Shown here: in pieces, positions 1-64,000 of the stretch
How the letters are laid out: each line of letters begins with the position of its first letter
How positions within the stretch are numbered: the stretch's first letter is position 1
Assembly (NCBI RefSeq): GCF_026409565.1
Contig: NZ_CP112881.1
Location: forward strand, 1,225,501-1,289,500
Source of the DNA: Sneathiella aquimaris
GTDB lineage: Bacteria > Pseudomonadota > Alphaproteobacteria > Sneathiellales > Sneathiellaceae
Length of the DNA: 64,000 nucleotides
Direction of reading: 5' to 3'
Program-made: the position numbers and the translations under genes
The notes under the pieces: generated by a model
What the model saw: the letters and a program-made list of their open reading frames with translations, nothing else
Told to the model about the DNA's origin: nothing
Database searches by the model: none

Positions 1-30
1 GCCATGAGGATTGGCTGTTTCATAAAACAT
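1..30 (-). CDS. Flavin reductase family protein, N-terminal fragment (cut by window edge)
   Basis: Reading leftward from an ATG at 28-30, the first ten residues are MFYETANPHG. This matches the usual start of DIM6/NTAB-type flavin reductases (MFY..., then a His-Gly before a conserved Pro-Arg-Pro segment that would lie outside the window). A GGAG Shine-Dalgarno stands eight bases upstream on the same strand, which supports this start. Only ten codons are visible, so the family call rests on resemblance of a short N-terminus and could be wrong. It would be transcribed divergently from the acetyltransferase that starts at 292. Confidence 0.4.
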   Translation of the reverse strand, partial: MFYETANPHG

Positions 31-291
31 GCAGAAAACTCCACTTTACTGGGGAAAGAGTTGGGTAACGAGTTGTGTGAGAAAATAGCAGGGCGAGCCA
101 GTTTGAAGCAAGACAAGTTTATTTTCTTTATTTTCAAATATTTTCGTGATAGATCGCAGTCATGGTACAGAAACAAATCATACGACGACGACGACTGGTA
201 GCGCCAATACGCGCAAACCGTTAGCCGTGCCTGTTTTCTAGTCGTTTCCGGGCATCGAGCGTTTTAAAGACTCTATTGCCAGGATAAGACG
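31..291. other. Divergent intergenic region, no gene seen
   Basis: This stretch separates the leftward flavin-reductase-like start from the rightward acetyltransferase. Open frames inside it are short, have no family resemblance and lack good ribosome sites. It presumably holds both promoters, but I see no clear -35/-10 pair. Confidence 0.4.
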
Positions 292-834
292 ATGTATAAG
301 ATTTGTGACGAGCAGCCGCAGGATGTTGCGGCCATTGAAATTCTCCTCGATGTGTGTTTTGGGCCGGAAAGGTTCAAAAAAACTGCCTACAAAATAAGAG
401 AAAACCTGAATCCCGACCAAGCCTTGTCTTTTGTCGCGAAAGACGACGAAAGTTTACTGGCAAGTATTCGTTATTGGCCCGTGACACTGGGCGGCACAAC
501 AGAGGCCTTGCTTCTGGGGCCTATTGTTGTCACCCCGGATCAACAGGGAAAAGGGATCGGGGTTGAGCTTATTCGCTACAGTATGCAAAAAGCGAAAGCC
601 GCGGGGCACAAGATTGTCGTTCTGGTCGGTGATCGAGATTATTATGCACGGTTTGGTTTTGTGTCCGCCTTTGATGCCGGTCTTTCATTGCCCGGCCCTG
701 TGGATCCCGATCGGTTTCTGGTGGCCGAACTGGCGGAAAACGCGCTGCAAGGTGTCAGCGGCGTGGTCGCCGGTAAAGGAGCCTCAAACGGGGAGGCCGG
801 ATCAGCGACTTTCTCGCCACCATGCCAGGCATAG
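292..834 (+). CDS. GNAT family N-acetyltransferase (YhbS-like)
   Basis: The protein has 180 residues and should transfer an acetyl group from acetyl-CoA to an amine of unknown identity. The acetyl-CoA-binding signature is clear: a beta strand (LLLGPIVV) followed by QQGKGIG at about residues 84-90, then LVGDRDYYARFGF at 111-123, typical of the COG3153/YhbS branch. AGGA seven bases before the ATG supports the start. The last 33 bases overlap the 3' end of the convergent membrane-protein gene, so the C-terminal 20 residues (rich in Gly, Ala, Ser) may be poorly constrained. The fold is secure; the substrate is not predictable. Confidence 0.85.
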   Translation: MYKICDEQPQDVAAIEILLDVCFGPERFKKTAYKIRENLNPDQALSFVAKDDESLLASIRYWPVTLGGTTEALLLGPIVVTPDQQGKGIGVELIRYSMQKAKAAGHKIVVLVGDRDYYARFGFVSAFDAGLSLPGPVDPDRFLVAELAENALQGVSGVVAGKGASNGEAGSATFSPPCQA

Positions 835-2865
835 GATGCCAAGCAGCAAAAATAACGCGATCGCTGGTGGCGTGAGAGCCGTTCTCGAATATCCTGTGAT
901 TTCGTAGCTTTTATTCTTTCGAAGGCCGATCCAATTTTGTCCCGCTTGCAATCCATCTGGTGAGGTGCGCCTGATTTCCGGTATGACGCCGTTTGTCGTT
1001 CGTTTTATGGTTCCGCCTGTTTGTTGAATAAAAGGCGCCAGTGGGAGAGCCGATGATCGGATGTCCCGGCTTTCAAGTGGATTTAACCGACCCACTGCGA
1101 CCAGAGTTTTAAGGGTATCTGAACTAAGGCTGTATAAACCCGGCGATGTTATGCCCAGCGAACCGGTATCAATCCCGTTTTCATCCTTGGAAAGCGCGAC
1201 CTCCGCTGTGGTCCCATCCGGCTTTTCAACAGTGACGGTCTTGGGGCCTGGATCAAGCGACCAGCGTTCCAGTTCAAGCCGGTCAGCGTTTACCCAGCCT
1301 ATCAGTCTCTCTTCCTCCAGCTCAGGCTCCTGCATCAACCAATGGGCTATTCTCCGTAACAACTCTCCCTGCGGGCCGCCGCCTTCAAATCCGTTCCCCC
1401 ATAACCAAGCATGATCCGACAACATCTGTGCAACCCGACCTTCGCCGTAGCGTTCCAGAATGAGAAGTGGTTTCTCTGCCGGACCGGTCATTAAAACGGT
1501 GCCCGCAGTCGCGTTCGTGTCAATCATCCGAAACCAACGACCCCAGTTTTCGCGCTCTTTCGGGGTTGATAGGCGGGCGGTTACAGGGTGACGCTTGCCG
1601 GTGTCGCTCAGTAGCGGCACAAACCCCTGCTTGAAGACTGACCCTGTTGGTTGCCCCGGAAGAACGTCCGATAATGGTGTTTTGTAGAGACTGAGAGACG
1701 TCGCAAAGGAAGGGCCTGCGGCTTCAAGAAGAGCGCCCCCTTTCATGACGTAATTTACAATATTTCGAAGATAGGGGGGTGCCAATACACCTCGCCGCCG
1801 ATATCGATCAAAAATTATCAAATCAAATTCGTCCAGTTTCCGTTCGAATAATTCGTTAATTGGGAACGGAATAAGGGACAATTCGTTGATCGGTGTGCCA
1901 TCCTGTTTTTCCGGGGGCCGAAGGATCGTAAAATGCACAAGATCCACAGACGGGTCTGATTTGAGAATATTTCGCCAGCCCCGCTCTCCCATATGAGGTT
2001 CACCCGAGACAAGCAAAACTTTAAGCCTGTCCCGAATACCGTTGACGGTAATAAACGCCTTGTTATTTTGAAGGCTGATTTCGCCGGCTAATTCCGGGAC
2101 TGTAATTTCAACAAAATTTGCGCCACCATGGGGAATTGCGATCGCTATGTCGGTGATCCGATCCGTTCTGACAGCTACATTTTTGATTACCTTACCATCC
2201 AGTTTTACCTCAGCAACGATTGTTTTTGCTGTCTCTACAGGCTCTTTATCTACGGTTTTGATCTTGATGACTGTTTCTTTGTTGACGATGCCAAAAGACG
2301 GCGCCGTTTCAACTGTAAGGACCCTGTCTTTCTCATCTTCGCTGCCAGTCAGCAGCACATGCAGGGGGCCTGAGCCGTCAGTTTCGGACGGTTGATCATG
2401 TACTTGTCCATCAGTGATGAAGATACTTCCCGCAACCTGGGAAGGCGGGATTGATTTCAACATTTCTTTCTGGGTTTTAAACAACAGCGTTTTATCACCG
2501 TCTTCGTCAGATAAGCTGTTTCTGACGGTCGACCTAAGAATATTCAGATCGTTTATTTTTTCGAGCCTTGCCAAAAGTGCCTGCAATGCCGCAGTCGTTT
2601 GCTGTTCTCTTTCCCCCTGTTTCTGGCTATCTGTTTCATCAACCACAATCAGCACCGTATCCTTTAGATATCGGCGTGTTTCCGAAATAAAAGAAGGATT
2701 TGCCAACACAAACAGCAAGCTAACGATAAACACTGCGCGAAGGAGTGATGTCGGTCCCTGGCGCCAATAGGAAAGTGCAATGATCAGGACGGCCGCGCCG
2801 GTCATCACTAAAAGAAGGGAATAATCCACAAGGGGGTCAAAGAGAAGATTCAGGCTTTCGTTCAT
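802..2865 (-). CDS. Membrane protein with GATase-like/vWA-like periplasmic region, last gene of MoxR operon
   Basis: A 687-residue protein with two hydrophobic helices at the N-terminus (about 14-33 and 40-56) and one at the extreme C-terminus (about 665-682), so most of it should lie in the periplasm. After the second helix comes VLIVVDETDS (71-80), which resembles a degenerate vWA metal site. The middle (from about residue 290) resembles the class I glutamine-amidotransferase-like domain of such proteins. It overlaps the upstream gene by ATGA and closes the MoxR-DUF58-DUF4159 operon. The function is not known; a role in envelope integrity or MoxR-dependent assembly is inference. Confidence 0.75.
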   Translation of the reverse strand: MNESLNLLFDPLVDYSLLLVMTGAAVLIIALSYWRQGPTSLLRAVFIVSLLFVLANPSFISETRRYLKDTVLIVVDETDSQKQGEREQQTTAALQALLARLEKINDLNILRSTVRNSLSDEDGDKTLLFKTQKEMLKSIPPSQVAGSIFITDGQVHDQPSETDGSGPLHVLLTGSEDEKDRVLTVETAPSFGIVNKETVIKIKTVDKEPVETAKTIVAEVKLDGKVIKNVAVRTDRITDIAIAIPHGGANFVEITVPELAGEISLQNNKAFITVNGIRDRLKVLLVSGEPHMGERGWRNILKSDPSVDLVHFTILRPPEKQDGTPINELSLIPFPINELFERKLDEFDLIIFDRYRRRGVLAPPYLRNIVNYVMKGGALLEAAGPSFATSLSLYKTPLSDVLPGQPTGSVFKQGFVPLLSDTGKRHPVTARLSTPKERENWGRWFRMIDTNATAGTVLMTGPAEKPLLILERYGEGRVAQMLSDHAWLWGNGFEGGGPQGELLRRIAHWLMQEPELEEERLIGWVNADRLELERWSLDPGPKTVTVEKPDGTTAEVALSKDENGIDTGSLGITSPGLYSLSSDTLKTLVAVGRLNPLESRDIRSSALPLAPFIQQTGGTIKRTTNGVIPEIRRTSPDGLQAGQNWIGLRKNKSYEITGYSRTALTPPAIALFLLLGILCLAWWRESR

Positions 2866-5627
2866 TGACCAAGCCTTTCCAGTATCGCGGGTATATGTAC
2901 CTGATCGGCTTTGTAATTTCCTGCAAGCGTGTACATTACCAGATTGATACCAAAGCGAAACGCCATTTCCCGTTGGCGTTCACCGCCGGGGACCATGGCG
3001 GCCACTGGACGCCCTTCAAAATTTATTGCCCAGGCAGCGGCCCAGTCATTGCTGCCAACAACAATCGATGCAACACCATCATTTCCAGCAGCATTCAGGG
3101 TATTTTCAACCCAAAGCTCACCATCGTGATATCGACCCGGAAAAGTTTGCATCAAATAAAAAGATCGGGTCAAAACATGATCTGCAGGAACCTGCGTTAA
3201 TCGCTGAATATCAAGGCGGGATAACAGACTTCTAAGTCTCATGCCTTCTGGGGTTCGGGTGAAATTTCCGTTGCTGACACCGGCGGCAAACTGGTTTCGG
3301 GTATCAAACAGAATTGTCCCACCAATTTTCAGATAGTGATTGATTTTTTCTATGGCCTGATCACTGACCGGTTCAAAATCAGCCGTGATCGGCCAGTATA
3401 TCATCGGAAAGAAAATCAACTCATTCTGCTCAAGTTTAATGGGCAAAGGTTGAGCTGCTTCAATTGCTGTCCGCCGACGGAGTTGCTTGCTGAGACCTGT
3501 AAGACCGGCTTTGCTCATTTCATCGATTTGGGTGTCACCGGTTATGATATAGGCCAGTCGCGTTTCCAATGTAGCTTGCAGTAGACGGTCAAGATCGTCC
3601 TTTGCATAGCTATCGCTCGCTGAGAAAATCAAGTGACCTGCGGTGAAAGTTATGATGACAGCTTTGGTTGATGCTGATGGTGTTAGCAAACGGGATCCGC
3701 TCAGCAAAAATATCATGATCAGGCTGTCGATCAGGATCAGACCCAGGGCAACAGATAAAAAGGGTGCCATGAAGGATAGGCTTTTTCCCTCTTCGTAAAA
3801 CCGCGTTGTCGCTGTAACCTTGGTCAAGTTAATCGGCGCATATCGGTCGATATTCGGGCCGACATTGTTTGCGATACGATTTTGAGGCGATCCGTAATAT
3901 CCAGAAGCATATAAGCCCTTGTCTGTTGCCTGCGGGTCCAGATAGGAAAGCTGTAAGGATTGCTGGGAAGCCAGATCAATCGGTCGTCCAAAGCCGTCCA
4001 GCAAGGCGAGTGGGGCAAGTAACCCATCGGATGCTGACTGTGAGGGTGAGAAAGAGCCCAGAAAACTTATTTCCCGCAACATTTCAACAAATAAGCCTGA
4101 GATCGCCAGATCGGACCACGCCATTTTCGCCGTCGTATGAAACAGGATGATCTTTCCGCGACCGCGATCATCGGCCGTTACAAGCGGCGTTCCGTCGGCC
4201 AGTTGTGCCCACGTTTTTTGACTGAGTTCCGGAGAAGGGTTGGCAAGAACCTGCTTGGAAACCGTGATGTTGGGATCGACCGTAAGGTGGGAAAAGGGAC
4301 TGTTTTCCGGCATTTTCCCCAGCTTTGCAGGTTTTCCCCAAGACATCGCGCCATCCAAATTGCGATTGCCGGCACGCAAGGGAACGGGAAGAAGGCCCGA
4401 TCGTGCGTTCGCCAGTTTTGGGCCGGCAAATCGGATTAATATGCCCCCATCAGAAATCCATTTTTCAAGCAGTGAGGATTGTTTCGCTGGTAAGGCCGCT
4501 GTATCCCTCATGGCGATTAAAGCTGGGTTTTCCTCTATCAATTGGGAAAGTGTGTTTTTCTTTATGTCATAAAAAGGCAGTAAAGCATTTTCCAGATAAT
4601 AGTTTTCTTCAAGCAAGGACGGTGTGTTTTCTTCGGCGCTATTTGTGACAAGGCCGATCGTGCGTCGTTTCCAACGGTCATCCAACAAAAAGACAGACCC
4701 GGCGCTTTTACTGTTCTGGATCTCAAATCTGGACAGGTCATTGCGGATTTCGTTGGGGAGCTTAAACGTCACCGAGGTGGATTGGGACGCTGTGCCGTCA
4801 AAGACAATGGGCATTTTCTCCAGAATTTTCCCACTTTCTGACCGTGCCAGCAGCATAGACGGCTCCACCGGCGTGTTTGCGGGGCGGGTAATCTCAACGG
4901 TTATTCCGCCGCCTGAATTTGACACGGAGCGGATAATCGGCGGTCCAATTAATTCCTTGTCCCGATAGATAGTCAAACTGCCCAGATCGGCTATTTTCTC
5001 CAGTGCATCGATCAGCGCAGTTTCAGAGCCTGTTGTTTTATATCCATTTGTAAACCAGAAAATCTCGGGCGATTGTAAGCGGGAAAGGGCTGGATAGTAC
5101 TGTTCAAAGACGCGGTGATCGACCCCTTGAGACAATGGATGAACCAGGCGGCTGATGGCTGAAAGACTATCTGGCGAGACAGCCTTTAGAGAGTAATCTG
5201 AATTATTCTGAGGATGTGCGGTCGTTACAATATAGACCAGTCGGTCCTGAGCATAAAATTCTTTCGCCATCCGGTTAAGCGTTGCTTCTTTGATGTCCCA
5301 GTTGCCGGCGCTTAGCCAATCGTTGTCGATAAAAAGCACAATAGGTCGGTCTGTTACAGTCAGTTCTGTTCTATTCAAGCTTGGTCCTGCCAGCGCCACA
5401 ATGACCAGCGCGGCGATCATCAGGCGCAGTAATAGAAGCCACAAAGGCATTTTGGCGCGGCTTTCTTCTTTTCCAGCGATCTGTAACAGAAACTGTATGG
5501 CGGGAAAACGAACCTTTTTTGGCGCAGGCGGCATAAGGCGTAACAGCCACCAGATCGCAGGTAAGATCAATAAGGCACTAAGAATCCAAGGCGTTGCGAA
5601 TGTCAGACTTGTCAAGAAGGCCGTCAT
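2862..5627 (-). CDS. BatA-like/DUF4159 domain-containing membrane protein
   Basis: A 921-residue protein with an N-terminal double transmembrane segment of the BatA type (about 12-30 and 62-80) and IVLFIDNDWLSA (96-107), a vWA-like strand whose DxSxS metal site is degenerate. Two further hydrophobic segments lie around residues 610-670. The C-terminal part (about 700-915) has the features of DUF4159, including ELIFFPMIYWPI and GGTILFDTRNQ. Both ends overlap neighbours by ATGA, implying translational coupling. It probably presents a large periplasmic or cytoplasmic platform that works with the MoxR ATPase. The exact role is unknown. Confidence 0.8.
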   Translation of the reverse strand: MTAFLTSLTFATPWILSALLILPAIWWLLRLMPPAPKKVRFPAIQFLLQIAGKEESRAKMPLWLLLLRLMIAALVIVALAGPSLNRTELTVTDRPIVLFIDNDWLSAGNWDIKEATLNRMAKEFYAQDRLVYIVTTAHPQNNSDYSLKAVSPDSLSAISRLVHPLSQGVDHRVFEQYYPALSRLQSPEIFWFTNGYKTTGSETALIDALEKIADLGSLTIYRDKELIGPPIIRSVSNSGGGITVEITRPANTPVEPSMLLARSESGKILEKMPIVFDGTASQSTSVTFKLPNEIRNDLSRFEIQNSKSAGSVFLLDDRWKRRTIGLVTNSAEENTPSLLEENYYLENALLPFYDIKKNTLSQLIEENPALIAMRDTAALPAKQSSLLEKWISDGGILIRFAGPKLANARSGLLPVPLRAGNRNLDGAMSWGKPAKLGKMPENSPFSHLTVDPNITVSKQVLANPSPELSQKTWAQLADGTPLVTADDRGRGKIILFHTTAKMAWSDLAISGLFVEMLREISFLGSFSPSQSASDGLLAPLALLDGFGRPIDLASQQSLQLSYLDPQATDKGLYASGYYGSPQNRIANNVGPNIDRYAPINLTKVTATTRFYEEGKSLSFMAPFLSVALGLILIDSLIMIFLLSGSRLLTPSASTKAVIITFTAGHLIFSASDSYAKDDLDRLLQATLETRLAYIITGDTQIDEMSKAGLTGLSKQLRRRTAIEAAQPLPIKLEQNELIFFPMIYWPITADFEPVSDQAIEKINHYLKIGGTILFDTRNQFAAGVSNGNFTRTPEGMRLRSLLSRLDIQRLTQVPADHVLTRSFYLMQTFPGRYHDGELWVENTLNAAGNDGVASIVVGSNDWAAAWAINFEGRPVAAMVPGGERQREMAFRFGINLVMYTLAGNYKADQVHIPAILERLGQ

Positions 5628-6523
5628 TTCGTCTTCCTTTGCAAAGAAAAGAAGATGGAAGAAAGAGGCTCGCTCATTGGTTTTTCTGTATTATGGCCGA
5701 GATAATCCCATTGCAGTTTACGCGCAGCCTGTTTGAGAAAGGTTTGATGGGCCTGAAATTTTTCCAGATATTCGTCGCGAATATTTTCAGACCTTCCAAA
5801 CAAGGCAGAAAGCGGACCGTTCATTCCCTTGAAAAGAATACGGCCTTTAAATGGGAAGCCGATTTCAGCTGGATCATTGATCTGCACCAACAGACCACGA
5901 TTTTCGGTTTGTTGAAGAATGTTGAAGAATTTTTGTAACTGTTCCTGTGGATATAGAAAATCGCTAATCAAAACGACGCGTGCCTTTTTGGGTAAACGAA
6001 GCCCACTTGTTAATGTAGCAAGGTCCTTGCTATCCAATCGAAGGAGATTTTCGGTGAAGCGCTCAAACGATACGGGGCCCTGCGATGCTTTTTGCAGACC
6101 GCCAATATAAGCAAAATTTTCGCTGCCTTTCATAAGAAGTAAAGCCGTTGCAAGCGTAAGAACCCGGCTTTGGAAAAGCTTTGACGGGATGGGGTTTTTG
6201 GAACTGAACGCCATGCCGGGGCTGTTATCACACCAGAACCAAACACTTTCAGGCGTTTCCAATTCATTCTGGCGAATGAAAAGTTGATCACGCTTGGCAG
6301 ACTGCCGCCAATCGATGCTCGAAGATGGATCGGAATGTTCATAGGATTTGAACTGCCAAAAATCCTCGCCAACACCGGATTTGCGGCGACCATGTGTTCC
6401 GGGATCAAATCCGTTTACCAGTTTTTCAGCCTGTAACATCAAGGCAGGCAGGCTGTGGGAAAGCTTTTCAGCGTCCACCCTTTCCAGGCGATGAGTGTTT
6501 TTGCGCAGGCCAAGGTCGGTCAT
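5624..6523 (-). CDS. DUF58 domain-containing protein
   Basis: A 299-residue soluble protein. The DUF58 core is visible as DWRQSAKRDQLFIRQNE at about 71-87 and a following vWA-like strand ending in CDNSPGM (98-104). The gene starts one base past the stop of moxR and ends with an ATGA overlap into the DUF4159 gene, the standard MoxR-DUF58-membrane order. DUF58 proteins are thought to be partners or substrates of MoxR ATPases. No transmembrane segment is seen. Confidence 0.85.
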   Translation of the reverse strand: MTDLGLRKNTHRLERVDAEKLSHSLPALMLQAEKLVNGFDPGTHGRRKSGVGEDFWQFKSYEHSDPSSSIDWRQSAKRDQLFIRQNELETPESVWFWCDNSPGMAFSSKNPIPSKLFQSRVLTLATALLLMKGSENFAYIGGLQKASQGPVSFERFTENLLRLDSKDLATLTSGLRLPKKARVVLISDFLYPQEQLQKFFNILQQTENRGLLVQINDPAEIGFPFKGRILFKGMNGPLSALFGRSENIRDEYLEKFQAHQTFLKQAARKLQWDYLGHNTEKPMSEPLSSIFFSLQRKTK

Positions 6524-6524
6524 T

Positions 6525-7523
6525 TTATTGCATGGTCTGTGTGAGAGATTGAATGATATTTTCTTCCGTTATATTTTCTGCCCGGGCGGAATAGGAAAGC
6601 GCCATTCTATGCTTCAAGATCGGAATAGCGAGGTCGATCACATCATCAATAGAAGGGCTCAAACGATTTTCCAGTAATGCTCTAGCACGTGCAGCAAGGA
6701 TCAGGGCCTGGCTGGCACGAGGGCCCGGCCCCCAGGTGACATACTGTTTGACAAGCGCGTTTTCAGATTGTTCCGGACGAGCCTGACGAACCAGCTTTAA
6801 AATCGCCTCGATAACCTGATCACTTACAGGAACAGATCTGACCAATTGCTGGGCTTTTAAAAGTTCGCTGGCAGAGAGGACTGCCGGAATATGGGGTGTG
6901 TTTGTTCCGGTCGTTTCAATAAGGATCTGCTTCTCGGTTCGTTCATCCGGGTATCCGACATCGATCTGCATCATGAAACGGTCCAGTTGAGCTTCCGGTA
7001 GCGGATAGGTGCCTTCCTGTTCGATGGGATTTTGGGTTGCCAGAACGTGAAATGGTTCTGGTAAAATATGCTCCTCTCCGGCAATGGTGACTCTTTTTTC
7101 CTGCATGGCCTGCAACAATGCTGACTGGGTTCGAGGACTGGCGCGGTTTATTTCGTCAGACATGAGAAGCTGGGTGAAAATGGGACCCTTGATAAAACGA
7201 AAGTGCCGTTGCCCATCCGCGGCTGTTTCCAGGATTTCTGATCCGAGAATATCAGCGGGCATCAGGTCTGGGGTGAACTGAATACGTTTATTATGCAGGC
7301 CAAGGACGCCGCCGAGGGTTTCAACAAGCTTTGTTTTGGCTAGGCCGGGAACGCCGATCAGCAAAGCGTGTCCGCCAGCAAACAAAGTAGTTAATGTCAG
7401 TTCGATCACTTCTTCCTGACCAAAGATTTGCCCGGATATAGCCGTTTTTATATCCTGCAGCCGGGACGACAATATATCTACCTGTTCGAGAATTTTGTCT
7501 TCTGTGTTATGTATGTCATCCAT
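6525..7523 (-). CDS. MoxR family AAA+ ATPase
   Basis: 332 residues, standard MoxR length. Walker A is GVPGLAKTK (57-65), Walker B is LLMSDEIN (119-126) and the sensor region contains ATQNPIEQEGTYPLPEAQLDRF-type sequence from about 161. MoxR ATPases act as chaperones that mature or activate partner proteins carrying vWA domains. Here it leads an operon of four genes (moxR, DUF58, DUF4159, 687-residue membrane protein), so those products are its likely clients. The promoter should lie in the 114-base divergent gap shared with the DUF1285 gene. The only nearby ribosome site (AAGGA) is rather far from the ATG (about 12 bases). Confidence 0.92.
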   Translation of the reverse strand: MDDIHNTEDKILEQVDILSSRLQDIKTAISGQIFGQEEVIELTLTTLFAGGHALLIGVPGLAKTKLVETLGGVLGLHNKRIQFTPDLMPADILGSEILETAADGQRHFRFIKGPIFTQLLMSDEINRASPRTQSALLQAMQEKRVTIAGEEHILPEPFHVLATQNPIEQEGTYPLPEAQLDRFMMQIDVGYPDERTEKQILIETTGTNTPHIPAVLSASELLKAQQLVRSVPVSDQVIEAILKLVRQARPEQSENALVKQYVTWGPGPRASQALILAARARALLENRLSPSIDDVIDLAIPILKHRMALSYSARAENITEENIIQSLTQTMQ

Positions 7524-7637
7524 GGCGAAGCGAGGTCCTTATAAGTACAAGTATGCTAAATATCAGTTTTACATCTTGGTATGAAAGCTCGATAGAACTA
7601 AATATAACAATAATATGCGCGACGATAAGGTCTTAAT

Positions 7638-8219
7638 ATGACAACGACAGCATCACAAAATGGACTTAACGCAATAATCAGTCAGATCAAGGACAAGAAG
7701 CATCCGCCGGTTCACTTGTGGAACCCGGACTTTTGCGGCGACCTTGATATGAAGATTGCGCGGGATGGGACATGGTATTATCTGGGCTCGCCAATTGGGA
7801 GAAAGCCTTTGGTGAAGCTGTTTTCTGGCGTTATTCGGCTGGATGATGACGGCAAATATTATCTGGTAACGCCAGTTGAAAAAATTGGAATTACGGTAGA
7901 AGATGCCCCCTTCGTCGCAGTAGAAATGTTTCGCGAAGGGTCCGGTAAAGATCAGGTTTTGAGCTTCAGAACACATGTTGACGATTTCGTGATCGTTGAT
8001 GACAGCCATCCATTGCGATTGGCAATTAATGCGGAAAATAACGAACCTTCGCCCTATGTGCGCGTCAGAAGCAATCTGGAAGCGCTAATAGCACGTCCCG
8101 TTTTTTATGACCTTGTGGAACTATGCGAGGAGCAGGAAATCGACGGGGAAAAAAGGTTTGGCGTATGGAGCAGTGGCTCTTTTTTTGATTTTGGGTCGGT
8201 AGATGACATTTTTGAATAA
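7638..8219 (+). CDS. DUF1285 domain-containing protein
   Basis: A 193-residue soluble protein. Segments such as IARDGTWYYLGSPIGRKPLV (from about residue 37) and the following F-G-V-I-R-x-D-D-G-K-Y-Y-L-V-T-P-V-E-K run are characteristic of DUF1285. AAGG seven bases before the ATG supports the start. Its last 17 bases overlap the start of the CoA pyrophosphatase gene. The same order, DUF1285 - Nudix - DUF6111 - CCA-adding enzyme, is common in alphaproteobacteria, which suggests co-transcription. The molecular function is unknown. Confidence 0.88.
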   Translation: MTTTASQNGLNAIISQIKDKKHPPVHLWNPDFCGDLDMKIARDGTWYYLGSPIGRKPLVKLFSGVIRLDDDGKYYLVTPVEKIGITVEDAPFVAVEMFREGSGKDQVLSFRTHVDDFVIVDDSHPLRLAINAENNEPSPYVRVRSNLEALIARPVFYDLVELCEEQEIDGEKRFGVWSSGSFFDFGSVDDIFE

Positions 8220-8853
8220 GACAGTGGATATATTAAAAGAAACCTTGGCGCCGGTTCTGGACCCCATTCCGGAAAGTAACAGAACCGTATTGGATGAGTT
8301 TGGTAATTTTCGGGGAGATCACGACCTAAATCCGGCCAGCTTTCCCCAACATAATATTGTCTACAAACCTGCCGCCGTGCTTGTTCCTATCGTTCACCGT
8401 CAATCAAAACCCCATGTAATTCTGACCCGGAGAGCGGGACATTTGAACAAACATGCAGGGCAAATCAGTTTTCCGGGTGGGCGAGCGGAAGAAACTGACC
8501 AAAGTGTTGTCGATACCGCGCTTCGTGAAAGTCACGAGGAAATAGGATTAGTGCCTTCCAGGGTTGATGTTCTGGGCACATTGAATACATATCTAACGGT
8601 AACGCACTATTCTGTTACGCCTGTTGTTGGGCTGGTTGAACCAGAAGGGGACTTCGTGGCAGAAGTAAATGAAGTGTCCGAGATTTTCGAAGTGCCGCTG
8701 GATTTCCTGATCGATGCAGAGAACCATCAGAAACATAGTGGTTTTCACAATGGCATTGAAAGATTTTGGTACGCGATGCCCTATAACGATTATTACATCT
8801 GGGGGGCAACCGCCGGGATGATCAAAGATTTATCAGATCGGATTTCAGACTAA
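8203..8853 (+). CDS. CoA pyrophosphatase (Nudix hydrolase, NudL-like)
   Basis: 216 residues. The Nudix box runs from GG at 92 through REshEEIGL near 116 with all catalytic glutamates present. Directly before it stands the CoA-specific signature ILTRRAGHLNKHAGQISFPG (73-92), which separates this branch from other Nudix enzymes. It should split CoA and oxidised CoA into 4'-phosphopantetheine and 3',5'-ADP, for turnover of the CoA pool. It overlaps the DUF1285 gene at its start and shares one base with the next gene, so it is probably translationally coupled on both sides. Confidence 0.93.
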   Translation: MTFLNKTVDILKETLAPVLDPIPESNRTVLDEFGNFRGDHDLNPASFPQHNIVYKPAAVLVPIVHRQSKPHVILTRRAGHLNKHAGQISFPGGRAEETDQSVVDTALRESHEEIGLVPSRVDVLGTLNTYLTVTHYSVTPVVGLVEPEGDFVAEVNEVSEIFEVPLDFLIDAENHQKHSGFHNGIERFWYAMPYNDYYIWGATAGMIKDLSDRISD

Positions 8854-9128
8854 TGCTCAGAGGTATTTTATTCCATCTCATTCCGCTGCTTTTACCGTTC
8901 ATTGTCTATGGTGTTTATCTCTATTTCAATAAACGCGCCGGCGGAGAAAAGACCTGGCAGGGGAAATCTGTTGCGATAGCAACAATCTTTGGCTTGATCC
9001 TTATGGGGGCAAGTCTCATTACTCTCGCTATTTTGAGGGATGATACCAAAGAAGGCGTGTATACGCCGGCCCGTTTTGAAGATGGAAAGATTATCGAACC
9101 CCAGTTTATCCCTTCAGAAAAAAAATAA
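8853..9128 (+). CDS. DUF6111-like small membrane protein
   Basis: 91 residues with two hydrophobic helices (about 3-22 and 41-62) and a short tail carrying GVYTPARFEDGKIIEPQF, which fits DUF6111 proteins found in this gene position in alphaproteobacteria. Start and stop codons are coupled: TAATG joins it to the Nudix gene, and the CCA-adding gene begins seven bases later. No function is known. The small size and conserved position suggest an accessory membrane role rather than an enzyme. Confidence 0.75.
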   Translation: MLRGILFHLIPLLLPFIVYGVYLYFNKRAGGEKTWQGKSVAIATIFGLILMGASLITLAILRDDTKEGVYTPARFEDGKIIEPQFIPSEKK

Positions 9129-9135
9129 AGGCGTC

Positions 9136-10341
9136 ATGGTGCCGCAAGCGCTTGTTGATTTAACGAAAGAGCCGCCCGCCTGGCTTCACTATAAAGAGAC
9201 ACTAAGTTTGTTTGTCGCCCTTGAACAAGCGGGTGGCCATTGCCGTTTTGTTGGTGGTTGCGTGCGTGATGCATTGGTTGGTATTTTAAGTGACGATTTG
9301 GATGTCAGTACGAACCTGATCCCGGAAGATGCATCAAAAAGGCTTGAAAAGGCCGGTTTTAAGGTGGTGCCAACCGGAATTGATCACGGGACAATCACCG
9401 CTATAAAAAATCACAGGGTATTTGAAGTCACGACATTGCGCATTGATGCAGAAACATTTGGGCGCCATGCATCCGTTGCTTTTACCGATGACTGGAAAAT
9501 TGATGCCGCACGGCGGGATTTTACGTTTAACGCGCTCTCTCTGGATCAGGAGGGGGGCCTTCATGATTACTTTGGCGGGCAAGAGGATTTAGCGAAAGGC
9601 AGGGTGCGCTTTATCGGGGATGCCGGGGCGCGTATACGGGAAGATTATCTAAGAATATTACGATATTTCCGGTTTTTTGCGCGATTTGGTAATGGCGATC
9701 CCGATAAGAATGAGCTGGCACAGATTCAAAAGAACGCGACCTCTCTCTCTCGGTTATCGAGGGAGCGGGTGACAAAGGAATTATGGCTGCTATTGGGGCT
9801 CGATAACCCGGTTCAATCTCTTAAGCTGATGAAGGAATATGGTGTTTTCAGATCCTTGTTTGGCGTTGATCTTTTTCCGGAATATGTGGAAGCCTTAACG
9901 GCGGTTGAACGAGAAAAGGATCCGGTGGCCAGATTGTTGGCGTTGATCGGCGGTGAGAGCAATTATTTTCGTTTGGTGCAGTCCACCTTGAGGTTGAGCA
10001 ACAAGACCCAACAAAGAATTCAGAGCGCGTGTGAAACTGAACTTGCGGCAGATCTTGATCCCCATGCCCAAAAAAAGGCGCTTTACCGACTTGGGCCTGT
10101 GGTTTTCAAAGACTGCGCGATGATCGGTGCTTTGAGAAACAGCAATGCCCCTTCTTTTAAAGAGTATCTAAGGTTAGCCGAAACCTGGTCGGTTCCAGAA
10201 TTTCCGGTTAAGGGGCGAGACCTTGTGGCTTGGGGGATGAAGCCTGGACCGGAGATTGGCAAAGCGCTTGCCTTGTTGACCCAGATTTGGATTGACAATG
10301 ATTTTGCGCTCACCGCGGACGAACTGCATAAGCGGTTATAA
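9136..10341 (+). CDS. cca: CCA tRNA nucleotidyltransferase
   Basis: A class II nucleotidyltransferase that adds or repairs the 3' CCA end of tRNAs. The head domain shows FVGGCVRDALVG followed by the DLDV metal-binding aspartates, then RRDFTFNALSL and a long helical body. I chose the ATG at 9136 (401 residues), which follows AAAGG and the stop of the DUF6111 gene. An upstream ATG at 9040 in the same frame would overlap that gene and add 32 unlike residues. Last gene of the DUF1285-Nudix-DUF6111 unit; its tail overlaps the convergent next gene by six bases. Confidence 0.93.
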   Translation: MVPQALVDLTKEPPAWLHYKETLSLFVALEQAGGHCRFVGGCVRDALVGILSDDLDVSTNLIPEDASKRLEKAGFKVVPTGIDHGTITAIKNHRVFEVTTLRIDAETFGRHASVAFTDDWKIDAARRDFTFNALSLDQEGGLHDYFGGQEDLAKGRVRFIGDAGARIREDYLRILRYFRFFARFGNGDPDKNELAQIQKNATSLSRLSRERVTKELWLLLGLDNPVQSLKLMKEYGVFRSLFGVDLFPEYVEALTAVEREKDPVARLLALIGGESNYFRLVQSTLRLSNKTQQRIQSACETELAADLDPHAQKKALYRLGPVVFKDCAMIGALRNSNAPSFKEYLRLAETWSVPEFPVKGRDLVAWGMKPGPEIGKALALLTQIWIDNDFALTADELHKRL

Positions 10342-11199
10342 TCCTTCAGATCCCACACCCATAATCCAGCCTTCTTCTTTTTCGCATCTCAGAAGATCAG
10401 TTTGAGAGAGGTCCGGGGCCCCGAATAAGGCACTTGGGGTCTTTTCCTTCAGTGTCTTTGTAATCCAGTTTCGGCAGGCAAGAACCTGACGCGCGTCTTT
10501 GATCGGATGATCAATGGCATTGTGATCACTGAGACTTGGCCATGTCTCGGCGAGGATTATGCCATCCAGTTTTAAATCCCATTGAGTTTCGAAGGGCCAA
10601 AATCTCGCCCGTTGTGCGATGTCCGTAAGCTCGGCAAACCGGATTAGTTCGTGCAACCCGGTGAGTGTCTGACTGCCAACAGAGCCCTGTCCGTAGAGCT
10701 GCCAAACATTCATGATCGGGTAGCCACGATCCTTTAAATATTTTTCGGAAACCCGCCATTCTGGAAAGGGATGCTGAAAGGTGGGTTTTTTGCGGGTTAA
10801 TTGTTCGAATTCCATGGATGCAGGGTGACCCCAAAAAGGACCGGGAGACGCTGATATTTGTTTGTTTAAAACGTTAGCGGCCAAAAATCGATTGTTGGTG
10901 TCATCTTCATTCGAAATAAGATGTTGCTGAATAAGTTTTGCCGCCGCGCGCCCACCTTTCAATCCCGAGCCGTATGGGTATCCAAACGGGAAATCAAAAG
11001 CCAGTATAGCTGAGCCCGGGCAGTCGGAAACAAGCGCGTGCAGGCGTTTCATGCAGGCCGAGCGCGTTGGAAAATATTCAGCTTCAGAAGAGTGTGACTG
11101 ATTTTGCCACGCAATCCAGCATCGGTCCGCAGTTGGTTTTTTTGGGCCTTTTGAGGCGGCGGCGGACCAATCGACGACAACAACCAGGTCAAAATGCAT
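10336..11199 (-). CDS. Uncharacterised DUF429/RNase H-fold-like protein
   Basis: 287 residues, no signal peptide or membrane segment. The N-terminus FDLVVVVDWSAAASKGPKK and a later strand AILAFDFPFGYPYG place acidic residues at strand ends, like the DUF429 group of RNase H-like proteins. Relatives in alphaproteobacteria are sometimes labelled as cobalamin or molybdopterin biosynthesis proteins, with no support I can see here. It stands alone on the minus strand between the CCA-adding gene (tail overlap) and a divergent small exported protein. The fold call is tentative. Confidence 0.6.
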   Translation of the reverse strand: MHFDLVVVVDWSAAASKGPKKPTADRCWIAWQNQSHSSEAEYFPTRSACMKRLHALVSDCPGSAILAFDFPFGYPYGSGLKGGRAAAKLIQQHLISNEDDTNNRFLAANVLNKQISASPGPFWGHPASMEFEQLTRKKPTFQHPFPEWRVSEKYLKDRGYPIMNVWQLYGQGSVGSQTLTGLHELIRFAELTDIAQRARFWPFETQWDLKLDGIILAETWPSLSDHNAIDHPIKDARQVLACRNWITKTLKEKTPSALFGAPDLSQTDLLRCEKEEGWIMGVGSEGL

Positions 11200-11249
11200 T
11201 AGAGAGTTTCCCGCCTGTACTAAAAATCACGAAAATGACAAAATGTGAT

Positions 11250-11277
11250 ATGACATAATAGCTCTGTATAATGTCAT
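11250..11277. promoter_or_regulatory. 11-bp inverted repeat over the -10 region of the small exported protein gene
   Basis: ATGACATAATA (11250-11260) and TATAATGTCAT (11267-11277) are inverted copies with one mismatch, separated by six bases. The right arm contains a perfect TATAAT, 20 bases upstream of the start codon at 11297. A dimeric regulator bound here would cover the -10 element. This is inference from symmetry only. Confidence 0.45.
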
Positions 11278-11296
11278 TTCCTGACAGGAGATTGGA

Positions 11297-11572
11297 ATGA
11301 AAAAAAAGCTTTCGATAATTGGTTTAGGGGTCATGTTGGCAATGACACCTGCAGTTTCCGCCTATGCCGATGAAAAAGGTGCGGATGAACTGGCCGTTGA
11401 AGGGTTAAGCAAATTACTGGATGCGTTGAGTGTGTTCATTGATTCCATTCCACAATATGAAACACCAGAAGTTTTGGACAATGGTGACATCATTATTCGT
11501 CGTGTGCCCTCTACCAAAGAAGAAAAAGACACGGACGATAATGATCACGGAGTTGAGAAAACCTCTACTTGA
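11297..11572 (+). CDS. Small exported protein, conserved type
   Basis: 91 residues. A clear Sec signal peptide (MKKKLSIIGLGVMLAMTPAV, cleavage after SAYA about residue 24) leaves a mature protein of about 66 residues with a helix (LAVEGLSKLLDALSVFIDSI) then IPQYETPEVLDNGDIIIRRV and an acidic tail. The NGDIIIRR segment recurs in small periplasmic proteins of Rhodospirillales-like bacteria. AGGAGA before the ATG is a strong ribosome site. No function is known. The promoter region carries a striking inverted repeat. Confidence 0.75.
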   Translation: MKKKLSIIGLGVMLAMTPAVSAYADEKGADELAVEGLSKLLDALSVFIDSIPQYETPEVLDNGDIIIRRVPSTKEEKDTDDNDHGVEKTST

Positions 11573-11659
11573 GACGCGTTTTGAAAACGGAAAACGGATA
11601 GTCCCGGGTCAGAAGAAGTATATCCTGGGTGCTTGGTTCAGTTGAGCGCGGAGTGAAGA

Positions 11660-12718
11660 ATGGACGTGTTGGAAAAAAGAGCGGCGGTGTCTGATCGGGA
11701 CAAGAGGTATGATGGCGTTTTTGTATATGCTGTAAAAACAACCGGTATCTATTGTCGCCCTTCCTGTCCGTCTCGTCAGGCAAAGCCTGAGAATATGTTG
11801 TTTTTCGACCTGCCTGATGACGCTGAAAAGAACGGGTTCAGGGCCTGCAAACGATGTCGCCCGGATTTCGCGAATACGAAAGATCCTCTTTTTTCAATGA
11901 TACGTCAGGTATCGACCATCATCCGGAAGGGCCTTGAAGAGAACCCGGACGACAAAGTCTCACTGGCTCATCTATCTGCAGAAACCGGTTATAACGAAGA
12001 CTATCTAGCCCGGAGTTTTAAGCAGGTTATGGGGGTAAGCCCGTTTGAATATTATGATATGTTACGCAATGGTAAGCTGAGGGAAAATCTGAAGCGGGGC
12101 GAGAATGTCTCATCCGCGGCTTATGGGGCCGGTTTTGGATCCTCAAGCAGGCTCTATGAAAAGGCGCATGAACGTCTTGGAATGACACCAGCATCCTATG
12201 CCAAGGGTGGTAAAGGGGCTGAGATTGCTTATGCTATTGTTGACTGTTTTCTTGGAAAAATGCTGATTGGGGGAACCCGAAAAGGGGTCTGTGCCGTTTA
12301 TTTTGGAGATTCTGAGGCTTCTCTGTTGGACGAATTGAAAGCAGAATTTCCTGAGGCGGAAATTGCACCCGAGATTGGCGATCTCGCTGAATGGACAGCA
12401 AAGATCAGTACATTTCTGGAGAGAAAAACTGCGGCTGTTCCCGAAATTCCACTTGATATGTTTGGGACTGCATTTCAGCGCCGTGTATGGCAGGAACTGT
12501 TAAAAATAGCGCCAGGCGAAACCAAAACATATAAACAAATTGCTGACGATATGGGGCGCCATAAATCTGCGCGCGCTGTTGGTCGTGCATGTGCGACGAA
12601 TCCAGTGTCTTTGATTGTACCATGTCATCGGGTCATCGGGTCAGATGGAAAGTTGCACGGGTATCGCTGGGGGCTTGAAAGAAAGGAGCTGCTTCGGCGG
12701 TGGGAACTTACAGAATAA
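11660..12718 (+). CDS. ada: Bifunctional methylated-DNA repair protein and transcription activator Ada
   Basis: 352 residues with the full Ada layout. An N-terminal zinc/methyl-acceptor domain carries Cys 32, 36, 63 and 66 (YCRPSC, ACKRC), an AraC-type helix-turn-helix region spans about 90-180, and a C-terminal O6-alkylguanine methyltransferase domain has PCHRV with acceptor Cys322. It removes methyl groups from DNA phosphates and O6-methylguanine, and in its methylated form activates the adaptive response. A 13-base palindrome CGTTTTGAAAACG lies at 11577-11589 upstream and could be an operator, though that is untested. Confidence 0.95.
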   Translation: MDVLEKRAAVSDRDKRYDGVFVYAVKTTGIYCRPSCPSRQAKPENMLFFDLPDDAEKNGFRACKRCRPDFANTKDPLFSMIRQVSTIIRKGLEENPDDKVSLAHLSAETGYNEDYLARSFKQVMGVSPFEYYDMLRNGKLRENLKRGENVSSAAYGAGFGSSSRLYEKAHERLGMTPASYAKGGKGAEIAYAIVDCFLGKMLIGGTRKGVCAVYFGDSEASLLDELKAEFPEAEIAPEIGDLAEWTAKISTFLERKTAAVPEIPLDMFGTAFQRRVWQELLKIAPGETKTYKQIADDMGRHKSARAVGRACATNPVSLIVPCHRVIGSDGKLHGYRWGLERKELLRRWELTE

Positions 12719-12731
12719 AGTTTTAGGTTTT

Positions 12732-13295
12732 TTAGAAGGCGCCCGTTCTTTGTTTGCTGGCGGCCGGCCCTCGCAGATTTTTAAGGGCATCAAAGCCAAG
12801 GTTCAGTTGTTTTTCTCGGGGAAGGCTTTTCAGATAATCAAACCCGTCTTTTGTATTGGTGTTATAAATTGGATCATTTTCTTCTTTTAACCGGTTAATT
12901 GCCTTATACCATATAATGTAGATTTTCATTTCATGGGTATGATTGTTGTCCAGATGCCGATAAAGCGCGCAACAAATGAACAAGATAAGATCGGTTATCT
13001 CATCTGCATAATTATAACTGCGGTCAATGGTTGACAACAAACCGTGGTTTGCAACCGGGTCAAGTGACATGACTGAAGAGAAAAAGAATTGTCGATCGTC
13101 CGGCGCCAGATAGTTCAAATATTCTGGTACAATGTCTGGTTGGTGAGCACGGTTGCTTAATCGATGGAGAAGACGATATCCGCTGAGCGTTAAGGCATGT
13201 ATCCCAACCGGGTCGGTGTGAGAAAAATGCAGCTTAATCGCCAGATTAACCAGACGTTTTGCCGCCTCCATTTCATTGATACGATTTTTTTGCAT
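12732..13295 (-). CDS. Conserved hypothetical helical protein
   Basis: 187 residues, almost wholly helical, no signal peptide. The N-terminal section MEAAKRLVNLAIKLHF followed by DPVGIHALTLSGYRLLHRL resembles a widespread uncharacterised family whose members share an A-I-x-L-F-F ... D-P-V-(A/S)-I-H-T-L-A-A motif. It lies 14 bases downstream of the transglycosylase gene on the same strand and is probably co-transcribed. I cannot assign a function. Confidence 0.65.
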   Translation of the reverse strand: MQKNRINEMEAAKRLVNLAIKLHFSHTDPVGIHALTLSGYRLLHRLSNRAHQPDIVPEYLNYLAPDDRQFFFSSVMSLDPVANHGLLSTIDRSYNYADEITDLILFICCALYRHLDNNHTHEMKIYIIWYKAINRLKEENDPIYNTNTKDGFDYLKSLPREKQLNLGFDALKNLRGPAASKQRTGAF

Positions 13296-13309
13296 TTCAA
13301 ATTCAGGGC

Positions 13310-13996
13310 TTAACTGTTTGACGCAAGTTGAAGAGCCTCCTGTTTCTTTTTCAAAATTGCCTCTCTTCTTTTGTCGATCAGGGCGCGACGTTTGCGATAT
13401 TGCTCTCTGGCTTTTTCCATGCGAAGGGCGGTGTCCCGACGCCTCTCTTCCTGCCAGAGTTTAAGGACTTTCTTTTTGTACGGAATATTGAATTTTTTTG
13501 TCTGCGAGTGATAATGAGCGACCGCAATGTTCCAGGACCGGTTTTTCCTTTGCAGTTTTTTCAAAAGAGCGCCGGCATAGGACGCATTCACCGTTGGATC
13601 GAAAGCCTCTTCAAGCGAAGTAAAGGCATTGGGGTGCCAATGCAGGTTCACTTGCATACATCCCACATCAATATTTTTTACACCCTTCTTTTTAAGTTTT
13701 TTAACTTCGGCAATAGCGGCAGCTTTGCTCGGCAAATATCGCCCCCTCCCTTCGGAGTAAACAGTCCAGGGCCAGGCAATTATTTCCCGCTTTTCTTTGT
13801 GCCAGCGACCAGTCTCAGCAAGTGAAATGGCATTTAAAAGCCGCTTTGGCAGCCTTAAGGATTTTTCCGTTCGTTCTGTTGCAGAACGACAGGTGTTGAG
13901 GAATTCTGCGCCGTTTGCAGGAAACTGCGCAGCCTGAACAGGGACTGTCTGGAAAATAAGTGTTGTTAACACCAAGATGAAAAATTTATTAAACAT
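13310..13996 (-). CDS. Lytic transglycosylase domain-containing protein (SLT)
   Basis: 228 residues with a signal peptide ending near VQA (residue 22). The SLT fold is shown by the catalytic glutamate in ISLAETGR (Glu61), AWPWTVYSEG, DVGCMQVNLHWHP (110-122), AFDPTVNASYA and WNIAVAHYHS. It should cleave peptidoglycan in the periplasm. The C-terminal 45 residues are strongly basic and helical (repeated Arg/Lys/Glu), which could bind cell wall polymer or a partner. It heads a two-gene minus-strand unit with the helical protein. Confidence 0.88.
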   Translation of the reverse strand: MFNKFFILVLTTLIFQTVPVQAAQFPANGAEFLNTCRSATERTEKSLRLPKRLLNAISLAETGRWHKEKREIIAWPWTVYSEGRGRYLPSKAAAIAEVKKLKKKGVKNIDVGCMQVNLHWHPNAFTSLEEAFDPTVNASYAGALLKKLQRKNRSWNIAVAHYHSQTKKFNIPYKKKVLKLWQEERRRDTALRMEKAREQYRKRRALIDKRREAILKKKQEALQLASNS

Positions 13997-14037
13997 TATG
14001 CTTCTCCTGCTTACCTGGCAGCAAGAAGCGTGCCGAT

Positions 14038-14928
14038 TTATTCTGCCGCTTGAATATTCGGGTGCAGACTGCTGGATACAAGGCCTTCAGCAAGACAGCC
14101 GTGAACAATATCATCGATCAGATCTGTAATTTGCGCCTGCAAGATCGGGAAGTGATCGTTGGGTTCAATCGCGTCCTGTTCCATGTAAAGAGCGCGGCTG
14201 ATCTCAATTTGCAGGCTGAATATCTGTCTGTCGGGCCGGGCATATTTCTGCGTTATAAAACCACCGGCGTAGGGGGCGTTAAAGGCGACTGTGTACCCCA
14301 GTGAGTTGAGATTTTTTTTCACCAGAGCGCGAAGCCACGCTGGACAGGATTGACCGTAACGATCCCCTAGAACAAAATCCGGTAAGCGGATTGGTGGTTG
14401 CGAAGGCATCGAATGACAGTCGATCAAAAACGCCTTCCCAAATTTTTCAAGGGTTCGGTTCATTAAGATGTTTAAGGCACTATGGTAAGGCTTATAGCAG
14501 GTGTTAATGCGGTTTTGGGCCTCACTGAACGAGATCGGCCCAGGGTGAATAAAAAGGCCGTCTGACACGATTTTTGGGATCGTTCCAATCCCCGCTGAAA
14601 TGCGTGGGCTAAATGTTGTCACATAACTTGGCAGGGGCTCCAGAAACATATCAGGGTCCAGCTCATAGGCTTTGCGGTTTACATCACAATAAGCTCGCGG
14701 GAAGGTGGCTGTAATAAGCGGACAGCCCTTCGCTGGCACCGCTTTGAAAAGCGCATCGATCAGGAAATCTTCTGATTTGCGTAAATCACCGAAGGAAAGA
14801 GGGGACTGATCAACAAATGAATCGGGGTATTGGCGGCCACTATGAGGGGACGAAAAAATAACAGGGCCGGTCCAACTCTCTGGCGTTGAAACATGAAAAG
14901 TTGATTTTTCTGGCAGGCCATCAGGCAT
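14038..14928 (-). CDS. N-formylglutamate amidohydrolase family protein
   Basis: 296 residues. Family motifs are present: SSPHSGRQYP near residue 26, YCDVNRKAYELDPDMF near 88, and LIDCHSMPS near 168, giving the zinc-binding His and acidic residues. Known members hydrolyse N-formyl-glutamate (the last step of one histidine-degradation route) or other N-acyl amino acids. No hut genes are nearby, so the substrate is open. GGGACGGA before the ATG supports the start. It is divergent from cpdR. Confidence 0.85.
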   Translation of the reverse strand: MPDGLPEKSTFHVSTPESWTGPVIFSSPHSGRQYPDSFVDQSPLSFGDLRKSEDFLIDALFKAVPAKGCPLITATFPRAYCDVNRKAYELDPDMFLEPLPSYVTTFSPRISAGIGTIPKIVSDGLFIHPGPISFSEAQNRINTCYKPYHSALNILMNRTLEKFGKAFLIDCHSMPSQPPIRLPDFVLGDRYGQSCPAWLRALVKKNLNSLGYTVAFNAPYAGGFITQKYARPDRQIFSLQIEISRALYMEQDAIEPNDHFPILQAQITDLIDDIVHGCLAEGLVSSSLHPNIQAAE

Positions 14929-15059
14929 TGATCCGTCCCGTTCCCTTCAATTGTGTGATCCATGCTTCGAAAAGTTCACACTTTTTTGCCAAGATTAATC
15001 CTTTGGTATATTCTTTGTGGCAAGCATAACAGATAAATTTCTAATAGTAGATAATTCTT

Positions 15060-15431
15060 ATGGCCCGAATACTCCTAGCTGAAGACGATAATTCGATGCG
15101 GTATTTCCTTGCGCGCAGTCTGGAGCTGGCGGGTCATGAAGTCCTGGCATTTGCCGATGGTGAAGATGCAATCCCGGCCCTGAATGCAGGGCCTTTTGAT
15201 ATCCTGATTTCTGATATCGTCATGCCCCGCATCGGCGGTATTGAGCTGGCGGTCCGGGCAAAAGAAATTGTCGAAGGATTGCCGGTAATCTTTATCACTG
15301 GATTCTCTGCGGTTGCCATCGAAGATATGGATACAGTTGAAGGGATTAGCCAGATGCTTTCCAAGCCGTTTCACCTGAATTCCCTTGTGGATGCTGTGGA
15401 TCGGGCCATTGAAGCAAAAGAGGCTTCCTAA
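15060..15431 (+). CDS. cpdR: Single-domain response regulator CpdR
   Basis: 123 residues, a lone receiver domain. The phospho-acceptor is Asp52 (SDIVMP), with the acidic pair in AEDDNSMR, Thr80 in IFITGFSA and Lys102 in LSKPFH. The opening MARILLAEDD-x-SMR-x-FLAR and closing LSKPFH are nearly diagnostic for CpdR, the factor whose unphosphorylated form directs ClpXP to cell-cycle substrates such as CtrA regulators in alphaproteobacteria. It stands alone, divergent from the amidohydrolase and 118 bases before tRNA-Val. Confidence 0.92.
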   Translation: MARILLAEDDNSMRYFLARSLELAGHEVLAFADGEDAIPALNAGPFDILISDIVMPRIGGIELAVRAKEIVEGLPVIFITGFSAVAIEDMDTVEGISQMLSKPFHLNSLVDAVDRAIEAKEAS

Positions 15432-15482
15432 GCCGAGGCATATCCCCAAAACGATCGTTCTTAAAAATTTGCCAGTTTGCGC

Positions 15483-15511
15483 TTGCAATGCGTAGTTTGG
15501 AGCATTATAAG
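15483..15511 (+). promoter_or_regulatory. Promoter of tRNA-Val
   Basis: TTGCAA (15483-15488) and TATAAG (15506-15511) are separated by exactly 17 bases and lie about 38 bases before the mature tRNA start. This fits the strong housekeeping promoter usual for alphaproteobacterial tRNA genes. Confidence 0.6.
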
Positions 15512-15548
15512 ACCCGAACTCCGGTCGCGAAAGTGACAGACTTTTCGG

Positions 15549-15625
15549 GGGTGTATAGCTCAGTTGGTTAGAGCGTTGCCTTGACATGGCAGAGGTCACA
15601 AGTTCGAATCTTGTTACACCCACCA
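15549..15625 (+). tRNA. tRNA-Val (anticodon GAC)
   Basis: The 77-base sequence folds as a cloverleaf. The acceptor stem GGGTGTA pairs with TACACCC, the D-loop carries AGCTCAGTTGGTTAGAGC, the anticodon stem TTGCC/GGCAG encloses loop TTGACAT (anticodon GAC), and the T-arm contains GTTCGAATC. Discriminator A and an encoded CCA end the gene. It reads GUC valine codons. Confidence 0.97.
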
Positions 15626-15729
15626 TTTTCCCAAACCATTATCCCTCTCAGTCTCGAATTTAGTTTGCTGAATGCGCTGGTTCGTGTGAAGTATACTGCA
15701 TTCTTCTGAGGTCAACTGCAGGCGCTGGT

Positions 15730-16944
15730 ATGGATGATTTCCCAGTTTTTTTTGTTGGTGCATTTTTACTTTTTATCTTTGGGCTTGTGTCGCGACTGAT
15801 CGAAAAGTCAGTTTTCTCTGGGCCCATGTTTTTTTTGGCCGCAGGTGTGTTAATGGGGCCGGTTGGCCTGGATGTTATTGAGCTTCAGTTAAACACACCC
15901 ACCAGCAAGATCATCGCAGAATTGACCCTTGTGTTGATCCTGTTTGTCGATGCTTCGAAAATTCATCATACGGACCTAGTTAAAACTCTGGTCGGCGCCC
16001 CGGCTCGGTTGCTGGGGATAGGATTGCCGTTCACCATAGTGACAGGGGCCATTATTGCGTTTCTCCTGTTTCCTGATCTTGATCCTTGGCTTGTTGTGCT
16101 GATTGCCCTGATTCTATCGCCCACAGACGCGGCACTCGGCCAGGCGGTTATCAGTAGCGATAATGTTCCTGAAAGAATTAGAGAATCGATTTCCATCGAA
16201 AGCGGGTTAAATGACGGTATCGTGTTACCGTTGGTGCTCGTGTGCCTTGCCGTTCTCGCGGGCGGGGCAGAGGCTTTTCACGGTGGTACAGTGTGGCTGC
16301 CCTTTATGCTGAAGCAGTTATTGCTAGGGCCTCTCATTGGCGCGTTTGTGGGGTATATTGGGGGTCGGTTAGTCGATTTGGCTGTCAATTTCGGCTTGAT
16401 GGAAAGTACCTTTCAGCGACTGGCATCCATTTCGATTGCTCTGCTTGCCTACGCTTTTGCGGAATTTTTCGATGGAAACGGATTTATTGCCGCCTTTTTT
16501 GCAGGCTTGTTTCTTGGGGTGAAGTCCTTGGCAGTACGCAAAAGAATTCAAGCCTTTGGCGGCGCAGAAGGCCAGATGTTGTCGCTATATATTTTCTTCA
16601 TTCTGGGTCTTGTCGGTGTCCCTATTGCGTTGCCCTACCTTGATTTAACCATGCTTGCTTATAGTTTGCTGAGCCTTACCATCGTTCGCATGATGCCTGT
16701 TGCACTCTCGATGATTGGTAGTGGATGGACGGGTTTTTCAGTGCTGTTCGTAGGATGGTTCGGGCCGCGGGGGATTGCCTCAATATTATATCTGCTGATC
16801 GTTGTGGGGGAATTGGGCACGGAAGGTTATGAGCGTGCAATTGCAATTATTGTTCTTGTTGTCGTGATCAGTACATTTCTGCATGGGTTCAGCGCCGCCC
16901 CGATGACTAAAATGTTTAAAGGACTTCGCGACAAAGGAACCTGA
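15730..16944 (+). CDS. Cation:proton antiporter (CPA1, NhaP-like)
   Basis: 404 residues, about twelve hydrophobic helices across the whole length. The pore motif SPTDAALGQAV near residue 135 and ESGLNDGIVLPL near 158 are the conserved Asp-bearing segments of Na+(K+)/H+ antiporters, and the C-terminal GWFGPRGIASILYL is also typical. It should exchange Na+ or K+ for protons across the inner membrane in pH or salt homeostasis. No cytoplasmic regulatory domain follows the membrane part. It is alone on its strand, convergent with the MerR gene. Confidence 0.88.
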   Translation: MDDFPVFFVGAFLLFIFGLVSRLIEKSVFSGPMFFLAAGVLMGPVGLDVIELQLNTPTSKIIAELTLVLILFVDASKIHHTDLVKTLVGAPARLLGIGLPFTIVTGAIIAFLLFPDLDPWLVVLIALILSPTDAALGQAVISSDNVPERIRESISIESGLNDGIVLPLVLVCLAVLAGGAEAFHGGTVWLPFMLKQLLLGPLIGAFVGYIGGRLVDLAVNFGLMESTFQRLASISIALLAYAFAEFFDGNGFIAAFFAGLFLGVKSLAVRKRIQAFGGAEGQMLSLYIFFILGLVGVPIALPYLDLTMLAYSLLSLTIVRMMPVALSMIGSGWTGFSVLFVGWFGPRGIASILYLLIVVGELGTEGYERAIAIIVLVVVISTFLHGFSAAPMTKMFKGLRDKGT

Positions 16945-16992
16945 CGCAACACAATATCCTCGGCTTTGAACAGGGGAATTCAGTTAGACCTT

Positions 16993-17409
16993 TTAGTGGT
17001 CTGTTTGGCAAAGTTCATGATTTGCCAGAGAACGAATGACATAACAATCGCCCACTTGATTTGCCTTGCATCCAGCAACAATCCGGTCAAGTTCGGCTTC
17101 CAGCCTTTTGAGTTGCGTAATCCGCGCGCGAATATCAGAAAGGTGGGAAGTGGCGATTTCGTCTGCATGGGCGCAAGGGCGCTCCGGATGGGCATTCAAT
17201 TCAATAAGCTCACGGATCGCTTCGAGGGGTAAGCCGAGGTCCCGCCCATGTTTAATAAAGGAGAGACATTCCAATTGTTGTTGGGAATACCGTCTTTGAT
17301 TTCCCTCGGAACGGATCGGCGCACTTAACAATTCTATTTTCTCGTAATATCGAATTGTTGGTACTTTTACACCGGTTTTTTGTGAAAGTTCACCAATTGA
17401 AAAATGCAT
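16993..17409 (-). CDS. MerR family regulator, divalent-metal sensor type (ZntR/CadR/PbrR-like)
   Basis: 138 residues from the ATG at 17409. That start has GGAGAG a few bases upstream, whereas the in-frame ATG at 17421 abuts an inverted repeat that is probably its own operator. The N-terminus MHFSIGELSQKTGVKVPTIR is the MerR helix-turn-helix and the rest is the dimer helix. Cysteines at 79, 114, 122 and 134 match divalent-metal sensors; copper sensors have Ser at the position of Cys79. No exporter gene is adjacent, so its target lies elsewhere or is the convergent antiporter. The metal is not predictable. Confidence 0.85.
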   Translation of the reverse strand: MHFSIGELSQKTGVKVPTIRYYEKIELLSAPIRSEGNQRRYSQQQLECLSFIKHGRDLGLPLEAIRELIELNAHPERPCAHADEIATSHLSDIRARITQLKRLEAELDRIVAGCKANQVGDCYVIRSLANHELCQTDH

Positions 17410-17423
17410 GCTTCTCTCCATAC

Positions 17424-17438
17424 CTCTAGTCTATAGAG
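17424..17438 (-). promoter_or_regulatory. MerR-type operator dyad
   Basis: CTCTA-GTCTA-TAGAG is a perfect inverted repeat with five-base arms, of the form found between -35 and -10 elements of MerR-controlled promoters. It lies 15 bases upstream of the preferred start codon of the MerR gene, consistent with autoregulation. Confidence 0.5.
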
Positions 17439-17612
17439 ATATTGGATGAGAAAACAAAATCAAGAGTTTTCGATATTTTGCAGATTTTTTTCTCTGTTCA
17501 GATTGGCGAATGAGATTATTCAGACCGCCAGTTGTTTCTCCCCAATCCAATGCTTACCCGTTTTATAGACTTCTACCCCGCCATATGTGATTTACAATTT
17601 TATAAAACAACG

Positions 17613-17627
17613 TTAAGGTTTTGTTAA
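17613..17627. promoter_or_regulatory. CtrA-type box upstream of VPLPA-CTERM gene
   Basis: TTAA-GGTTTTG-TTAA is a perfect TTAA-N7-TTAA. It ends 17 bases before the start codon at 17645, closer than usual for activation, so it could repress, or could be a chance match in AT-rich sequence. Confidence 0.35.
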
Positions 17628-17644
17628 TAAATTTGGAGGGGTCC

Positions 17645-18304
17645 ATGAAAGTGCTTGCTTTGATTTCAGGGTTGCTGCTGTTCAGCTCGACTGTACAGGC
17701 TGCAGTGCTGGATTTTTCGGGCGTTACCGATATCGGCCCCAGCCACACAAGTTATGTTGAAAAAGGGGTGACGGTACAAAGTATCGGCGGTGATCTTGCG
17801 TATCATGGAACTCCGGGCCGTGTGCATATCACCGACTCGGGAACCTCTTTTGCAACAGGCCTCTCGTTCACTACCGGAGCGAGATTCGACGCCGTTCAGT
17901 TTGATATATTCGGAAGCAGCAATTTTTTCTGCTTGGGTCCGGGTTGTAACTCACCGATCCCCTTTAACAACGTTGTAGTGACAGCTGAACGTTCTGGGGT
18001 TGAGGTCGCGCGCCGGGAATTTTACTCTGGAACAAGTCCGCATACTGAAGTTCTGGATTTTTTCTTTTTGGATATTGATCGTCTTAGCATCAGTATTTTA
18101 TTTCCTGCCGCCGTTGACGATACTGTTTGCGCCTTTGCCGCACCGTGCACTTTCTTTGATGTCGACAATGTTCTCCTGATTCCAAATGGAAACATTTCTT
18201 CTGTTCCTTTACCAGCTGCTTTGCCACTTTATGGGGCAGGTCTTTTAATGGTTGGGTTTCTGGGAAATAGGGCCCGGCGCCGAAATGAAAAATCCATCAA
18301 CTGA
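17645..18304 (+). CDS. VPLPA-CTERM sorting domain-containing exported protein
   Basis: 219 residues from the ATG at 17645, which follows a strong GGAGGGG; an in-frame ATG 24 bases upstream has no ribosome site. A signal peptide (MKVLALISGLLLFSSTVQA) is followed by a beta-rich domain with four cysteines, then VPLPAALPLYGAGLLMVGFL and a basic tail. That is the tripartite VPLPA-CTERM signal recognised by an exosortase-type enzyme for surface sorting. No exosortase is in the window. It probably ends up in the outer membrane or extracellular matrix. Confidence 0.88.
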   Translation: MKVLALISGLLLFSSTVQAAVLDFSGVTDIGPSHTSYVEKGVTVQSIGGDLAYHGTPGRVHITDSGTSFATGLSFTTGARFDAVQFDIFGSSNFFCLGPGCNSPIPFNNVVVTAERSGVEVARREFYSGTSPHTEVLDFFFLDIDRLSISILFPAAVDDTVCAFAAPCTFFDVDNVLLIPNGNISSVPLPAALPLYGAGLLMVGFLGNRARRRNEKSIN

Positions 18305-18315
18305 AATAAAGCCTC

Positions 18316-18344
18316 TTTACATCAAAAAAAATGGACGCTAAGGT
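18316..18344 (+). promoter_or_regulatory. Promoter of the Ile/Val leader transcript
   Basis: TTTACA (18316-18321) and TAAGGT (18339-18344) are spaced by 17 bases. Transcription would start at or next to the leader ATG at 18351, giving a leaderless start like that of the rhizobial trp leader. The -10 is a weak match. Confidence 0.4.
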
Positions 18345-18350
18345 TTTCGC

Positions 18351-18407
18351 ATGAAACAGAATTTTGCCGCCATCATTATTGTGATTGTAAAGGTCATTAC
18401 TCCTTAG
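18351..18407 (+). CDS. Ile/Val-rich leader peptide (ilv-type attenuator leader)
   Basis: The 18-codon frame reads MKQNFAAIIIVIVKVITP. Five Ile and three Val codons are packed into residues 8-16, the mark of a leader peptide that senses charged branched-chain aminoacyl-tRNA. It is followed within 35 bases by a rho-independent terminator with alternative pairings (see the attenuator entry). No ribosome site precedes the ATG, but the likely promoter would place the transcript start at the ATG, and leaderless leader peptides are known in alphaproteobacteria. The next gene encodes a P-loop kinase, not an ilv enzyme. Confidence 0.75.
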   Translation: MKQNFAAIIIVIVKVITP

Positions 18408-18467
18408 AGTCTGGCGGACGCTTCTGTATGAAATCACCATCCGCCCTACGAGGCGGATTTTTTGTTT
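18365..18467 (+). ncRNA. Transcription attenuator (protector/antiterminator/terminator)
   Basis: Three mutually exclusive pairings can be drawn. Segment 1 is CCGCC in the Ala codons just before the Ile/Val run (18367-18371), segment 2 is GGCGGA (18413-18418), segment 3 is ATCCGCC (18439-18445) and segment 4 is GGCGGAT (18452-18458) followed by TTTTT-G-TTT. Pairing 3:4 terminates, 2:3 prevents it, and 1:2 frees segment 3. A ribosome stalled on the Ile/Val codons would cover segment 1 and favour read-through. The released short RNA could also act in trans, as the rhizobial trp leader does; that is speculation here. Confidence 0.7.
18439..18467 (+). terminator. Attenuator terminator
   Basis: The hairpin ATCCGCC-CTACGA-GGCGGAT is followed by a T-rich tract. 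It is the terminator arm of the Ile/Val attenuator and stands 34 bases before the P-loop kinase start. Confidence 0.75.
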
Positions 18468-18501
18468 CTTCCTCGGACGGCACGAATAAATGAGGAAGAC
18501 A

Positions 18502-18996
18502 ATGAGACCGAATGATACGCCCCCTTCATTACATTTTTTCTGTGGAAAAATGGCCGCAGGAAAAACTACTTATGCCCGTGAACTTGCTGAAAAAGAGAAG
18601 GCTGTTCTAATCAGTGAAGATCTTTGGTTGTCCCGCCTCTTCCCGGAAGAAATCAATACCTTTCAGGAATATCTAACGTGTTCTTCAAGGTTGAAACGCG
18701 TTTTGCAAGATCATGTTCAGAGCCTTTTGCGGGATGGGGTCTCCGTTGTTTTGGATTTTCCTGGAAACACAAGAGGGCAGCGGGCCTGGTTCAAGAACGT
18801 TTGCAAGGAAGCCAATGCCGAGCATTGCCTGCATTATCTCGAACGGTCAAATGCAGAATGTCTTGTACAATTGAAAAAAAGAAACCGGGAAAAGCCGGAA
18901 GGGTCGAAAAGAACTTCCCCCGAAGAATTTATGATGGTGACCAGCTATTTCGAAGAACCCAGTGTTGAAGAGGGCTTTAATGTCCATCATGTGTAG
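18502..18996 (+). CDS. P-loop ATPase/kinase (AAA_33, zeta-toxin-like fold)
   Basis: About 164 residues. Walker A is GKMAAGKTTYA near the N-terminus, followed by ISEDLWLSRLF and VVLDFPGNTRGQR, as in small COG4639-type ATP-binding proteins related to nucleoside or zeta-type kinases. I prefer the ATG at 18502 because AGGAAG stands just before it; an ATG at 18490 in frame lacks a good ribosome site. It is the only gene downstream of the Ile/Val attenuator, so its transcription may depend on branched-chain aminoacyl-tRNA supply. The phosphorylated substrate is unknown. No antitoxin-like partner is adjacent. Confidence 0.8.
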   Translation: MRPNDTPPSLHFFCGKMAAGKTTYARELAEKEKAVLISEDLWLSRLFPEEINTFQEYLTCSSRLKRVLQDHVQSLLRDGVSVVLDFPGNTRGQRAWFKNVCKEANAEHCLHYLERSNAECLVQLKKRNREKPEGSKRTSPEEFMMVTSYFEEPSVEEGFNVHHV

Positions 18997-18997
18997 G

Positions 18998-19023
18998 GAA
19001 AACGGGGGCCTGTTAGACCCCCG
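18998..19023 (-). terminator. Terminator of the MscS/AsmA-like operon
   Basis: On the minus strand CGGGGG-TCTAACAGGC-CCCCCG... forms a six-pair G/C hairpin followed by TTTT, 27 bases past the stop of the channel gene. Confidence 0.5.
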
Positions 19024-19049
19024 CATTCTGTCTGCGCAATAGCATCCTG

Positions 19050-19874
19050 TTATTCCTCACCGGTATTAAAAACCGGGGCGAGCAATTTGATTTTTTCAGA
19101 TTTGAGAAGCGTCAGAATGGCATCATTCACTGAATAGCGAATTCTAAAGTAACAATTTCCGGGTATCCATGCGCGCACACCCATAACCACACCGCCCAGG
19201 GCAAAGTCGTGGATGCCAACTTGTGGCGTTGGGTCTTCGCGAATTTCCGGAAAGGTTTTTAGCAATGCAGTTATTTTTTCTGCCAGCAGCTCTGTATCTG
19301 TTTTGGACGACACGGAAAATTGTAGCTCGAGGATTCTGTTTTCGTTGGAATTTACGAGGATCTGACCGACAATTTCCTTGTTGGGAATGGCAATCTTCTC
19401 GCCGTCTTCACCTAGCAAAAAGGTGGTTCCAAGGGTAACCTTGTCAACAATGCCACTTACGCCGCGGACGGTCACAACATTTCCAACAACATAGGGGCGC
19501 GTTAATATGATGGCGACGCCCGACCCAAAGTTGGATATGGGGCCTTGTAAAGCCATGGTTGCGCCTAACGTCACGGCGCCTGCAAGGGCAATAAGCGGAG
19601 CGATGCTGATACCAAAATTTCCAAGGGTGATGATGATCAGCATCACCATCATCACCAATTTTAGGCTGCTGGCCATAAAGCCAGATAATGTCTCATCAAT
19701 GTTCTTGGCAATTGCGATTTTTTGCAGTCGGTTACCAATCCAATTGATTACCAGAAATCCAAAGGCAAAAAAGGCAAGGGCGCCAAGAATTTGAAACCCG
19801 TATGTGACGCCGAATTCAATCAGCAGATCAATATACTTGTTCAGATTTTCGATGTTCTGTTCGACATTATCCAT
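19050..19874 (-). CDS. Mechanosensitive ion channel, MscS family
   Basis: 274 residues from the ATG at 19874, which follows AGGTGG; a GTG at 19886 would start two bases after the upstream stop but lacks a ribosome site. Three hydrophobic helices (about 25-45, 65-85, 90-112) are followed by the pore-lining helix and the MscS beta domain with RPYVVGNVVTVRGVSGIVDKV and LLGEDGEKIAIPN. It should open on hypo-osmotic shock to release solutes. It is co-transcribed behind an AsmA-like protein, an unusual partner. Confidence 0.9.
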   Translation of the reverse strand: MDNVEQNIENLNKYIDLLIEFGVTYGFQILGALAFFAFGFLVINWIGNRLQKIAIAKNIDETLSGFMASSLKLVMMVMLIIITLGNFGISIAPLIALAGAVTLGATMALQGPISNFGSGVAIILTRPYVVGNVVTVRGVSGIVDKVTLGTTFLLGEDGEKIAIPNKEIVGQILVNSNENRILELQFSVSSKTDTELLAEKITALLKTFPEIREDPTPQVGIHDFALGGVVMGVRAWIPGNCYFRIRYSVNDAILTLLKSEKIKLLAPVFNTGEE

Positions 19875-19888
19875 GCTTTGCACCACCT

Positions 19889-20698
19889 TTACTTGAATAG
19901 GCTTTTTACAGCGCCCGTTGCACCTTCTACCGCTTTGCCAGCGCCTTCAGCTGCTTTTCCGGCACCGCTGCTAACCGCATCAGTGGCTCCTGACAAGCTG
20001 TTTTTCAGACCATCCAGTGTTTTGCCAATGCCTAGATCAGAAACGACAGACAATGCACTGTCTGTAATTTTGTCGGCGACTTGTGCTGCAACTTCAGCCG
20101 GTGAAGCGCCACCACTGTCTTTTCCGATATCCGTAAGCTGGATTGTTGGCAGTTTGCCTTCAATTTTCTGGTTCATCGTGATGGGCGCCTTCACAGTCAC
20201 CCGACCATCTTTTATGACCAGTTTATCAATAATAAGTTTTGGTCCATCTTCTTCTGATCCAGGGTCGGTGCTCGTGTCCTTTGCACCGCTATTCGCCTTG
20301 ATGTAATCATCGATATTCTTCTGGAGTACATCCAGATTATTCCCTGTTTCGCTCAATTCGTAGGTAATCTGAGGTCCGGTTACCAGAATTTCCTCAATAT
20401 GAATGACCTTGTCGTTGCTACCGGAAAGATCAACCGCCACTGAAATTTCATTCAACATAAAGGCGTTTGGTTCTTCAAAACCTTTTGGGTTGCCCACAGA
20501 CAATCCGCGCAGCGCCCCTTTTCCGGATGTCAGATCCAGATCGACTTCGTTCAGAGTGACGTCTGTCTGGGTGACGTCTGGTCCAACTTCTTCAACAGCA
20601 GTTATGATAACTTTGTCCAGATTGAAATAAAAGACAGCAACAAGAACTGCTAACAGTACAACAAGGCCAGCAACGGCCCCTGTAATAATTTTTCCCAT
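19889..20698 (-). CDS. AsmA-like membrane-anchored periplasmic protein
   Basis: 269 residues. One N-terminal helix (about 5-25) anchors it in the inner membrane. The body TLNEVDLDLTSGKGALRGLSVGNPKGF ... VIHIEEILVTGPQITYE has the beta-repeat character of AsmA-type or lipid-transport groove proteins, and IDKLVIKDGRVTVKAP repeats the pattern. The last 45 residues are a low-complexity Ala/Gly/Ser amphipathic helix with a period of about seven (GAGKAAEGAGKAVEGATGAV), likely to lie on a membrane. It leads the operon with the MscS channel. A role in envelope lipid handling is inference. Confidence 0.65.
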   Translation of the reverse strand: MGKIITGAVAGLVVLLAVLVAVFYFNLDKVIITAVEEVGPDVTQTDVTLNEVDLDLTSGKGALRGLSVGNPKGFEEPNAFMLNEISVAVDLSGSNDKVIHIEEILVTGPQITYELSETGNNLDVLQKNIDDYIKANSGAKDTSTDPGSEEDGPKLIIDKLVIKDGRVTVKAPITMNQKIEGKLPTIQLTDIGKDSGGASPAEVAAQVADKITDSALSVVSDLGIGKTLDGLKNSLSGATDAVSSGAGKAAEGAGKAVEGATGAVKSLFK

Positions 20699-20899
20699 AA
20701 CTCAAATACCCCGGTTTGATTTGTTCATAATTTCAGATATAGCCGTTCCGGACCACGGATAGCAAATTTTTCGTCTGTGTTTTTCCTCCTCAAACTCTGT
20801 ACAGGTGAGATTTGTTTTTTGGCAGGTGACAGTTCCGTGCGAGAAACGTTAGAATAGGCCCCTAGCAAATACAGGCCTTAAAAAAAGAAAGGAATAATA

Positions 20900-22042
20900 A
20901 TGGGACCTTTAGCAGGATATAAAATCGTCGAAATGGGAGGTATCGGACCAGGACCAATGTGCGCATTGTTACTGGCAGATATGGGCGCGGATATTATTCG
21001 AATTGATCGGATGCAGGAAACAGGGCTGGGCGTTCATACGGATCCTAAATTTAACCTGCTCATGAGAGGCCGGCGGTCGGTCGCCGTTGATAGCAAATCC
21101 AAGGAGGGACAAGAATTAATTCTTTCCCTGATAGAACAGGCGGACGGGTTGATCGAAGGATTTCGCCCAGGTGTGATGGAACGATTGGGATTGGGGCCAG
21201 ACGTTGTTTTTGCTCGTAACCCGAAGATTGCTTATGGCAGGATGACCGGTTGGGGGCAGGACGGTCCAATGGCTCCCGCTGCAGGTCATGACTTGAACTA
21301 TATTGCCTTGTCAGGCGCGTTACATGCGATGGGCCGGCGCGGCAGCATGCCAACACCGCCCTTGAACCTTGTCGGCGATTTTGGCGGCGGTGCACTGTAT
21401 CTTGCAATGGGCATGCTTGCTACAATGCTTGAAGCGTCGAATTCGGGGAAAGGCCAGGTCGTGGACGTTTCCATGGTGGACGGTGCTGCCAGCTTAATGA
21501 CAACGTTCTTTGGTCTAAAGGCGGCTGGACGTTGGAGTGACGAACGGGGCACTAATATTCTTGATTCAGGCGCCCACTTTTATGACGTTTATGAGACTAA
21601 AGATGGAAAATATGTGTCCATTGGCTCTATCGAAACCAAATTTTATGCGGAATTGCTGCGCCTCACAGGGTTGGAGGGTGAAGATCTTCCCAATCAGATG
21701 GATGTTTCTGCTTGGCCCGCGCTAAGAGAACGCTTTGCCGCTGTCTTCATCACGAAAACACGAGATGAATGGTGCGATATTATGGAAGGAACGGATGTCT
21801 GTTTTGCGCCGGTTCTATCTATGGAAGAAGCGCCACAGCACCCGCACAATATTGCACGAGGAACTTTTGTTGAGTTGGATGGTGTTGTCCAACCCGCCCC
21901 CGCGCCCAAATTTTCGCGGACTAAATCCGAAATTCAAGGGCCTGCCTGTGCTCCGGGAGAGCACACGGATGAGGCCTTGTTAAGCTGGGGGGTAAGTGAA
22001 GATCGCATACGGGATCTGAAAGCTGCAAGCGCTATAAAATAG
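20900..22042 (+). CDS. CaiB/BaiF CoA transferase family protein (alpha-methylacyl-CoA racemase type)
   Basis: 380 residues. The opening GPLAGYKIVEMGGIGPGPMC, the central AAGHDLNYIALSGALHAMG, and the Asp in LVGDFGGGALYLAMGM match alpha-methylacyl-CoA racemases more closely than formyl-CoA transferases. It should interconvert (R)- and (S)-2-methylacyl-CoA esters so that branched-chain fatty acids can enter beta-oxidation. AAAGGA precedes the ATG. A possible promoter pair TGACAG-N17-TAGAAT lies in the 200-base upstream gap. It is monocistronic. Confidence 0.88.
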   Translation: MGPLAGYKIVEMGGIGPGPMCALLLADMGADIIRIDRMQETGLGVHTDPKFNLLMRGRRSVAVDSKSKEGQELILSLIEQADGLIEGFRPGVMERLGLGPDVVFARNPKIAYGRMTGWGQDGPMAPAAGHDLNYIALSGALHAMGRRGSMPTPPLNLVGDFGGGALYLAMGMLATMLEASNSGKGQVVDVSMVDGAASLMTTFFGLKAAGRWSDERGTNILDSGAHFYDVYETKDGKYVSIGSIETKFYAELLRLTGLEGEDLPNQMDVSAWPALRERFAAVFITKTRDEWCDIMEGTDVCFAPVLSMEEAPQHPHNIARGTFVELDGVVQPAPAPKFSRTKSEIQGPACAPGEHTDEALLSWGVSEDRIRDLKAASAIK

Positions 22043-22050
22043 TATCGTAA

Positions 22051-22080
22051 AGCGGCGTTCCGTTTTGGTGCGCCGCTTAT
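22051..22080 (+). terminator. Hairpin after the racemase gene
   Basis: AAGCGGCG pairs with CGCCGCTT around a 13-base loop directly after the racemase stop. There is no T-tract, so intrinsic termination is uncertain and it may instead protect the 3' end. Confidence 0.35.
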
Positions 22081-22146
22081 CCGACAGACAGACTTGACGG
22101 ATTAGCCTTTATACCGGACTCTGAACTGGTCAGACAGGAGAAGGGT

Positions 22147-25100
22147 ATGATTTTAAAACATCCAGAAGCCGCTCGTACCGATGAAGAGCATGAAGCGCCC
22201 CTTGTGCTGGGCGGTCATGAACAGTTGAAAGCTGTTTCCGGCCCCGGTTTGGCAAGCAAGCTGATCGTTACAGCGGTCAACCTTGTTACCCTGTTATGGC
22301 TGGTTGCCGCCTTCTATTATGTCCATAAAAATATCGGATGGCCAAATTTGTGGGAGTTGTTACCCCACGAAATCGGGGCCTTCTTTGCAGGGGTTTTTAC
22401 CCCGATTGCTTTCCTTTGGTTGCTGCTTGCCTACGCCAAACGGGGAATTGACAACAAGCTCAAAGGAAATGCTCTTGACGCTTTGATGCGCGAGCTTGGA
22501 TACCCTAGTCCTGAAGCAGAGGCCCGTGTTGCGAGCTTGACATTGGGTTTGCGCCGGCAATCCAAAGAAGTGCAGGCTGAAACTGAAAATGCGGCGGTTC
22601 GTATTTCGCAGGCTACAAAAGAACTGGATCAACAATATAGTCAAGCGGAAGAGAGTGCGGGAAAACTGCTGGCAAATAGCGATCAGTTCCAAGGGGAAAT
22701 GGATCGCCGCCTTAAATTGATGCAAGACCTCATTGCCCAAACTGACGCTCAAAAAGAGCAATTGGATGGTATGATGTTGGATCAGGCTGAGATATTCAGC
22801 CGAGCTTTGAAAGATGCCGAAGAGAAGGGGGGGGGCCTTAAAGTATCGCTTGCTGAACAGGTAGCCGCTCTTGAGGAGGCCATTCGCAATTCTGAAGAAA
22901 AAACCAGCAAAATGGTTTTGACAATGGAGAAAACCAGTCAGGATCTGGCGTCGCTTGCAGAACGCAGTCTTGTGCGCACCGAAAATGCATCAGCCGATAT
23001 TACGAGTGGTATCCTGGCGTTGGAAGAAAGCAGTAGTGCGCTAAGTGAACGCCTTAATCGCCAGTCCGGGCAATTGGTGGGCAATGCCAGAGACATTGAA
23101 GCACAGTCCCGAACAGCGTTGTCGGAGTTGGCTAAAGCCAGTGACATGCTGCTTCAGAATTCATCTGATCTCTCTCTTTCAACTGAGGATGCGGTCTCCC
23201 GTCTGAATATGGTGCGGGACGGGTTGTCAGCGGGCACACAGGATGTTGAGCGGGCAATCGACACGATGGAGGAGCGACAGGCAGATTTACTGGCTGGTAG
23301 CAAAGAGCTGGATCAGTCCTTAAAGATTTCATCCGACCGACTTGTTGATAACGCGGGCCTCATTCGCAAGACCCTCACAGAAACGGGTGAGGAGATGCAG
23401 AGCGCAGGTGCCCGCTTGCGGTCTGAATTGGACAGTTTGACCGAGACCTATCAGAAAACTGAGGCGGGTCTTGGTGATGTGGAAGCTGTGTTGCAGCAAG
23501 GGCAGAAGCTTCTGGATGATGCTGGCGAAAAATCGCTACAGAATGCAGAGGTCTTGAAAGGACACATGGCCGACCATGCTGAAAGTCTGCTTGGTAGCAA
23601 TGAAATTGCCGCGAGCCGAACGAAAGAAATACAAGATCAGTTGCGCAAGCAAATGATGGTCCTTGATCAAGCATCGGATCAAATTCAGGCGTTATCCCGT
23701 GAAATTTCAGAGCGTCTTGATGCAAGTGTTGATCAACTCTCTGCAGCGAGTTTGGAGACAACCAATCGTGTTGTTCAGGTGGGAACGGGCTTCCAGCGTC
23801 AGGCAGACGAGTTGAAAGCGGCGTCTGAGCGGGTTGCAAGCCAGATTAAAGATGCGGGGGAAGAGTTACGGCAGGAAACATCTGATATTGAAATGCGGGC
23901 GGACAGGAGCACAAAAACCATCAAGGCTGCGTCAGAAGAGCTGGAACGCAAACAAAAAGAACTGGGTGCAACAGCCGATCATTCCCGTTTGAAAATTCAA
24001 ACAGTTATCGAAGAAACCATGCGATTGCATCAGGATTTTATGGCGACTGCCGAAAGAGCAACGTTACAAGCCCGTCAATCCGGGGAGGCGGCTCATTCGC
24101 AAACCGCCGAGCTCGCCCAGACCGCAGAGCGGGCATCTGCTGAATTGCGGGGGATGGGTGATCAGGCAAGACTTCAACTGGAAGGGCTCGATCGCGCAGC
24201 GGCGAATGCCAACCACCAAATGAGCGAACTTGTGGAGCAGACAACCGGAAATATTGAAAATCTTGGAAATGCGAGTGATCTGGCGACGGAAAAAATGACG
24301 ATGCTCGCCGATATTTCAGAGCGGGCAAAGACCCACACGGAAACGATGGAGAAATCTCTTCGCGAGGAAACCGGAGCTCTTGCTGAAATTGCAAGACAGC
24401 TTGCCGATAGCGCTGAAGCCGTTCAGTCCGGAATTGGAGATCGGGCTAAGCTGTTACAAACTACCGGACATCACGCCGATGTTGCCGGCGAATCCTTCCG
24501 CCGAAAAACGCTGGAACTGGCGAAAGCGAGTGAATTGATGCTTGCTGGAATTCAGCGGGCGGATCAAGCGCTGGACCGTCATAAGGACGAGATTGAAAAA
24601 ACCCGACGTAAGGTTCAGGGGGATCTTGAATATGTTGTCTCTAGTATGGCGGACGCGGGACGTCAGGCAGCAGAGATGGGAGACGGCAGTTTTCAGGCCT
24701 TTAAAGGGAAGGCCATTGAACTATTGGAATACTCAAAGCAAGCCGAGAACGAATCCCGTGCTTTGACGGAGCAATTCGACCAGCAACGTCAGAGACTGGA
24801 AGTGACGGCAAAACAGGTTGCCAATTCAATCAATGAAACATCGACTATTTTGAAATCTGAGAGTGGCAACCTGAGGGAAGCGGCCAGCCTTGCCGCGGAA
24901 GAGGCGCTGATTTCCAGTTTGAAGTTCCAAAAAGAAGCGGACCGTCTGCGGGATGCCTCTATGGATGTCGCGGCCCAAAGAGAAAAATTGGGAGAGAAGC
25001 AACAGGCGGATAGCAATGCAGCTTATCGTAAGTCTGTGTCATTCATCCTTGATAGTCTGCACTCACTCGCCATTGATCTGTCGCGGAATTTGGACAATAC

Positions 25101-25377
25101 AATGCCTGAAGAACTTTGGAAGCGGTACCGGCGTGGTGAGAAAAGTATTTTCACCAAGCGTCTGCTGAAGACCAAAGATGCAGACAAAATACGCCTGCTG
25201 TATCGGGAAAATGGTGACTTCAGGCGATATGCTGATCAATATTGTGAAGCCTTTGACCGCTTGCTTAAAGAAACGGAGGATACCGAGCATTCAGAGCTTC
25301 TAATTGAAACCTATATGAGCTCGGATATCGGGAAAGTCTTTATGATGTTAAGCGATGCGTTCGATGGCGGCTACTGA
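22147..25377 (+). CDS. Giant membrane-anchored coiled-coil protein
   Basis: 1076 residues. Two transmembrane helices (about 38-59 and 77-97) are followed by roughly 850 residues of nearly unbroken heptad-type coiled coil rich in Ala, Glu, Gln, Ser and Leu, with MCP- or apolipoprotein-like composition but no HAMP or conserved signalling tip. The C-terminal 100 residues form a distinct globular-looking domain (SFILDSLHSLAIDLSRNL ... MPEELWKRYRRGEKSIFTKR ... IGKVFMMLSDAF). A run of nine G at 22827-22835 encodes Gly-Gly-Gly and breaks the early coil. Similar proteins in alphaproteobacteria are unnamed. A structural or cell-organising role is possible but unproven. Confidence 0.75.
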   Translation: MILKHPEAARTDEEHEAPLVLGGHEQLKAVSGPGLASKLIVTAVNLVTLLWLVAAFYYVHKNIGWPNLWELLPHEIGAFFAGVFTPIAFLWLLLAYAKRGIDNKLKGNALDALMRELGYPSPEAEARVASLTLGLRRQSKEVQAETENAAVRISQATKELDQQYSQAEESAGKLLANSDQFQGEMDRRLKLMQDLIAQTDAQKEQLDGMMLDQAEIFSRALKDAEEKGGGLKVSLAEQVAALEEAIRNSEEKTSKMVLTMEKTSQDLASLAERSLVRTENASADITSGILALEESSSALSERLNRQSGQLVGNARDIEAQSRTALSELAKASDMLLQNSSDLSLSTEDAVSRLNMVRDGLSAGTQDVERAIDTMEERQADLLAGSKELDQSLKISSDRLVDNAGLIRKTLTETGEEMQSAGARLRSELDSLTETYQKTEAGLGDVEAVLQQGQKLLDDAGEKSLQNAEVLKGHMADHAESLLGSNEIAASRTKEIQDQLRKQMMVLDQASDQIQALSREISERLDASVDQLSAASLETTNRVVQVGTGFQRQADELKAASERVASQIKDAGEELRQETSDIEMRADRSTKTIKAASEELERKQKELGATADHSRLKIQTVIEETMRLHQDFMATAERATLQARQSGEAAHSQTAELAQTAERASAELRGMGDQARLQLEGLDRAAANANHQMSELVEQTTGNIENLGNASDLATEKMTMLADISERAKTHTETMEKSLREETGALAEIARQLADSAEAVQSGIGDRAKLLQTTGHHADVAGESFRRKTLELAKASELMLAGIQRADQALDRHKDEIEKTRRKVQGDLEYVVSSMADAGRQAAEMGDGSFQAFKGKAIELLEYSKQAENESRALTEQFDQQRQRLEVTAKQVANSINETSTILKSESGNLREAASLAAEEALISSLKFQKEADRLRDASMDVAAQREKLGEKQQADSNAAYRKSVSFILDSLHSLAIDLSRNLDNTMPEELWKRYRRGEKSIFTKRLLKTKDADKIRLLYRENGDFRRYADQYCEAFDRLLKETEDTEHSELLIETYMSSDIGKVFMMLSDAFDGGY
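22827..22835 (+). repeat. G9 homopolymer inside the coiled-coil gene
   Basis: Nine consecutive G bases fall within codons 227-230. As sequenced the frame stays open. A gain or loss of one base would end the protein soon after its membrane anchor, so the tract could allow slippage-based variation, or could mark an assembly risk. Confidence 0.8.
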
Positions 25378-25388
25378 CGACCTGATTT

Positions 25389-26669
25389 CTATAGTGGAGC
25401 CTTTTCTTTATTGGCAGTATTTTTGTCGGCAAGAGAAATCACAACGCGCCTGACGAAGATGAGGAAAATGACCGTAAGAACGCCCCCAATGATCAACGGC
25501 ATGTCATAATCGACAAATTCGAAAAATGCCCCGCCCCATAAGGGGCCAAGGATTCGCCCTAGTCCAGAAAAGCTATTGGCGATACCCAGTGTGCTTCCTT
25601 GCTGGCCTTTTGCTGAAACAAAACTGATAAGGGCGGAATGTGTCGGGTTGAGGATTGCAATTCCGACACTCATAAATGTAATGGCGGCAATGAAGATGCT
25701 GAAATGAAAGGCGACGGTTGTACTGAAGAGCCCGATAGCAAGAGCACTAAGGCCGACTAAAAGCAGCTTCGGTTCCCCCAGTTTTTGTGTGAGGGGGCCA
25801 ATCAGCCGCCCTTGGACAATGACAAGAATGACACCAATATAAGCAAAGCAGTATCCAAGATCCTTTGGTTGCCATCCGTAATTCCGCTCAGTCCAAAGTG
25901 GAAACAGGGTTTCAACCTGACTGAAAACAAAGCTGACGATAAAGAATGAGCCAATGAGCCAGGGGATAGATGGGGACGCAAAAATCGCCTGCAATTGTGT
26001 TTTCAAGGGTAATTTCGTTGTCTCCCGTGCTGTTGCTCTATCCTCGGCAGTCAGGCTTTCTTTTACGGTAAACAGGGCAAGGAGCAAGCCAAGGAGGGAC
26101 AAACCAGCGGCAACAAACATTGGGGTTTGAAAGTCAGGATTTTGCGGATCGTTTCCAACAAGAAAAGCCCCGATAGCGGGGCCGAGCGTAAATCCGAGAC
26201 CAAAAGCCGCCCCCATTAGTCCCATTCCCTTGGCACGGTTTTCTGGCGTTGTTACGTCAGCCACGATTGCCTGTGCCACTGAAATTTTGCCTGAAGCGAT
26301 GCCACTAACGCAGCGGGCTACAATGAGAACGGCAAAACTTTCGGCCAATCCTGTCCATAAATAAGCGCCAGCACTAACAGCCAGGCACATTAAAAATACA
26401 GGTTTACGCCCGATCCGATCCGAGACCCGCCCCCAAATTGTTGAGAATATAAGCTGGAAAAGGGAAAAACTAGTGGCCAGCCAGGTTACCATAAATGCTG
26501 TCGCACCATAATGTTCGGCGTAAAAAGGAAGCAATGGCAGAATAATTCCAAACCCAACCAGGTCCAGAAAGATGGAGAGGAATACAGCAAGCATAATAAT
26601 CTGATATCTGACGTTAAAGAGGGGTGATCCTAGACAAGATTTTGTCGTTTGGCGACATTTGGAATGCAC
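25389..26669 (-). CDS. MFS transporter, TetA-like drug efflux type
   Basis: About 400-426 residues with twelve hydrophobic helices. The loop after helix 2 carries GRVSDRIGRKPVFL, the MFS motif A, and helix 5 has the antiporter signature GAAFGLGFTLGPAIGAFL, as in TetA-type drug/H+ antiporters. The start is uncertain: GTG at 26669 adds 25 polar residues, while ATG at 26594 begins exactly at the first helix (MLAVFLSIFLDLVGFG), but neither has a convincing ribosome site. It faces the coiled-coil gene tail to tail with ten bases between. The substrate is unknown. Confidence 0.82.
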   Translation of the reverse strand: MHSKCRQTTKSCLGSPLFNVRYQIIMLAVFLSIFLDLVGFGIILPLLPFYAEHYGATAFMVTWLATSFSLFQLIFSTIWGRVSDRIGRKPVFLMCLAVSAGAYLWTGLAESFAVLIVARCVSGIASGKISVAQAIVADVTTPENRAKGMGLMGAAFGLGFTLGPAIGAFLVGNDPQNPDFQTPMFVAAGLSLLGLLLALFTVKESLTAEDRATARETTKLPLKTQLQAIFASPSIPWLIGSFFIVSFVFSQVETLFPLWTERNYGWQPKDLGYCFAYIGVILVIVQGRLIGPLTQKLGEPKLLLVGLSALAIGLFSTTVAFHFSIFIAAITFMSVGIAILNPTHSALISFVSAKGQQGSTLGIANSFSGLGRILGPLWGGAFFEFVDYDMPLIIGGVLTVIFLIFVRRVVISLADKNTANKEKAPL

Positions 26670-26770
26670 AAAGTAGATTTAATACTAAAAAAGGCTTCGT
26701 TCTTTACTAGGAATAGGTTGTTTTTTGAGCTTATACTTACGGGCGAGAGACACACATAATAGGAGATTAT

Positions 26771-27142
26771 ATGTCTGGCGATGTTACAGAGCAGGTTGTT
26801 GAAGAAGCCAAGGCTAAAGGCGCGGCAAAGTCTGCTAATTTGGTATATATTCTTTATTTAGCCAGTATTGTATTCGGTATAACCGGTTTGATCGGGGTTG
26901 TAATGGCCTATATCAACCGGGGAGACGCGCCCGCCTGGGTTCAAACGCATTATCAATTTCAGATTCGGACCTTCTGGATTGGTATCTTGATTTCAGTTAT
27001 TGGAATGCTCACGATCGCCTTTTTCATTGGCGGCCTGATCCTTTTAGGCTTTTTGATTTGGTACATTGTACGCAGTGTGAAGGGGATGAAATATTTATCT
27101 CAGAACCAGCCACACCCAAATCCAACCACTTGGATGTGGTAA
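26771..27142 (+). CDS. DUF4870-type small membrane protein
   Basis: 123 residues. A polar, Ala/Lys-rich N-terminus is followed by three to four hydrophobic segments, with THYQFQIRTFWIG in the middle. That is the hallmark of the DUF4870/TIC20-like family (conserved H-x-x-x-Q-x-x-x-F before a helix), then LIWYIVRSVKGMKYLSQNQP. AGGAGA precedes the ATG. It is monocistronic and ends at a strong bidirectional terminator. The function is unknown. Confidence 0.8.
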   Translation: MSGDVTEQVVEEAKAKGAAKSANLVYILYLASIVFGITGLIGVVMAYINRGDAPAWVQTHYQFQIRTFWIGILISVIGMLTIAFFIGGLILLGFLIWYIVRSVKGMKYLSQNQPHPNPTTWMW

Positions 27143-27160
27143 AGTCGTTACGAGACATTA

Positions 27161-27190
27161 AAAAAGCCCGCGATTAAGCGGGCTTTTTTT
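27161..27190. terminator. Bidirectional rho-independent terminator
   Basis: AAAAAGCCCGC-GATTAA-GCGGGCTTTTTTT: a six-pair G/C stem flanked by A and T tracts, between the convergent DUF4870 and biotinyl-protein genes. It should serve both. Confidence 0.85.
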
Positions 27191-27411
27191 TAAACTTCAA
27201 GTCTGGCAACAATTTGACCCTCTTTAACCGGGTCACCTTCTCCTACCAGAATTTCCAGAACTGTCCCATCTTCTGGGGCATCCACCGGAATTTCCATCTT
27301 CATGCTTTCCAATATGAGAATGGCGTCGTCTTCTTCCAGACTTTCACCCTTTTGGGCTTCAATCTTCCAGACTTTGCCGGCAATCTCGCTTTCAACATCA
27401 AGGATCGTCAT
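27190..27411 (-). CDS. Stand-alone biotinyl (BCCP-like) domain protein
   Basis: 73 residues from the ATG at 27411, six bases after GGAG; upstream ATG and GTG codons overlap that ribosome site. The whole protein is one biotinyl/lipoyl fold with the ESMKMEI biotinylation site (the lysine carries biotin). Such short carriers normally serve a biotin-dependent carboxylase, but no carboxylase gene is in the window, so the partner is encoded elsewhere. It lies 93 bases downstream of typA on the same strand. Confidence 0.85.
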   Translation of the reverse strand: MTILDVESEIAGKVWKIEAQKGESLEEDDAILILESMKMEIPVDAPEDGTVLEILVGEGDPVKEGQIVARLEV

Positions 27412-27504
27412 CATAGGCTCCACTATTATTCTTATTCTTAATGGAGATATGTTTTCACAGGATCGGGCAGAAAACTATTGATTTCTACCCGATCTGTAAA
27501 AATA

Positions 27505-29322
27505 TCAGGATGCGATCTTGCTGCGAGAGGCTTTTTTCCGCTCATGTGGATCGAGGTGACGTTTGCGCAAACGAATGTAGTTTGGTGTAACCTCTACAAG
27601 CTCATCATCATCGATATAGGCAATGGCTTGTTCCAACGTCATCTTACGAGGAGTTGTCAAGCGAACGGCTTCATCAGTGCCTGACGCACGAATGTTTGTC
27701 AGCTGCTTGGCTTTCAGCGCGTTGACTTCCAGGTCGTTCGGGCGGTTATGTTCACCGAGGATCATGCCTTCGTAAACATCAATACCACTTCCAATAAAGA
27801 AGACACCGCGTGCTTCCAGGTTCCAGATTGCAAAGGCAACAGATTTCCCTGTTGAATTGGCAATCAACACACCGTTGCGGCGTCCTGGAATTTCACCTTT
27901 ATGCGGAACATATGAATGGAAAAGACGGTTCATGATACCGGTTCCCCGTGTATCCGTCAGAAACTCTCCATGATAGCCGATCAGTCCGCGTGTCGGGCAC
28001 AGGAAGGTAATCCTTGTTTTCCCGCCGCCTGATGGCCGCATGTCGGTCATTGTCCCTTTGCGCAATGCGATCTTTTCAACGACGACGCCAGAGAATTCTT
28101 CATCCACGTCGACAACCACTTCTTCCAGCGGTTCCATTGTTTTGCCGTCTTCTTCACGGAACAATACCCGAGGGCGACTGATAGACAGCTCAAACCCTTC
28201 GCGGCGCATGGTTTCGATCAGAACGCCCAATTGCAATTCGCCCCGTCCAGAAACGATGTAGCTATCCGCTTCAGCGCTGTCTTCGACCCGAATTGAAACA
28301 TTGCCTTCAATTTCTTTCATCAGGCGGTCGCGGATGACGCGGCTCTGTACTTTGTCACCGTCCCTGCCTGCGAGCGGCGAAGAATTGATTGCAAAGGTCA
28401 TCGAAATGGTGGGAGGGTCAATTGGCTGTGCATCAATCGCTTTTGTTTCTTCTGGCGTACCAATGGTTTCAGCAACTGTTGTCTTGACGAGACCAGCGAT
28501 GGATACAATATCACCTGCGCGGGCTTCTTCGATTGCCTCGCGTTCCAGTCCGCGGAAGGCCATGATCTTACTTGCCCGGGCATCTTCGATTTTTTCGCCG
28601 GAGCGGTTCAAGCCTTTGATGGGATCATTCGTCTTCAAAACGCCTGATTCCACACGGCCAGTCAACAAACGACCCAGATACGGATTGCTTTCAATGGTTG
28701 TTACCAGCATCTTGAAAGGAGCATCTTCGTCAACCTGTGGCGCAGGAACATGTTTGACGATCAAATCAAAAAGCGTATCGAGGCTTTCTTTTTCATCGCC
28801 GAGATCCTGAACGGCCCATCCTTCTTTTGCTGAGGCGTAGAGAACAGGGAAATCGAGCTGCTCTTCGTCGGCGTCCAGTGCAACGAGAAGGTCGAAGCAC
28901 TCGTCGAGTACTTCTTCCGGGCGGCCATCCGGACGGTCCGCTTTGTTGATCAGGACAATTGGCTTCAGGCCCAATCCAAGGGCTTTCTGCGTTACGAATT
29001 TTGTTTGTGGCATTGGGCCTTCAGCGGCGTCAACCAAGACCACAACGCCATCGACCATGCTCAGGATACGTTCCACTTCACCACCGAAATCGGCGTGGCC
29101 CGGTGTGTCAACGATGTTGAGGCGATAGCCCCCCCATTCAACTGACGTACACTTAGCCAAAATGGTAATGCCGCGTTCCCGTTCCAAATCATTGGAATCC
29201 ATGGCACGCTCTGCCACCTGCTGGTTTTCCCTAAAGGTACCACTTTGTTTCAACAAGCCGTCCACAAGGGTTGTCTTCCCATGGTCGACATGGGCAATGA
29301 TCGCAACGTTCCGAATTTCCAT
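27505..29322 (-). CDS. typA: Translational GTPase TypA/BipA
   Basis: 605 residues, full family length. G-domain motifs are intact: AHVDHGKTT (10-18), [12 protein letters not shown] and NKADRPD. EF-G-like domains III and V follow, then the TypA-specific C-terminal domain. It binds the ribosome and helps large-subunit assembly and growth under stress or cold. It is transcribed alone or with the small biotinyl protein. Confidence 0.96.
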
Positions 29323-29493
29323 GATATATTTTTACATTCGCTAAATTAAAGGCGGGCGCAGTATACCGATGACTGAATATATAGCAAGCCTTGTAAAATG
29401 AAGGTTTTGCGCACTGGTTTCAGGAGCAGTTTTTATCAACAAAAAGGATCGTAAAAATTGTTTCTGAAAATAGATTTGCTAACCGGGATTAGA

Positions 29494-30219
29494 TTAATTT
29501 GCCGCCAGGGCCTTGTTAAAAGACGCCCGTGCTGATTTTCCTGTTTCCGTATTTGGAAAACAAATATGCAAACCGTGTTCTATTAAAAGCTTACTATTCA
29601 TTTCGACTTTATCGGCCAGCTTTGCCAGACTTTTGTCTGTTTTAAGCAAATAGTCCAAAACATTTGAATCGATCACAGCAAGATCCAAACGTCCTTTAGC
29701 TATTTTGCGGATATTGAGAACATCTGCCGTTACTTTCTGACCCTTCAATGATCCATCCGCGACCATCGCGTCAAAGCGTTCCTCGTTCACATATCCCGAT
29801 ACAATACCGATGCTCAATTTTTTCAGGTCATCATAACTGGTCCAATTAACGGGTGCGTTGCTCTGTTGTACAAATCCCACTGGTGAAGAGCCAAAGCTAT
29901 TCGAAAATAAACACTTGCCGTCTTTGCTTTTCTCAGCATCCAAAGCGGTGCTGTAATATTCGGGAAAATATCCAATATATTCAGGATTTCCAAGACCTTC
30001 AGCCACGGCTCTATTCCAAGGGAAAAAATCAAAACTTACTGAATGCCCTGCGGCAGCGAGTAATTTTCTTACGGTTTTGGCGGCAGATCCGTTATCCTCA
30101 AGCCCGTTTCCTGAATAGGGCGGCCAATCAAGGCTTGTGAGTTTTAGGTTGTCCGCCTGTGCAATAGAGGCTGGGAAGGCCACCGCAAGGACGGCAGCGA
30201 AAATCAATGATTTCGACAT
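29494..30219 (-). CDS. Periplasmic substrate-binding protein, family 3 type
   Basis: 241 residues from the ATG at 30219; the in-frame start at 30252 would put 11 extra residues before the signal peptide MSKSLIFAAVLAVAFPASIA. The mature protein begins DNLKLTSLDWPPYSGNGLEDNG, a typical amino-acid-type SBP_bac_3 binding fold. It has two cysteines, one in GKCLFSN and one in HICFPN. No ABC permease or ATPase genes are adjacent, so it is an orphan receptor or works with a distant transporter or sensor. A TTAA-N7-TTAA box lies 42 bases upstream. Confidence 0.8.
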   Translation of the reverse strand: MSKSLIFAAVLAVAFPASIAQADNLKLTSLDWPPYSGNGLEDNGSAAKTVRKLLAAAGHSVSFDFFPWNRAVAEGLGNPEYIGYFPEYYSTALDAEKSKDGKCLFSNSFGSSPVGFVQQSNAPVNWTSYDDLKKLSIGIVSGYVNEERFDAMVADGSLKGQKVTADVLNIRKIAKGRLDLAVIDSNVLDYLLKTDKSLAKLADKVEMNSKLLIEHGLHICFPNTETGKSARASFNKALAAN

Positions 30220-30260
30220 GTAAAAATTTCCAATGAGAAGAGTTAAGCTCAAATCAATGT

Positions 30261-30275
30261 TTAATGTATTTTTAA
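30261..30275. promoter_or_regulatory. CtrA-type box upstream of the orphan binding protein gene
   Basis: TTAA-TGTATTT-TTAA is a perfect TTAA-N7-TTAA, placed 42-56 bases before the start codon at 30219 (minus strand). That is a sensible distance for an activator site over a -35 region. Confidence 0.45.
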
Positions 30276-30320
30276 ATTACTAATATTTTTATAAAGTAAG
30301 GTGAAATATATTAGGTGTAC

Positions 30321-31181
30321 TTAGGCTTTCTTCACCCGACTTTGAAGGGCCGCACTAATAAGGATTGCTGTAATGCCTATAAAACTCAGGAAGCCAACTA
30401 TTTCCGAGAAGATTAAATAGTCGATAATGGCTGCGAAAAGAGGTGTAAAGTAGACAAATGGAGCCAGAAAGCTGGCATCTCCGCGTTTCATGGCTTGAAT
30501 GAACAAGCTTTGACCGCTCACCATGATGGCCCCGATCAATGCCAGAAACAGCCACTGTAGGGGGGTTGGCTGAACCCAGAAGAAAGAAACAAGACAAAGG
30601 GCGATTACGGCTCCAATTCCATTATTAATGCTGAGGATCCGCAACGGACTTTCTGTATCTGAAAGGCGCTTGATAAAAATGGCTTCCGTGCCCATAAAAA
30701 TGGCGGAAGCGATTGCAATAATTGCCAACGGCTGGAAACTGTCCATTCCGGGGCGAGTGATAAAGAGCATGCCCAGAAATGACAGGGCAACAAGGTACCA
30801 CTGTGCCGAAACTACTTTTTCCTTCAGGATCATGGCGGCGAGGACCATCGTAATAACGGGGCTTAGGAAGGAGATCGAGGTTGCATCCGCCAATGCCATG
30901 CCGGACGCCGCTGCAAATAAACAAACAACACCGAGCCAGCCAAAAATGGTGCGGCCAATGTGCAATTTGACCGGAACGTTTCGATAGGTAGGGCGCCGAA
31001 TTGCAAGAACGGGAAGCAACGCCAGAAAGGCAAAACAAAAACGGCCTGCCGCAATTTGAAATGCACTAAGCGGCGGACCTAAAAGGTCGTTGCCAAGCAA
31101 TTTCGCAATAACAGAAGCAAGCGCGAAAAACGAACACGCGATAATCATGTAAGAAATACTGGCCAGGGTATTTCGCGACAT
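30321..31181 (-). CDS. EamA/DMT family transporter
   Basis: 286 residues with ten hydrophobic helices in two repeated five-helix halves, the DMT layout. Typical segments are FALASVIAKLLGNDL in helix 1, GWLGVVCLFAAASGMALADATSI mid-protein, and TPLFAAIIDYLIFSEI before helix 10. Family members export metabolites or amino acids. It starts three bases after the acyl-CoA dehydrogenase stop, so the two are co-transcribed, though the functional link is unclear. Confidence 0.87.
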   Translation of the reverse strand: MSRNTLASISYMIIACSFFALASVIAKLLGNDLLGPPLSAFQIAAGRFCFAFLALLPVLAIRRPTYRNVPVKLHIGRTIFGWLGVVCLFAAASGMALADATSISFLSPVITMVLAAMILKEKVVSAQWYLVALSFLGMLFITRPGMDSFQPLAIIAIASAIFMGTEAIFIKRLSDTESPLRILSINNGIGAVIALCLVSFFWVQPTPLQWLFLALIGAIMVSGQSLFIQAMKRGDASFLAPFVYFTPLFAAIIDYLIFSEIVGFLSFIGITAILISAALQSRVKKA

Positions 31182-31184
31182 TCT

Positions 31185-32990
31185 TTAGAATATCTCTGCA
31201 GAAGCTGAAAATGTGGTGTCGTCCACAGAGCCCAGTAGTTTTGACCAAGGCTCTACTTTACAGAGTTCAAAGCGGTAAAAATACTGGCAGGCTTGTAGTT
31301 TGCCTAAATAGAAATTCTGATCATCCTTTGTCGGGCCCTGATTTAATTTTTCAGACGCAACCAAAGCCTGTTTTAGCCATTGCCAGGCAAGAACAAGATG
31401 CCCGAACATATCAAGGTAAAGTGTCGCGTTGGCCAAGGCGAGATTGATATGACCCTGTTGCATTTCAGCGGCCAGCGCCCGGGTGACATTGACCACATTT
31501 TCAATCGCGTGATCCAAAAGATCAGAGAACTCGGCCAAAGCCGGGTTTTTTCGGGCGCTTTGGCTGGTTTCAGTCATTTTTCGGACCAACAGTTCAAGGC
31601 CAGCCCCTTTATTCATGATGACTTTTCGGCCTAATAGATCAAGACCCTGAATACCGTGGGTCCCTTCATGTATGGGGTTCAGGCGATTGTCTCGGTAATA
31701 TTGCTCAACGGGATAGTCGCGGGTATAGCCATATCCTCCCAGAACCTGAATGGCATGCTTGTTGGCTTCCAGGCAAAACTCACTGGGCCAAGACTTGACG
31801 ACCGGTGTCAAAATATCAAGAAGGAGTGACGCTTCTTTCTTTTTGTCCTGATCCGTTTCAGTATTTTCATCATCCACAAGTTTTGCTGCATACAGACACA
31901 GACCCAAGCCACCCTCAACTGCCGCTTTCTGCGCTAATAAAAGCCGCCGGATGTCCGCGTGTTCGATCAGGTTTAGCTGATTGGATGACGCGTCTTTGCC
32001 ATCTGGATGGCGTCCCTGTGGCCGGTTTCGAGCATATTCCAGACTGTAAAGATATCCGGCATATCCAAGGCTGACTGCCCCAAGGCCGACCCCGATGCGG
32101 GCTTCATTCATCATGTGAAACATGTAGAAAAGACCTTTGTGGGCCTCCCCGATCAGATAGCCGGTCGCTCCTCCTTTTTCGCCCAAGTTAAGGAGGGTGT
32201 TGGTTGTCCCGCGATAACCCATTTTGTGGTTCAAGCCTGCAAGACTGACATCATTGCGGTCACCGATACTGGTATCATCGTTCACCAGAAATTTGGGAAC
32301 AATAAAGAGTGAAATACCCTTAACCCCTTCTGGTCCGCCCGGTATTTTGGCGAGGACCAGATGCACAATGTTTTCTGACAGTTCATGCTCGCCTGCTGAA
32401 ATCCACATTTTGTTGCCCGTCAGACGGTAGCTGCCATCTTCCTGAGGAATGGCTTTTGTTTTTATATCAGAGAGGGATGAACCGGCCTGAGGCTCAGAAA
32501 GGCACATTGTGCCGAAGAAACGCCCGGCAATCATCGGTTCCATAAATCGTTTTTTCTGGTCTTCCGTCCCATATGCCCGAATAACGTTGGAAGCGCCTAC
32601 TGTCAGAAACGGGTATCCAGAAGTGCCTACATTCGCCGCATTAAAAATGGCACTGCAGGTCATGGCAATGGTCGCCGGAAGCTGCATTCCGCCATGGTCA
32701 TAGTCGTGCTGGGCACCGATAAAACCGGCTTCAATATAGGCATCGAGAGCCTCTTTGACTTCAGGAATGATGTGTACTTTTTCACCGTCAAACGTCGGCT
32801 CGTTCAGATCAGCTTTCCGGTTGTGAGGCTCGAACAGGTCGGCGGCGATATTCATGGCGGTGTCAATTACGGCATCAAAGACATCCTTATCATGGTCGGC
32901 AAACCGTTCACGTTCAGAAAATTGCGCGACGTCCAGCATTTCATGCAGTTGAAAGGAAATATCCCGTTGGTTCATCGTCGGTGTTGTCAT
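31185..32990 (-). CDS. Acyl-CoA dehydrogenase, DmdC/FadE-like long form
   Basis: 601 residues, the long ACAD class with an extra C-terminal domain. FAD- and substrate-binding segments include MCLSEPQAGSSLSDIKTKA and GNKMWISAGEH. The catalytic base is the Glu in PIHEGTHGIQGLDLLGRK. This subgroup includes 3-methylmercaptopropionyl-CoA dehydrogenase (DmdC) and related FadE-type enzymes, so fatty acyl-CoA or methylthio-acyl-CoA oxidation is likely. No other DMSP-degradation gene is near. It is first in an operon with an EamA exporter. Confidence 0.87.
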   Translation of the reverse strand: MTTPTMNQRDISFQLHEMLDVAQFSERERFADHDKDVFDAVIDTAMNIAADLFEPHNRKADLNEPTFDGEKVHIIPEVKEALDAYIEAGFIGAQHDYDHGGMQLPATIAMTCSAIFNAANVGTSGYPFLTVGASNVIRAYGTEDQKKRFMEPMIAGRFFGTMCLSEPQAGSSLSDIKTKAIPQEDGSYRLTGNKMWISAGEHELSENIVHLVLAKIPGGPEGVKGISLFIVPKFLVNDDTSIGDRNDVSLAGLNHKMGYRGTTNTLLNLGEKGGATGYLIGEAHKGLFYMFHMMNEARIGVGLGAVSLGYAGYLYSLEYARNRPQGRHPDGKDASSNQLNLIEHADIRRLLLAQKAAVEGGLGLCLYAAKLVDDENTETDQDKKKEASLLLDILTPVVKSWPSEFCLEANKHAIQVLGGYGYTRDYPVEQYYRDNRLNPIHEGTHGIQGLDLLGRKVIMNKGAGLELLVRKMTETSQSARKNPALAEFSDLLDHAIENVVNVTRALAAEMQQGHINLALANATLYLDMFGHLVLAWQWLKQALVASEKLNQGPTKDDQNFYLGKLQACQYFYRFELCKVEPWSKLLGSVDDTTFSASAEIF

Positions 32991-33312
32991 GTCAATTTTG
33001 CCTATTGTGATGTCTTGTGATCATTCTCGTTATGTTATTGGTTTACCATACCTAGCCTGCGATTCCAGTGGATAACAGGCAAAAAATCAATATTTTGCGG
33101 GTGCTTTTTCTGATTTAAGCCGCCCAAAGCAATCGAAAATGGTGTTTGCCGTTGCGTCAATTTTCCGGTTCTGCCTGGTTTTTCATTTTCGACCTAATTT
33201 TGTTGGCGTGCGACCTAAAAATAATTTAGCTTTGTAGTGTGACGGTGATCACAGATAAGAAAAACGGAATACGGGAATTCCAGATCACTTTCACAATGTG
33301 GGAGATTAAGTA
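32991..33312. other. Divergent intergenic region with a direct-repeat pair
   Basis: This 322-base gap lies between the divergent acyl-CoA dehydrogenase and 2OG oxygenase genes. No reading frame looks real. The one clear structure is two copies of CGACCTAA (33190-33197 and 33211-33218), 21 bases apart and on the oxygenase side. A GTGATCAC palindrome (33247-33254) and a GGGAG ribosome site just before 33313 also occur. Confidence 0.5.
33190..33218 (+). repeat. Direct repeat CGACCTAA x2, 21-base period
   Basis: The two identical octamers sit exactly two helical turns apart, about 95-123 bases upstream of the oxygenase start, so a regulator could bind both on one DNA face. Confidence 0.4.
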
Positions 33313-33915
33313 ATGATTGTTTTGCCATCGGCACCGCTTAGAAATAGCAACACCGCGTCGGTGTATGTGAACCAAGTTTTTTCCGAGACCGAGTGTGATA
33401 AAATACTCGACGCCCTGGATGAGCAGAAATGGGAAGAGGCGATGATCGGCGGTGTGGCCGGGAAAGGGAAGTTTACGATTGAAAAAGACTATCGTAGCAA
33501 CTTTCAGCAAACCGTTCCCGTCGATGAACTGGGATTTCCGTTGAACCGGATCGCCGAAGAAATCAGTGTGGCGAATTCCCAACTCTGGCGGTTCGACCTT
33601 GGTGGTTTTGTTAAGGATGACATGCCGTGGGTGATGAATTATTGCCGAACAGGCGATCATAACGATTGGCATGTTGATCTGGGCCAGGCTGCTACTGCAT
33701 CCCGTAAATTGGGCTTTTCATTACAGTTGACTGAAGGGACTGAATATGACGGTGGTGACCTTGGTTTTCACCGAATTGAGAAGTCTCGAAAAGACTTGAC
33801 CGGTAAGGGCACTTTGATTGTGTTTCCGTCCTTTTGGCTTCACAGGGTTGCGCCAATGACAAAAGGGGCGAGGAAAGTCGTCGTCGGTTGGGTCCATGGC
33901 CCTAGTTTTCGATAA
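33313..33915 (+). CDS. 2-oxoglutarate/Fe(II)-dependent oxygenase
   Basis: 200 residues. The iron triad of the superfamily is visible: His120 and Asp122 in NDWHVDLG, and His177 in FPSFWLHRVAP, with Arg187 (GARKVVVGW) for the 2-oxoglutarate carboxylate. It resembles the small PKHD/prolyl-hydroxylase-like group. The substrate is unknown. GGGAG before the ATG supports the start. A diverged copy of the same length follows 12 bases downstream. Confidence 0.85.
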   Translation: MIVLPSAPLRNSNTASVYVNQVFSETECDKILDALDEQKWEEAMIGGVAGKGKFTIEKDYRSNFQQTVPVDELGFPLNRIAEEISVANSQLWRFDLGGFVKDDMPWVMNYCRTGDHNDWHVDLGQAATASRKLGFSLQLTEGTEYDGGDLGFHRIEKSRKDLTGKGTLIVFPSFWLHRVAPMTKGARKVVVGWVHGPSFR

Positions 33916-33927
33916 GGGACCAGAGTA

Positions 33928-34530
33928 ATGCATATACCTCTTTTACCGATGAGAAACCCCAATGTGTCGCTGTCCATGCATTGGCCTGTTTTTTCGCCTC
34001 AGGAATGCGCGTCTATTATAGCTCAGGCAAATGCCAAGGGATGGGATAAGCGTTTACCCATTGGTCCGGGTAATACTAAGATTTTTCCAGATGCGAAAAT
34101 GGTGCCCTATATTGAAAGGCAGGCGTTGCCAATTGGGAAAAACGCTTATCCACTGGATCAGATCAGTTATGGTATTAATCAGGTAAATTCAGATAACTGG
34201 CGATTTGAACTGTCCGGTATTCCCGGGGATGATATGCCCTGGCTGGTTAAGCACAGTGCTGGCCGTGCAAAAAAAGAAGACTGGGAAGTTGATCTGGGTC
34301 CGGCTCAGACAAGTTCCCGAAAACTATGTTTTATTGTTCAGCTATCTGATCCAAAATCCTATTCTGGCGGTGATATATTACTGCACAATATCCCAGTCGA
34401 TCAGCAGGGCTTCCGGCAGCAGGGAACACTGGTTGTCTTCCCTGCATACTGGTTGCACCGGATTTCAGATGTGACCAAGGGGCACCGCCATTCGATTGTC
34501 GGTTGGATCCACGGTCATAATTTCAGATAA
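33928..34530 (+). CDS. 2OG-Fe(II) oxygenase paralogue with His-to-Glu change in the metal site
   Basis: 200 residues, a tandem paralogue of the preceding gene, sharing DDMPW, VDLG, SRKL, GGD, FPxxWLHR, TKG, and VGWxHGxxFR. At the first iron ligand the sequence is EDWEVDLG: Glu120 (GAA) replaces His120 (CAT), a two-base change. Asp122, His177 and Arg187 are kept. The protein may bind metal through two carboxylates and one histidine, may be catalytically dead and act as a partner of its neighbour, or may bind another metal. The two genes are 12 bases apart and surely co-transcribed. Confidence 0.85.
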   Translation: MHIPLLPMRNPNVSLSMHWPVFSPQECASIIAQANAKGWDKRLPIGPGNTKIFPDAKMVPYIERQALPIGKNAYPLDQISYGINQVNSDNWRFELSGIPGDDMPWLVKHSAGRAKKEDWEVDLGPAQTSSRKLCFIVQLSDPKSYSGGDILLHNIPVDQQGFRQQGTLVVFPAYWLHRISDVTKGHRHSIVGWIHGHNFR

Positions 34531-34533
34531 AGC

Positions 34534-35520
34534 CTATCCCCAAAGCTCTGTTTTTGGGGGGTGCATGACGCTATCGTCAAACTGGATGCCGTTCGGACGG
34601 TCCTTGTCGAGAAGGAGAGGGCCGTCTAAATCGACAAAGCGCGCAAAACTTCCCAAAAGCATGGCAGGCGCCATGGCAAGGCTTGTTCCGACCATGCAGC
34701 CAACCATGATGCCCAATCCAAACTCCCTTGCCGCTTCTGCTAATAGAAGGGCTTCTGTCAGTCCGCCTGTCTTGTCCAGTTTAATGTTGATGTAGTCATA
34801 CATCGGCGCAACCTCATCAAGGGTCGACGTATCGTGACAGCTTTCATCCGCACAAACGGGAACCGGCCGATCCATATCGGCAAGTATGGCATCTTCCCCT
34901 GCGGGAAGTGGCTGTTCAATCAGTTCTACGCCAAAGTCCGCCATTTTCTGGAAATAATAGTCCAGATCTTTTGGTGCCCAGGCTTCGTTGGCATCAATTA
35001 TCAAACGCGATTTTGGTGCGGCGGAGCGGACCGCGGCAACACGTTCTACGTCAAGGTCGCCCCCAAGCTTTAGTTTCATCAATGGCCGGAACGCGTTTAG
35101 CTGTGCGGCCTCTCCCATTTTTTCGGGGGTATCTAGCGACAGAGTATAGGCCGTAATCAACGGGCCTGATTCTTTTAAGCCTGCCAAACTGGCAACCGAA
35201 CGCCCGGATTTCTTTGCTTCCAGATCCCAAAGGGCTGTATCGATTGCGTTCCTTGCAGATCCCGAAGGCATCAAAGTCAGCAGATCCTGCCGGCTTGCAC
35301 CATGGGCTATCTGTTCACGAATGGCTGAAATTTCGCCAAGAACCGTGTTGAAGGTTTCACCATATCGTCCATAAGGAACGCACTCTCCACGCCCCGTCAA
35401 GTCGCCCTCTTTGATCGTGACGACAACAACTTCAGCTGTGGTTTTTGCGCCGCGGCTGATGCGAAAGCTGCCCCGAATGGGCCAGCTTTCCTGTTTTGCG
35501 TCAATGGTACGAAGGGTCAT
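34534..35520 (-). CDS. dgcA: N-acyl-D-glutamate racemase DgcA (dipeptide-epimerase-like enolase superfamily)
   Basis: 328 residues of the mandelate-racemase/enolase superfamily. Catalytic and metal residues lie in LMKLKLGG (Lys), IIDANEAW (Asp), ELIEQPLP (Glu), CADESCHD (Asp) and NIKLDKTGG (Lys). On sequence alone it would be called an L-Ala-D/L-Glu epimerase. Its ATGA-type overlap with dgcN points to the DgcA role: racemising N-acylated D-glutamate to the L form in marine D-glutamate catabolism. It ends three bases from the convergent oxygenase paralogue. Confidence 0.82.
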   Translation of the reverse strand: MTLRTIDAKQESWPIRGSFRISRGAKTTAEVVVVTIKEGDLTGRGECVPYGRYGETFNTVLGEISAIREQIAHGASRQDLLTLMPSGSARNAIDTALWDLEAKKSGRSVASLAGLKESGPLITAYTLSLDTPEKMGEAAQLNAFRPLMKLKLGGDLDVERVAAVRSAAPKSRLIIDANEAWAPKDLDYYFQKMADFGVELIEQPLPAGEDAILADMDRPVPVCADESCHDTSTLDEVAPMYDYINIKLDKTGGLTEALLLAEAAREFGLGIMVGCMVGTSLAMAPAMLLGSFARFVDLDGPLLLDKDRPNGIQFDDSVMHPPKTELWG

Positions 35521-36518
35521 TTCAGTTGGTCCACAATTTTCGCAACGCCCGTGCGATAGGCGTCTACGGCAGGCAGCCCATATTTTTCTTCCAGTTCAGC
35601 AAGATAGGCGTCGCCTTCTTCCACGGACAGACCGGATGTATTCACACTGATCCCAACAAATTTTGCGTTTTTGTTGGTCAGGCGCGCCGTCGTAAGGTTC
35701 AAGTCCATACATTCCTGCAAGTCGGGCAACGCATATTCAGGAATACCGCGCATATGTGTTCGGGTTGGCTCGTGGCACAGGACCAGTGCATCGGCCTGCG
35801 CACCATGTAACAGGCCCAAGCTTACACCGGCAAAAGAAGGGTGGAACAAGGAGCCCTGACCTTCGACAATATCCCAATGGTCTTCATCATTCGCCGGGGA
35901 GAGAATTTCGACAGCGCCGGAGATAAAATCAGCGACAACGGCGTCGATTGAAATTCCTGTACCAGCAATAAAAATACCCGTTTGGCCTGTTGCACAGAAA
36001 TCAGCCTTCATTCCACGGGCCTTCATTTCTTTTTCAACGGCAAGGGCCGTGTACATTTTACCGACAGAACAATCCGTTCCCACGGCCAATAAGCGTTTTC
36101 CGCTTCGCGGCAGTCCTTTACCGGTCGGAATGGTGCCTGTTGGATGGCGGACATCAAACAGGGCGCGACCGTATTTCTCGGCGGCTTCCTTGATTTCGGG
36201 CACATCGGCCAAACGGATATGCAAGCCACTGGCGATATCCATACCGGATTTTATTGCATCCGTAATTTTCTCGATCCAGTGTTCCGGCAGGAACCCACCC
36301 GAGTTGACAATACCGATGACCATTGTTTTTGCACCTTGCTGAATGGCATCTTCAATTGTGATGTCATCGATCCCTAAATCAGCTTTGCAGCCATCCAGGC
36401 GTAGCTGACCCAGGCACCACTCTGGACGCCAATCGACAATCCCTTTGGCTGTCTTTGCACCTAGTTGGTCACCGACATCACCTAAGAACATCAAATAAGG
36501 ATGTTGCATTTCACTCAT
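35517..36518 (-). CDS. dgcN: D-glutamate N-acyltransferase DgcN (DUF1611)
   Basis: 333 residues of the DUF1611 family, with an N-terminal Rossmann-like domain (TMVIGIVNSGGFLP) and a P-loop-like domain carrying LLAVGTDCSVGKMYTALAVE. The gene overlaps dgcA by four bases, the combination seen in D-glutamate-degrading marine proteobacteria, where DgcN acylates D-Glu before DgcA inverts it. GGAGG four bases before the ATG is a strong ribosome site. No dedicated D-amino-acid transporter is adjacent, but a gamma carbonic anhydrase gene precedes it on the same strand. Confidence 0.85.
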   Translation of the reverse strand: MSEMQHPYLMFLGDVGDQLGAKTAKGIVDWRPEWCLGQLRLDGCKADLGIDDITIEDAIQQGAKTMVIGIVNSGGFLPEHWIEKITDAIKSGMDIASGLHIRLADVPEIKEAAEKYGRALFDVRHPTGTIPTGKGLPRSGKRLLAVGTDCSVGKMYTALAVEKEMKARGMKADFCATGQTGIFIAGTGISIDAVVADFISGAVEILSPANDEDHWDIVEGQGSLFHPSFAGVSLGLLHGAQADALVLCHEPTRTHMRGIPEYALPDLQECMDLNLTTARLTNKNAKFVGISVNTSGLSVEEGDAYLAELEEKYGLPAVDAYRTGVAKIVDQLK

Positions 36519-36545
36519 AATACCTCCGGTACTTGAAAGGTCTGG

Positions 36546-36562
36546 TTAGACGTTCTGTCTAA
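36546..36562. repeat. Inverted repeat at the carbonic anhydrase/dgcN junction
   Basis: TTAGAC-GTTCT-GTCTAA overlaps the stop of the carbonic anhydrase gene and lies 28 bases before dgcN. Without a T-tract it is more likely an operator or 3'-end hairpin than a terminator. Confidence 0.35.
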
Positions 36563-37131
36563 TCCTGTTGTAGTTTGCTGATTTCTAGGTTCAGCGCTTG
36601 CATGCAGTCTTCGCTGGACCATTCTCGATGCTCACCTTTGGAATAGGCGAGTGCATTACGGTAATACATAAACGCATTTGCCCGACATTTCACATAGTTA
36701 TTTTGTGTGCGAACAACTTTTCCAGGGGTTCCCATGACAATCGAGTTGTCCGGGATGATTGTTCCTTCTTTTAGGAAGCTATGCCCGGCAATGATACAAT
36801 TGTCGCCGATGACGCAACCATCCATAATAGTTGTGTTTATTCCGATCAGGCAATTGTCACCGATTGTGCAGCCATGGATCGTGCAATGGTGGGTGATCGA
36901 GCAGTGGGCGCCGATATGGGTTCCCGTAGTGTCTCCGATATGGATCATGACAAAATCCTGAATGTTGGTGTGTTCACCAATTGTAACTTCTTTGGATTCT
37001 GCCCGGATAACGGAATAGGGCCACAGGGAAGAGCCTTCACCAAGGGTGATACGGCCATACATCAAGGCTGTTGGGTGAATGAAAGCTGCTTTTTCAGCGT
37101 TGATCTCTGGGCCAAATTTGCTCATGTCCAT
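36559..37131 (-). CDS. Gamma carbonic anhydrase family protein
   Basis: 190 residues from the ATG at 37131. The open frame extends 84 codons further upstream, but that part overlaps the GGDEF/EAL gene and does not look like the family. The body is a left-handed beta helix of hexapeptide turns (NIQDFVMIHIGD, GAHCSITHHCTIHGCTIGDNC, GINTTIMDGCVIGDNCIIAG). The histidines around ITHHCTIHG match the zinc ligands. Members hydrate CO2 or act in acyl/carnitine metabolism. It lies 40 bases upstream of dgcN. Confidence 0.85.
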   Translation of the reverse strand: MDMSKFGPEINAEKAAFIHPTALMYGRITLGEGSSLWPYSVIRAESKEVTIGEHTNIQDFVMIHIGDTTGTHIGAHCSITHHCTIHGCTIGDNCLIGINTTIMDGCVIGDNCIIAGHSFLKEGTIIPDNSIVMGTPGKVVRTQNNYVKCRANAFMYYRNALAYSKGEHREWSSEDCMQALNLEISKLQQD

Positions 37132-37286
37132 CTTCTTCTTTCGGTATGGTATGTGGAGCGCAACCTGAACTTTCCCCGCAGAAAGCGGCAGATCAGGCAA
37201 CAAAACGCACTGTATCAGCAGGGTTGTTTTGTCGTCAAACAGATGTTCTTGGAAAGAAGAGGGGCACGGGATAAAAAGAGGAGGAG

Positions 37287-39065
37287 TTACCGGAAGCCTG
37301 CCCATGGTGATGTTTGCAGCCAGTTTTCCAACGCTTCGACATCCACTGGTCGGCTCATGTAATACCCTTGCGCCACATGACATCCCAAACCGGCAAGCAT
37401 ATACCAGGTTTCGCGGTCCTCTACACCTTCTGCAACGACAGCCAAATCAAGATTTCTGGCAAGCTCAAGAAGGGTTCGAACTATGACCGCATCGTCTGAG
37501 ATTGAGTTCATGTTCAGAACGAAACTCTTATCAATTTTGATCTCATCAACCGGCAATTTACGGATATAGGCCAACGATGTGTAGCCTGTTCCAAAGTCAT
37601 CAATTGAAATTTTAAGACCAAGTTCGTGCAGACGCATGAGCACATCAGAGGCCCGAACGACATCAGAGATGATGGCGCTTTCAGTGATCTCGAGTTTCAA
37701 CAATTCTGCAGGAAACTGGGATTGTTCCAGTAGTCTGTTTACAATATCCGGAAATACCGGGTTATGTAAAATGAGCGCCGAAATATTGACGGACATAGAT
37801 AGTCTATGGCCTTGTTTCAACCAGTTGCTGCCTTGACGGATGGCGGCGTCGAGAACCCAGCGTGTCAGAGATTCAACATTGCCGGACCCTTCCGCCAGGG
37901 GAATAAAACTATCTGGGAATAAAAGGCCCTTTTCAGGATGTTGCCACCTTACCAGCGCCTCAACGCCCACAACAGTGCTATCATGCATCCGGATCATGGG
38001 TTGGTAATGCAGTCTTAGCTGATTATTCTCGATTGCATTGGGTAACTCCTGAGCCAGACGCAACTGGTGCCGCCGTTCCGTGTCTTCACGTTTCGTATAA
38101 ACCATGAAACGGTTTTTCTCGCGTTTCGCTGTATATAGCGCAGAAACCGCCTTGTGAAGGAGAGTTTCGGCTGTATCGTGTGGCTCGAGTTTAGCGATGC
38201 CCATGGTCGCACTGAGGGCAGTGCTTTGTTCATCAATAAAATAAGGTTGGCGCAGTTCATGGGACAGACGCGCTGCAATGGTTGTGTCTGAAACGCGTGA
38301 TAGATGCTCGCCATGTAAAAGCAAAGCAAACTCATCATCTCCGAGCCGGCCAACAAGACTGTTTTCTGGCGCGAATTGTTTTAATCGGTCCGCAACTGTC
38401 CTCAGGATCTGATCACCAAAGCCATGACCTTTGCTTTCATTCAAGCCTTTAAAACTATCCAGATCAAGGGTGATAAGGGAAACAGGTTCATTGTTGGACA
38501 TGGATGTTTTGATCGTCTCGTTCAAATGAACGCTAAAGCTTTGTCTGTTCGCCAGCTGGGTGAGGGAGTCTTTCGCGTGAAGGGCGCCAATATCTGAAAA
38601 AAGAGTACCTGCCGTTTGCTGTAATTTTCTAAATCGTTCACTGTTGATCAGCAGAGTGTTGACCCGAGAATTTGTAAGCTCACCTTCAGGGATACAGTCC
38701 GCGGCGCCTTCAAACATCAACTCACTGGGGCCATTTACGACCACAACAGACAGGAGTGAATGGCTATGGGTATGGGCGCGAAGTAACTTGGAAATTTGTT
38801 CTCTGCCTAAGCTGAAACAGACAAAGGCGAGGTTGTACCGACCACTGGAGAGTTCTGTATTTGTGTGGCTGTTATATTCATTGAAGTGTGCGGATGTTTT
38901 GATCCCTAAATCCTGTAACATGTGATGCAGGGTGTCGCCGGGCTCCAGAACCACTGCATTGACCGGCAGGCTATCCAGACTGTCTTCTCCAACATCTCCG
39001 GTTTGTTCTGCCGGCGATGTCCAGTTTCTGGAAAGCTTCAGTGAATTTGGTTTGAATGAAAACAA
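37287..39065 (-). CDS. GGDEF/EAL domain protein (c-di-GMP turnover)
   Basis: About 592 residues if it starts at the TTG at 39065; the start is uncertain. The first 150 residues resemble a receiver-like fold without clear phospho-acceptor. The GGDEF domain has GRLGDDEFALLL, so the signature is GDDEF and cyclase activity is doubtful. The EAL domain looks intact: GVEALVRWQHP, KLEITESAI, ISIDDFGTGYTSLAYI, KIDKSFV and AEGVE. Net phosphodiesterase activity is the likelier role. No membrane segment is seen. Confidence 0.87.
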   Translation of the reverse strand: MFSFKPNSLKLSRNWTSPAEQTGDVGEDSLDSLPVNAVVLEPGDTLHHMLQDLGIKTSAHFNEYNSHTNTELSSGRYNLAFVCFSLGREQISKLLRAHTHSHSLLSVVVVNGPSELMFEGAADCIPEGELTNSRVNTLLINSERFRKLQQTAGTLFSDIGALHAKDSLTQLANRQSFSVHLNETIKTSMSNNEPVSLITLDLDSFKGLNESKGHGFGDQILRTVADRLKQFAPENSLVGRLGDDEFALLLHGEHLSRVSDTTIAARLSHELRQPYFIDEQSTALSATMGIAKLEPHDTAETLLHKAVSALYTAKREKNRFMVYTKREDTERRHQLRLAQELPNAIENNQLRLHYQPMIRMHDSTVVGVEALVRWQHPEKGLLFPDSFIPLAEGSGNVESLTRWVLDAAIRQGSNWLKQGHRLSMSVNISALILHNPVFPDIVNRLLEQSQFPAELLKLEITESAIISDVVRASDVLMRLHELGLKISIDDFGTGYTSLAYIRKLPVDEIKIDKSFVLNMNSISDDAVIVRTLLELARNLDLAVVAEGVEDRETWYMLAGLGCHVAQGYYMSRPVDVEALENWLQTSPWAGFR

Positions 39066-39433
39066 AACGTCGCTCTACTAAAAAAGAAATACGCGCCACA
39101 TCCAACAGACTGACGATGTGCACTCAGGAGTATTAGTGGAACTCTGTAAATAAGGTCTTAAGATTTCCAGCGGACTTGATAAAAAGAGAGCGTTATTTCG
39201 GCAATTCTAAGATCATGGCGTCAGCGGAAACTGGTTTCATCATTCTTGTTATGGTTAATAAAACCTGTTCTATTTCAGGGAACTGAGAGAAATCAGGGAC
39301 TAGCCAATTTGGAATAGATACAAATGAATTTAAAATATAAATATGAAACATTTGTTGCATTGTCGCTGGGTCGGAAATATACTTTCTAAATAATGTGAGC
39401 CAGGGCGCTTTTTGGATCTATGGATTTGTTTAA
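39066..39433. other. Divergent intergenic region with candidate RpiR operators
   Basis: This 368-base gap separates the EAL gene from the divergent rpiR-type gene. It is AT-rich and without a convincing gene. Two near-palindromes stand 48-90 bases before the regulator start (separate entry). A 21-codon frame at 39324-39389 has no ribosome site and I do not call it. Confidence 0.45.
39344..39386. promoter_or_regulatory. Candidate RpiR-type operator pair
   Basis: TGAAACA-TT-TGTTGCA (39344-39359; six of seven arm positions pair) and GAAA-TATAC-TTTC (39374-39386; perfect four-base arms) are similar GAAA/TTTC-type palindromes about 29 bases apart, centre to centre, upstream of the RpiR-family gene. 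Autoregulation is inferred. Confidence 0.4.
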
Positions 39434-40315
39434 ATGGCGATAAAAAAACAGGACTTTGATCTTATTCAGGCGCTGGAAGTAGAATTTGATTCGCTTAGTC
39501 CTCAATTAAAAAATGCAGCCCGGTATATTATCAGTGCACCTGACGAAATCGCCTTATATTCCATGCGGGAGATAGCGGGTCGGGCAAAAGTTGCACCGGC
39601 GACGATGGTGCGTCTTGCCGATCGCTTTGGCTATGATACTTACAATAAATTCCGTGATGATTTTCGGAAAAGGATTGCCGCGCCGGTTACCGGATACGCT
39701 GCCCGGGCAAGAGCACTGCGGCATCGACAGAATATAGTCGGTGGATCCAGTCTGGGATCAGAGATGCTGGCGGCAGAAAAAGAAAACCTGATCGGTACCT
39801 ATCAGGCCATTTCTAATGATCAATTGGAACTGGCGGCTGAAGCCTGTCTCGCAGCCCGGAAGATTTATGTTGTTGGTTTACGTAAATGTTTTCCCATTGC
39901 CTATTTCTTTCATTATGGCACGCGATTGTTTTTCCCCTCATCAGTTCTTGTTCAGGGCCAGGCCGGATTGTTTCGGGAGGAAATTTCCCAAATTGGAAAA
40001 GAAGATCTCGTCTTTGCCGTTGCCTTCGAGCCCTATACAAGAGAGACTGTCGAGACATCAGAAGCCGCGCGCGAAGCCGGTGCCACACGAATTGTCATTA
40101 CGGACAGTTCTGTGTCCCCCCTCGCAAAGGATGCGGAGTTTGTTTTCATCGCCTCCAATCGAAGTCCATCTTTTTACAGATCTCTGACAGGTGCACTCTC
40201 AATTGCGCAGGCACTGGTTGCGGCCATTGTTTCCAAAACGGGCGATCAAGCGATAGAGGCATTGGATCAAATGGACGCAAAGCTCCGCTCTAGCAATACA
40301 TACTGGTATAAATAG
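39434..40315 (+). CDS. MurR/RpiR family transcriptional regulator
   Basis: 293 residues. The N-terminal HTH_6 domain includes SPQLKNAARYIISAPDEIA and MREIAGRAKVAPATMVRLADRFGY. A C-terminal SIS domain (IYVVGLRKCFPIAYFFHYG, LVFAVAFEPYTRETVETSEA) would bind a phosphosugar or, in catabolic loci like this, another pathway metabolite. It begins a same-strand run with the aminotransferase (8 bases) and BKACE (8 bases), then the TRAP transporter, which it probably controls. Confidence 0.9.
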   Translation: MAIKKQDFDLIQALEVEFDSLSPQLKNAARYIISAPDEIALYSMREIAGRAKVAPATMVRLADRFGYDTYNKFRDDFRKRIAAPVTGYAARARALRHRQNIVGGSSLGSEMLAAEKENLIGTYQAISNDQLELAAEACLAARKIYVVGLRKCFPIAYFFHYGTRLFFPSSVLVQGQAGLFREEISQIGKEDLVFAVAFEPYTRETVETSEAAREAGATRIVITDSSVSPLAKDAEFVFIASNRSPSFYRSLTGALSIAQALVAAIVSKTGDQAIEALDQMDAKLRSSNTYWYK

Positions 40316-40323
40316 GATTTGCC

Positions 40324-41649
40324 ATGACTCATGTTTTTCATCGCGCACCCGGTCATCAATACCCTAAAGCAGTAAAAGGGGATGGTGTTTATATTGAAGA
40401 TGCTGAAGGCCGGCGATATCTGGACGCTGGCGGGGCCGCGGTGTCCTGCCTGGGACACAGTAATCAATCGGTCAATGATGCGATCAAGGAACAGGTTGAT
40501 CGAATTTCATTTGCCCATTCCGGCTTTTTTACCAATGAGCCGATGGAAGAGCTTGCTGATTTTCTGGTTGAGCGGGCCCCAGGCCGTTTGGATAAAGTCT
40601 ATTTTGTATCGGGGGGATCCGAAGCGGTTGAGGCAGCGCTGAAACTGGCGCGCCAGTATTTTATTGAAAAAGGACAAACGAAACGAACTCGTTTTATTTC
40701 CCGCCGTCAAAGTTATCACGGTAATACCCTGGGTGCGCTGGCGGCAGGCGGAAACGAATGGCGCCGTGAACCCTATGCGCCCTTGCTGATGCCCGTTTCT
40801 TTGATTGCCCCATGTTACGCTTACCGGGGAAAGAATTCCGGCGAAAGCGATTTTGATTTTGGGCAGCGGGTGGCCAATGAACTTGAAGCTGAAATACTAA
40901 ATCTGGGTCCAGAGACTGTTTGTGCGTTTATCTGTGAGCCGGTTGTTGGCGCTACGCTTGGCGCGGTTCCAAGCGTCGAGGGTTATTTTAGGAGAATTCG
41001 TGAAATCTGCGATCAGTATGGCGTGTTGTTGATCCTTGACGAGGTAATGTGCGGAATGGGGCGAACCGGAACACTGTTCGCCCATGAGCAAGAAGAGATC
41101 ACGGCCGATATTATGGTTACAGCAAAAGGGCTTGGAGCCGGGTATCAGCCTATCGGGGCCATGCTTGTATCTGATGAGGTTTTTGACGCCGTTTTAAACG
41201 GCAGCGGCTTTTTTCAGCATGGACATACCTATCTTGGGCATCCTGTCGCGTGTGCGGCATCGTTAGCCGTTCAAAGATTTGTCGAAGATAACCAATTGCT
41301 TCAAAATGTCATGAAGCGGGGGGAAGAACTTCAAACAGAATTGCGCCGGTTGATGGGACAGCATCCCAATGTAGGTGATATTCGCGGCCGTGGGTTGTTT
41401 ATTGGCATGGAGTTTGTTTCAGACCGTGAAACCAAAGCGGCATTTGACCCTGCCAAAAAACTGAATAAAAAAATTAAGGCGGCTGCTATGGCGGAAGGAC
41501 TAATGTGCTACCCTATGGGCGGCACCATTGATGGCCAGAAAGGCGATCATCTTCTGCTTGCGCCCCCTTTCATCATTGAAGACAAACATGTGGATGAAAT
41601 CACAACCAAGCTTGAAAAAGCTATTCTAAATGCACTTGGTTCGATATAG
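40324..41649 (+). CDS. Class III (omega/beta-amino acid type) aminotransferase
   Basis: 441 residues, PLP fold type I. GGAAVSCLGHSN near the N-terminus, VSGGSEAVEAALKLARQYF, ILDEVMCGMGRTGTLFAHEQ (cofactor Asp) and TAKGLGAGYQPIGAM (Schiff-base Lys) are all present. Class III enzymes move an amino group from omega- or beta-amino compounds to pyruvate or 2-oxoglutarate. Eight bases downstream sits a beta-keto acid cleavage enzyme, so the product is plausibly a beta-keto acid and the substrate a beta-amino acid. AGGA precedes the ATG. Confidence 0.88.
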   Translation: MTHVFHRAPGHQYPKAVKGDGVYIEDAEGRRYLDAGGAAVSCLGHSNQSVNDAIKEQVDRISFAHSGFFTNEPMEELADFLVERAPGRLDKVYFVSGGSEAVEAALKLARQYFIEKGQTKRTRFISRRQSYHGNTLGALAAGGNEWRREPYAPLLMPVSLIAPCYAYRGKNSGESDFDFGQRVANELEAEILNLGPETVCAFICEPVVGATLGAVPSVEGYFRRIREICDQYGVLLILDEVMCGMGRTGTLFAHEQEEITADIMVTAKGLGAGYQPIGAMLVSDEVFDAVLNGSGFFQHGHTYLGHPVACAASLAVQRFVEDNQLLQNVMKRGEELQTELRRLMGQHPNVGDIRGRGLFIGMEFVSDRETKAAFDPAKKLNKKIKAAAMAEGLMCYPMGGTIDGQKGDHLLLAPPFIIEDKHVDEITTKLEKAILNALGSI

Positions 41650-41657
41650 GTGACCTG

Positions 41658-42491
41658 ATGAACGACTTATTGTCCAATGTGCCTCCGCTGATCATTACTG
41701 TCGCGCCAAATGGGGCCAGAAAAACGCGGGAGGATCATCCAGCTCTTCCCATCACTCCAGAACAATTGGCGGAAGAAGCATTGCTATGCAAGCAGGCAGG
41801 GGCATCGATGATCCACCTGCATGTTCGCGATGATGCAGATCGCCATTCTTTGGATGTTGGCCGGTACCGCGCGGCGACTGATGCAATTCGGGCCCGCTGC
41901 GGAGAGGATCTCATCATTCAGGCAACAACAGAAGCCGTCGGACAGTACACCGCCTCTGAACAGATGGCTGTAGTTCGAGAGTTGCAACCGCAGGCCGCGT
42001 CCCTTGCTATTCGTGAGTTGGTGCAGGAAGGGGATCTGGGAGAGGCGACCGAGTTTTTCCATGAACTCACTCATATGAAAATCATGCCTCACTATATTCT
42101 CTATTCAGAGGAAGACCTGCAATGGTTTCAGACTTTGGTTGAACAAGGTGTGATTCCGGAAAAAAACATCTTTTTACTTTTCGTTCTGGGCCGCTATTCC
42201 GCGGGGCAGGTTTCAAGCCCTCAGGATTTATTACCGTTTTTGACATCCTTGAACATGCAGGTTCCCTGGTCCGTATGCGCGTTCGGCCCAATGGAGCACG
42301 CGGCAGCCAGCGCGGCGGTGGCTATGGGAGGGCATGTGCGTGTGGGTTTCGAAAACAATATGCGACTGAAGAACGGGCAGCTGGCGGATCGCAATAGCGA
42401 TCTGGTTCGTCAAATAGCGGACGTTTCGACGTCAGTAGGGCGTCCGATTGCGACTGCTGAACAGCTTCAGGCGATAGTCAGGGCAGGTTAA
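41658..42491 (+). CDS. Beta-keto acid cleavage enzyme (BKACE, DUF849)
   Basis: 277 residues. ITVAPNGA near the N-terminus, GASMIHLHVRDD (zinc-binding His-x-His), IIQATTEAVG and CAFGPMEH are BKACE hallmarks. The enzyme condenses a beta-keto acid with acetyl-CoA to yield acetoacetate and a shortened acyl-CoA. Coupling with a class III aminotransferase and a TRAP transporter suggests that the keto acid comes from an imported amino compound. The family is known from 3-keto-5-aminohexanoate, carnitine and other pathways; the substrate here is open. Confidence 0.9.
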   Translation: MNDLLSNVPPLIITVAPNGARKTREDHPALPITPEQLAEEALLCKQAGASMIHLHVRDDADRHSLDVGRYRAATDAIRARCGEDLIIQATTEAVGQYTASEQMAVVRELQPQAASLAIRELVQEGDLGEATEFFHELTHMKIMPHYILYSEEDLQWFQTLVEQGVIPEKNIFLLFVLGRYSAGQVSSPQDLLPFLTSLNMQVPWSVCAFGPMEHAAASAAVAMGGHVRVGFENNMRLKNGQLADRNSDLVRQIADVSTSVGRPIATAEQLQAIVRAG

Positions 42492-42667
42492 TATTAGAAT
42501 AAAAATCAACTTATGTTTACATTCGAAAAAGTTGGTTTAGTATTTTCCAAGAGAGTAGGAACGATCGCTATCTTGGGAGGAAGCTTGGCCCATATATTGA
42601 GGCCAGGCACGTAATGTCGAATAATTAGAATGAGTTATTTGGCGAAAGACAGGTTGAGGAGAAAGAA
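42492..42667 (+). other. Intergenic region before TRAP genes
   Basis: This 176-base gap probably holds a separate promoter for the transporter genes. It contains a 33-codon frame (42512-42613) with a hydrophobic C-terminal half but no ribosome site, which I do not call as a gene. AGGAGA stands just before the binding-protein ATG. Confidence 0.35.
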
Positions 42668-43642
42668 ATGAGAAAGTTCTTTACTGTATCTGCAGCGGCG
42701 ACAGTCGCACTTGGTGGTGCATTGCTTGCCTCTGCACCAGCGCAGGCAGAAAAATTTATTACGATCGGAACTGGTGGTCAGACAGGTGTCTATTATCAGG
42801 TCGGTGGCGCAATTTGTAAACTTGTCAACCGTGGCACAAAAAACCACGACATCAAATGTACGCATACGACGGGTGGTTCCACGAAAAACATCAATGGTAT
42901 TCAGGCCGGTGATCTGGATATGGGTGTTGCTCAATCAGACTGGCAGTACCATGCGTATAATGGAACGGCACCAAAGCAGTTCCCTAAAGGCGCGTTTAAA
43001 GAATTGCGGGCTGTATTTTCTGTTCATCCAGAGCCGTTCACTGTTGTTGCACGCACCGATTCAGGGATCAAAACTTTTGATGACCTGAAAGGCAAGCGGG
43101 TTAACGTCGGTAATCCTGGTTCCGGACAGCGTGGCACGATGGAAGTTGTTATGGAGAAAATGGGTTGGACAATGGGTGATTTCGCCCTTGCTTCCGAACT
43201 TAAATCTTCAGAACAGTCTGCAGCTTTGTGTGATAACAAAATTGACGCAATTGTATTCACGGTTGGTCACCCGAACGGATCAATCAAAGAAGCAACAACG
43301 TCATGTGATGCAAAACTTGTCAATGTTGACAACGATGTCATTCGCAAACTGGCAGCGGACAACGATTACTATGCAATGGCAACCATTCCGGGCGGCATGT
43401 ATAAAGGATCTGATGAGGATACAACAACTTTTGGTGTTGGCGCGACTTTCGTCTCCTCTACAGCAACATCTCCTGATGTTGTTTACCAGATTGTGAAAGC
43501 AGTTTTTGATGACATTAAACGGTTCCGCAAAATGCATCCTGCATTTGCAAACCTTGATCCAAAGAAAATGATTGTGAACAACCTTTCTGCACCTCTTCAT
43601 GAAGGCGCTGTTCGCTATTATAAAGAACAGGGCTGGATGTAA
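42668..43642 (+). CDS. TAXI family TRAP transporter solute-binding subunit
   Basis: 324 residues with signal peptide ending PAQA (about residue 27). The mature start KFITIGTGGQTGVYYQVGGAIC and the NVGNPGSGQRGTMEVV segment are typical of TAXI-type periplasmic receptors for TRAP systems. TAXI receptors commonly bind glutamate-like or dicarboxylate ligands. A hairpin after the stop may keep its mRNA more abundant than the permease mRNA. Confidence 0.92.
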   Translation: MRKFFTVSAAATVALGGALLASAPAQAEKFITIGTGGQTGVYYQVGGAICKLVNRGTKNHDIKCTHTTGGSTKNINGIQAGDLDMGVAQSDWQYHAYNGTAPKQFPKGAFKELRAVFSVHPEPFTVVARTDSGIKTFDDLKGKRVNVGNPGSGQRGTMEVVMEKMGWTMGDFALASELKSSEQSAALCDNKIDAIVFTVGHPNGSIKEATTSCDAKLVNVDNDVIRKLAADNDYYAMATIPGGMYKGSDEDTTTFGVGATFVSSTATSPDVVYQIVKAVFDDIKRFRKMHPAFANLDPKKMIVNNLSAPLHEGAVRYYKEQGWM

Positions 43643-43654
43643 TCCGCTTTATCA

Positions 43655-43680
43655 GGGACGGCTTAATCGCCGTCCCTTTT
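43655..43680 (+). terminator. Hairpin between TRAP receptor and permease genes
   Basis: GGGACGGC-TTAATC-GCCGTCCC followed by TTTT: an eight-pair stem. It lies 12 bases after the receptor stop and probably acts as a partial terminator or 3' stabiliser, giving receptor in excess of permease. Confidence 0.65.
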
Positions 43681-43767
43681 GCGTTTCTAAACGTATTTTT
43701 TTGATATTGGGGTTTGTAACCCGCCAATCCAGTTTTGGATCTTACGGGTTGTAAATAAGGGGGTTAC

Positions 43768-46590
43768 ATGAGTGATAAACTCAATAAAGAGGGTCCTTTA
43801 AGCAACGAAGAGCTAGAGGATCTGGTCGCGTCCACGGATACTGGCGGACGGACTCCAGACAATGCATTTATCGTAAAATTAATGATGGGCCTCGCGCTTG
43901 TTTGGTCCGTGTGGCAAATCTGGATCGCTTCACCATTGCCATACATTTTTAATTTTGGCGTGTTTTCGGGCAAAGAAGCCCGGCCAGTTCATTTGGCCTT
44001 TTCAATTATTTTGGCATTTATGGCCTATCCGGCCTTTAAGAAAAGTCCTCGCCACGAAATTCCTTTGGCAGACTGGGGGCTGGCGATCATTGGGGCGCTT
44101 GCCACCATGTATCTGTTTGCTTTTGATACAGCCTTTGGCGACACTTTAACAGGTTCTAGACTATCAGATCGGCCGGGAAATCCTATTCTTCCAGATATCA
44201 TTGTCGCTTGCGTCGGTGTTGTTGTTCTCTTGGAAGCGACTAGACGCGCGCTTGGCCCGCCTTTGATGATTGTCGCGATGGTTTTCCTCGGATATACCTT
44301 CCTTGGTCCTTATGCCCCGGGCATCCTTGCTTGGAAAGGTGCAAGTTTTGGTGCGGTTGCTGATCATCAGTGGCTTTCTTCAGAAGGCGTATTTGGCATT
44401 GCACTCGGCGTTTCTACGGGTCTTGTTTTCCTTTTTGTTCTGTTCGGTGCGTTGCTGGACAAGGCCGGCGCTGGAAATTACTTCATTAAGGTCGCTTTTT
44501 CATTGATGGGGCACTTGCGAGGCGGACCGGCAAAAGCCGCGGTTGTCGCATCGGGCATGACAGGCTTGATTTCAGGCTCCTCTATTGCCAACGTTGTCAC
44601 CACCGGCACATTCACCATCCCAATGATGAAAAGAGTAGGCTTCACTCCTGAAAAAGCAGGAGCGGTCGAGGTTGCTTCGTCCGTGAACGGACAGATTATG
44701 CCGCCTGTTATGGGGGCCGCGGCCTTCCTGATGGTTGAGTATGTCAATATCAGTTATTTTGATGTGGTCAGGCATGCATTTGTGCCCGCGATCATTTCCT
44801 ATATTGCGCTTGTTTACATTGTCCATCTTGAGGCGATGAAGCTGGATATGCAGGGCTTGCCAAAAGCAGGTGAAACAAAACCTGCCAAATTGGCCTTGCT
44901 TTCCTTTGGTATTACTCTGTCTGCCGTTCTTGCAATTGGCGGCGGTCTATATTACCTGTCCGAGCTGTTCAATCTGCTGGGTTCAACCTTCAACAAACTG
45001 GCTGCAATTCTGATTCTGATTGCCCTTCAGATGGGTGTCTTTAAAGGAATTGTAGCGCGATCAGCCGAAGGCACCAAGGCATTGATTTTTTCTAAAGGGG
45101 CTGTTGTCCTTTGTAATGTCGTCATCGTGTGCTTTGGTATTTTCTTTGCGGTAAACCTTATTCGCGAATTGGCTGGAAGCGACCTTACACCTTGGATCGT
45201 GGGGGCCAGTATTCTGGTTGTCTACATCATTCTGATTTCCATTTGTGCAAAATATCCTGATTTGGAAGTTGATGATCCGAATGCCCCGGTAACCGCGTTG
45301 CCGGAGCCCGGTCCCACCGTTATGGCGGGTCTGCATTTTCTATTACCAGTTGCGGTTTTAATCTGGTGCTTGATGATTGAAAGACTATCACCTGAGCTCT
45401 CTGCCTTCTGGGCCGTCGCTTTAATGATTTTCATTCTTTTAACCCAACGTCAGGTATTCGCATTTTTCCGTAAAGAAGCTCAGACTGGAAAACTAAAACA
45501 AGGGTTTAGTGAACTGGTTGAAGGCCTGATTGCGGGTGCGCGCAACATGATCGGTATTGGTATCGCAACCGCGGCCGCTGGTATCATCGTTGGTACTGTG
45601 TCTCAAACTGGTGTTGGGCTTGTTCTTGCGGAACTGGTTGAGTTTCTCAGTCAGGGGCAAATCCTGCTTATTCTGATTTTTACTGCGATCCTAAGTCTTA
45701 TCCTGGGAATGGGCCTTCCAACGACAGCAAACTATATTGTTGTGTCTTCGTTGCTGGCTCCGGTGGTTGTCAGTTTGGGGCAGCAGAACGGACTGATCGT
45801 GCCTTTGATAGCCGTGCATCTGTTTGTTTTCTATTTCGGTATCATGGCTGATGTAACACCACCAGTAGGGCTTGCATCCTTCGCCGCTGCAGCGGTGTCG
45901 GGGGGTGATCCCATAAGGACAGGTTTCGTTGCCTTCTTCTATTCCATGAGAACAGCTATCCTTCCGTTCCTGTTTATCTTTAATACGGATCTGTTGTTGA
46001 TTGATGTGACACCTTTGGAGGGTGTCGTTGTGTTCATTGTCGCGACGGCAGCCATATTATTGTTTACGGCTGGTACTCAGGGGTACTTTTTTGCGCGATC
46101 AAAAATGTGGGAATCAGCACTTCTGATCCTGATTGCATTTACCTTATTCCGTCCCGGATTTTGGATGGATCTGATATCGCCACCTTTCTCCAAAACAGAA
46201 CCTGCTACGTTGGTTGACGTGATGGGCAGTTTGAATAGCGGCTCTGAAATGCGGCTCATTGTGCAGGGAGAAGATGATGTGGGTGATCCGCTCGTCTTTA
46301 CAGCAATACTCCCTGTTTTGGACGGTGCGACTTCAGAAGAGCGTCTTGAGAAGGTCGGACTGGAACTGCTGATCGAGGGTGATGAGGTTATTATTGATAA
46401 CGCAGCATTTGACAGTCCAGCACAAGCTGCTGGGTTGGATTTCGATCAGAAAATTCTCAGTGTATTAGTTCCGGTTAGTCAGCCTGCAAAAGAGCTTATG
46501 TATATTCCGGCTCTTATATTGTTGGCTTTTATCGGGTTAATTCAGCGTCGGCGCAGCAGAGCCGCTCAGTCTGAAGCGGCTACGGCCTAA
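43768..46590 (+). CDS. Fused TRAP transporter permease (4TM/12TM) with C-terminal DUF3394
   Basis: 940 residues. About four N-terminal helices (DctQ part) are fused to a DctM-like part of 12 or more helices with SSIANVVTTGTFTIPMMK, SSVNGQIMPPVMGAAAFL and LGMGLPTTANYIVVSSLL. The C-terminal 150 residues are DUF3394, with SPAQAAGLDFDQKILSV of PDZ-like appearance between helices. It imports the ligand of the upstream TAXI receptor using an ion gradient. GGGGG before the ATG is a strong ribosome site. Confidence 0.92.
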   Translation: MSDKLNKEGPLSNEELEDLVASTDTGGRTPDNAFIVKLMMGLALVWSVWQIWIASPLPYIFNFGVFSGKEARPVHLAFSIILAFMAYPAFKKSPRHEIPLADWGLAIIGALATMYLFAFDTAFGDTLTGSRLSDRPGNPILPDIIVACVGVVVLLEATRRALGPPLMIVAMVFLGYTFLGPYAPGILAWKGASFGAVADHQWLSSEGVFGIALGVSTGLVFLFVLFGALLDKAGAGNYFIKVAFSLMGHLRGGPAKAAVVASGMTGLISGSSIANVVTTGTFTIPMMKRVGFTPEKAGAVEVASSVNGQIMPPVMGAAAFLMVEYVNISYFDVVRHAFVPAIISYIALVYIVHLEAMKLDMQGLPKAGETKPAKLALLSFGITLSAVLAIGGGLYYLSELFNLLGSTFNKLAAILILIALQMGVFKGIVARSAEGTKALIFSKGAVVLCNVVIVCFGIFFAVNLIRELAGSDLTPWIVGASILVVYIILISICAKYPDLEVDDPNAPVTALPEPGPTVMAGLHFLLPVAVLIWCLMIERLSPELSAFWAVALMIFILLTQRQVFAFFRKEAQTGKLKQGFSELVEGLIAGARNMIGIGIATAAAGIIVGTVSQTGVGLVLAELVEFLSQGQILLILIFTAILSLILGMGLPTTANYIVVSSLLAPVVVSLGQQNGLIVPLIAVHLFVFYFGIMADVTPPVGLASFAAAAVSGGDPIRTGFVAFFYSMRTAILPFLFIFNTDLLLIDVTPLEGVVVFIVATAAILLFTAGTQGYFFARSKMWESALLILIAFTLFRPGFWMDLISPPFSKTEPATLVDVMGSLNSGSEMRLIVQGEDDVGDPLVFTAILPVLDGATSEERLEKVGLELLIEGDEVIIDNAAFDSPAQAAGLDFDQKILSVLVPVSQPAKELMYIPALILLAFIGLIQRRRSRAAQSEAATA

Positions 46591-46604
46591 AGGGGAGAAA
46601 AAAT

Positions 46605-47033
46605 ATGTTTCAACACATTCTTCTTGCTGTTGATCTGGAGGCAAAGAACTCTTGGTCAAAATCAGTACCGGAAGCTGTCAATTATGCAAAAGCTTTTGGG
46701 GCGACGTTGCATGTGATTACCGTCGTTCCTGATTTTGGAATGAGTATAGTCGGTTCATTTTTCCCAAAAGAACACGAGGGAAAAATGCTGGAGGATGCTG
46801 CGAAGCGGCTTCATGAGTTCGTCGATGATAACATCCCGAAAGAGGTGAAATCCCAGGTTGTCGTTGGGCATGGTTCCGCCTATGAAGAAATTCTGGCGAT
46901 GCAGAGAAAGCTCAAATGTGATTTGATAATTATGAGCGCTCACCGGCCTAAAATGCAGGATTATCTGCTGGGCCCCAATGCCGCCCGGGTCGTCCGCCAC
47001 GCAAATTGTTCTGTGTTGGTCGTTCGGGACTAA
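46605..47033 (+). CDS. Universal stress protein (TRAP-associated, TeaD-like)
   Basis: 142 residues of UspA fold: FQHILLAVDLEAKNSWSKS at the start, VVVGHGSAYEEIL, DLIIMSAHRPKMQDYLLGPNAARVV and a closing CSVLVVRD. The nucleotide-binding Gly motif is only partly conserved. It begins 14 bases after the permease. Usp proteins tied to TRAP operons, as in ectoine uptake (TeaD), regulate transporter activity. A strong terminator follows. Confidence 0.88.
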   Translation: MFQHILLAVDLEAKNSWSKSVPEAVNYAKAFGATLHVITVVPDFGMSIVGSFFPKEHEGKMLEDAAKRLHEFVDDNIPKEVKSQVVVGHGSAYEEILAMQRKLKCDLIIMSAHRPKMQDYLLGPNAARVVRHANCSVLVVRD

Positions 47034-47035
47034 AA

Positions 47036-47068
47036 GAAAAGCGGCCCGATTGCCGGGCCGCTTTTTTT
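47036..47068. terminator. Bidirectional terminator between Usp and cytochrome c genes
   Basis: GCGGCCCG-ATTGC-CGGGCCGC with A-rich left flank and seven T on the right. It ends the TRAP operon and, on the minus strand, the cytochrome gene. Confidence 0.85.
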
Positions 47069-47447
47069 ACTTCAGCGTTTCAAGATACGCGATGACATTT
47101 TGACGCTGGCTGTCTTTCTTAAGACCAGCAAAACTCATCTTAGTGCCTTTGAGGTATTTTTTGGGTTTTTTCAGAAAAGCGTCCAAAGTGGCAGCATCCC
47201 AAGTGATGTCAGCCTCTTTCATTGCTTTAGAATATTTAAATCCATCGTGAGTTCCGGCTTTTTTTCCGACGACACCGAAAAGGTTTGGTCCGATTTTGTT
47301 TTTCCCGCCTTCATCTACAGTGTGGCAGGCCTTGCATTTTTTAAAGACTTTCTCGCCTTTTTTTGCGTCGCCTGCAGCCATTGCTGTTGAGGCTGCCAGT
47401 GTCATGACGATCGCCGTACCACAGGCTAACAGCATTGATGATTTCAT
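47067..47447 (-). CDS. Class I cytochrome c (cytochrome c2/c550-like)
   Basis: 126 residues with signal peptide ending TAMA (about residue 24). Haem attachment is CKACH (38-42) and the distal ligand is Met104 in GTKMSFAG. Length and HTVDEGGKNKIGPNLFGVVGKKAG are standard for small soluble periplasmic electron carriers between the bc1 complex and oxidases. It is Lys-rich, which suits docking to acidic partners. Confidence 0.95.
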   Translation of the reverse strand: MKSSMLLACGTAIVMTLAASTAMAAGDAKKGEKVFKKCKACHTVDEGGKNKIGPNLFGVVGKKAGTHDGFKYSKAMKEADITWDAATLDAFLKKPKKYLKGTKMSFAGLKKDSQRQNVIAYLETLK

Positions 47448-47613
47448 AAATCTCTCCTATTCGGTTACTTCTGGGTCGCAAAAACTCTCTAGCTTTTCCG
47501 AAAATATACGCCATGATTATAAAAGAAAGAGTTTTGTGACTAAAATGGGTCGATTTGTCGCGGTTCATGCAGAAGAATTTTTCTTGCGCCTTAAGCGAAA
47601 AAGTATCGCGATA

Positions 47614-47628
47614 TTAAGATAATATTAA
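47614..47628. promoter_or_regulatory. CtrA-type box upstream of DUF2336 gene
   Basis: TTAA-GATAATA-TTAA is a perfect TTAA-N7-TTAA, 53-68 bases before the start at 47682, a good distance for CtrA-activated transcription. Confidence 0.5.
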
Positions 47629-47681
47629 TGAAACCCCTGTTACATCGTAGGGTAGGAATAATCTAGTTTATTGGAGCCAAT

Positions 47682-48809
47682 GTGTCAGAAAACGGTTCTT
47701 TAAGTCCAGCCGATGTTGAACGGCTACTCACTGATCGTTCTGCGGAAAACAGAGCGAAAACAGTAGAGAAAATTGCCGGAAATCTTGTGGCAAACGAATT
47801 CAGCGACAAAGAACGGGCGGAAGCGGAAGAAATCTTTCGGGTTCTGGCAAGTGATGCTGAAATTCTTGTCAGGCAGACACTTGCAGACACGTTGAAGAAC
47901 CTTCCGGATCTTTCTCACGATATTGCTGTGTCGCTTGCAAGCGACATTGCAGACGTGGCAACGCCTATGCTGACTTTCTCGGAAGCGCTGAGCGATCAGG
48001 ATCTGTTCGATATTATCAGTTCAAAACCGGAAAGCCATCAAGCCGCGATCGCTGAGCGTTCAGTCGTCTCAGAAGCGGTGTCCGAGAAATTGGCGGATAC
48101 TGGTAACAAAACCGTTGTTGCCAAATTAATGGAAAATGAAGGCGCCCAGATTTCAGAAGAAACCTTTGAAAAGGTTTTGGATGAGTTTGGGGATGATGAA
48201 CTCGTGAACGCTCCAATGGCGAAACGGAGTGAGCTTCCCATAACGGTGACGGAGAGACTGGTTACTCTGGTGTCCGACAAGCTGAAGGAGCATCTGGTCA
48301 GTCATCATGAGATGTCACCCGCGATGGCAACCGATCTGATCCTTGCAAGCCGGGAAAAAACGATGGTCGGTTTGCTGGGCTATGCAAGTTCTGGCGAGCT
48401 TGAACGCTTGATCAATCAACTTTATGACAACGGCCGACTAACGCCAACAATTATTCTCCGTGCTTTATGTGTGGGAGACATGGATTTCTTTGAAACCGCA
48501 TTATCAAAAGGGTCAGATATCGCTGTTTCAAACGTTCACCTATTGGTTAATGATGCCAGTGGTCAAGGGCTCAAACAGCTTTGTAAGAAGTGCAAGATCC
48601 CGCAAGGGGTTGCGGAGATGATGCGCGTCGCTGTCGATGTGGTGAACGAGCTGGAATATGATGGCGATCCTGGTGATCGGGAACGGTTCAGAAACCATGT
48701 AATCCAAAGGGTTCTTACCCATTTTGAAGATCGATTTGACGCTGAAAATGTCGACTATCTGATCTCCAAAATCGCTGAACACGATTCCAACAGCACCGAA
48801 GCTGCTTGA
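47682..48809 (+). CDS. DUF2336 domain-containing protein
   Basis: 375 residues, all helical, with HEAT-like repeats of the DUF2336 family, which is almost restricted to alphaproteobacteria. Recognisable parts are LSPADVERLLTDRSAENRAK, FSDKERAEAEEIFRVLASDAEILVRQTLADTL and TPTIILRALCVGDMDFFE. The start is GTG, five bases after GGAG; an ATG two bases earlier is in another frame that stops at once. A CtrA-type box upstream suggests cell-cycle or motility control. The molecular role is unknown. Confidence 0.88.
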   Translation: MSENGSLSPADVERLLTDRSAENRAKTVEKIAGNLVANEFSDKERAEAEEIFRVLASDAEILVRQTLADTLKNLPDLSHDIAVSLASDIADVATPMLTFSEALSDQDLFDIISSKPESHQAAIAERSVVSEAVSEKLADTGNKTVVAKLMENEGAQISEETFEKVLDEFGDDELVNAPMAKRSELPITVTERLVTLVSDKLKEHLVSHHEMSPAMATDLILASREKTMVGLLGYASSGELERLINQLYDNGRLTPTIILRALCVGDMDFFETALSKGSDIAVSNVHLLVNDASGQGLKQLCKKCKIPQGVAEMMRVAVDVVNELEYDGDPGDRERFRNHVIQRVLTHFEDRFDAENVDYLISKIAEHDSNSTEAA

Positions 48810-48812
48810 TCC

Positions 48813-49499
48813 CTATTTTTCAGAGAGAAGGAACGACCGTTCGGTTGTTCCTTTAATCACCGCAAGTGTGATTAGCAACTGGGCGGTAAAATAAGTTACC
48901 CAAATGTAGGTTCCCGCCATGGGAATTGGCATTAGAAACTTGTTGATAGCAATCATTGCATCGGAAATCATAAAAAGAAATGCACCACTGACTAATAGTT
49001 TTGCTGGCAGGTGACTGTAAATTGCAGACAGGGTCATTAATGCAATGACAGTTACATAAATACTCACCGGGGCTTTCAGATTCCCTAAATGCGCCCAGAG
49101 TATGCCGATCATCCCAAGCCCAATCAGGACCGTAGCGCCAACAAGCATCTGTCTTGACTTCGGTAGCGGTGCTGGTAATCGATATCGGGTAAAGACGGCG
49201 ACATAAAGAAGGTGGGCCACCAGAAATGATCCCAAACCCTGAATGAAATAATCAGATGTTCGAATGGCAAGAAAAATGTCGCCTAAGCATGAGGCAAGTA
49301 ATGCCGCCGTCATCAGCTTCTGGGCTTTTCCCGGCGGCAGATTTGAATAGGCGAATAACGCGAGAAGGAAGCACCCGCCGGCTTTCAGTACAATGAAAGC
49401 GATTGACCCCTCAATCACGGGAGCAACCTGATACGCCACGGCGAATATAACGGCGGTAACAAGTAAGGCGGCATTATTATAGCTGCTTGAAGAAAGCAT
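48813..49499 (-). CDS. YhhN family lysoplasmalogenase-like membrane protein
   Basis: 228 residues with seven to eight hydrophobic helices. LLASCLGDIFLAIR and GAFLFMISDAMIAINKF are the two paired-Asp motifs of YhhN/TMEM86 proteins, which hydrolyse the vinyl ether bond of lysoplasmalogens. Start and upstream stop share a base (TAATG), so translation is coupled to the thioesterase. A 12-pair hairpin that may end the convergent DUF2336 transcript lies within its last codons. Confidence 0.85.
   Translation of the reverse strand: MLSSSSYNNAALLVTAVIFAVAYQVAPVIEGSIAFIVLKAGGCFLLALFAYSNLPPGKAQKLMTAALLASCLGDIFLAIRTSDYFIQGLGSFLVAHLLYVAVFTRYRLPAPLPKSRQMLVGATVLIGLGMIGILWAHLGNLKAPVSIYVTVIALMTLSAIYSHLPAKLLVSGAFLFMISDAMIAINKFLMPIPMAGTYIWVTYFTAQLLITLAVIKGTTERSFLLSEK
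48828..48854 (+). terminator. Terminator-like hairpin inside the convergent gene end
   Basis: AAGGAACGACCG-TT-CGGTTGTTCCTT (one G-T pair) is a 12-pair stem followed by TTAAT. It lies 19 bases after the DUF2336 stop but within the coding end of the lysoplasmalogenase gene. Confidence 0.45.
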
Positions 49500-49990
49500 T
49501 ATGTGGTCTTCTTTCTGCGAATACCGATTTGGGCCCTCAGTTGATCGGGCGCGGGAAAGTCTTTTTGGGCAGCATATAAAGCCTGAAGGTTGCCCAGTAT
49601 ATTGGCAGGCATCGGGTGCGCCTTGGGTCCGGATGCATCAATATGCAAGATCATCTGCTCGGACGTGGCAGCAAGAAAACCTTCCTGTTCATGATACATT
49701 TCCAGGAAAAGGTGAATGCGCTTGTCATCAACATCGACGACCCTGAAGGTAATCAGTAGCGGGTCGTTTGCCTTTACCTCCTGCCTGTAAGTGACGTGTG
49801 TCTCAAGGACATAGACGGTGCAGTTCGACGCATCACGGTAGGCCCTGGTCAATTCGATCTGGTCCAGCAAATTGTCAAGTGACTGGTCAAAAGCCATGAC
49901 GTAATACGCAACGTTCATATGGCCATTGTAATCGATCCATTCTGGACGAACGTTCACTCTGTTCAGTTCTTTAAATCCATTTTTTATCAT
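49499..49990 (-). CDS. Thioesterase family protein (4HBT_2 hot-dog fold)
   Basis: 163 residues from the ATG at 49990. The frame is open to a GTG at 50089, but the extra 33 residues are not family-like, and the shorter form begins just before the conserved strand. RPEWIDYNGHMNVAYYVMAFDQS carries the catalytic Asp and the NGHMN turn of acyl-CoA thioesterases, close to the betainyl-CoA thioesterase group. No good ribosome site is seen for either start. It is translationally coupled to the lysoplasmalogenase gene. Confidence 0.8.
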   Translation of the reverse strand: MIKNGFKELNRVNVRPEWIDYNGHMNVAYYVMAFDQSLDNLLDQIELTRAYRDASNCTVYVLETHVTYRQEVKANDPLLITFRVVDVDDKRIHLFLEMYHEQEGFLAATSEQMILHIDASGPKAHPMPANILGNLQALYAAQKDFPAPDQLRAQIGIRRKKTT

Positions 49991-50134
49991 TTGGGAAGAG
50001 TAGCGGTTTTTGCCTATGTGTAAATATCTTCTTGCCGTGTAATTCTTGGAGTTGTAAGTCCACAGGGATAGATATTTTTGAAGATCCACTTTTTTCCGTC
50101 GCGGAAGTAAAGTGTGGCTGACAGGGAGAGCGCT

Positions 50135-51514
50135 ATGTCATTACATCCGGAAAAACTGGAAACTGTAAAATCCAAGTTGCAGAAAATCTTGGGAGACAGA
50201 TGTACGACGGCGCATTCTGTTCTGCACCAGCATGGCACAGATGAAAGTTGGCATATACCGTGCCCTCCCGACATTGTTTGTTTTGCGCACTCGACAGAAG
50301 AGGTCTCGCGAATTGTAAAGATTTGCGCAGATAATCAGGTTCCGATTATCCCTTTCGGCGCAGGCACGTCCCTGGAAGGACATATCAACGCTGTTGAAGG
50401 CGGGGTCTGTATTGATCTGGGACAGATGAATGAAATCCTGAAGGTCAATACTGAAGACCTTGATTGTACAGTGCAGCCCGGCGTCCGGCGCAAGCAACTG
50501 AACGAATATTTGCGGGATACAGGTTTGTTTTTTCCGATTGATCCGGGTGCAGATGCCTCCATCGGTGGCATGGCGTCCACGCGGGCGTCCGGTACCAATG
50601 CGGTACGTTACGGTACGATGCGCGAAAATATTCTCAACTTGACTGTGGTCTTGCCGGACGGGAAGATCATCAAAACGGGCGGCCGGGCTAAAAAAAGCGC
50701 AGCTGGATATGATCTGACCAAACTGTATATTGGTTCCGAGGGAACGCTAGGGATCATTACGGAAATTACGTTGCGCCTTTATGGTATTCCCGAAGCAATT
50801 GCAGCAGCAACCGTTTCATTTGAAGATATCGAAAATGCCGTTCAGTCCGTTATTCTGACCATTCAAACGGGCGTGCCAATTGCTCGGATCGAATTGTTGG
50901 ATGATGTTCAGGTGGATGCTATCAACAAATATTCCGGTTTGGATCTTCCTGTGCAGCCTCTTTTATTTCTGGAGTTTCATGGCAGTGAACAAGGCGTCAA
51001 AGAACAGTCCGAAATGGTGAGAAGTATATGCGATGATTTTGGAGCCCGCGATTTCACCTGGACAGTTCAGGCGGAAGACCGAACAAAATTGTGGCAGGCC
51101 CGTCACGATGCTGCTTACGCTGCAAAAGCTTTGCGGCCCAATGCATCCATATGGGCAACCGATGTGTGTGTTCCAATTTCAAGGCTTGCCGATTGTATTA
51201 TGCAAACCAAAGCGGATCTTGATGAAAGTGATTTGATCGCGCCAATTGTTGGTCATGTTGGCGACGGCAATTTTCACTTGGCGTTTGTTCTCGATAAGGA
51301 CCGCCCGGAAGAATTTGAAGAGGCCGAACGGATCAATGGGCGATTAATTCAACGGGCCTTGGAAATGGAAGGGACTTGCACCGGAGAGCATGGCGTCGGG
51401 TTGGGTAAACGAAAATACCTAAAACAAGAGCTTGGTGATGCTGTCGATGTAATGCGCGCCCTGAAGATGGCGCTGGATCCTCAGAATATCATGAATCCAG
51501 GTAAAATTATTTAA
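50135..51514 (+). CDS. FAD-binding oxidoreductase, GlcD/D-lactate dehydrogenase type
   Basis: 459 residues from the ATG at 50135, which follows AGGGAGAG; a GTG at 50114 is in frame but lacks a ribosome site. The FAD-binding part has IIPFGAGTSLEGHINAVEGG and DPGADASIGGMASTRASGTN. The C-terminal part has GHVGDGNFHLAFV and CTGEHGVGLGKRKYL, the metal/substrate site of D-2-hydroxyacid dehydrogenases. It oxidises a D-2-hydroxy acid such as D-lactate or glycolate. It is alone on its strand, with no GlcE/F partners, which favours the D-lactate type. Confidence 0.9.
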   Translation: MSLHPEKLETVKSKLQKILGDRCTTAHSVLHQHGTDESWHIPCPPDIVCFAHSTEEVSRIVKICADNQVPIIPFGAGTSLEGHINAVEGGVCIDLGQMNEILKVNTEDLDCTVQPGVRRKQLNEYLRDTGLFFPIDPGADASIGGMASTRASGTNAVRYGTMRENILNLTVVLPDGKIIKTGGRAKKSAAGYDLTKLYIGSEGTLGIITEITLRLYGIPEAIAAATVSFEDIENAVQSVILTIQTGVPIARIELLDDVQVDAINKYSGLDLPVQPLLFLEFHGSEQGVKEQSEMVRSICDDFGARDFTWTVQAEDRTKLWQARHDAAYAAKALRPNASIWATDVCVPISRLADCIMQTKADLDESDLIAPIVGHVGDGNFHLAFVLDKDRPEEFEEAERINGRLIQRALEMEGTCTGEHGVGLGKRKYLKQELGDAVDVMRALKMALDPQNIMNPGKII

Positions 51515-52320
51515 TCAGCTTCACAGTTGGGAATAGACAGGCCTTTCGGTAATTTAGTCTGTTTATTCCCGCAGGCATTTTCGAGTTGCTCCTGTTTCAG
51601 GTCTTCAACACCACTCAGATCCGCACCTGAAAGTTTTGCACCCCAAAGAATGGCGTCATCCAGATTGGCGTCTCCAAATTTAGCATTCGTCAGATTTGCC
51701 CGAAAGAAAACGGTTCTACCTAGCAAAGCCCCGGAAAGATCCGCATTCTCCAGATCAGCGCGGCTCAATCGCACGTCTTTCATGCGGGCTTTCGTAAAGA
51801 CTGCGTTCTTCAGAGTGGCGCGTTTAAGATTAGCACTCGTCATCTTGGCAGATGAGAAATTTGCGTTGGAGAAGTCACTCCGCTTCATATTGGCATTCCG
51901 CAAATCAGCTTCCGAAAAGTTGCTGTTCTGTCCGGTCGCATTTTCCAGATCAACTTCTCTCAAATCAGCCTCTTGCAAGTTCGCGCCGTTCAGATTTGCT
52001 TTTTCAAGATCCGTATTGCGAAGTGTTGCTTCCTGCATATTGGCATTCTTCAGGTTCGCTTTTTCAAGATCAGCGCGTCTTAGATCCGTGTCCTGTAGAT
52101 TGGCGTTTTCCAGATTGATATCTTTCAGAATGGCATCTCGCAAATTACTGCTGGAAAGATCAGAACCGGGCATAATCAAGGATTGAAGCTTCGAGCCTTT
52201 CAGGTTGCATTCTGAACATTTGCCGGTTTCTTTTAAAGTATTCATATCGGAATCACTCATCGCCAATGCGATTGGTGATAGAGAAACAAGAAATGTCGAG
52301 AGTAACAACACGGCTTTCAT
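51511..52320 (-). CDS. Exported pentapeptide-repeat protein
   Basis: 269 residues from the ATG at 52320, preceded by GGGAGCG; an in-frame ATG at 52350 would push the signal peptide (MKAVLLLSTFLVSLSPIALA) inward. Residues about 45-235 are a continuous run of A(D/N)LxxAxL-type pentapeptides (NLENANLQDTDLRRADLEKA and so on), giving a right-handed quadrilateral beta helix. Four cysteines flank the helix: two in KCSECNL at its start and two in ENACGN and IPNCEAD at its end, which may form caps. Periplasmic location is likely; the role is unknown. Its tail overlaps the FAD oxidase by four bases. Confidence 0.87.
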   Translation of the reverse strand: MKAVLLLSTFLVSLSPIALAMSDSDMNTLKETGKCSECNLKGSKLQSLIMPGSDLSSSNLRDAILKDINLENANLQDTDLRRADLEKANLKNANMQEATLRNTDLEKANLNGANLQEADLREVDLENATGQNSNFSEADLRNANMKRSDFSNANFSSAKMTSANLKRATLKNAVFTKARMKDVRLSRADLENADLSGALLGRTVFFRANLTNAKFGDANLDDAILWGAKLSGADLSGVEDLKQEQLENACGNKQTKLPKGLSIPNCEAD

Positions 52321-52421
52321 AAGACGCTCCCAGAAGATGGACAGGATCATACTGTATACCCCTTTACTTATGAACGTCTCTCAAAAATTCAATCGAGACA
52401 GATATTTGACTTCTGAAATTC

Positions 52422-52434
52422 ATACTGTCAGTAT
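52422..52434. repeat. 13-base perfect palindrome, with a near copy at 52348
   Basis: ATACTG-T-CAGTAT lies between the divergent pentapeptide and HAD genes. CATACTGT occurs again at 52348-52355 followed by ATAC, another near-palindrome, so one regulator might bind both. Confidence 0.35.
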
Positions 52435-52501
52435 CTCAAAAAAAATAAGAATATAGGATAAAACCGGTCGCGCCGGACTTCTCACAGATATGGATGGAAA
52501 A

Positions 52502-53143
52502 ATGATAACTGCAGTCCTTTGGGATTTTGGTGGAGTGCTGACAACAAGCCCATTTGAGGCATTTAACAGGTTCGAAAAAGAACACGGACTTCCAGAGAAT
52601 TTTCTAAGAACAGTTAATTCTACCAACCCTGACACCAATGCTTGGGCCAAGTTCGAGAGAAGTGAAATCTCGGCGGAAGAATTCGATGGACTGTTTCAGA
52701 GCGAAAGTTCATCACTTGGTCATTCTGTTGCTGGCAAAGAAGTGATTGCGTTGCTGTCAGGTGATATTCGGCCTAAAATGGTGGCGGCGCTAAAGGAAAT
52801 TTCCAAGGACAGAAAGTGTTATTGTTTAACAAACAATGTTCCGGCAGGCCAAGGCCCGGGAATGAGCCGGTCAGAGGAAGCGCGTGCTGCCGTCGCCGAG
52901 GTAATGTCCCTTTTCGATGAAGTGATCGAATCCAGTAAAATTGGAATGCGTAAACCAGATCCAAAAATTTACGAATATGCCTGTAATCGTATGGGGGTAT
53001 CAGCCGATGAAGTTCTGTATTTGGATGATCTTGGCATAAACCTGAAGCCCGCAGCCTTAATGGGCATGAAGACAATTAAGGTCATTAGTGAACAGCAGGC
53101 ACTTACCGATCTTGGTCGCGCACTAGGGCAAACGTATCTTTAA
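52502..53143 (+). CDS. HAD family hydrolase (HAD-IA)
   Basis: 213 residues from the ATG at 52502, after TGGATGG; an ATG at 52490 is in frame but has no ribosome site. VLWDFGGVL holds motif I, but the first nucleophile-type residue is Asp in WDFGG where many phosphatases have DxDG, as in the epoxide-hydrolase N-terminal and haloacid subgroup. CLTNN is motif II, Lys in GMRKPDPKIYEYA motif III and YLDDLGINL motif IV. The substrate is unknown. It lies 19 bases before the nitronate monooxygenase gene and is probably co-transcribed with it. Confidence 0.87.
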   Translation: MITAVLWDFGGVLTTSPFEAFNRFEKEHGLPENFLRTVNSTNPDTNAWAKFERSEISAEEFDGLFQSESSSLGHSVAGKEVIALLSGDIRPKMVAALKEISKDRKCYCLTNNVPAGQGPGMSRSEEARAAVAEVMSLFDEVIESSKIGMRKPDPKIYEYACNRMGVSADEVLYLDDLGINLKPAALMGMKTIKVISEQQALTDLGRALGQTYL

Positions 53144-53162
53144 AAAACAGAGATAGTAACAA

Positions 53163-54095
53163 ATGAACAGATTTCTTGAACATACCGGCGCAGAATATCC
53201 GATTATCCAGGCCCCAATGGGGTGGATTGCCGGGTCACAGCTTGCATCTGCGGTGTGTAACGCAGGAGGGCTCGGCATTATCGAAACCTCTTCTCGTGAG
53301 ACCGAAAATTGCATAGCTGAAATTAAAAAAATGAAAGAGCTTACAGATCGGCCTTTCGGGATCAACCTTCCTCTTCTTTTCCTTAAAGATCAGAATATGA
53401 TCAACTTCGTTGCAGACAGTGGGGTGAAATTCGTAACGACTTCTGCGGGAAATCCGGAAAAACTGATCGAAATTCTAAAGGCGAAAGATATTATCGTGTA
53501 TCACGCAGTGCCAACGGTCAAGGCCGCCCTGAAAGCCGTAGAGGCGGGTGTAGATGGTCTTGTTGTCGAAGGCGGTGAAGGGGGTGGGTTTAAGAACCCG
53601 GAAGAAGTTTCCTTGCAGGTCTTGCTGCAGGCGATCCGTGACAAGGTCGATGTCCCAATGGTCGCGGCTGGGGGAACTGTTGATGGGCGGGGAATGGCCG
53701 CGGCCTTTAGTTTGGGCGCTGAGGCCATTCAAATGGGGACCCGTTTTGTCTCTGCCACGGAAAGCCCGGTGCATCTGAACTATAAGAATGCGATTATAGA
53801 CGCTGAAGACACGGGAACTTTGGTCCTGAATAAAAAGGCAACGCCCTGCATACGGGCGTTGAAAACGGAACTTACGAAAGAGATTTATGAAGAAGGCCGC
53901 ATGCCTGCGGACATGTTTGCGCGCATCAAAGAATTGTACTTTGATGGTAATATGGAGGCAAGCGCTGGTCTTTCAGGTCAATCCGCTGCGTTGATCATGG
54001 GGCAAAAGTCAGCGGAAGACATCATCAACGAAACGATTAGCGGTTTTCGCGAAATTTGCTCCCGCATGGGCAAAATGTCAGAAGGCGGCTTCTAG
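53163..54095 (+). CDS. Nitronate monooxygenase family protein (NPD, FMN-dependent)
   Basis: 310 residues, TIM barrel. YPIIQAPMGWIAGSQLASAV, NAGGLGIIETSS, VEGGEGGGFKNP and the phosphate-binding AAGGTVDGRGMAAAFSLGAE-type loop are diagnostic. It should oxidise nitronates to carbonyl and nitrite, or act as an enoyl reductase-like enzyme. It is second in a probable two-gene operon with a HAD hydrolase, and its tail overlaps the convergent cyclase gene by four bases. Confidence 0.9.
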   Translation: MNRFLEHTGAEYPIIQAPMGWIAGSQLASAVCNAGGLGIIETSSRETENCIAEIKKMKELTDRPFGINLPLLFLKDQNMINFVADSGVKFVTTSAGNPEKLIEILKAKDIIVYHAVPTVKAALKAVEAGVDGLVVEGGEGGGFKNPEEVSLQVLLQAIRDKVDVPMVAAGGTVDGRGMAAAFSLGAEAIQMGTRFVSATESPVHLNYKNAIIDAEDTGTLVLNKKATPCIRALKTELTKEIYEEGRMPADMFARIKELYFDGNMEASAGLSGQSAALIMGQKSAEDIINETISGFREICSRMGKMSEGGF

Positions 54096-54982
54096 TCTTT
54101 TGAAGAGGAATGCGAACGGTGAAGGCCCTTTTGGGTCTTCATCCGATTGACATGCTTTTCTTCCCAATTTTCGGCCCAGTGACCTTTCCCAAATACTCGC
54201 ATGGCATCGAGTGAAAGTATAAAAAGCAAGGGCATTGCAGGCCAAATGAACCAAAAATAGGACGGGTTGGTTATCAGGTTGATCATTAATAGAAAAATGA
54301 TCAGAGCCCCGGTGAAAAAGGTCCGCCTGTAAAAAGCTGCCTGTCGTCGGACATACCTTCGGATTTTCTCTTCTTCCAGACGATCTTTATCTTCCGTGGA
54401 TGATGACCGATGTACGCGGTCAATCTTAGGGTCAGGAATTTTATTTGGTTTTGCAGCCCCTGCGACCTCCAACACATAAACGTCGATCGTACTCTCGATG
54501 TTTTTTACTTCTTTTTGACCGAGGTAGGTAAATTTATTGTTCAGTTTTCCCTTAACATGATCATACACGGTACCAGACAGGCAAACCCCACCGGTTGGTG
54601 CTAGCGCTTCAAGTCGGGCGGCCACATTAACGCCATCCCCGAAAATGTCATTTCCTTCAATAATGACATCCCCAAGGTTAAGACCAATTCTGAAAAATAA
54701 CGCTTCAGGGTCTTTTGTTTCCTGGCTTTCCTTATGGATGCTTTCCTGAATGAAGGCCGCAAACTGCACAGCCTGGACAACACTTCCAAACTCGGCAATG
54801 ACAGCGTCCCCGGTAAAATTAATAACTCTGCCGGAATAATCAGCAATATTAGTGGTGAAAAGTGTCCGGGCTTTCTTGAGCTGCGCCAGCGTCCCTTCTT
54901 CATCCTGACCCATCAGACGGCTGTACCCCACAACGTCTGCGCACAGGATTGTTGTCAGTTTGCGCTGTGTCGACGTAGTCAT
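54092..54982 (-). CDS. Class III adenylate/guanylate cyclase with C-terminal 2TM domain
   Basis: 296 residues. The catalytic domain (about 8-165) contains metal Asp in CADVVGYSRLM, INFTGDAVIAEFGS with the second Asp, and GDGVNVAARLEALAPTGGVCLSG. A linker then leads to two hydrophobic helices (about 222-240 and 247-265) and a basic tail. The membrane part follows rather than precedes the cyclase domain, so there is no periplasmic sensor. Nucleotide specificity (cAMP or cGMP) cannot be read safely. Confidence 0.87.
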   Translation of the reverse strand: MTTSTQRKLTTILCADVVGYSRLMGQDEEGTLAQLKKARTLFTTNIADYSGRVINFTGDAVIAEFGSVVQAVQFAAFIQESIHKESQETKDPEALFFRIGLNLGDVIIEGNDIFGDGVNVAARLEALAPTGGVCLSGTVYDHVKGKLNNKFTYLGQKEVKNIESTIDVYVLEVAGAAKPNKIPDPKIDRVHRSSSTEDKDRLEEEKIRRYVRRQAAFYRRTFFTGALIIFLLMINLITNPSYFWFIWPAMPLLFILSLDAMRVFGKGHWAENWEEKHVNRMKTQKGLHRSHSSSKD

Positions 54983-55010
54983 TGAGGCATCCGCATGATT
55001 TAAGGGCCTG

Positions 55011-55355
55011 TCAGTGATCTGAAGGAGATACGAATTTTTCTTCTAGTCCTGTCGTAAAAGCAAGCCCTTTCGCTGTGACAACCACCTCATTCGGCCAGTT
55101 TTCTCCCACAAACCCTTTGCGGGCGAGGGCTGTCCAAACAGATGGATTGGTAAGCCCGCTGGCATCTTTAGCCGATACAGTGAAGTCACCAACATGCATA
55201 TGATTTCCATGCGCGTGGGGCATACGGGTGATCCGAACGTCATCACAGCCGTCAATTGGCTGACTGCTATCAGGATCCTTCGCCAAAATTTTCAGCAGGA
55301 CAAGCGTTTTGCTTTGCAAGGGGTTCAGCTTAATTGCTTTTGGCTTTGTTGACAT
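55011..55355 (-). CDS. Conserved hypothetical protein with HAHGNHMHVG motif
   Basis: 114 residues, soluble. PHAHGNHMHVGDFTVSAKDASG clusters three His residues in a beta hairpin and resembles small uncharacterised alphaproteobacterial proteins with H-A-H-G-D-H. A winged-helix-like C-terminal half (SVWTALARKGFVGENWPNEVVVTAKGLAF) suggests nucleic-acid binding, but I do not recognise a named family. It lies 22 bases downstream of the dehalogenase gene on the same strand and 28 before the cyclase. Confidence 0.6.
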   Translation of the reverse strand: MSTKPKAIKLNPLQSKTLVLLKILAKDPDSSQPIDGCDDVRITRMPHAHGNHMHVGDFTVSAKDASGLTNPSVWTALARKGFVGENWPNEVVVTAKGLAFTTGLEEKFVSPSDH

Positions 55356-55377
55356 TGTTTGGAACCTTTATTTAACG

Positions 55378-56250
55378 TTACTTTATAAACTCTGAGAGGG
55401 CCTGCCCGATTTCATTTGGGCTGTCTTCCTGGATGAAGTGAATTCCCTTAACCGTGACTTCTGTTTGGTTAGGCCAGCGGCGGCAAAAATCGCGAGCGGT
55501 GCCCACTAAAATGGAACCGGGTTCCGCATTAATAAATAGTTTTGGAAGATCGTTTTGGCTCATCCAGTTTGCATATTCCTGAACAATATCTACAACATCC
55601 GCTGGTTCGCCGGCGATGGGAATTTGTCGCGGCCAGGTCAGTGTCGGGCGCCGCTCTTCTCCCTCGCGGCGAAATGGACGACCATATTCGCGTTTTTCAA
55701 CATCGCTTAGCGGTCTCATGATGGAGGCCGGTAAGATCCGTTCAACAAAAACGTTTTTTTGCAAAATCATCTCTTCGCCGGCGGAGCTGCGGAGCGACTG
55801 GAAAATACCGCGGGCATCTTCTGGCCAATCCTCCCAGCTGTTTATCGGTTGAACAATGGCTTCCATATAGGCGATGGCCTTCATAGCCTGCCGGTTATTG
55901 TTAGCCCAGTCGAAGCCTAAGGCAGAACCCCAGTCATGCAAAACCAAGGTGACGTTGCTGGTAACGTCCAAATATTGAAGAAGGTCTTTCAGAAAGGCCT
56001 TATGTTCGGCAAAGGTATAGCTGTTTTCGTCGCTTTTGGGCAACTTTTCTGAATCGCCCATCCCGATCAGATCGGGGGCAATCAATCGGCCCTTGCCTTC
56101 CAGCTGAGGCATTATGTTGCGCCATAAATAGGAACTGGTGGGGTTCCCATGTAAAAATACAATGGGATCTCCTTCGCCCTCTTCGACATATGCCATTTTC
56201 AGGCCACGAATGGTTGCGAATTCTTTTTTGTATTTCATGGTCTCTGACAT
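55378..56250 (-). CDS. Haloalkane dehalogenase (HLD-II type)
   Basis: 290 residues, alpha/beta hydrolase. All catalytic residues of subfamily II are in place: Asn36 in HGNPTSS, nucleophile Asp106 and Trp107 in LVLHDWGSALG, acid Glu130 in AYMEAIVQP and base His271 in KGIHFIQED. It should hydrolyse haloalkanes to alcohol and halide, in the cytoplasm. No further dehalogenation genes are nearby. It heads a minus-strand run with the small His-motif protein and cyclase. Confidence 0.92.
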   Translation of the reverse strand: MSETMKYKKEFATIRGLKMAYVEEGEGDPIVFLHGNPTSSYLWRNIMPQLEGKGRLIAPDLIGMGDSEKLPKSDENSYTFAEHKAFLKDLLQYLDVTSNVTLVLHDWGSALGFDWANNNRQAMKAIAYMEAIVQPINSWEDWPEDARGIFQSLRSSAGEEMILQKNVFVERILPASIMRPLSDVEKREYGRPFRREGEERRPTLTWPRQIPIAGEPADVVDIVQEYANWMSQNDLPKLFINAEPGSILVGTARDFCRRWPNQTEVTVKGIHFIQEDSPNEIGQALSEFIK

Positions 56251-56442
56251 GAGGGCCTGCTATTTCTATTCGAGGAATAAAGCTGGATTATAGCCGTGGC
56301 TGTCGCTGGATGCAAAATTTCTTGAGGGTAAAAAATAAAAGAAGATGCTGAAAAATCGGAAAAAATTTCGGACTATCCAATTATTGTATGGAAAAATCGT
56401 ATATTCACCTTTAGGTTGTTTTTGGATCAAAGGGGGATGCAA

Positions 56443-57480
56443 GTGTCTTTTTTTACTAAATTCTGCGTATTGGTTTTACTGATATCCGTATCGAGTGGGT
56501 GTGTCGCAACGACAAAGGTCAAGACCGTTGCTGGCCCTCAGGGCAAGCCTGTTGCCTATTCATCTCAAAAGGCACCAAGTGTTTTCGAGGTGTATGACCG
56601 AGTCTATCAGCCACCGAAAGTGAACACGGATATTCCTTCGATCATGGATGGGGCCGTGCCTTCTGGTCATACGGTTCGTGTTCGCATGGGTTCTCAATTT
56701 TCAAGAATCTATGAGCTTTGCAACGCGAGCAGGGTTTGTAAAGAAGTGCGGCCGGTCAGTAATCAGAAAGCAAATTATGGCGAAGAGCCTGACAAAGCGG
56801 ATGATACGATCATCGCGGATGTTGAATTGCGGCCTGAGACCAACAACTTATTTGGTGCCAGAATACCTGAAAGCCATTTAGGGCGCAGTATTTTGTTGAT
56901 GGAGCCGGATGTTGAACTCAGCCTCTTGACTGCAGGAGGTTTGCAGGAGCCAAACGCTTTCTGGACGGCGTCTGCCAAGAGCTATGTCACTGAAATTGCA
57001 ACGCAATATTTTCAGGAATTGGGGCATTCAGTCACGCTTTATAAAGATGGCGCTAATGGCCTTACTGCGCAAACCGGTCGGGATTTGATCAATCTGCATG
57101 AAGCAGTAGGAAAATCGATCTTCCAGTATCAATATCCGGGTATTTTCCAACTGCCGACGATGCAAAATGACAAATTTGATTGGCAGTCGGGAAGAACAAC
57201 TCAAGCGCTTCAGAACGCCTATGGGGCCGATTTGGGGTTGTTTGTTTATCTTCGGGATTCTTATTCAAGCGGTTCGAGGGTCGCGGCGCAGGTTTTGATG
57301 GCAGCCCTGTTTGGAGCCCATATTCCAGGGGGGCAGCAGGTTGGTTTCGTATCTTTGGTTGACCTGAAAACGGGCGACATTGTCTGGTATAATCGACTGT
57401 TTTCAGGATCGGGGGATTTACGGACGTTTGGCGCGGCTGTCAATTCGACAAACTCACTCCTTGTGGACATCCCTTTATGA
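56443..57480 (+). CDS. Exported protein, probable lipoprotein, first of three envelope genes
   Basis: 345 residues from the GTG at 56443, six bases after AGGGGG. An ATG six bases earlier abuts that ribosome site and is less likely. The signal peptide (VSFFTKFCVLVLLISVSSG) ends at a Cys, though the lipobox SSGC is not ideal. The mature protein has two Cys in ELCNASRVCKEV and a C-terminal half that looks like a compact alpha/beta domain (YGADLGLFVYLRDSYSSG ... GFVSLVDLKTGDIVWYNRLF), as in secreted lipoproteins of unknown role. It overlaps the M48 protease gene by four bases. Confidence 0.72.
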   Translation: MSFFTKFCVLVLLISVSSGCVATTKVKTVAGPQGKPVAYSSQKAPSVFEVYDRVYQPPKVNTDIPSIMDGAVPSGHTVRVRMGSQFSRIYELCNASRVCKEVRPVSNQKANYGEEPDKADDTIIADVELRPETNNLFGARIPESHLGRSILLMEPDVELSLLTAGGLQEPNAFWTASAKSYVTEIATQYFQELGHSVTLYKDGANGLTAQTGRDLINLHEAVGKSIFQYQYPGIFQLPTMQNDKFDWQSGRTTQALQNAYGADLGLFVYLRDSYSSGSRVAAQVLMAALFGAHIPGGQQVGFVSLVDLKTGDIVWYNRLFSGSGDLRTFGAAVNSTNSLLVDIPL

Positions 57481-58679
57481 GGCTATCCACCTTTGCGGCG
57501 CCCTTTCTATTTTTGATTGCGGGTGCATGTGCGACGGATACCAACGTTCCTACGGGGCGGCTTGCCCCTGGGCATGAGCCGAACCTTAAATCGACGGAAG
57601 CGGGGCTTTGGTTTCAGGTCAATAAGCTGGAGAAAAAACTGGCGAGCAGTAATCTGGTGGAACGGGATCCAGAACTGAATACCTACTTAAAATCCGTAAT
57701 ATGCAAATTATCAACAGAACATTGCGCGGACTTCAAGATATATGTTCTAAAGCATCCGTATTTTAACGCAACAATGGCTCCAAATGGCACGATGCATGTC
57801 TGGACCGGGTTATTGTTGCGGGCGGAAAGCGAAGATCAGCTCGCGGCGGTCCTCGGCCATGAAATGGCCCACTATCTTTATCGGCATTCCTTAAAAAAGT
57901 ACAATAATGCCAAGCAATTGACCGATTTTCTGACTTTTTTCAATATTGCGACCGGAGGGTTCGGGGTTGGTTTTGTCGGGCTTGCCGCGTCCATTGGTGT
58001 GGCCGGAAGTCTTTACTCCTATTCGCGGGAACTTGAAACTGAAGCAGATCAGGAGGGTTTGCTTATAATGCATCAGGCGGGATACAATCCTGATGCTGCA
58101 GCAAACTTGTGGGAACGGATAAAAGAAGAAAAAGAAGCTCAGGAGAAGGCGGAAGCCGAAGGAGATGGCGATGAAGAAGACACATCAAGTGTGTTCTGGC
58201 AGACCCACCCCCCAACCGAAGAGCGCGTTAAGAATTTGCGACTTCATGCAGATAAGCTGAAGACTGAAGGAGATCCTCCTTTTACCAATCAAGCAATTGA
58301 GTTTGATCGGATGGTTCGGCGTTTTTGGCATGGCTGGATGCAAGAATTCATTTCCACACAAGCTTATGAGCAGGCTCTCGTCGTCTTGGACAGACTGGAA
58401 GAACGCGGTTTTAACGCTTTTGAAGTTGAGTTCTTCAGAGGGGAGATTTTCCGTTTGCGTTCGGATGAGGAAGATCTGGAAAAAGCAATGATGCATTATC
58501 AGAAAGCTTCCGAGGATGTTCCGGCTCCACTCAAAACACTTAAACACATGGGACTTGTCGCAAAAAGACAAAAGAAGCCTGAGCAGGCCATGAAATATTT
58601 TAGTCAATATCTGATGCAAAACCCGGCTGCCTCTGACGAGGGTCTGGTTCGAACCTATATTTCTCAGTTGAGGAAATAA
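57477..58679 (+). CDS. M48 family metalloprotease lipoprotein with TPR-like tail
   Basis: 400 residues. A signal peptide ends at Cys18 in IAGACAT. The zinc site is HEMAH (128-132) with the third ligand Glu in SRELETEADQEGLL. The domain also has the M48 loop MAPNGTMHVWTGLL. After an acidic linker (EEKEAQEKAEAEGDGDEEDT) come TPR-like helices. It resembles BepA/LoiP-type periplasmic proteases for outer-membrane protein quality control. It is coupled to the genes before (ATGA) and after (one base gap). Confidence 0.9.
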   Translation: MRLSTFAAPFLFLIAGACATDTNVPTGRLAPGHEPNLKSTEAGLWFQVNKLEKKLASSNLVERDPELNTYLKSVICKLSTEHCADFKIYVLKHPYFNATMAPNGTMHVWTGLLLRAESEDQLAAVLGHEMAHYLYRHSLKKYNNAKQLTDFLTFFNIATGGFGVGFVGLAASIGVAGSLYSYSRELETEADQEGLLIMHQAGYNPDAAANLWERIKEEKEAQEKAEAEGDGDEEDTSSVFWQTHPPTEERVKNLRLHADKLKTEGDPPFTNQAIEFDRMVRRFWHGWMQEFISTQAYEQALVVLDRLEERGFNAFEVEFFRGEIFRLRSDEEDLEKAMMHYQKASEDVPAPLKTLKHMGLVAKRQKKPEQAMKYFSQYLMQNPAASDEGLVRTYISQLRK

Positions 58680-58680
58680 T

Positions 58681-59244
58681 ATGAAAAAAATCTGTGCTGT
58701 TTTTCTTCTTCTTGTTACATCTGCGTGTGTTCCTGCCTTTACGTTGAAAACACCAGGTGAAGCGAAGCCCTGGAAGACATATTCCGTTAGCTTGCAAGAA
58801 GAAACGAACGAGCTGGTAACGGACAAAACAATCGTATGGACCAAATACGGGCTCGCACTGGATGTAATTGAATTCTGGCGTCCGGTCAAAGAGGGGGAAA
58901 ACGTTCCCGTACTATATTCACAGGCTAATGAAGAAAAAGCGCCAACTTTCCGGGCAGATATGACCCCGGAAGAAATTTTGGAGCTTATTCATGGCAGCTT
59001 GCGGCTAACTGAATTGGTTCCGGGACGTTTTACCAACCTGCGTCCTCAAGGCTTTGGGACAAAACAAGGCTATTTGGCTGATTTTCAACTGTCAAATAAT
59101 CAGGGTGACAATTTTAGTGGGTTAATTCTGTTCACGAGCGCCACTGGCAAGCTTGAGGTGGTCACATTGATCGCCCGATCGTTGCATTATTATGAGACGC
59201 GAAAAAAGACCTTTGATGCCATAACTGCTTCCCTTCAGTATTAG
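58681..59244 (+). CDS. Small lipoprotein of the M48 operon
   Basis: 187 residues. The signal MKKICAVFLLLVTSACVPA has lipobox LVTSAC (Cys16). The body (PWKTYSVSLQEETNELV ... TKYGLALDVIEFWRPVKEGE ... RPQGFGTKQGYLADFQLS) has the look of a small antiparallel beta protein; I do not recognise the family. It starts one base after the protease stop and is followed by a strong terminator, so the three envelope genes form one transcript. Confidence 0.75.
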   Translation: MKKICAVFLLLVTSACVPAFTLKTPGEAKPWKTYSVSLQEETNELVTDKTIVWTKYGLALDVIEFWRPVKEGENVPVLYSQANEEKAPTFRADMTPEEILELIHGSLRLTELVPGRFTNLRPQGFGTKQGYLADFQLSNNQGDNFSGLILFTSATGKLEVVTLIARSLHYYETRKKTFDAITASLQY

Positions 59245-59268
59245 AGAAAATGGGAAGCTGAATGTTCT

Positions 59269-59295
59269 GGCTGGGGTTTCCCCAGCCTTTTTTTT
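59269..59295 (+). terminator. Rho-independent terminator of the envelope operon
   Basis: GGCTGGGG-TTT-CCCCAGCC followed by eight T: an eight-pair stem 25 bases after the lipoprotein stop. Confidence 0.9.
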
Positions 59296-59326
59296 ATGGC
59301 AGCTTATGGTAAACAGAGTGGGCAAA

Positions 59327-60502
59327 ATGAAAAAAATAACATCTGCACCTATTGAAGCGTTACTGTCGAAATTCATTGACAAAAATCTTATTGCCGGCGG
59401 GGTGGCTGGCGTTATTAGCACGCACGATCTGCCTTGCACAGTTACGGCCGGACTTGCGGATCAGGGGGAGGTTCGTCAGATGGCTGAAGATGCGTTATTT
59501 CGCATCTATTCCATGACTAAGCCTATCACCAGTCTTGCGGCCATGATGCTTTGGGAGGCGGGGAAATTTGATTTGGATGACCCGGTTGCACGGTATCTTC
59601 CAAGTTTTGAAAACACCCGGATACTGATCCCGGGGGAAGGTGAAACGCCCGCGTCCCGGCAAATGACCATCCGTCATGTTCTTACCCATACCGCGGGCAT
59701 AACCTTACCCGCCTTCAGTGATGATCCACTTTCAGATCTTTATAGAAAACAGGCGCTGGATGGTATGAGAAGCAAGGGTAATTTGGCAGAAGTGATTGAT
59801 CGGCTGGGGGCTATGCCGGTTCTGTTCGAGCCGGGGAGCCGTTGGAAATACAGTATGGCAACTGATATTCTGGGACGGTTGGTTGAGATATGGAGTGGTC
59901 TGGATTTTCGCGATTTTCTAAAGGATCGAATATTCTCGCCCTTAGAGATGACAGAAACGGACTTTACCACAGACATTTCACAAAAGAACCGCATGACGAC
60001 CAATTATGAAGTGTCAACGCGCGGGATCGTTGGGGTGGTTGATCCAGCCCAGAAAAGTGCGTTCTATCAGCAGCCGGAATTTTGGTCCGGGTCGGGCGGG
60101 TTGGTCTCCACCTATCAGGATTTTGCAAAATTTATGCAGCTTTTTTTAAATGACGGAAGGGTCGGGGAGCATCAGCTTGTTCGGCCTGAAACGATCGCTT
60201 CTATGACTAAAAATCACCTAGGGGGCAGCATGGATGATTTGGGGGCGGGTGAATTTAATTTCATGTCGTGGGACGGTATTGGTTTTGGCTTGGGTTTTTA
60301 CGTTGTTGATGAGCCTGAAAAAGCAGCATTTCCGTCTCCTGCCGGTGAGTATGGTTGGACAGGGGCGGCAGGGACGCTGTTTTTCATCAACCCGATCTTA
60401 AAAATTGGGGGATTGTTAATGGTGCAGCATATGCCCGGAAATATTTATTCTTTGCGGTCTGAATTTCGGCGTGCAGTCTATGATTCAGTGTTTGCAATGT
60501 AA
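59327..60502 (+). CDS. Serine hydrolase, beta-lactamase/esterase class C fold
   Basis: 391 residues from the ATG at 59327; an ATG at 59306 in frame sits against the terminator and has no ribosome site. SMTK in RIYSMTKPITS is the Ser-x-x-Lys nucleophile motif and WKYSMATDILG provides the Tyr. No signal peptide is seen, so it is cytoplasmic, more like an EstB-type esterase than a penicillin-binding protein. RHVLTHTAGIT is also conserved. The substrate is unknown. Confidence 0.87.
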   Translation: MKKITSAPIEALLSKFIDKNLIAGGVAGVISTHDLPCTVTAGLADQGEVRQMAEDALFRIYSMTKPITSLAAMMLWEAGKFDLDDPVARYLPSFENTRILIPGEGETPASRQMTIRHVLTHTAGITLPAFSDDPLSDLYRKQALDGMRSKGNLAEVIDRLGAMPVLFEPGSRWKYSMATDILGRLVEIWSGLDFRDFLKDRIFSPLEMTETDFTTDISQKNRMTTNYEVSTRGIVGVVDPAQKSAFYQQPEFWSGSGGLVSTYQDFAKFMQLFLNDGRVGEHQLVRPETIASMTKNHLGGSMDDLGAGEFNFMSWDGIGFGLGFYVVDEPEKAAFPSPAGEYGWTGAAGTLFFINPILKIGGLLMVQHMPGNIYSLRSEFRRAVYDSVFAM

Positions 60503-60596
60503 AAGCTTTGACGTTTTGGAACGATCGCTCTTGATCTTGATGCTGAAAAAGAGTTGGATGGGGCAGGTTTAAAAAACAACAGGAAAAGGGCGTTTT

Positions 60597-61607
60597 ATGT
60601 CTGCTCAGAATAAACAATACAAATTGGCAGCGCGGCCAGTGGGACTTCCTAAAGACAGTGACTGGGAGTTTTCACAATCTGATATCCCGAAGGCGGAGGA
60701 CGGTCAGGTTGTCGTCCGGGTGCATTATGTCTCTCTTGATCCGGCAATGCGCGGTTGGATGAACGACGCACGGTCTTATATTCCGCCCGTCGGACTGGGT
60801 GAAGTGATGCGGGCAGGGACCGTTGGAGAGGTTGTTGAAAGTAACAATCCAGCCTTCAGGGTCGGCGAATTTGTCACCGGATATCACGGGGTTCAGCAGT
60901 ATGGTGTTTCAGATGGCAAAGATCTTGTAAAAGTCGATCCAAATCTTGCGCCTTTGGAAAGTTATCTTGGTGGCTTGGGCATGCCGGGACTAACCGCGTA
61001 TTTCGGCCTGACGGATGTCGGCGCCGTTAAAGAAGGTGATACGGTGCTTGTTTCTGGTGCAGCGGGCGCGGTTGGGGCCATGGTCGGGCAAATCGCCAAA
61101 ATCAAAGGCGCGCGGGCTGTGGGTATTGCTGGTGGTTCAGAGAAGTGTAAATACGTTATCGAAGAGCTGGGTTTCGATGCCTGCGTTGACTATAAATCTG
61201 ATCGATTTCTAAAAGACTTGAACGAAGCGGTGAACACAGGTGTTGATGTTTATTTTGACAATGTGGGCGGTGAAATTCTTGATGCGGCGCTTGCCCGTCT
61301 CAATCGTCACGCCCGTGTAGTGATTTGTGGTGCGATTTCTCAGTACAATAACACGACACCGGTTCGCGGGCCGGCAAACTACCTCACCCTTCTTGTTCAA
61401 CATGCAAGAATGGAAGGGTTCGTTGTATTTGATTATGTGGATCAATATGCAGAAGGTGTAAAACAATTGGCAACCTGGTACAGTCAGGGACAGCTTAAAT
61501 TCAAAGAGCATATTGACGAAGGAATTGAGAATTTTCCATCAACCCTGCTGAAACTATTCAGTGGTGAAAATTTTGGAAAACTCGTTCTCAAGGTGATTGA
61601 AGAATAA
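60597..61607 (+). CDS. NADP-dependent oxidoreductase, zinc-independent MDR (CurA/PTGR type)
   Basis: 336 residues. YVSLDPAMRGWMNDARSYIPPV and LGGLGMPGLTAYFGL are characteristic of the leukotriene B4 dehydrogenase/curcumin reductase branch. The NADPH-binding loop is VSGAAGAVGAMVGQIAK. It reduces the double bond of alpha,beta-unsaturated ketones or aldehydes, a detoxification role. It is monocistronic with its own terminator. Confidence 0.92.
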   Translation: MSAQNKQYKLAARPVGLPKDSDWEFSQSDIPKAEDGQVVVRVHYVSLDPAMRGWMNDARSYIPPVGLGEVMRAGTVGEVVESNNPAFRVGEFVTGYHGVQQYGVSDGKDLVKVDPNLAPLESYLGGLGMPGLTAYFGLTDVGAVKEGDTVLVSGAAGAVGAMVGQIAKIKGARAVGIAGGSEKCKYVIEELGFDACVDYKSDRFLKDLNEAVNTGVDVYFDNVGGEILDAALARLNRHARVVICGAISQYNNTTPVRGPANYLTLLVQHARMEGFVVFDYVDQYAEGVKQLATWYSQGQLKFKEHIDEGIENFPSTLLKLFSGENFGKLVLKVIEE

Positions 61608-61649
61608 TCTCTTCCCTGAGAAGATAAACAACTTCTAACAAAATCCCTT

Positions 61650-61693
61650 TAGCCGGTATGACAGCTGTGGTATGTCACACCGGCTATTTTTTT
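61650..61693 (+). terminator. Rho-independent terminator of the oxidoreductase gene
   Basis: TAGCCGGT pairs with ACCGGCTA, enclosing a second partial pairing (TGACA/TGTCA), then seven T. It lies 43 bases after the stop. Confidence 0.85.
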
Positions 61694-61736
61694 GAAATCC
61701 GCGCAGTAGACAATTGGCTGCGGATTGGGATTTATC

Positions 61737-63326
61737 ATGAGTTTGCTTGAAGATCGTGTCGCCAATCGGCGAACCTTTGCCATTATTGCGCATCCGGATG
61801 CGGGTAAGACGACCCTTACGGAAAAACTTCTGTTGTTTGGGGGTGCCATTCAGCTTGCTGGTGCCGTTAAAACACGGGGTGAGCAACGTCGTGCACGATC
61901 AGATTGGATGAAGGTTGAACGCGAACGGGGTATCTCGGTCGCTTCATCAGTGATGACTTTTGATTATGAAGGCAAGACGTTCAACTTGCTGGATACACCA
62001 GGCCATGAAGATTTCAGTGAAGACACCTATCGCACCCTGACGGCAGTAGACAGCGCTGTTATGGTTCTGGATGGTGCAAAAGGTATCGAAACACAGACCC
62101 GAAAATTGTTCGAGGTTTGCCGTCTTCGCGATATGCCAATTGCTACTTTCATTAACAAGTTTGACCGTGAAGCACTGGATCCGTTTGAACTTTTGGATGA
62201 CATCGAACAGACACTGGCCTTGGATGTTGTGCCCGCCAGTTGGCCCATTGGAATGGGTCGGAACTTTCTGGGTTGTTATGATCTGTTTAATGATCGTTTG
62301 GTTCTGGTCAGTAAAGACAAAAACAATCACTTGGACGAAGGCATTGTTTGCAACGGGATTGATGATCCAAAGCTGGATGAATTATTGCCTGCTGAATATG
62401 TTGAAAAACTGCGGGAAGATGTCGAGATGATCCGCGAGTTATGCCCCAAGTTTGATCAACAGGCTTTTCTGGAAGGGACCATGACACCGGTCTATTTTGG
62501 AAGCGCGATCAATAATTTTGGCGTTGAGACCCTACTAAATGGTTTGACCCTTATGGCGCCATCTCCACGGCCCGCGCCAACAGCAGACCGCGATATTGCG
62601 CCGACTGAGAAAAAAGTCAGTGGTTTCATCTTTAAGATTCAAGCAAATATGGATCCAAAGCACAGGGACCGTATTGCCTTTATGCGTTTGGTTTCTGGCC
62701 ATTTCAAGCGGGGGGCGAAACTGAAGCATATTCGCAGTTCCAAGACGATGGCGATCCATAATCCTGTTCTATTTCTTGCTCAGGACCGGGAACTGGCTGA
62801 AGAGGCATGGCCGGGCGATATTATCGGTATTCCAAATCATGGCAATTTGCGAATAGGTGATGCGCTAACGGAGGGCGAAGAAATTCGGTTTACCGGCATA
62901 CCGAGTTTTGCGCCGGAATTGCTGCAAAAAGTGCGACCCGTCGATCCAATGCGGGCAAAGCATCTTGGCCGAGCCCTGATCCAGATCGCAGAGGAAGGTG
63001 CTGCGCGGGCCTTTAAAACGCGTATGGGGTCGGACTGGGTCGTTGGTGTTGTTGGCGGCCTGCAATTTGAAGTATTGGCAGATCGTATTCGCACAGAATA
63101 TGATATTCCCGTTAATTTCGAACAGACCGAGCTGTACACAGCCCGTTGGGTTGAGCATCCAGATCACAATGAGCTGAAGAAATTTATTGACGCCAACCAG
63201 GCGTCGCTGGCTGAAGACCATGACGATGCCCCTGTTTTCCTGGCCAGAAACGCCTGGCATTTGGAGCGGGCCGAAAAAGACTGGCCGGAAATTAAGTTCC
63301 AAAAGACAAAAGAGCAACTGACTTAG
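61737..63326 (+). CDS. prfC: Peptide chain release factor 3
   Basis: 529 residues from the ATG at 61737; the frame extends to a TTG at 61725 which is unlikely to be used. G motifs are AHPDAGKTTLTEK, the switch RERGISVASSVM, DTPGHEDFSEDTYR and NKFDREALDP. RF3 is a GTPase that recycles RF1/RF2 after termination. SD support is weak (GGGAT). It is followed nine bases later by yajQ. Confidence 0.96.
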   Translation: MSLLEDRVANRRTFAIIAHPDAGKTTLTEKLLLFGGAIQLAGAVKTRGEQRRARSDWMKVERERGISVASSVMTFDYEGKTFNLLDTPGHEDFSEDTYRTLTAVDSAVMVLDGAKGIETQTRKLFEVCRLRDMPIATFINKFDREALDPFELLDDIEQTLALDVVPASWPIGMGRNFLGCYDLFNDRLVLVSKDKNNHLDEGIVCNGIDDPKLDELLPAEYVEKLREDVEMIRELCPKFDQQAFLEGTMTPVYFGSAINNFGVETLLNGLTLMAPSPRPAPTADRDIAPTEKKVSGFIFKIQANMDPKHRDRIAFMRLVSGHFKRGAKLKHIRSSKTMAIHNPVLFLAQDRELAEEAWPGDIIGIPNHGNLRIGDALTEGEEIRFTGIPSFAPELLQKVRPVDPMRAKHLGRALIQIAEEGAARAFKTRMGSDWVVGVVGGLQFEVLADRIRTEYDIPVNFEQTELYTARWVEHPDHNELKKFIDANQASLAEDHDDAPVFLARNAWHLERAEKDWPEIKFQKTKEQLT

Positions 63327-63335
63327 GAGAGTAAA

Positions 63336-63821
63336 ATGCCATCCTTTGATATCGTGTCCAAGACGGATCTGAATGAAGTGGAAAACGCGCTAAACAACGT
63401 GCGCCGTGAAATTGAAACCCGGTATGATTTTAAAGGCAGTAACTGCACGATCGACAGAAAAGAGAATGTTTTGACAGTGTTTGCCGATGATGACCTGAAA
63501 TTGCGTCAGATGCATGAATTGCTGCAGGGACATTTGACCAGACGAAATGTCGATGCAGGTGTTTTGGATTATAAAACACCGGAACAGGCCGCGGGACAAA
63601 GCGTGCGTCAACAGGTGATTGTTCGTGAAGGGATCGAAAAGGACCTTGCTAAAAAGCTAGTCAAAGAAATCAAGGGCTCAAAAATCAAAGTTCAGGTTGC
63701 CATTCAAGGGGATGAACTTCGGGTTACCGGGAAAAAACGGGATGATTTGCAGGAGGTCATCACCTTTTGTAAAAGTCTCGATTTCGAGATGCCCTTGCAA
63801 TACATAAATTTCAGAGACTAA
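63336..63821 (+). CDS. yajQ: YajQ family nucleotide-binding protein
   Basis: 161 residues, usual length. The start MPSFDIVSKTDLNEVENALN and ETRYDFKGSNCTIDR, then RRNVDAGVLDYKTPEQA and the closing FEMPLQYINFRD are diagnostic. Members bind nucleotides, and some bind c-di-GMP as co-regulators. It lies nine bases behind prfC with GGAG before the ATG. Together with the GGDEF/EAL protein it is the second c-di-GMP-linked gene here. Confidence 0.95.
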   Translation: MPSFDIVSKTDLNEVENALNNVRREIETRYDFKGSNCTIDRKENVLTVFADDDLKLRQMHELLQGHLTRRNVDAGVLDYKTPEQAAGQSVRQQVIVREGIEKDLAKKLVKEIKGSKIKVQVAIQGDELRVTGKKRDDLQEVITFCKSLDFEMPLQYINFRD

Positions 63822-63828
63822 ACAGTGG

Positions 63829-63847
63829 GAGCGCGCGTGAGCGCGCT
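63829..63847. terminator. Short G/C hairpin between convergent yajQ and MBL genes
   Basis: AGCGCGC-GTGA-GCGCGCT is a seven-pair stem with only a weak pyrimidine tail on the plus strand, so termination is possible but not certain. Confidence 0.45.
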
Positions 63848-63862
63848 TCTCTGCAGGTCCAT

Positions 63863-64000
63863 TTATTTCAGGGAATATTCGGCATCAACAGTGATGGATG
63901 CGCCTTTGGCGGTTACTTTTCCGTCCTCGACCATCATTATCAGGTGAGAATAGACAGACCTTGCTGCCGCAGGATGTAAATATTCCGGAATATCCTGATA
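63863..64000 (-). CDS. MBL-fold metallo-hydrolase, C-terminal fragment (cut by window edge)
   Basis: The visible 45 residues end AEYSLK-stop and begin YQDIPEYLHPAAARSVYSHL. HPAAARSVYSHLIMMVEDGK is the winged-helix tail of the LACTB2-like branch of metallo-beta-lactamase-fold hydrolases (A-A-x-x-S-V-x-x-H-L-x-x-L-x-x-x-G). The catalytic domain lies beyond the window. It is convergent with yajQ. Confidence 0.65.
   Translation of the reverse strand, partial: YQDIPEYLHPAAARSVYSHLIMMVEDGKVTAKGASITVDAEYSLK

Follow-up and report, generated by a model that had tools for sequence, protein, structure and literature searches.

An amino-acid attenuator is usually taken as a sign that the gene behind it makes, charges or transports that amino acid. 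What, then, does an isoleucine/valine leader control when the gene behind it encodes a small kinase? This question is raised by a locus in the window analysed here, a 64-kb stretch of DNA from the complete, 3.94-Mb genome of a member of the genus Sneathiella, with S. glossodoripedis and S. chinensis as named relatives. The leader is followed by the kinase gene and then by the convergent mscS. As the sequence-only reading had pointed out, there is no ilv gene behind it and, unlike the attenuator of an ilv operon, it does not precede a gene for branched-chain biosynthesis. That reading left two options, control of the kinase in cis or an orphan leader acting in trans. From computed sequence features, conservation, association with the kinase, pairing potential and a leader type shared with ileS, we consider it highly probable that the leader is a cis-acting, ribosome-mediated Ile/Val attenuator controlling the AAA_33 kinase.

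The leader ORF, MKQNFAAIIIVIVKVITP, extends from the ATG at 18351 to the TAG at 18407 (18 codons, five Ile and three Val; all elements from the promoter to the kinase described here are on the forward strand). I or V occupies 8 of 9 residues of its core. The window has 663 ATG ORFs of 10–30 codons, counting both strands, and in no other ORF among them does any stretch of 9 residues contain more than 5 I/V. Six of the 663 are followed by a terminator no more than 90 nt beyond the stop codon, and the leader ORF alone combines both features. The predicted promoter (18316–18344) consists of a −35 element TTTACA (18316–18321), a 17-nt spacer and a −10 element TAAGGT (18339–18344). The end of the latter is 6 nt from the leader ATG, placing the predicted transcription start at or adjoining the start codon. 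A generic consensus promoter scan did not call this promoter. A similar geometry is present in nearly all of the 22 leaders compared below (spacer 17–18, −10 to ATG 5–7 nt; weakest in L045 and L117), in keeping with a leader mRNA that is probably leaderless. Rfam gave no family match for the leader at the gathering score and, at relaxed thresholds, only one sub-threshold chance sRNA. The gene upstream of the leader (17642–18304) encodes a secreted-looking product with a C-terminal VPLPAALPLYGAG...RARRR sorting-type tail and no Pfam match.

The protector, antiterminator and terminator described in the sequence-only reading are all present, at the pairings given there. Segment 1, GCCGCCA (18366–18372), lies within leader codons 6–8 and constitutes the 5′ arm of the protector, pairing with TGGCGG (18412–18417) in the minimum free energy structure. 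Segment 2, TGGCGGA (18412–18418), serves both as the 3′ arm of the protector and as the 5′ arm of the antiterminator, in which GGCGGA (18413–18418) pairs with TCCGCC (18440–18445; −8.2 kcal/mol); this helix is short, with 6 bp and a z-score of −1.6. Segments 3 and 4 form the intrinsic terminator, ATCCGCC-CTACGA-GGCGGAT with a U-tract (18439–18463). Its stem pairs 18439–18445 with 18452–18458 and is followed by T6 (−11.1 kcal/mol, z −2.8), segment 3 (18440–18445) being the same stretch that can pair with segment 2. Downstream, a further predicted hairpin hides the Shine-Dalgarno (SD) sequence of the kinase, GAGGAAG in segment 6 (18491–18499), by pairing it with an anti-SD arm, segment 5 (18467–18475). 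The hairpin has a predicted energy of −11.3 kcal/mol and a z-score of −3.6, and none of 200 shuffles was as good. Segment 4 (18449–18458, beginning CGAGG) can in turn pair with CCTCG of the anti-SD arm (18471–18475), freeing the SD, as suggested by the partner-permutation test described below. Neither the SD-hiding helix nor the link to ileS leaders was part of the sequence-only reading.

These elements suggest a relay of pairings, 1:2, 2:3, 3:4, 4:5 and 5:6. RNA polymerase would begin transcription at the leader AUG or close to it, and the leader would be translated. With Ile-tRNA and Val-tRNA charged, the translating ribosome would reach the stop codon and cover GGCGGA, allowing the terminator to form, and the SD hairpin would keep the kinase untranslated on any read-through RNA. 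During a shortage of charged Ile-tRNA or Val-tRNA, it would stall on the I/V codons and mask the protector arm, GGCGGA would capture UCCGCC, and no terminator would form. The freed 3′ side of the terminator would then be available to the anti-SD arm, and pairing between them could expose the ribosome-binding site of the kinase, so that the stalled state would both block termination and open this site. The reasoning on the ribosome footprint draws on established knowledge of ribosome-mediated attenuation; stalling, termination and induction at this locus, as well as the physiological role of the kinase, are what we infer. The best reading of the sequence is that uncharged tRNA-Ile (and tRNA-Val) would turn the kinase on in cis.

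Pairing was compared in 22 leaders, 19 from Sneathiella and three from other families. In a MAFFT alignment of all leaders the terminator was out of register, and pairing was therefore also examined on segments picked per sequence. The antiterminator (GGYGG with CCGCC), the 3:4 hairpin and the SD-hiding hairpin are predicted throughout the set. The mutually exclusive protector, antiterminator and terminator helices are correctly placed relative to the leader codons and the stop. The codon position of the protector in the window differs from that in most relatives, where it is predicted on other leader codons. Compensatory changes in the helices are present across species, with a modest number of independent changes. 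The SD hairpin differs in sequence by group (CTTCCTC/GAGGAAG, CTACCTC/GAGGTAG and CGTCTCC/GGAGACG), and one position of the terminator stem has A-U, U-A and C-G alternatives (14 leaders). The sixth antiterminator pair is A-U or G-C depending on the leader and changes together with the terminator arm; it is mismatched in the divergent Sneathiella set. For the 4:5 duplex, in which the anti-SD arm can pair with the loop and 3′ side of the 3:4 hairpin, real partners have a mean energy of −13.2 kcal/mol versus −11.1 for permuted partners (sd 0.5), with none of 1000 permutations as low, in a test of 16 representatives that leaves relatedness in and uses segments selected in the light of the structure.

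Six Sneathiella species (G019, G010, G008, G024, G015 and G006; leaders L035–L040) have no U-tract after the 3:4 hairpin and still keep the leader, the antiterminator and the SD hairpin. Due to the missing U-tract, termination is unlikely as the output in these species, and the relay seems to act mainly on translation. This suggests that one leader has shifted from transcriptional to translational control within a genus.

The association between leader and kinase is constant within the genus. Of 25 Sneathiella genomes, 21 gave a single copy of the AAA_33 kinase in a protein search, and an Ile-type leader lies directly upstream in all 21. Ten of these kinases are of the window type, nine are 39–47% identical to the window kinase, and the remaining two (G011 and G021) have a leader of a second type, R-I-[ITS]-x-P-A, described below. 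The leader peptides of relatives drift in sequence and keep their Ile/Val runs (MENNFVHNAIVAVIILKNMAEVS, MMNTFALKPVTIVVAIIKKIMAGF, MAYNMNIIVVKILSIPRMAEVCMP and MNYEFSNMQIVVVIST). Conservation of the Ile/Val run and of the paired segments in relatives had been set beforehand as the test of the attenuator, and both are kept. As the unit is also found in some other families and its pairing is kept despite sequence change, the proposal that the kinase is under branched-chain aminoacyl-tRNA control gains strong support from the comparison.

The kinases preceded by four-segment leaders fall into two lineages, which the deepest supported split of the kinase tree separates, the only split used here since many inner forks are weak. 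The window lineage groups with cyanobacterial and gammaproteobacterial kinases. In the four genomes of the divergent set that were inspected, the kinase is located between suf genes and an ABC-F ATPase. A covariance model built solely from the divergent set detects the leader of the window (E = 1.3e-4) as well as relatives of it (2e-5 to 2e-3), which argues that the two groups of leaders are related to each other. That distant kinase lineages at different loci both carry the leader points to a leader that goes with the function of the kinase and not with a single inherited gene; one kinase may have taken the place of another behind the same leader, or the leader may have been captured. The two lineages occupy different loci in different Sneathiella species and never occur together in one genome (loci L204–L209), an exclusivity that suggests functional replacement.

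The same comparison bears on the second option of the sequence-only reading, an orphan leader acting in trans. Here either a terminated transcript (about 113 nt) or the peptide would do so, as rnTrpL/peTrpL do in Sinorhizobium, with the kinase a mere neighbour. Sinorhizobium trpL is a leaderless attenuator mRNA (PMC7298713), the window leader is predicted to be leaderless as well, and an ample supply of Ile and Val would lead to release of the terminated RNA. However, leader and kinase stay together in every kinase-bearing Sneathiella genome despite differing kinase lineage and locus, the RNA structure runs into the ribosome-binding site of the kinase, and the peptide drifts freely save for its Ile/Val content. 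We found no positive evidence for an action in trans, which is not needed to account for this cis-adjacent leader and which we regard as improbable.

A very improbable alternative is that the leader formerly belonged to ilvIH and now lies passively before the kinase, without selected regulation. In its favour, ilvBN of Caulobacter is known to have an Ile/Val attenuator (PMC4117421, citing Tarleton 1994). However, the leader shows no decay, its Ile/Val codons, helices and promoter being kept across diverged species. The region upstream of Sneathiella ilvI, behind miaA, is different: in the window's own genome and its relatives (L092–L098) no Ile/Val leader ORF is visible and no Rfam match was obtained, and ilvI was rejected as a former owner of the leader. 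This region does contain a promoter-like stretch and a terminator-like hairpin. A search of 61 genomes for further copies of the leader, with the weaker matches inspected in part, gave no copy at an ilv gene among the matches examined. The strongest matches of both RNA models are upstream of the kinase, and the weaker ones inspected are ordinary terminators with one true exception in G008. There, a second, unlinked four-segment leader (L157; G008:C55:15603-15760, minus strand) with the peptide MSIYLTQQMIRIIIIIP precedes a different small P-loop kinase, with weak AAA_18/AAA_33 similarity, that is absent from the 40 other genomes searched. The last alternative, that the short hydrophobic ORF in its small transcription unit encodes a membrane toxin of a type I toxin-antitoxin kind with incidental hairpins, was rejected as extremely unlikely, as the hydrophobic run of 5–9 residues (only IVVVI in S. 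chinensis) is too short to span a membrane, the relation among stop position, GGCGGA and terminator is kept, and the promoter scan called none in antisense orientation across the leader.

Attenuation in cis stays our preferred reading, and in other alphaproteobacterial families the kinase is often preceded by the second leader type. With 385 genomes sampled, the kinase is present in 23 alphaproteobacterial genomes outside Sneathiella, ten of them with an Ile-type leader in front of it. As read by eye, three of these are Ile/Val leaders (L114, L115 and L117) and seven are of the second type, which ends in R-[IV] followed a few codons later by P-A or P-V, near or inside the terminator. The other 13 of the 23 kinases have no leader, which indicates that leader control is not obligatory. 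Among 30 homologues from outside the alphaproteobacteria, no Ile/Val ORF with a terminator was found.

The second type has a DNA signature, CGAATTA with a CCCGGC hairpin, of which the 385 genomes contain 42 occurrences, spread over 37 of them, and the reversed control none. Of 30 occurrences fetched, 14 are in front of ileS; the remainder include copies that precede a small ACT-domain-like protein, an NTF2-like protein (both labels by reading the sequence), a DUF4743 protein (from Pfam) or the AAA_33 kinase. An R-I-[ITS]-x-P-A leader was present at all 11 ileS genes inspected, nine from Sneathiella, including the window's genome, and two from another family. The copy in the window's own genome, L194, lies upstream of ileS at about 1119500 of G000:C1 (leader sets L163–L192 and L193–L203). 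Some ileS leaders read ...FAAIIIRITTPAL, much like the FAAIIIVIVKVITP of the window, and isoleucine is the codon common to both leader types. The second type apparently relies on a single key Ile codon and lacks an antiterminator; by stalling at this codon, a ribosome would itself cover the 5′ arm of the terminator. The R-I-[ITS]-x-P-A leaders likely represent an alphaproteobacterial isoleucyl-tRNA attenuator regulon.

How do these leaders relate to known systems? In Caulobacter crescentus, an Ile/Val attenuator controls ilvBN (ilvIH; Tarleton, Malakooti and Ely 1994, as cited in PMC4117421). As far as the citing paper describes it, the Caulobacter attenuator resembles the window leader in being alphaproteobacterial, in carrying Ile and Val codons in tandem and in having an intrinsic terminator that gives way when the ribosome pauses, as predicted for the window. 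It differs in its target, acetolactate synthase versus a small kinase, and, set against that description, the window has an SD-hiding helix after the terminator. Gram-negative bacteria commonly have BCAA attenuators ahead of biosynthesis genes (PMC6123439). A Caulobacter 'ileS leader CDS', CCNA_03934, is on record (PMC4117421); we liken it to the R-I-[ITS]-x-P-A leaders as an ileS leader CDS only, not by leader type. The ileS leaders found here have their Ile codon at a fixed place just before the terminator and their last codons in its 5′ arm, with no evident antiterminator, whereas the window leader is of the four-segment type; leaders of the ileS type also precede the kinase family elsewhere in the alphaproteobacteria. 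The rhizobial trpL/rnTrpL (PMC7298713) resembles the window as a ribosome-mediated attenuator of an alphaproteobacterium with a leaderless mRNA (predicted in the window). It differs in its Trp codons, its trpE target and the trans-acting products shown there. The mechanism is textbook. What appears to be new is the target, together with the coupling to a translation step and control of the ileS type. Among open-access papers, we found none linking such a leader to an AAA_33 kinase.

The kinase itself (18502–18996, 164 aa) matches Pfam PF13671 at 3.8e-26. Alignment with relatives places its true start probably at 18502 and not at 18490, where the mechanical ORF begins. Its AlphaFold2 model has a pLDDT of 91.7, and the nearest PDB folds are polynucleotide kinases, with a TM-score of about 0.7 for the model. 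The bacterial Pnkp kinase domain (4gp7, 4jt2) and mammalian PNKP (3zvl) have the P-loop kinase fold in common with it, at 18% identity to the polynucleotide 5′-kinases, and gluconate, APS, 6-phosphofructo-2- and O-phosphoseryl-tRNA kinases rank next, the gluconate, APS and O-phosphoseryl-tRNA kinases scoring nearly equally. The Walker A residues are invariant in 43 homologues, and so is a Glu-Asp pair that follows the second strand; other P-loop kinases have such features as well. A phage polynucleotide-kinase PHROG matches the kinase at 3.4e-8, and phrog_35548, a phage family of unknown function, does so strongly (2e-42). A PDB sequence search with the kinase returned nothing useful, and padloc gave a weak VakA match only. 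The kinase perhaps acts on a nucleic acid.

The alphaproteobacterial kinase appears to belong to an isoleucyl-tRNA-responsive gene set that includes ileS, and the recurrence of the leader-kinase pairing in Sneathiella and other alphaproteobacteria suggests that it is probably part of a response to isoleucine shortage. We put forward as a tentative and rather doubtful extension that uncharged tRNA-Ile, through two RNA switches depending on lineage, induces a polynucleotide-kinase-like enzyme acting on RNA, for example repairing, modifying or protecting tRNA, within an isoleucyl-tRNA stress regulon shared with ileS; the switch of the window would be a six-segment relay coupling antitermination to the opening of the ribosome-binding site. 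For a kinase family so far annotated only as 'AAA domain', an attenuator coupled to it repeatedly, by two leader types, provides a functional lead, a response to isoleucyl-tRNA shortage. The leaders also point to a regulon around ileS in alphaproteobacteria, which can be charted in one genome after another.
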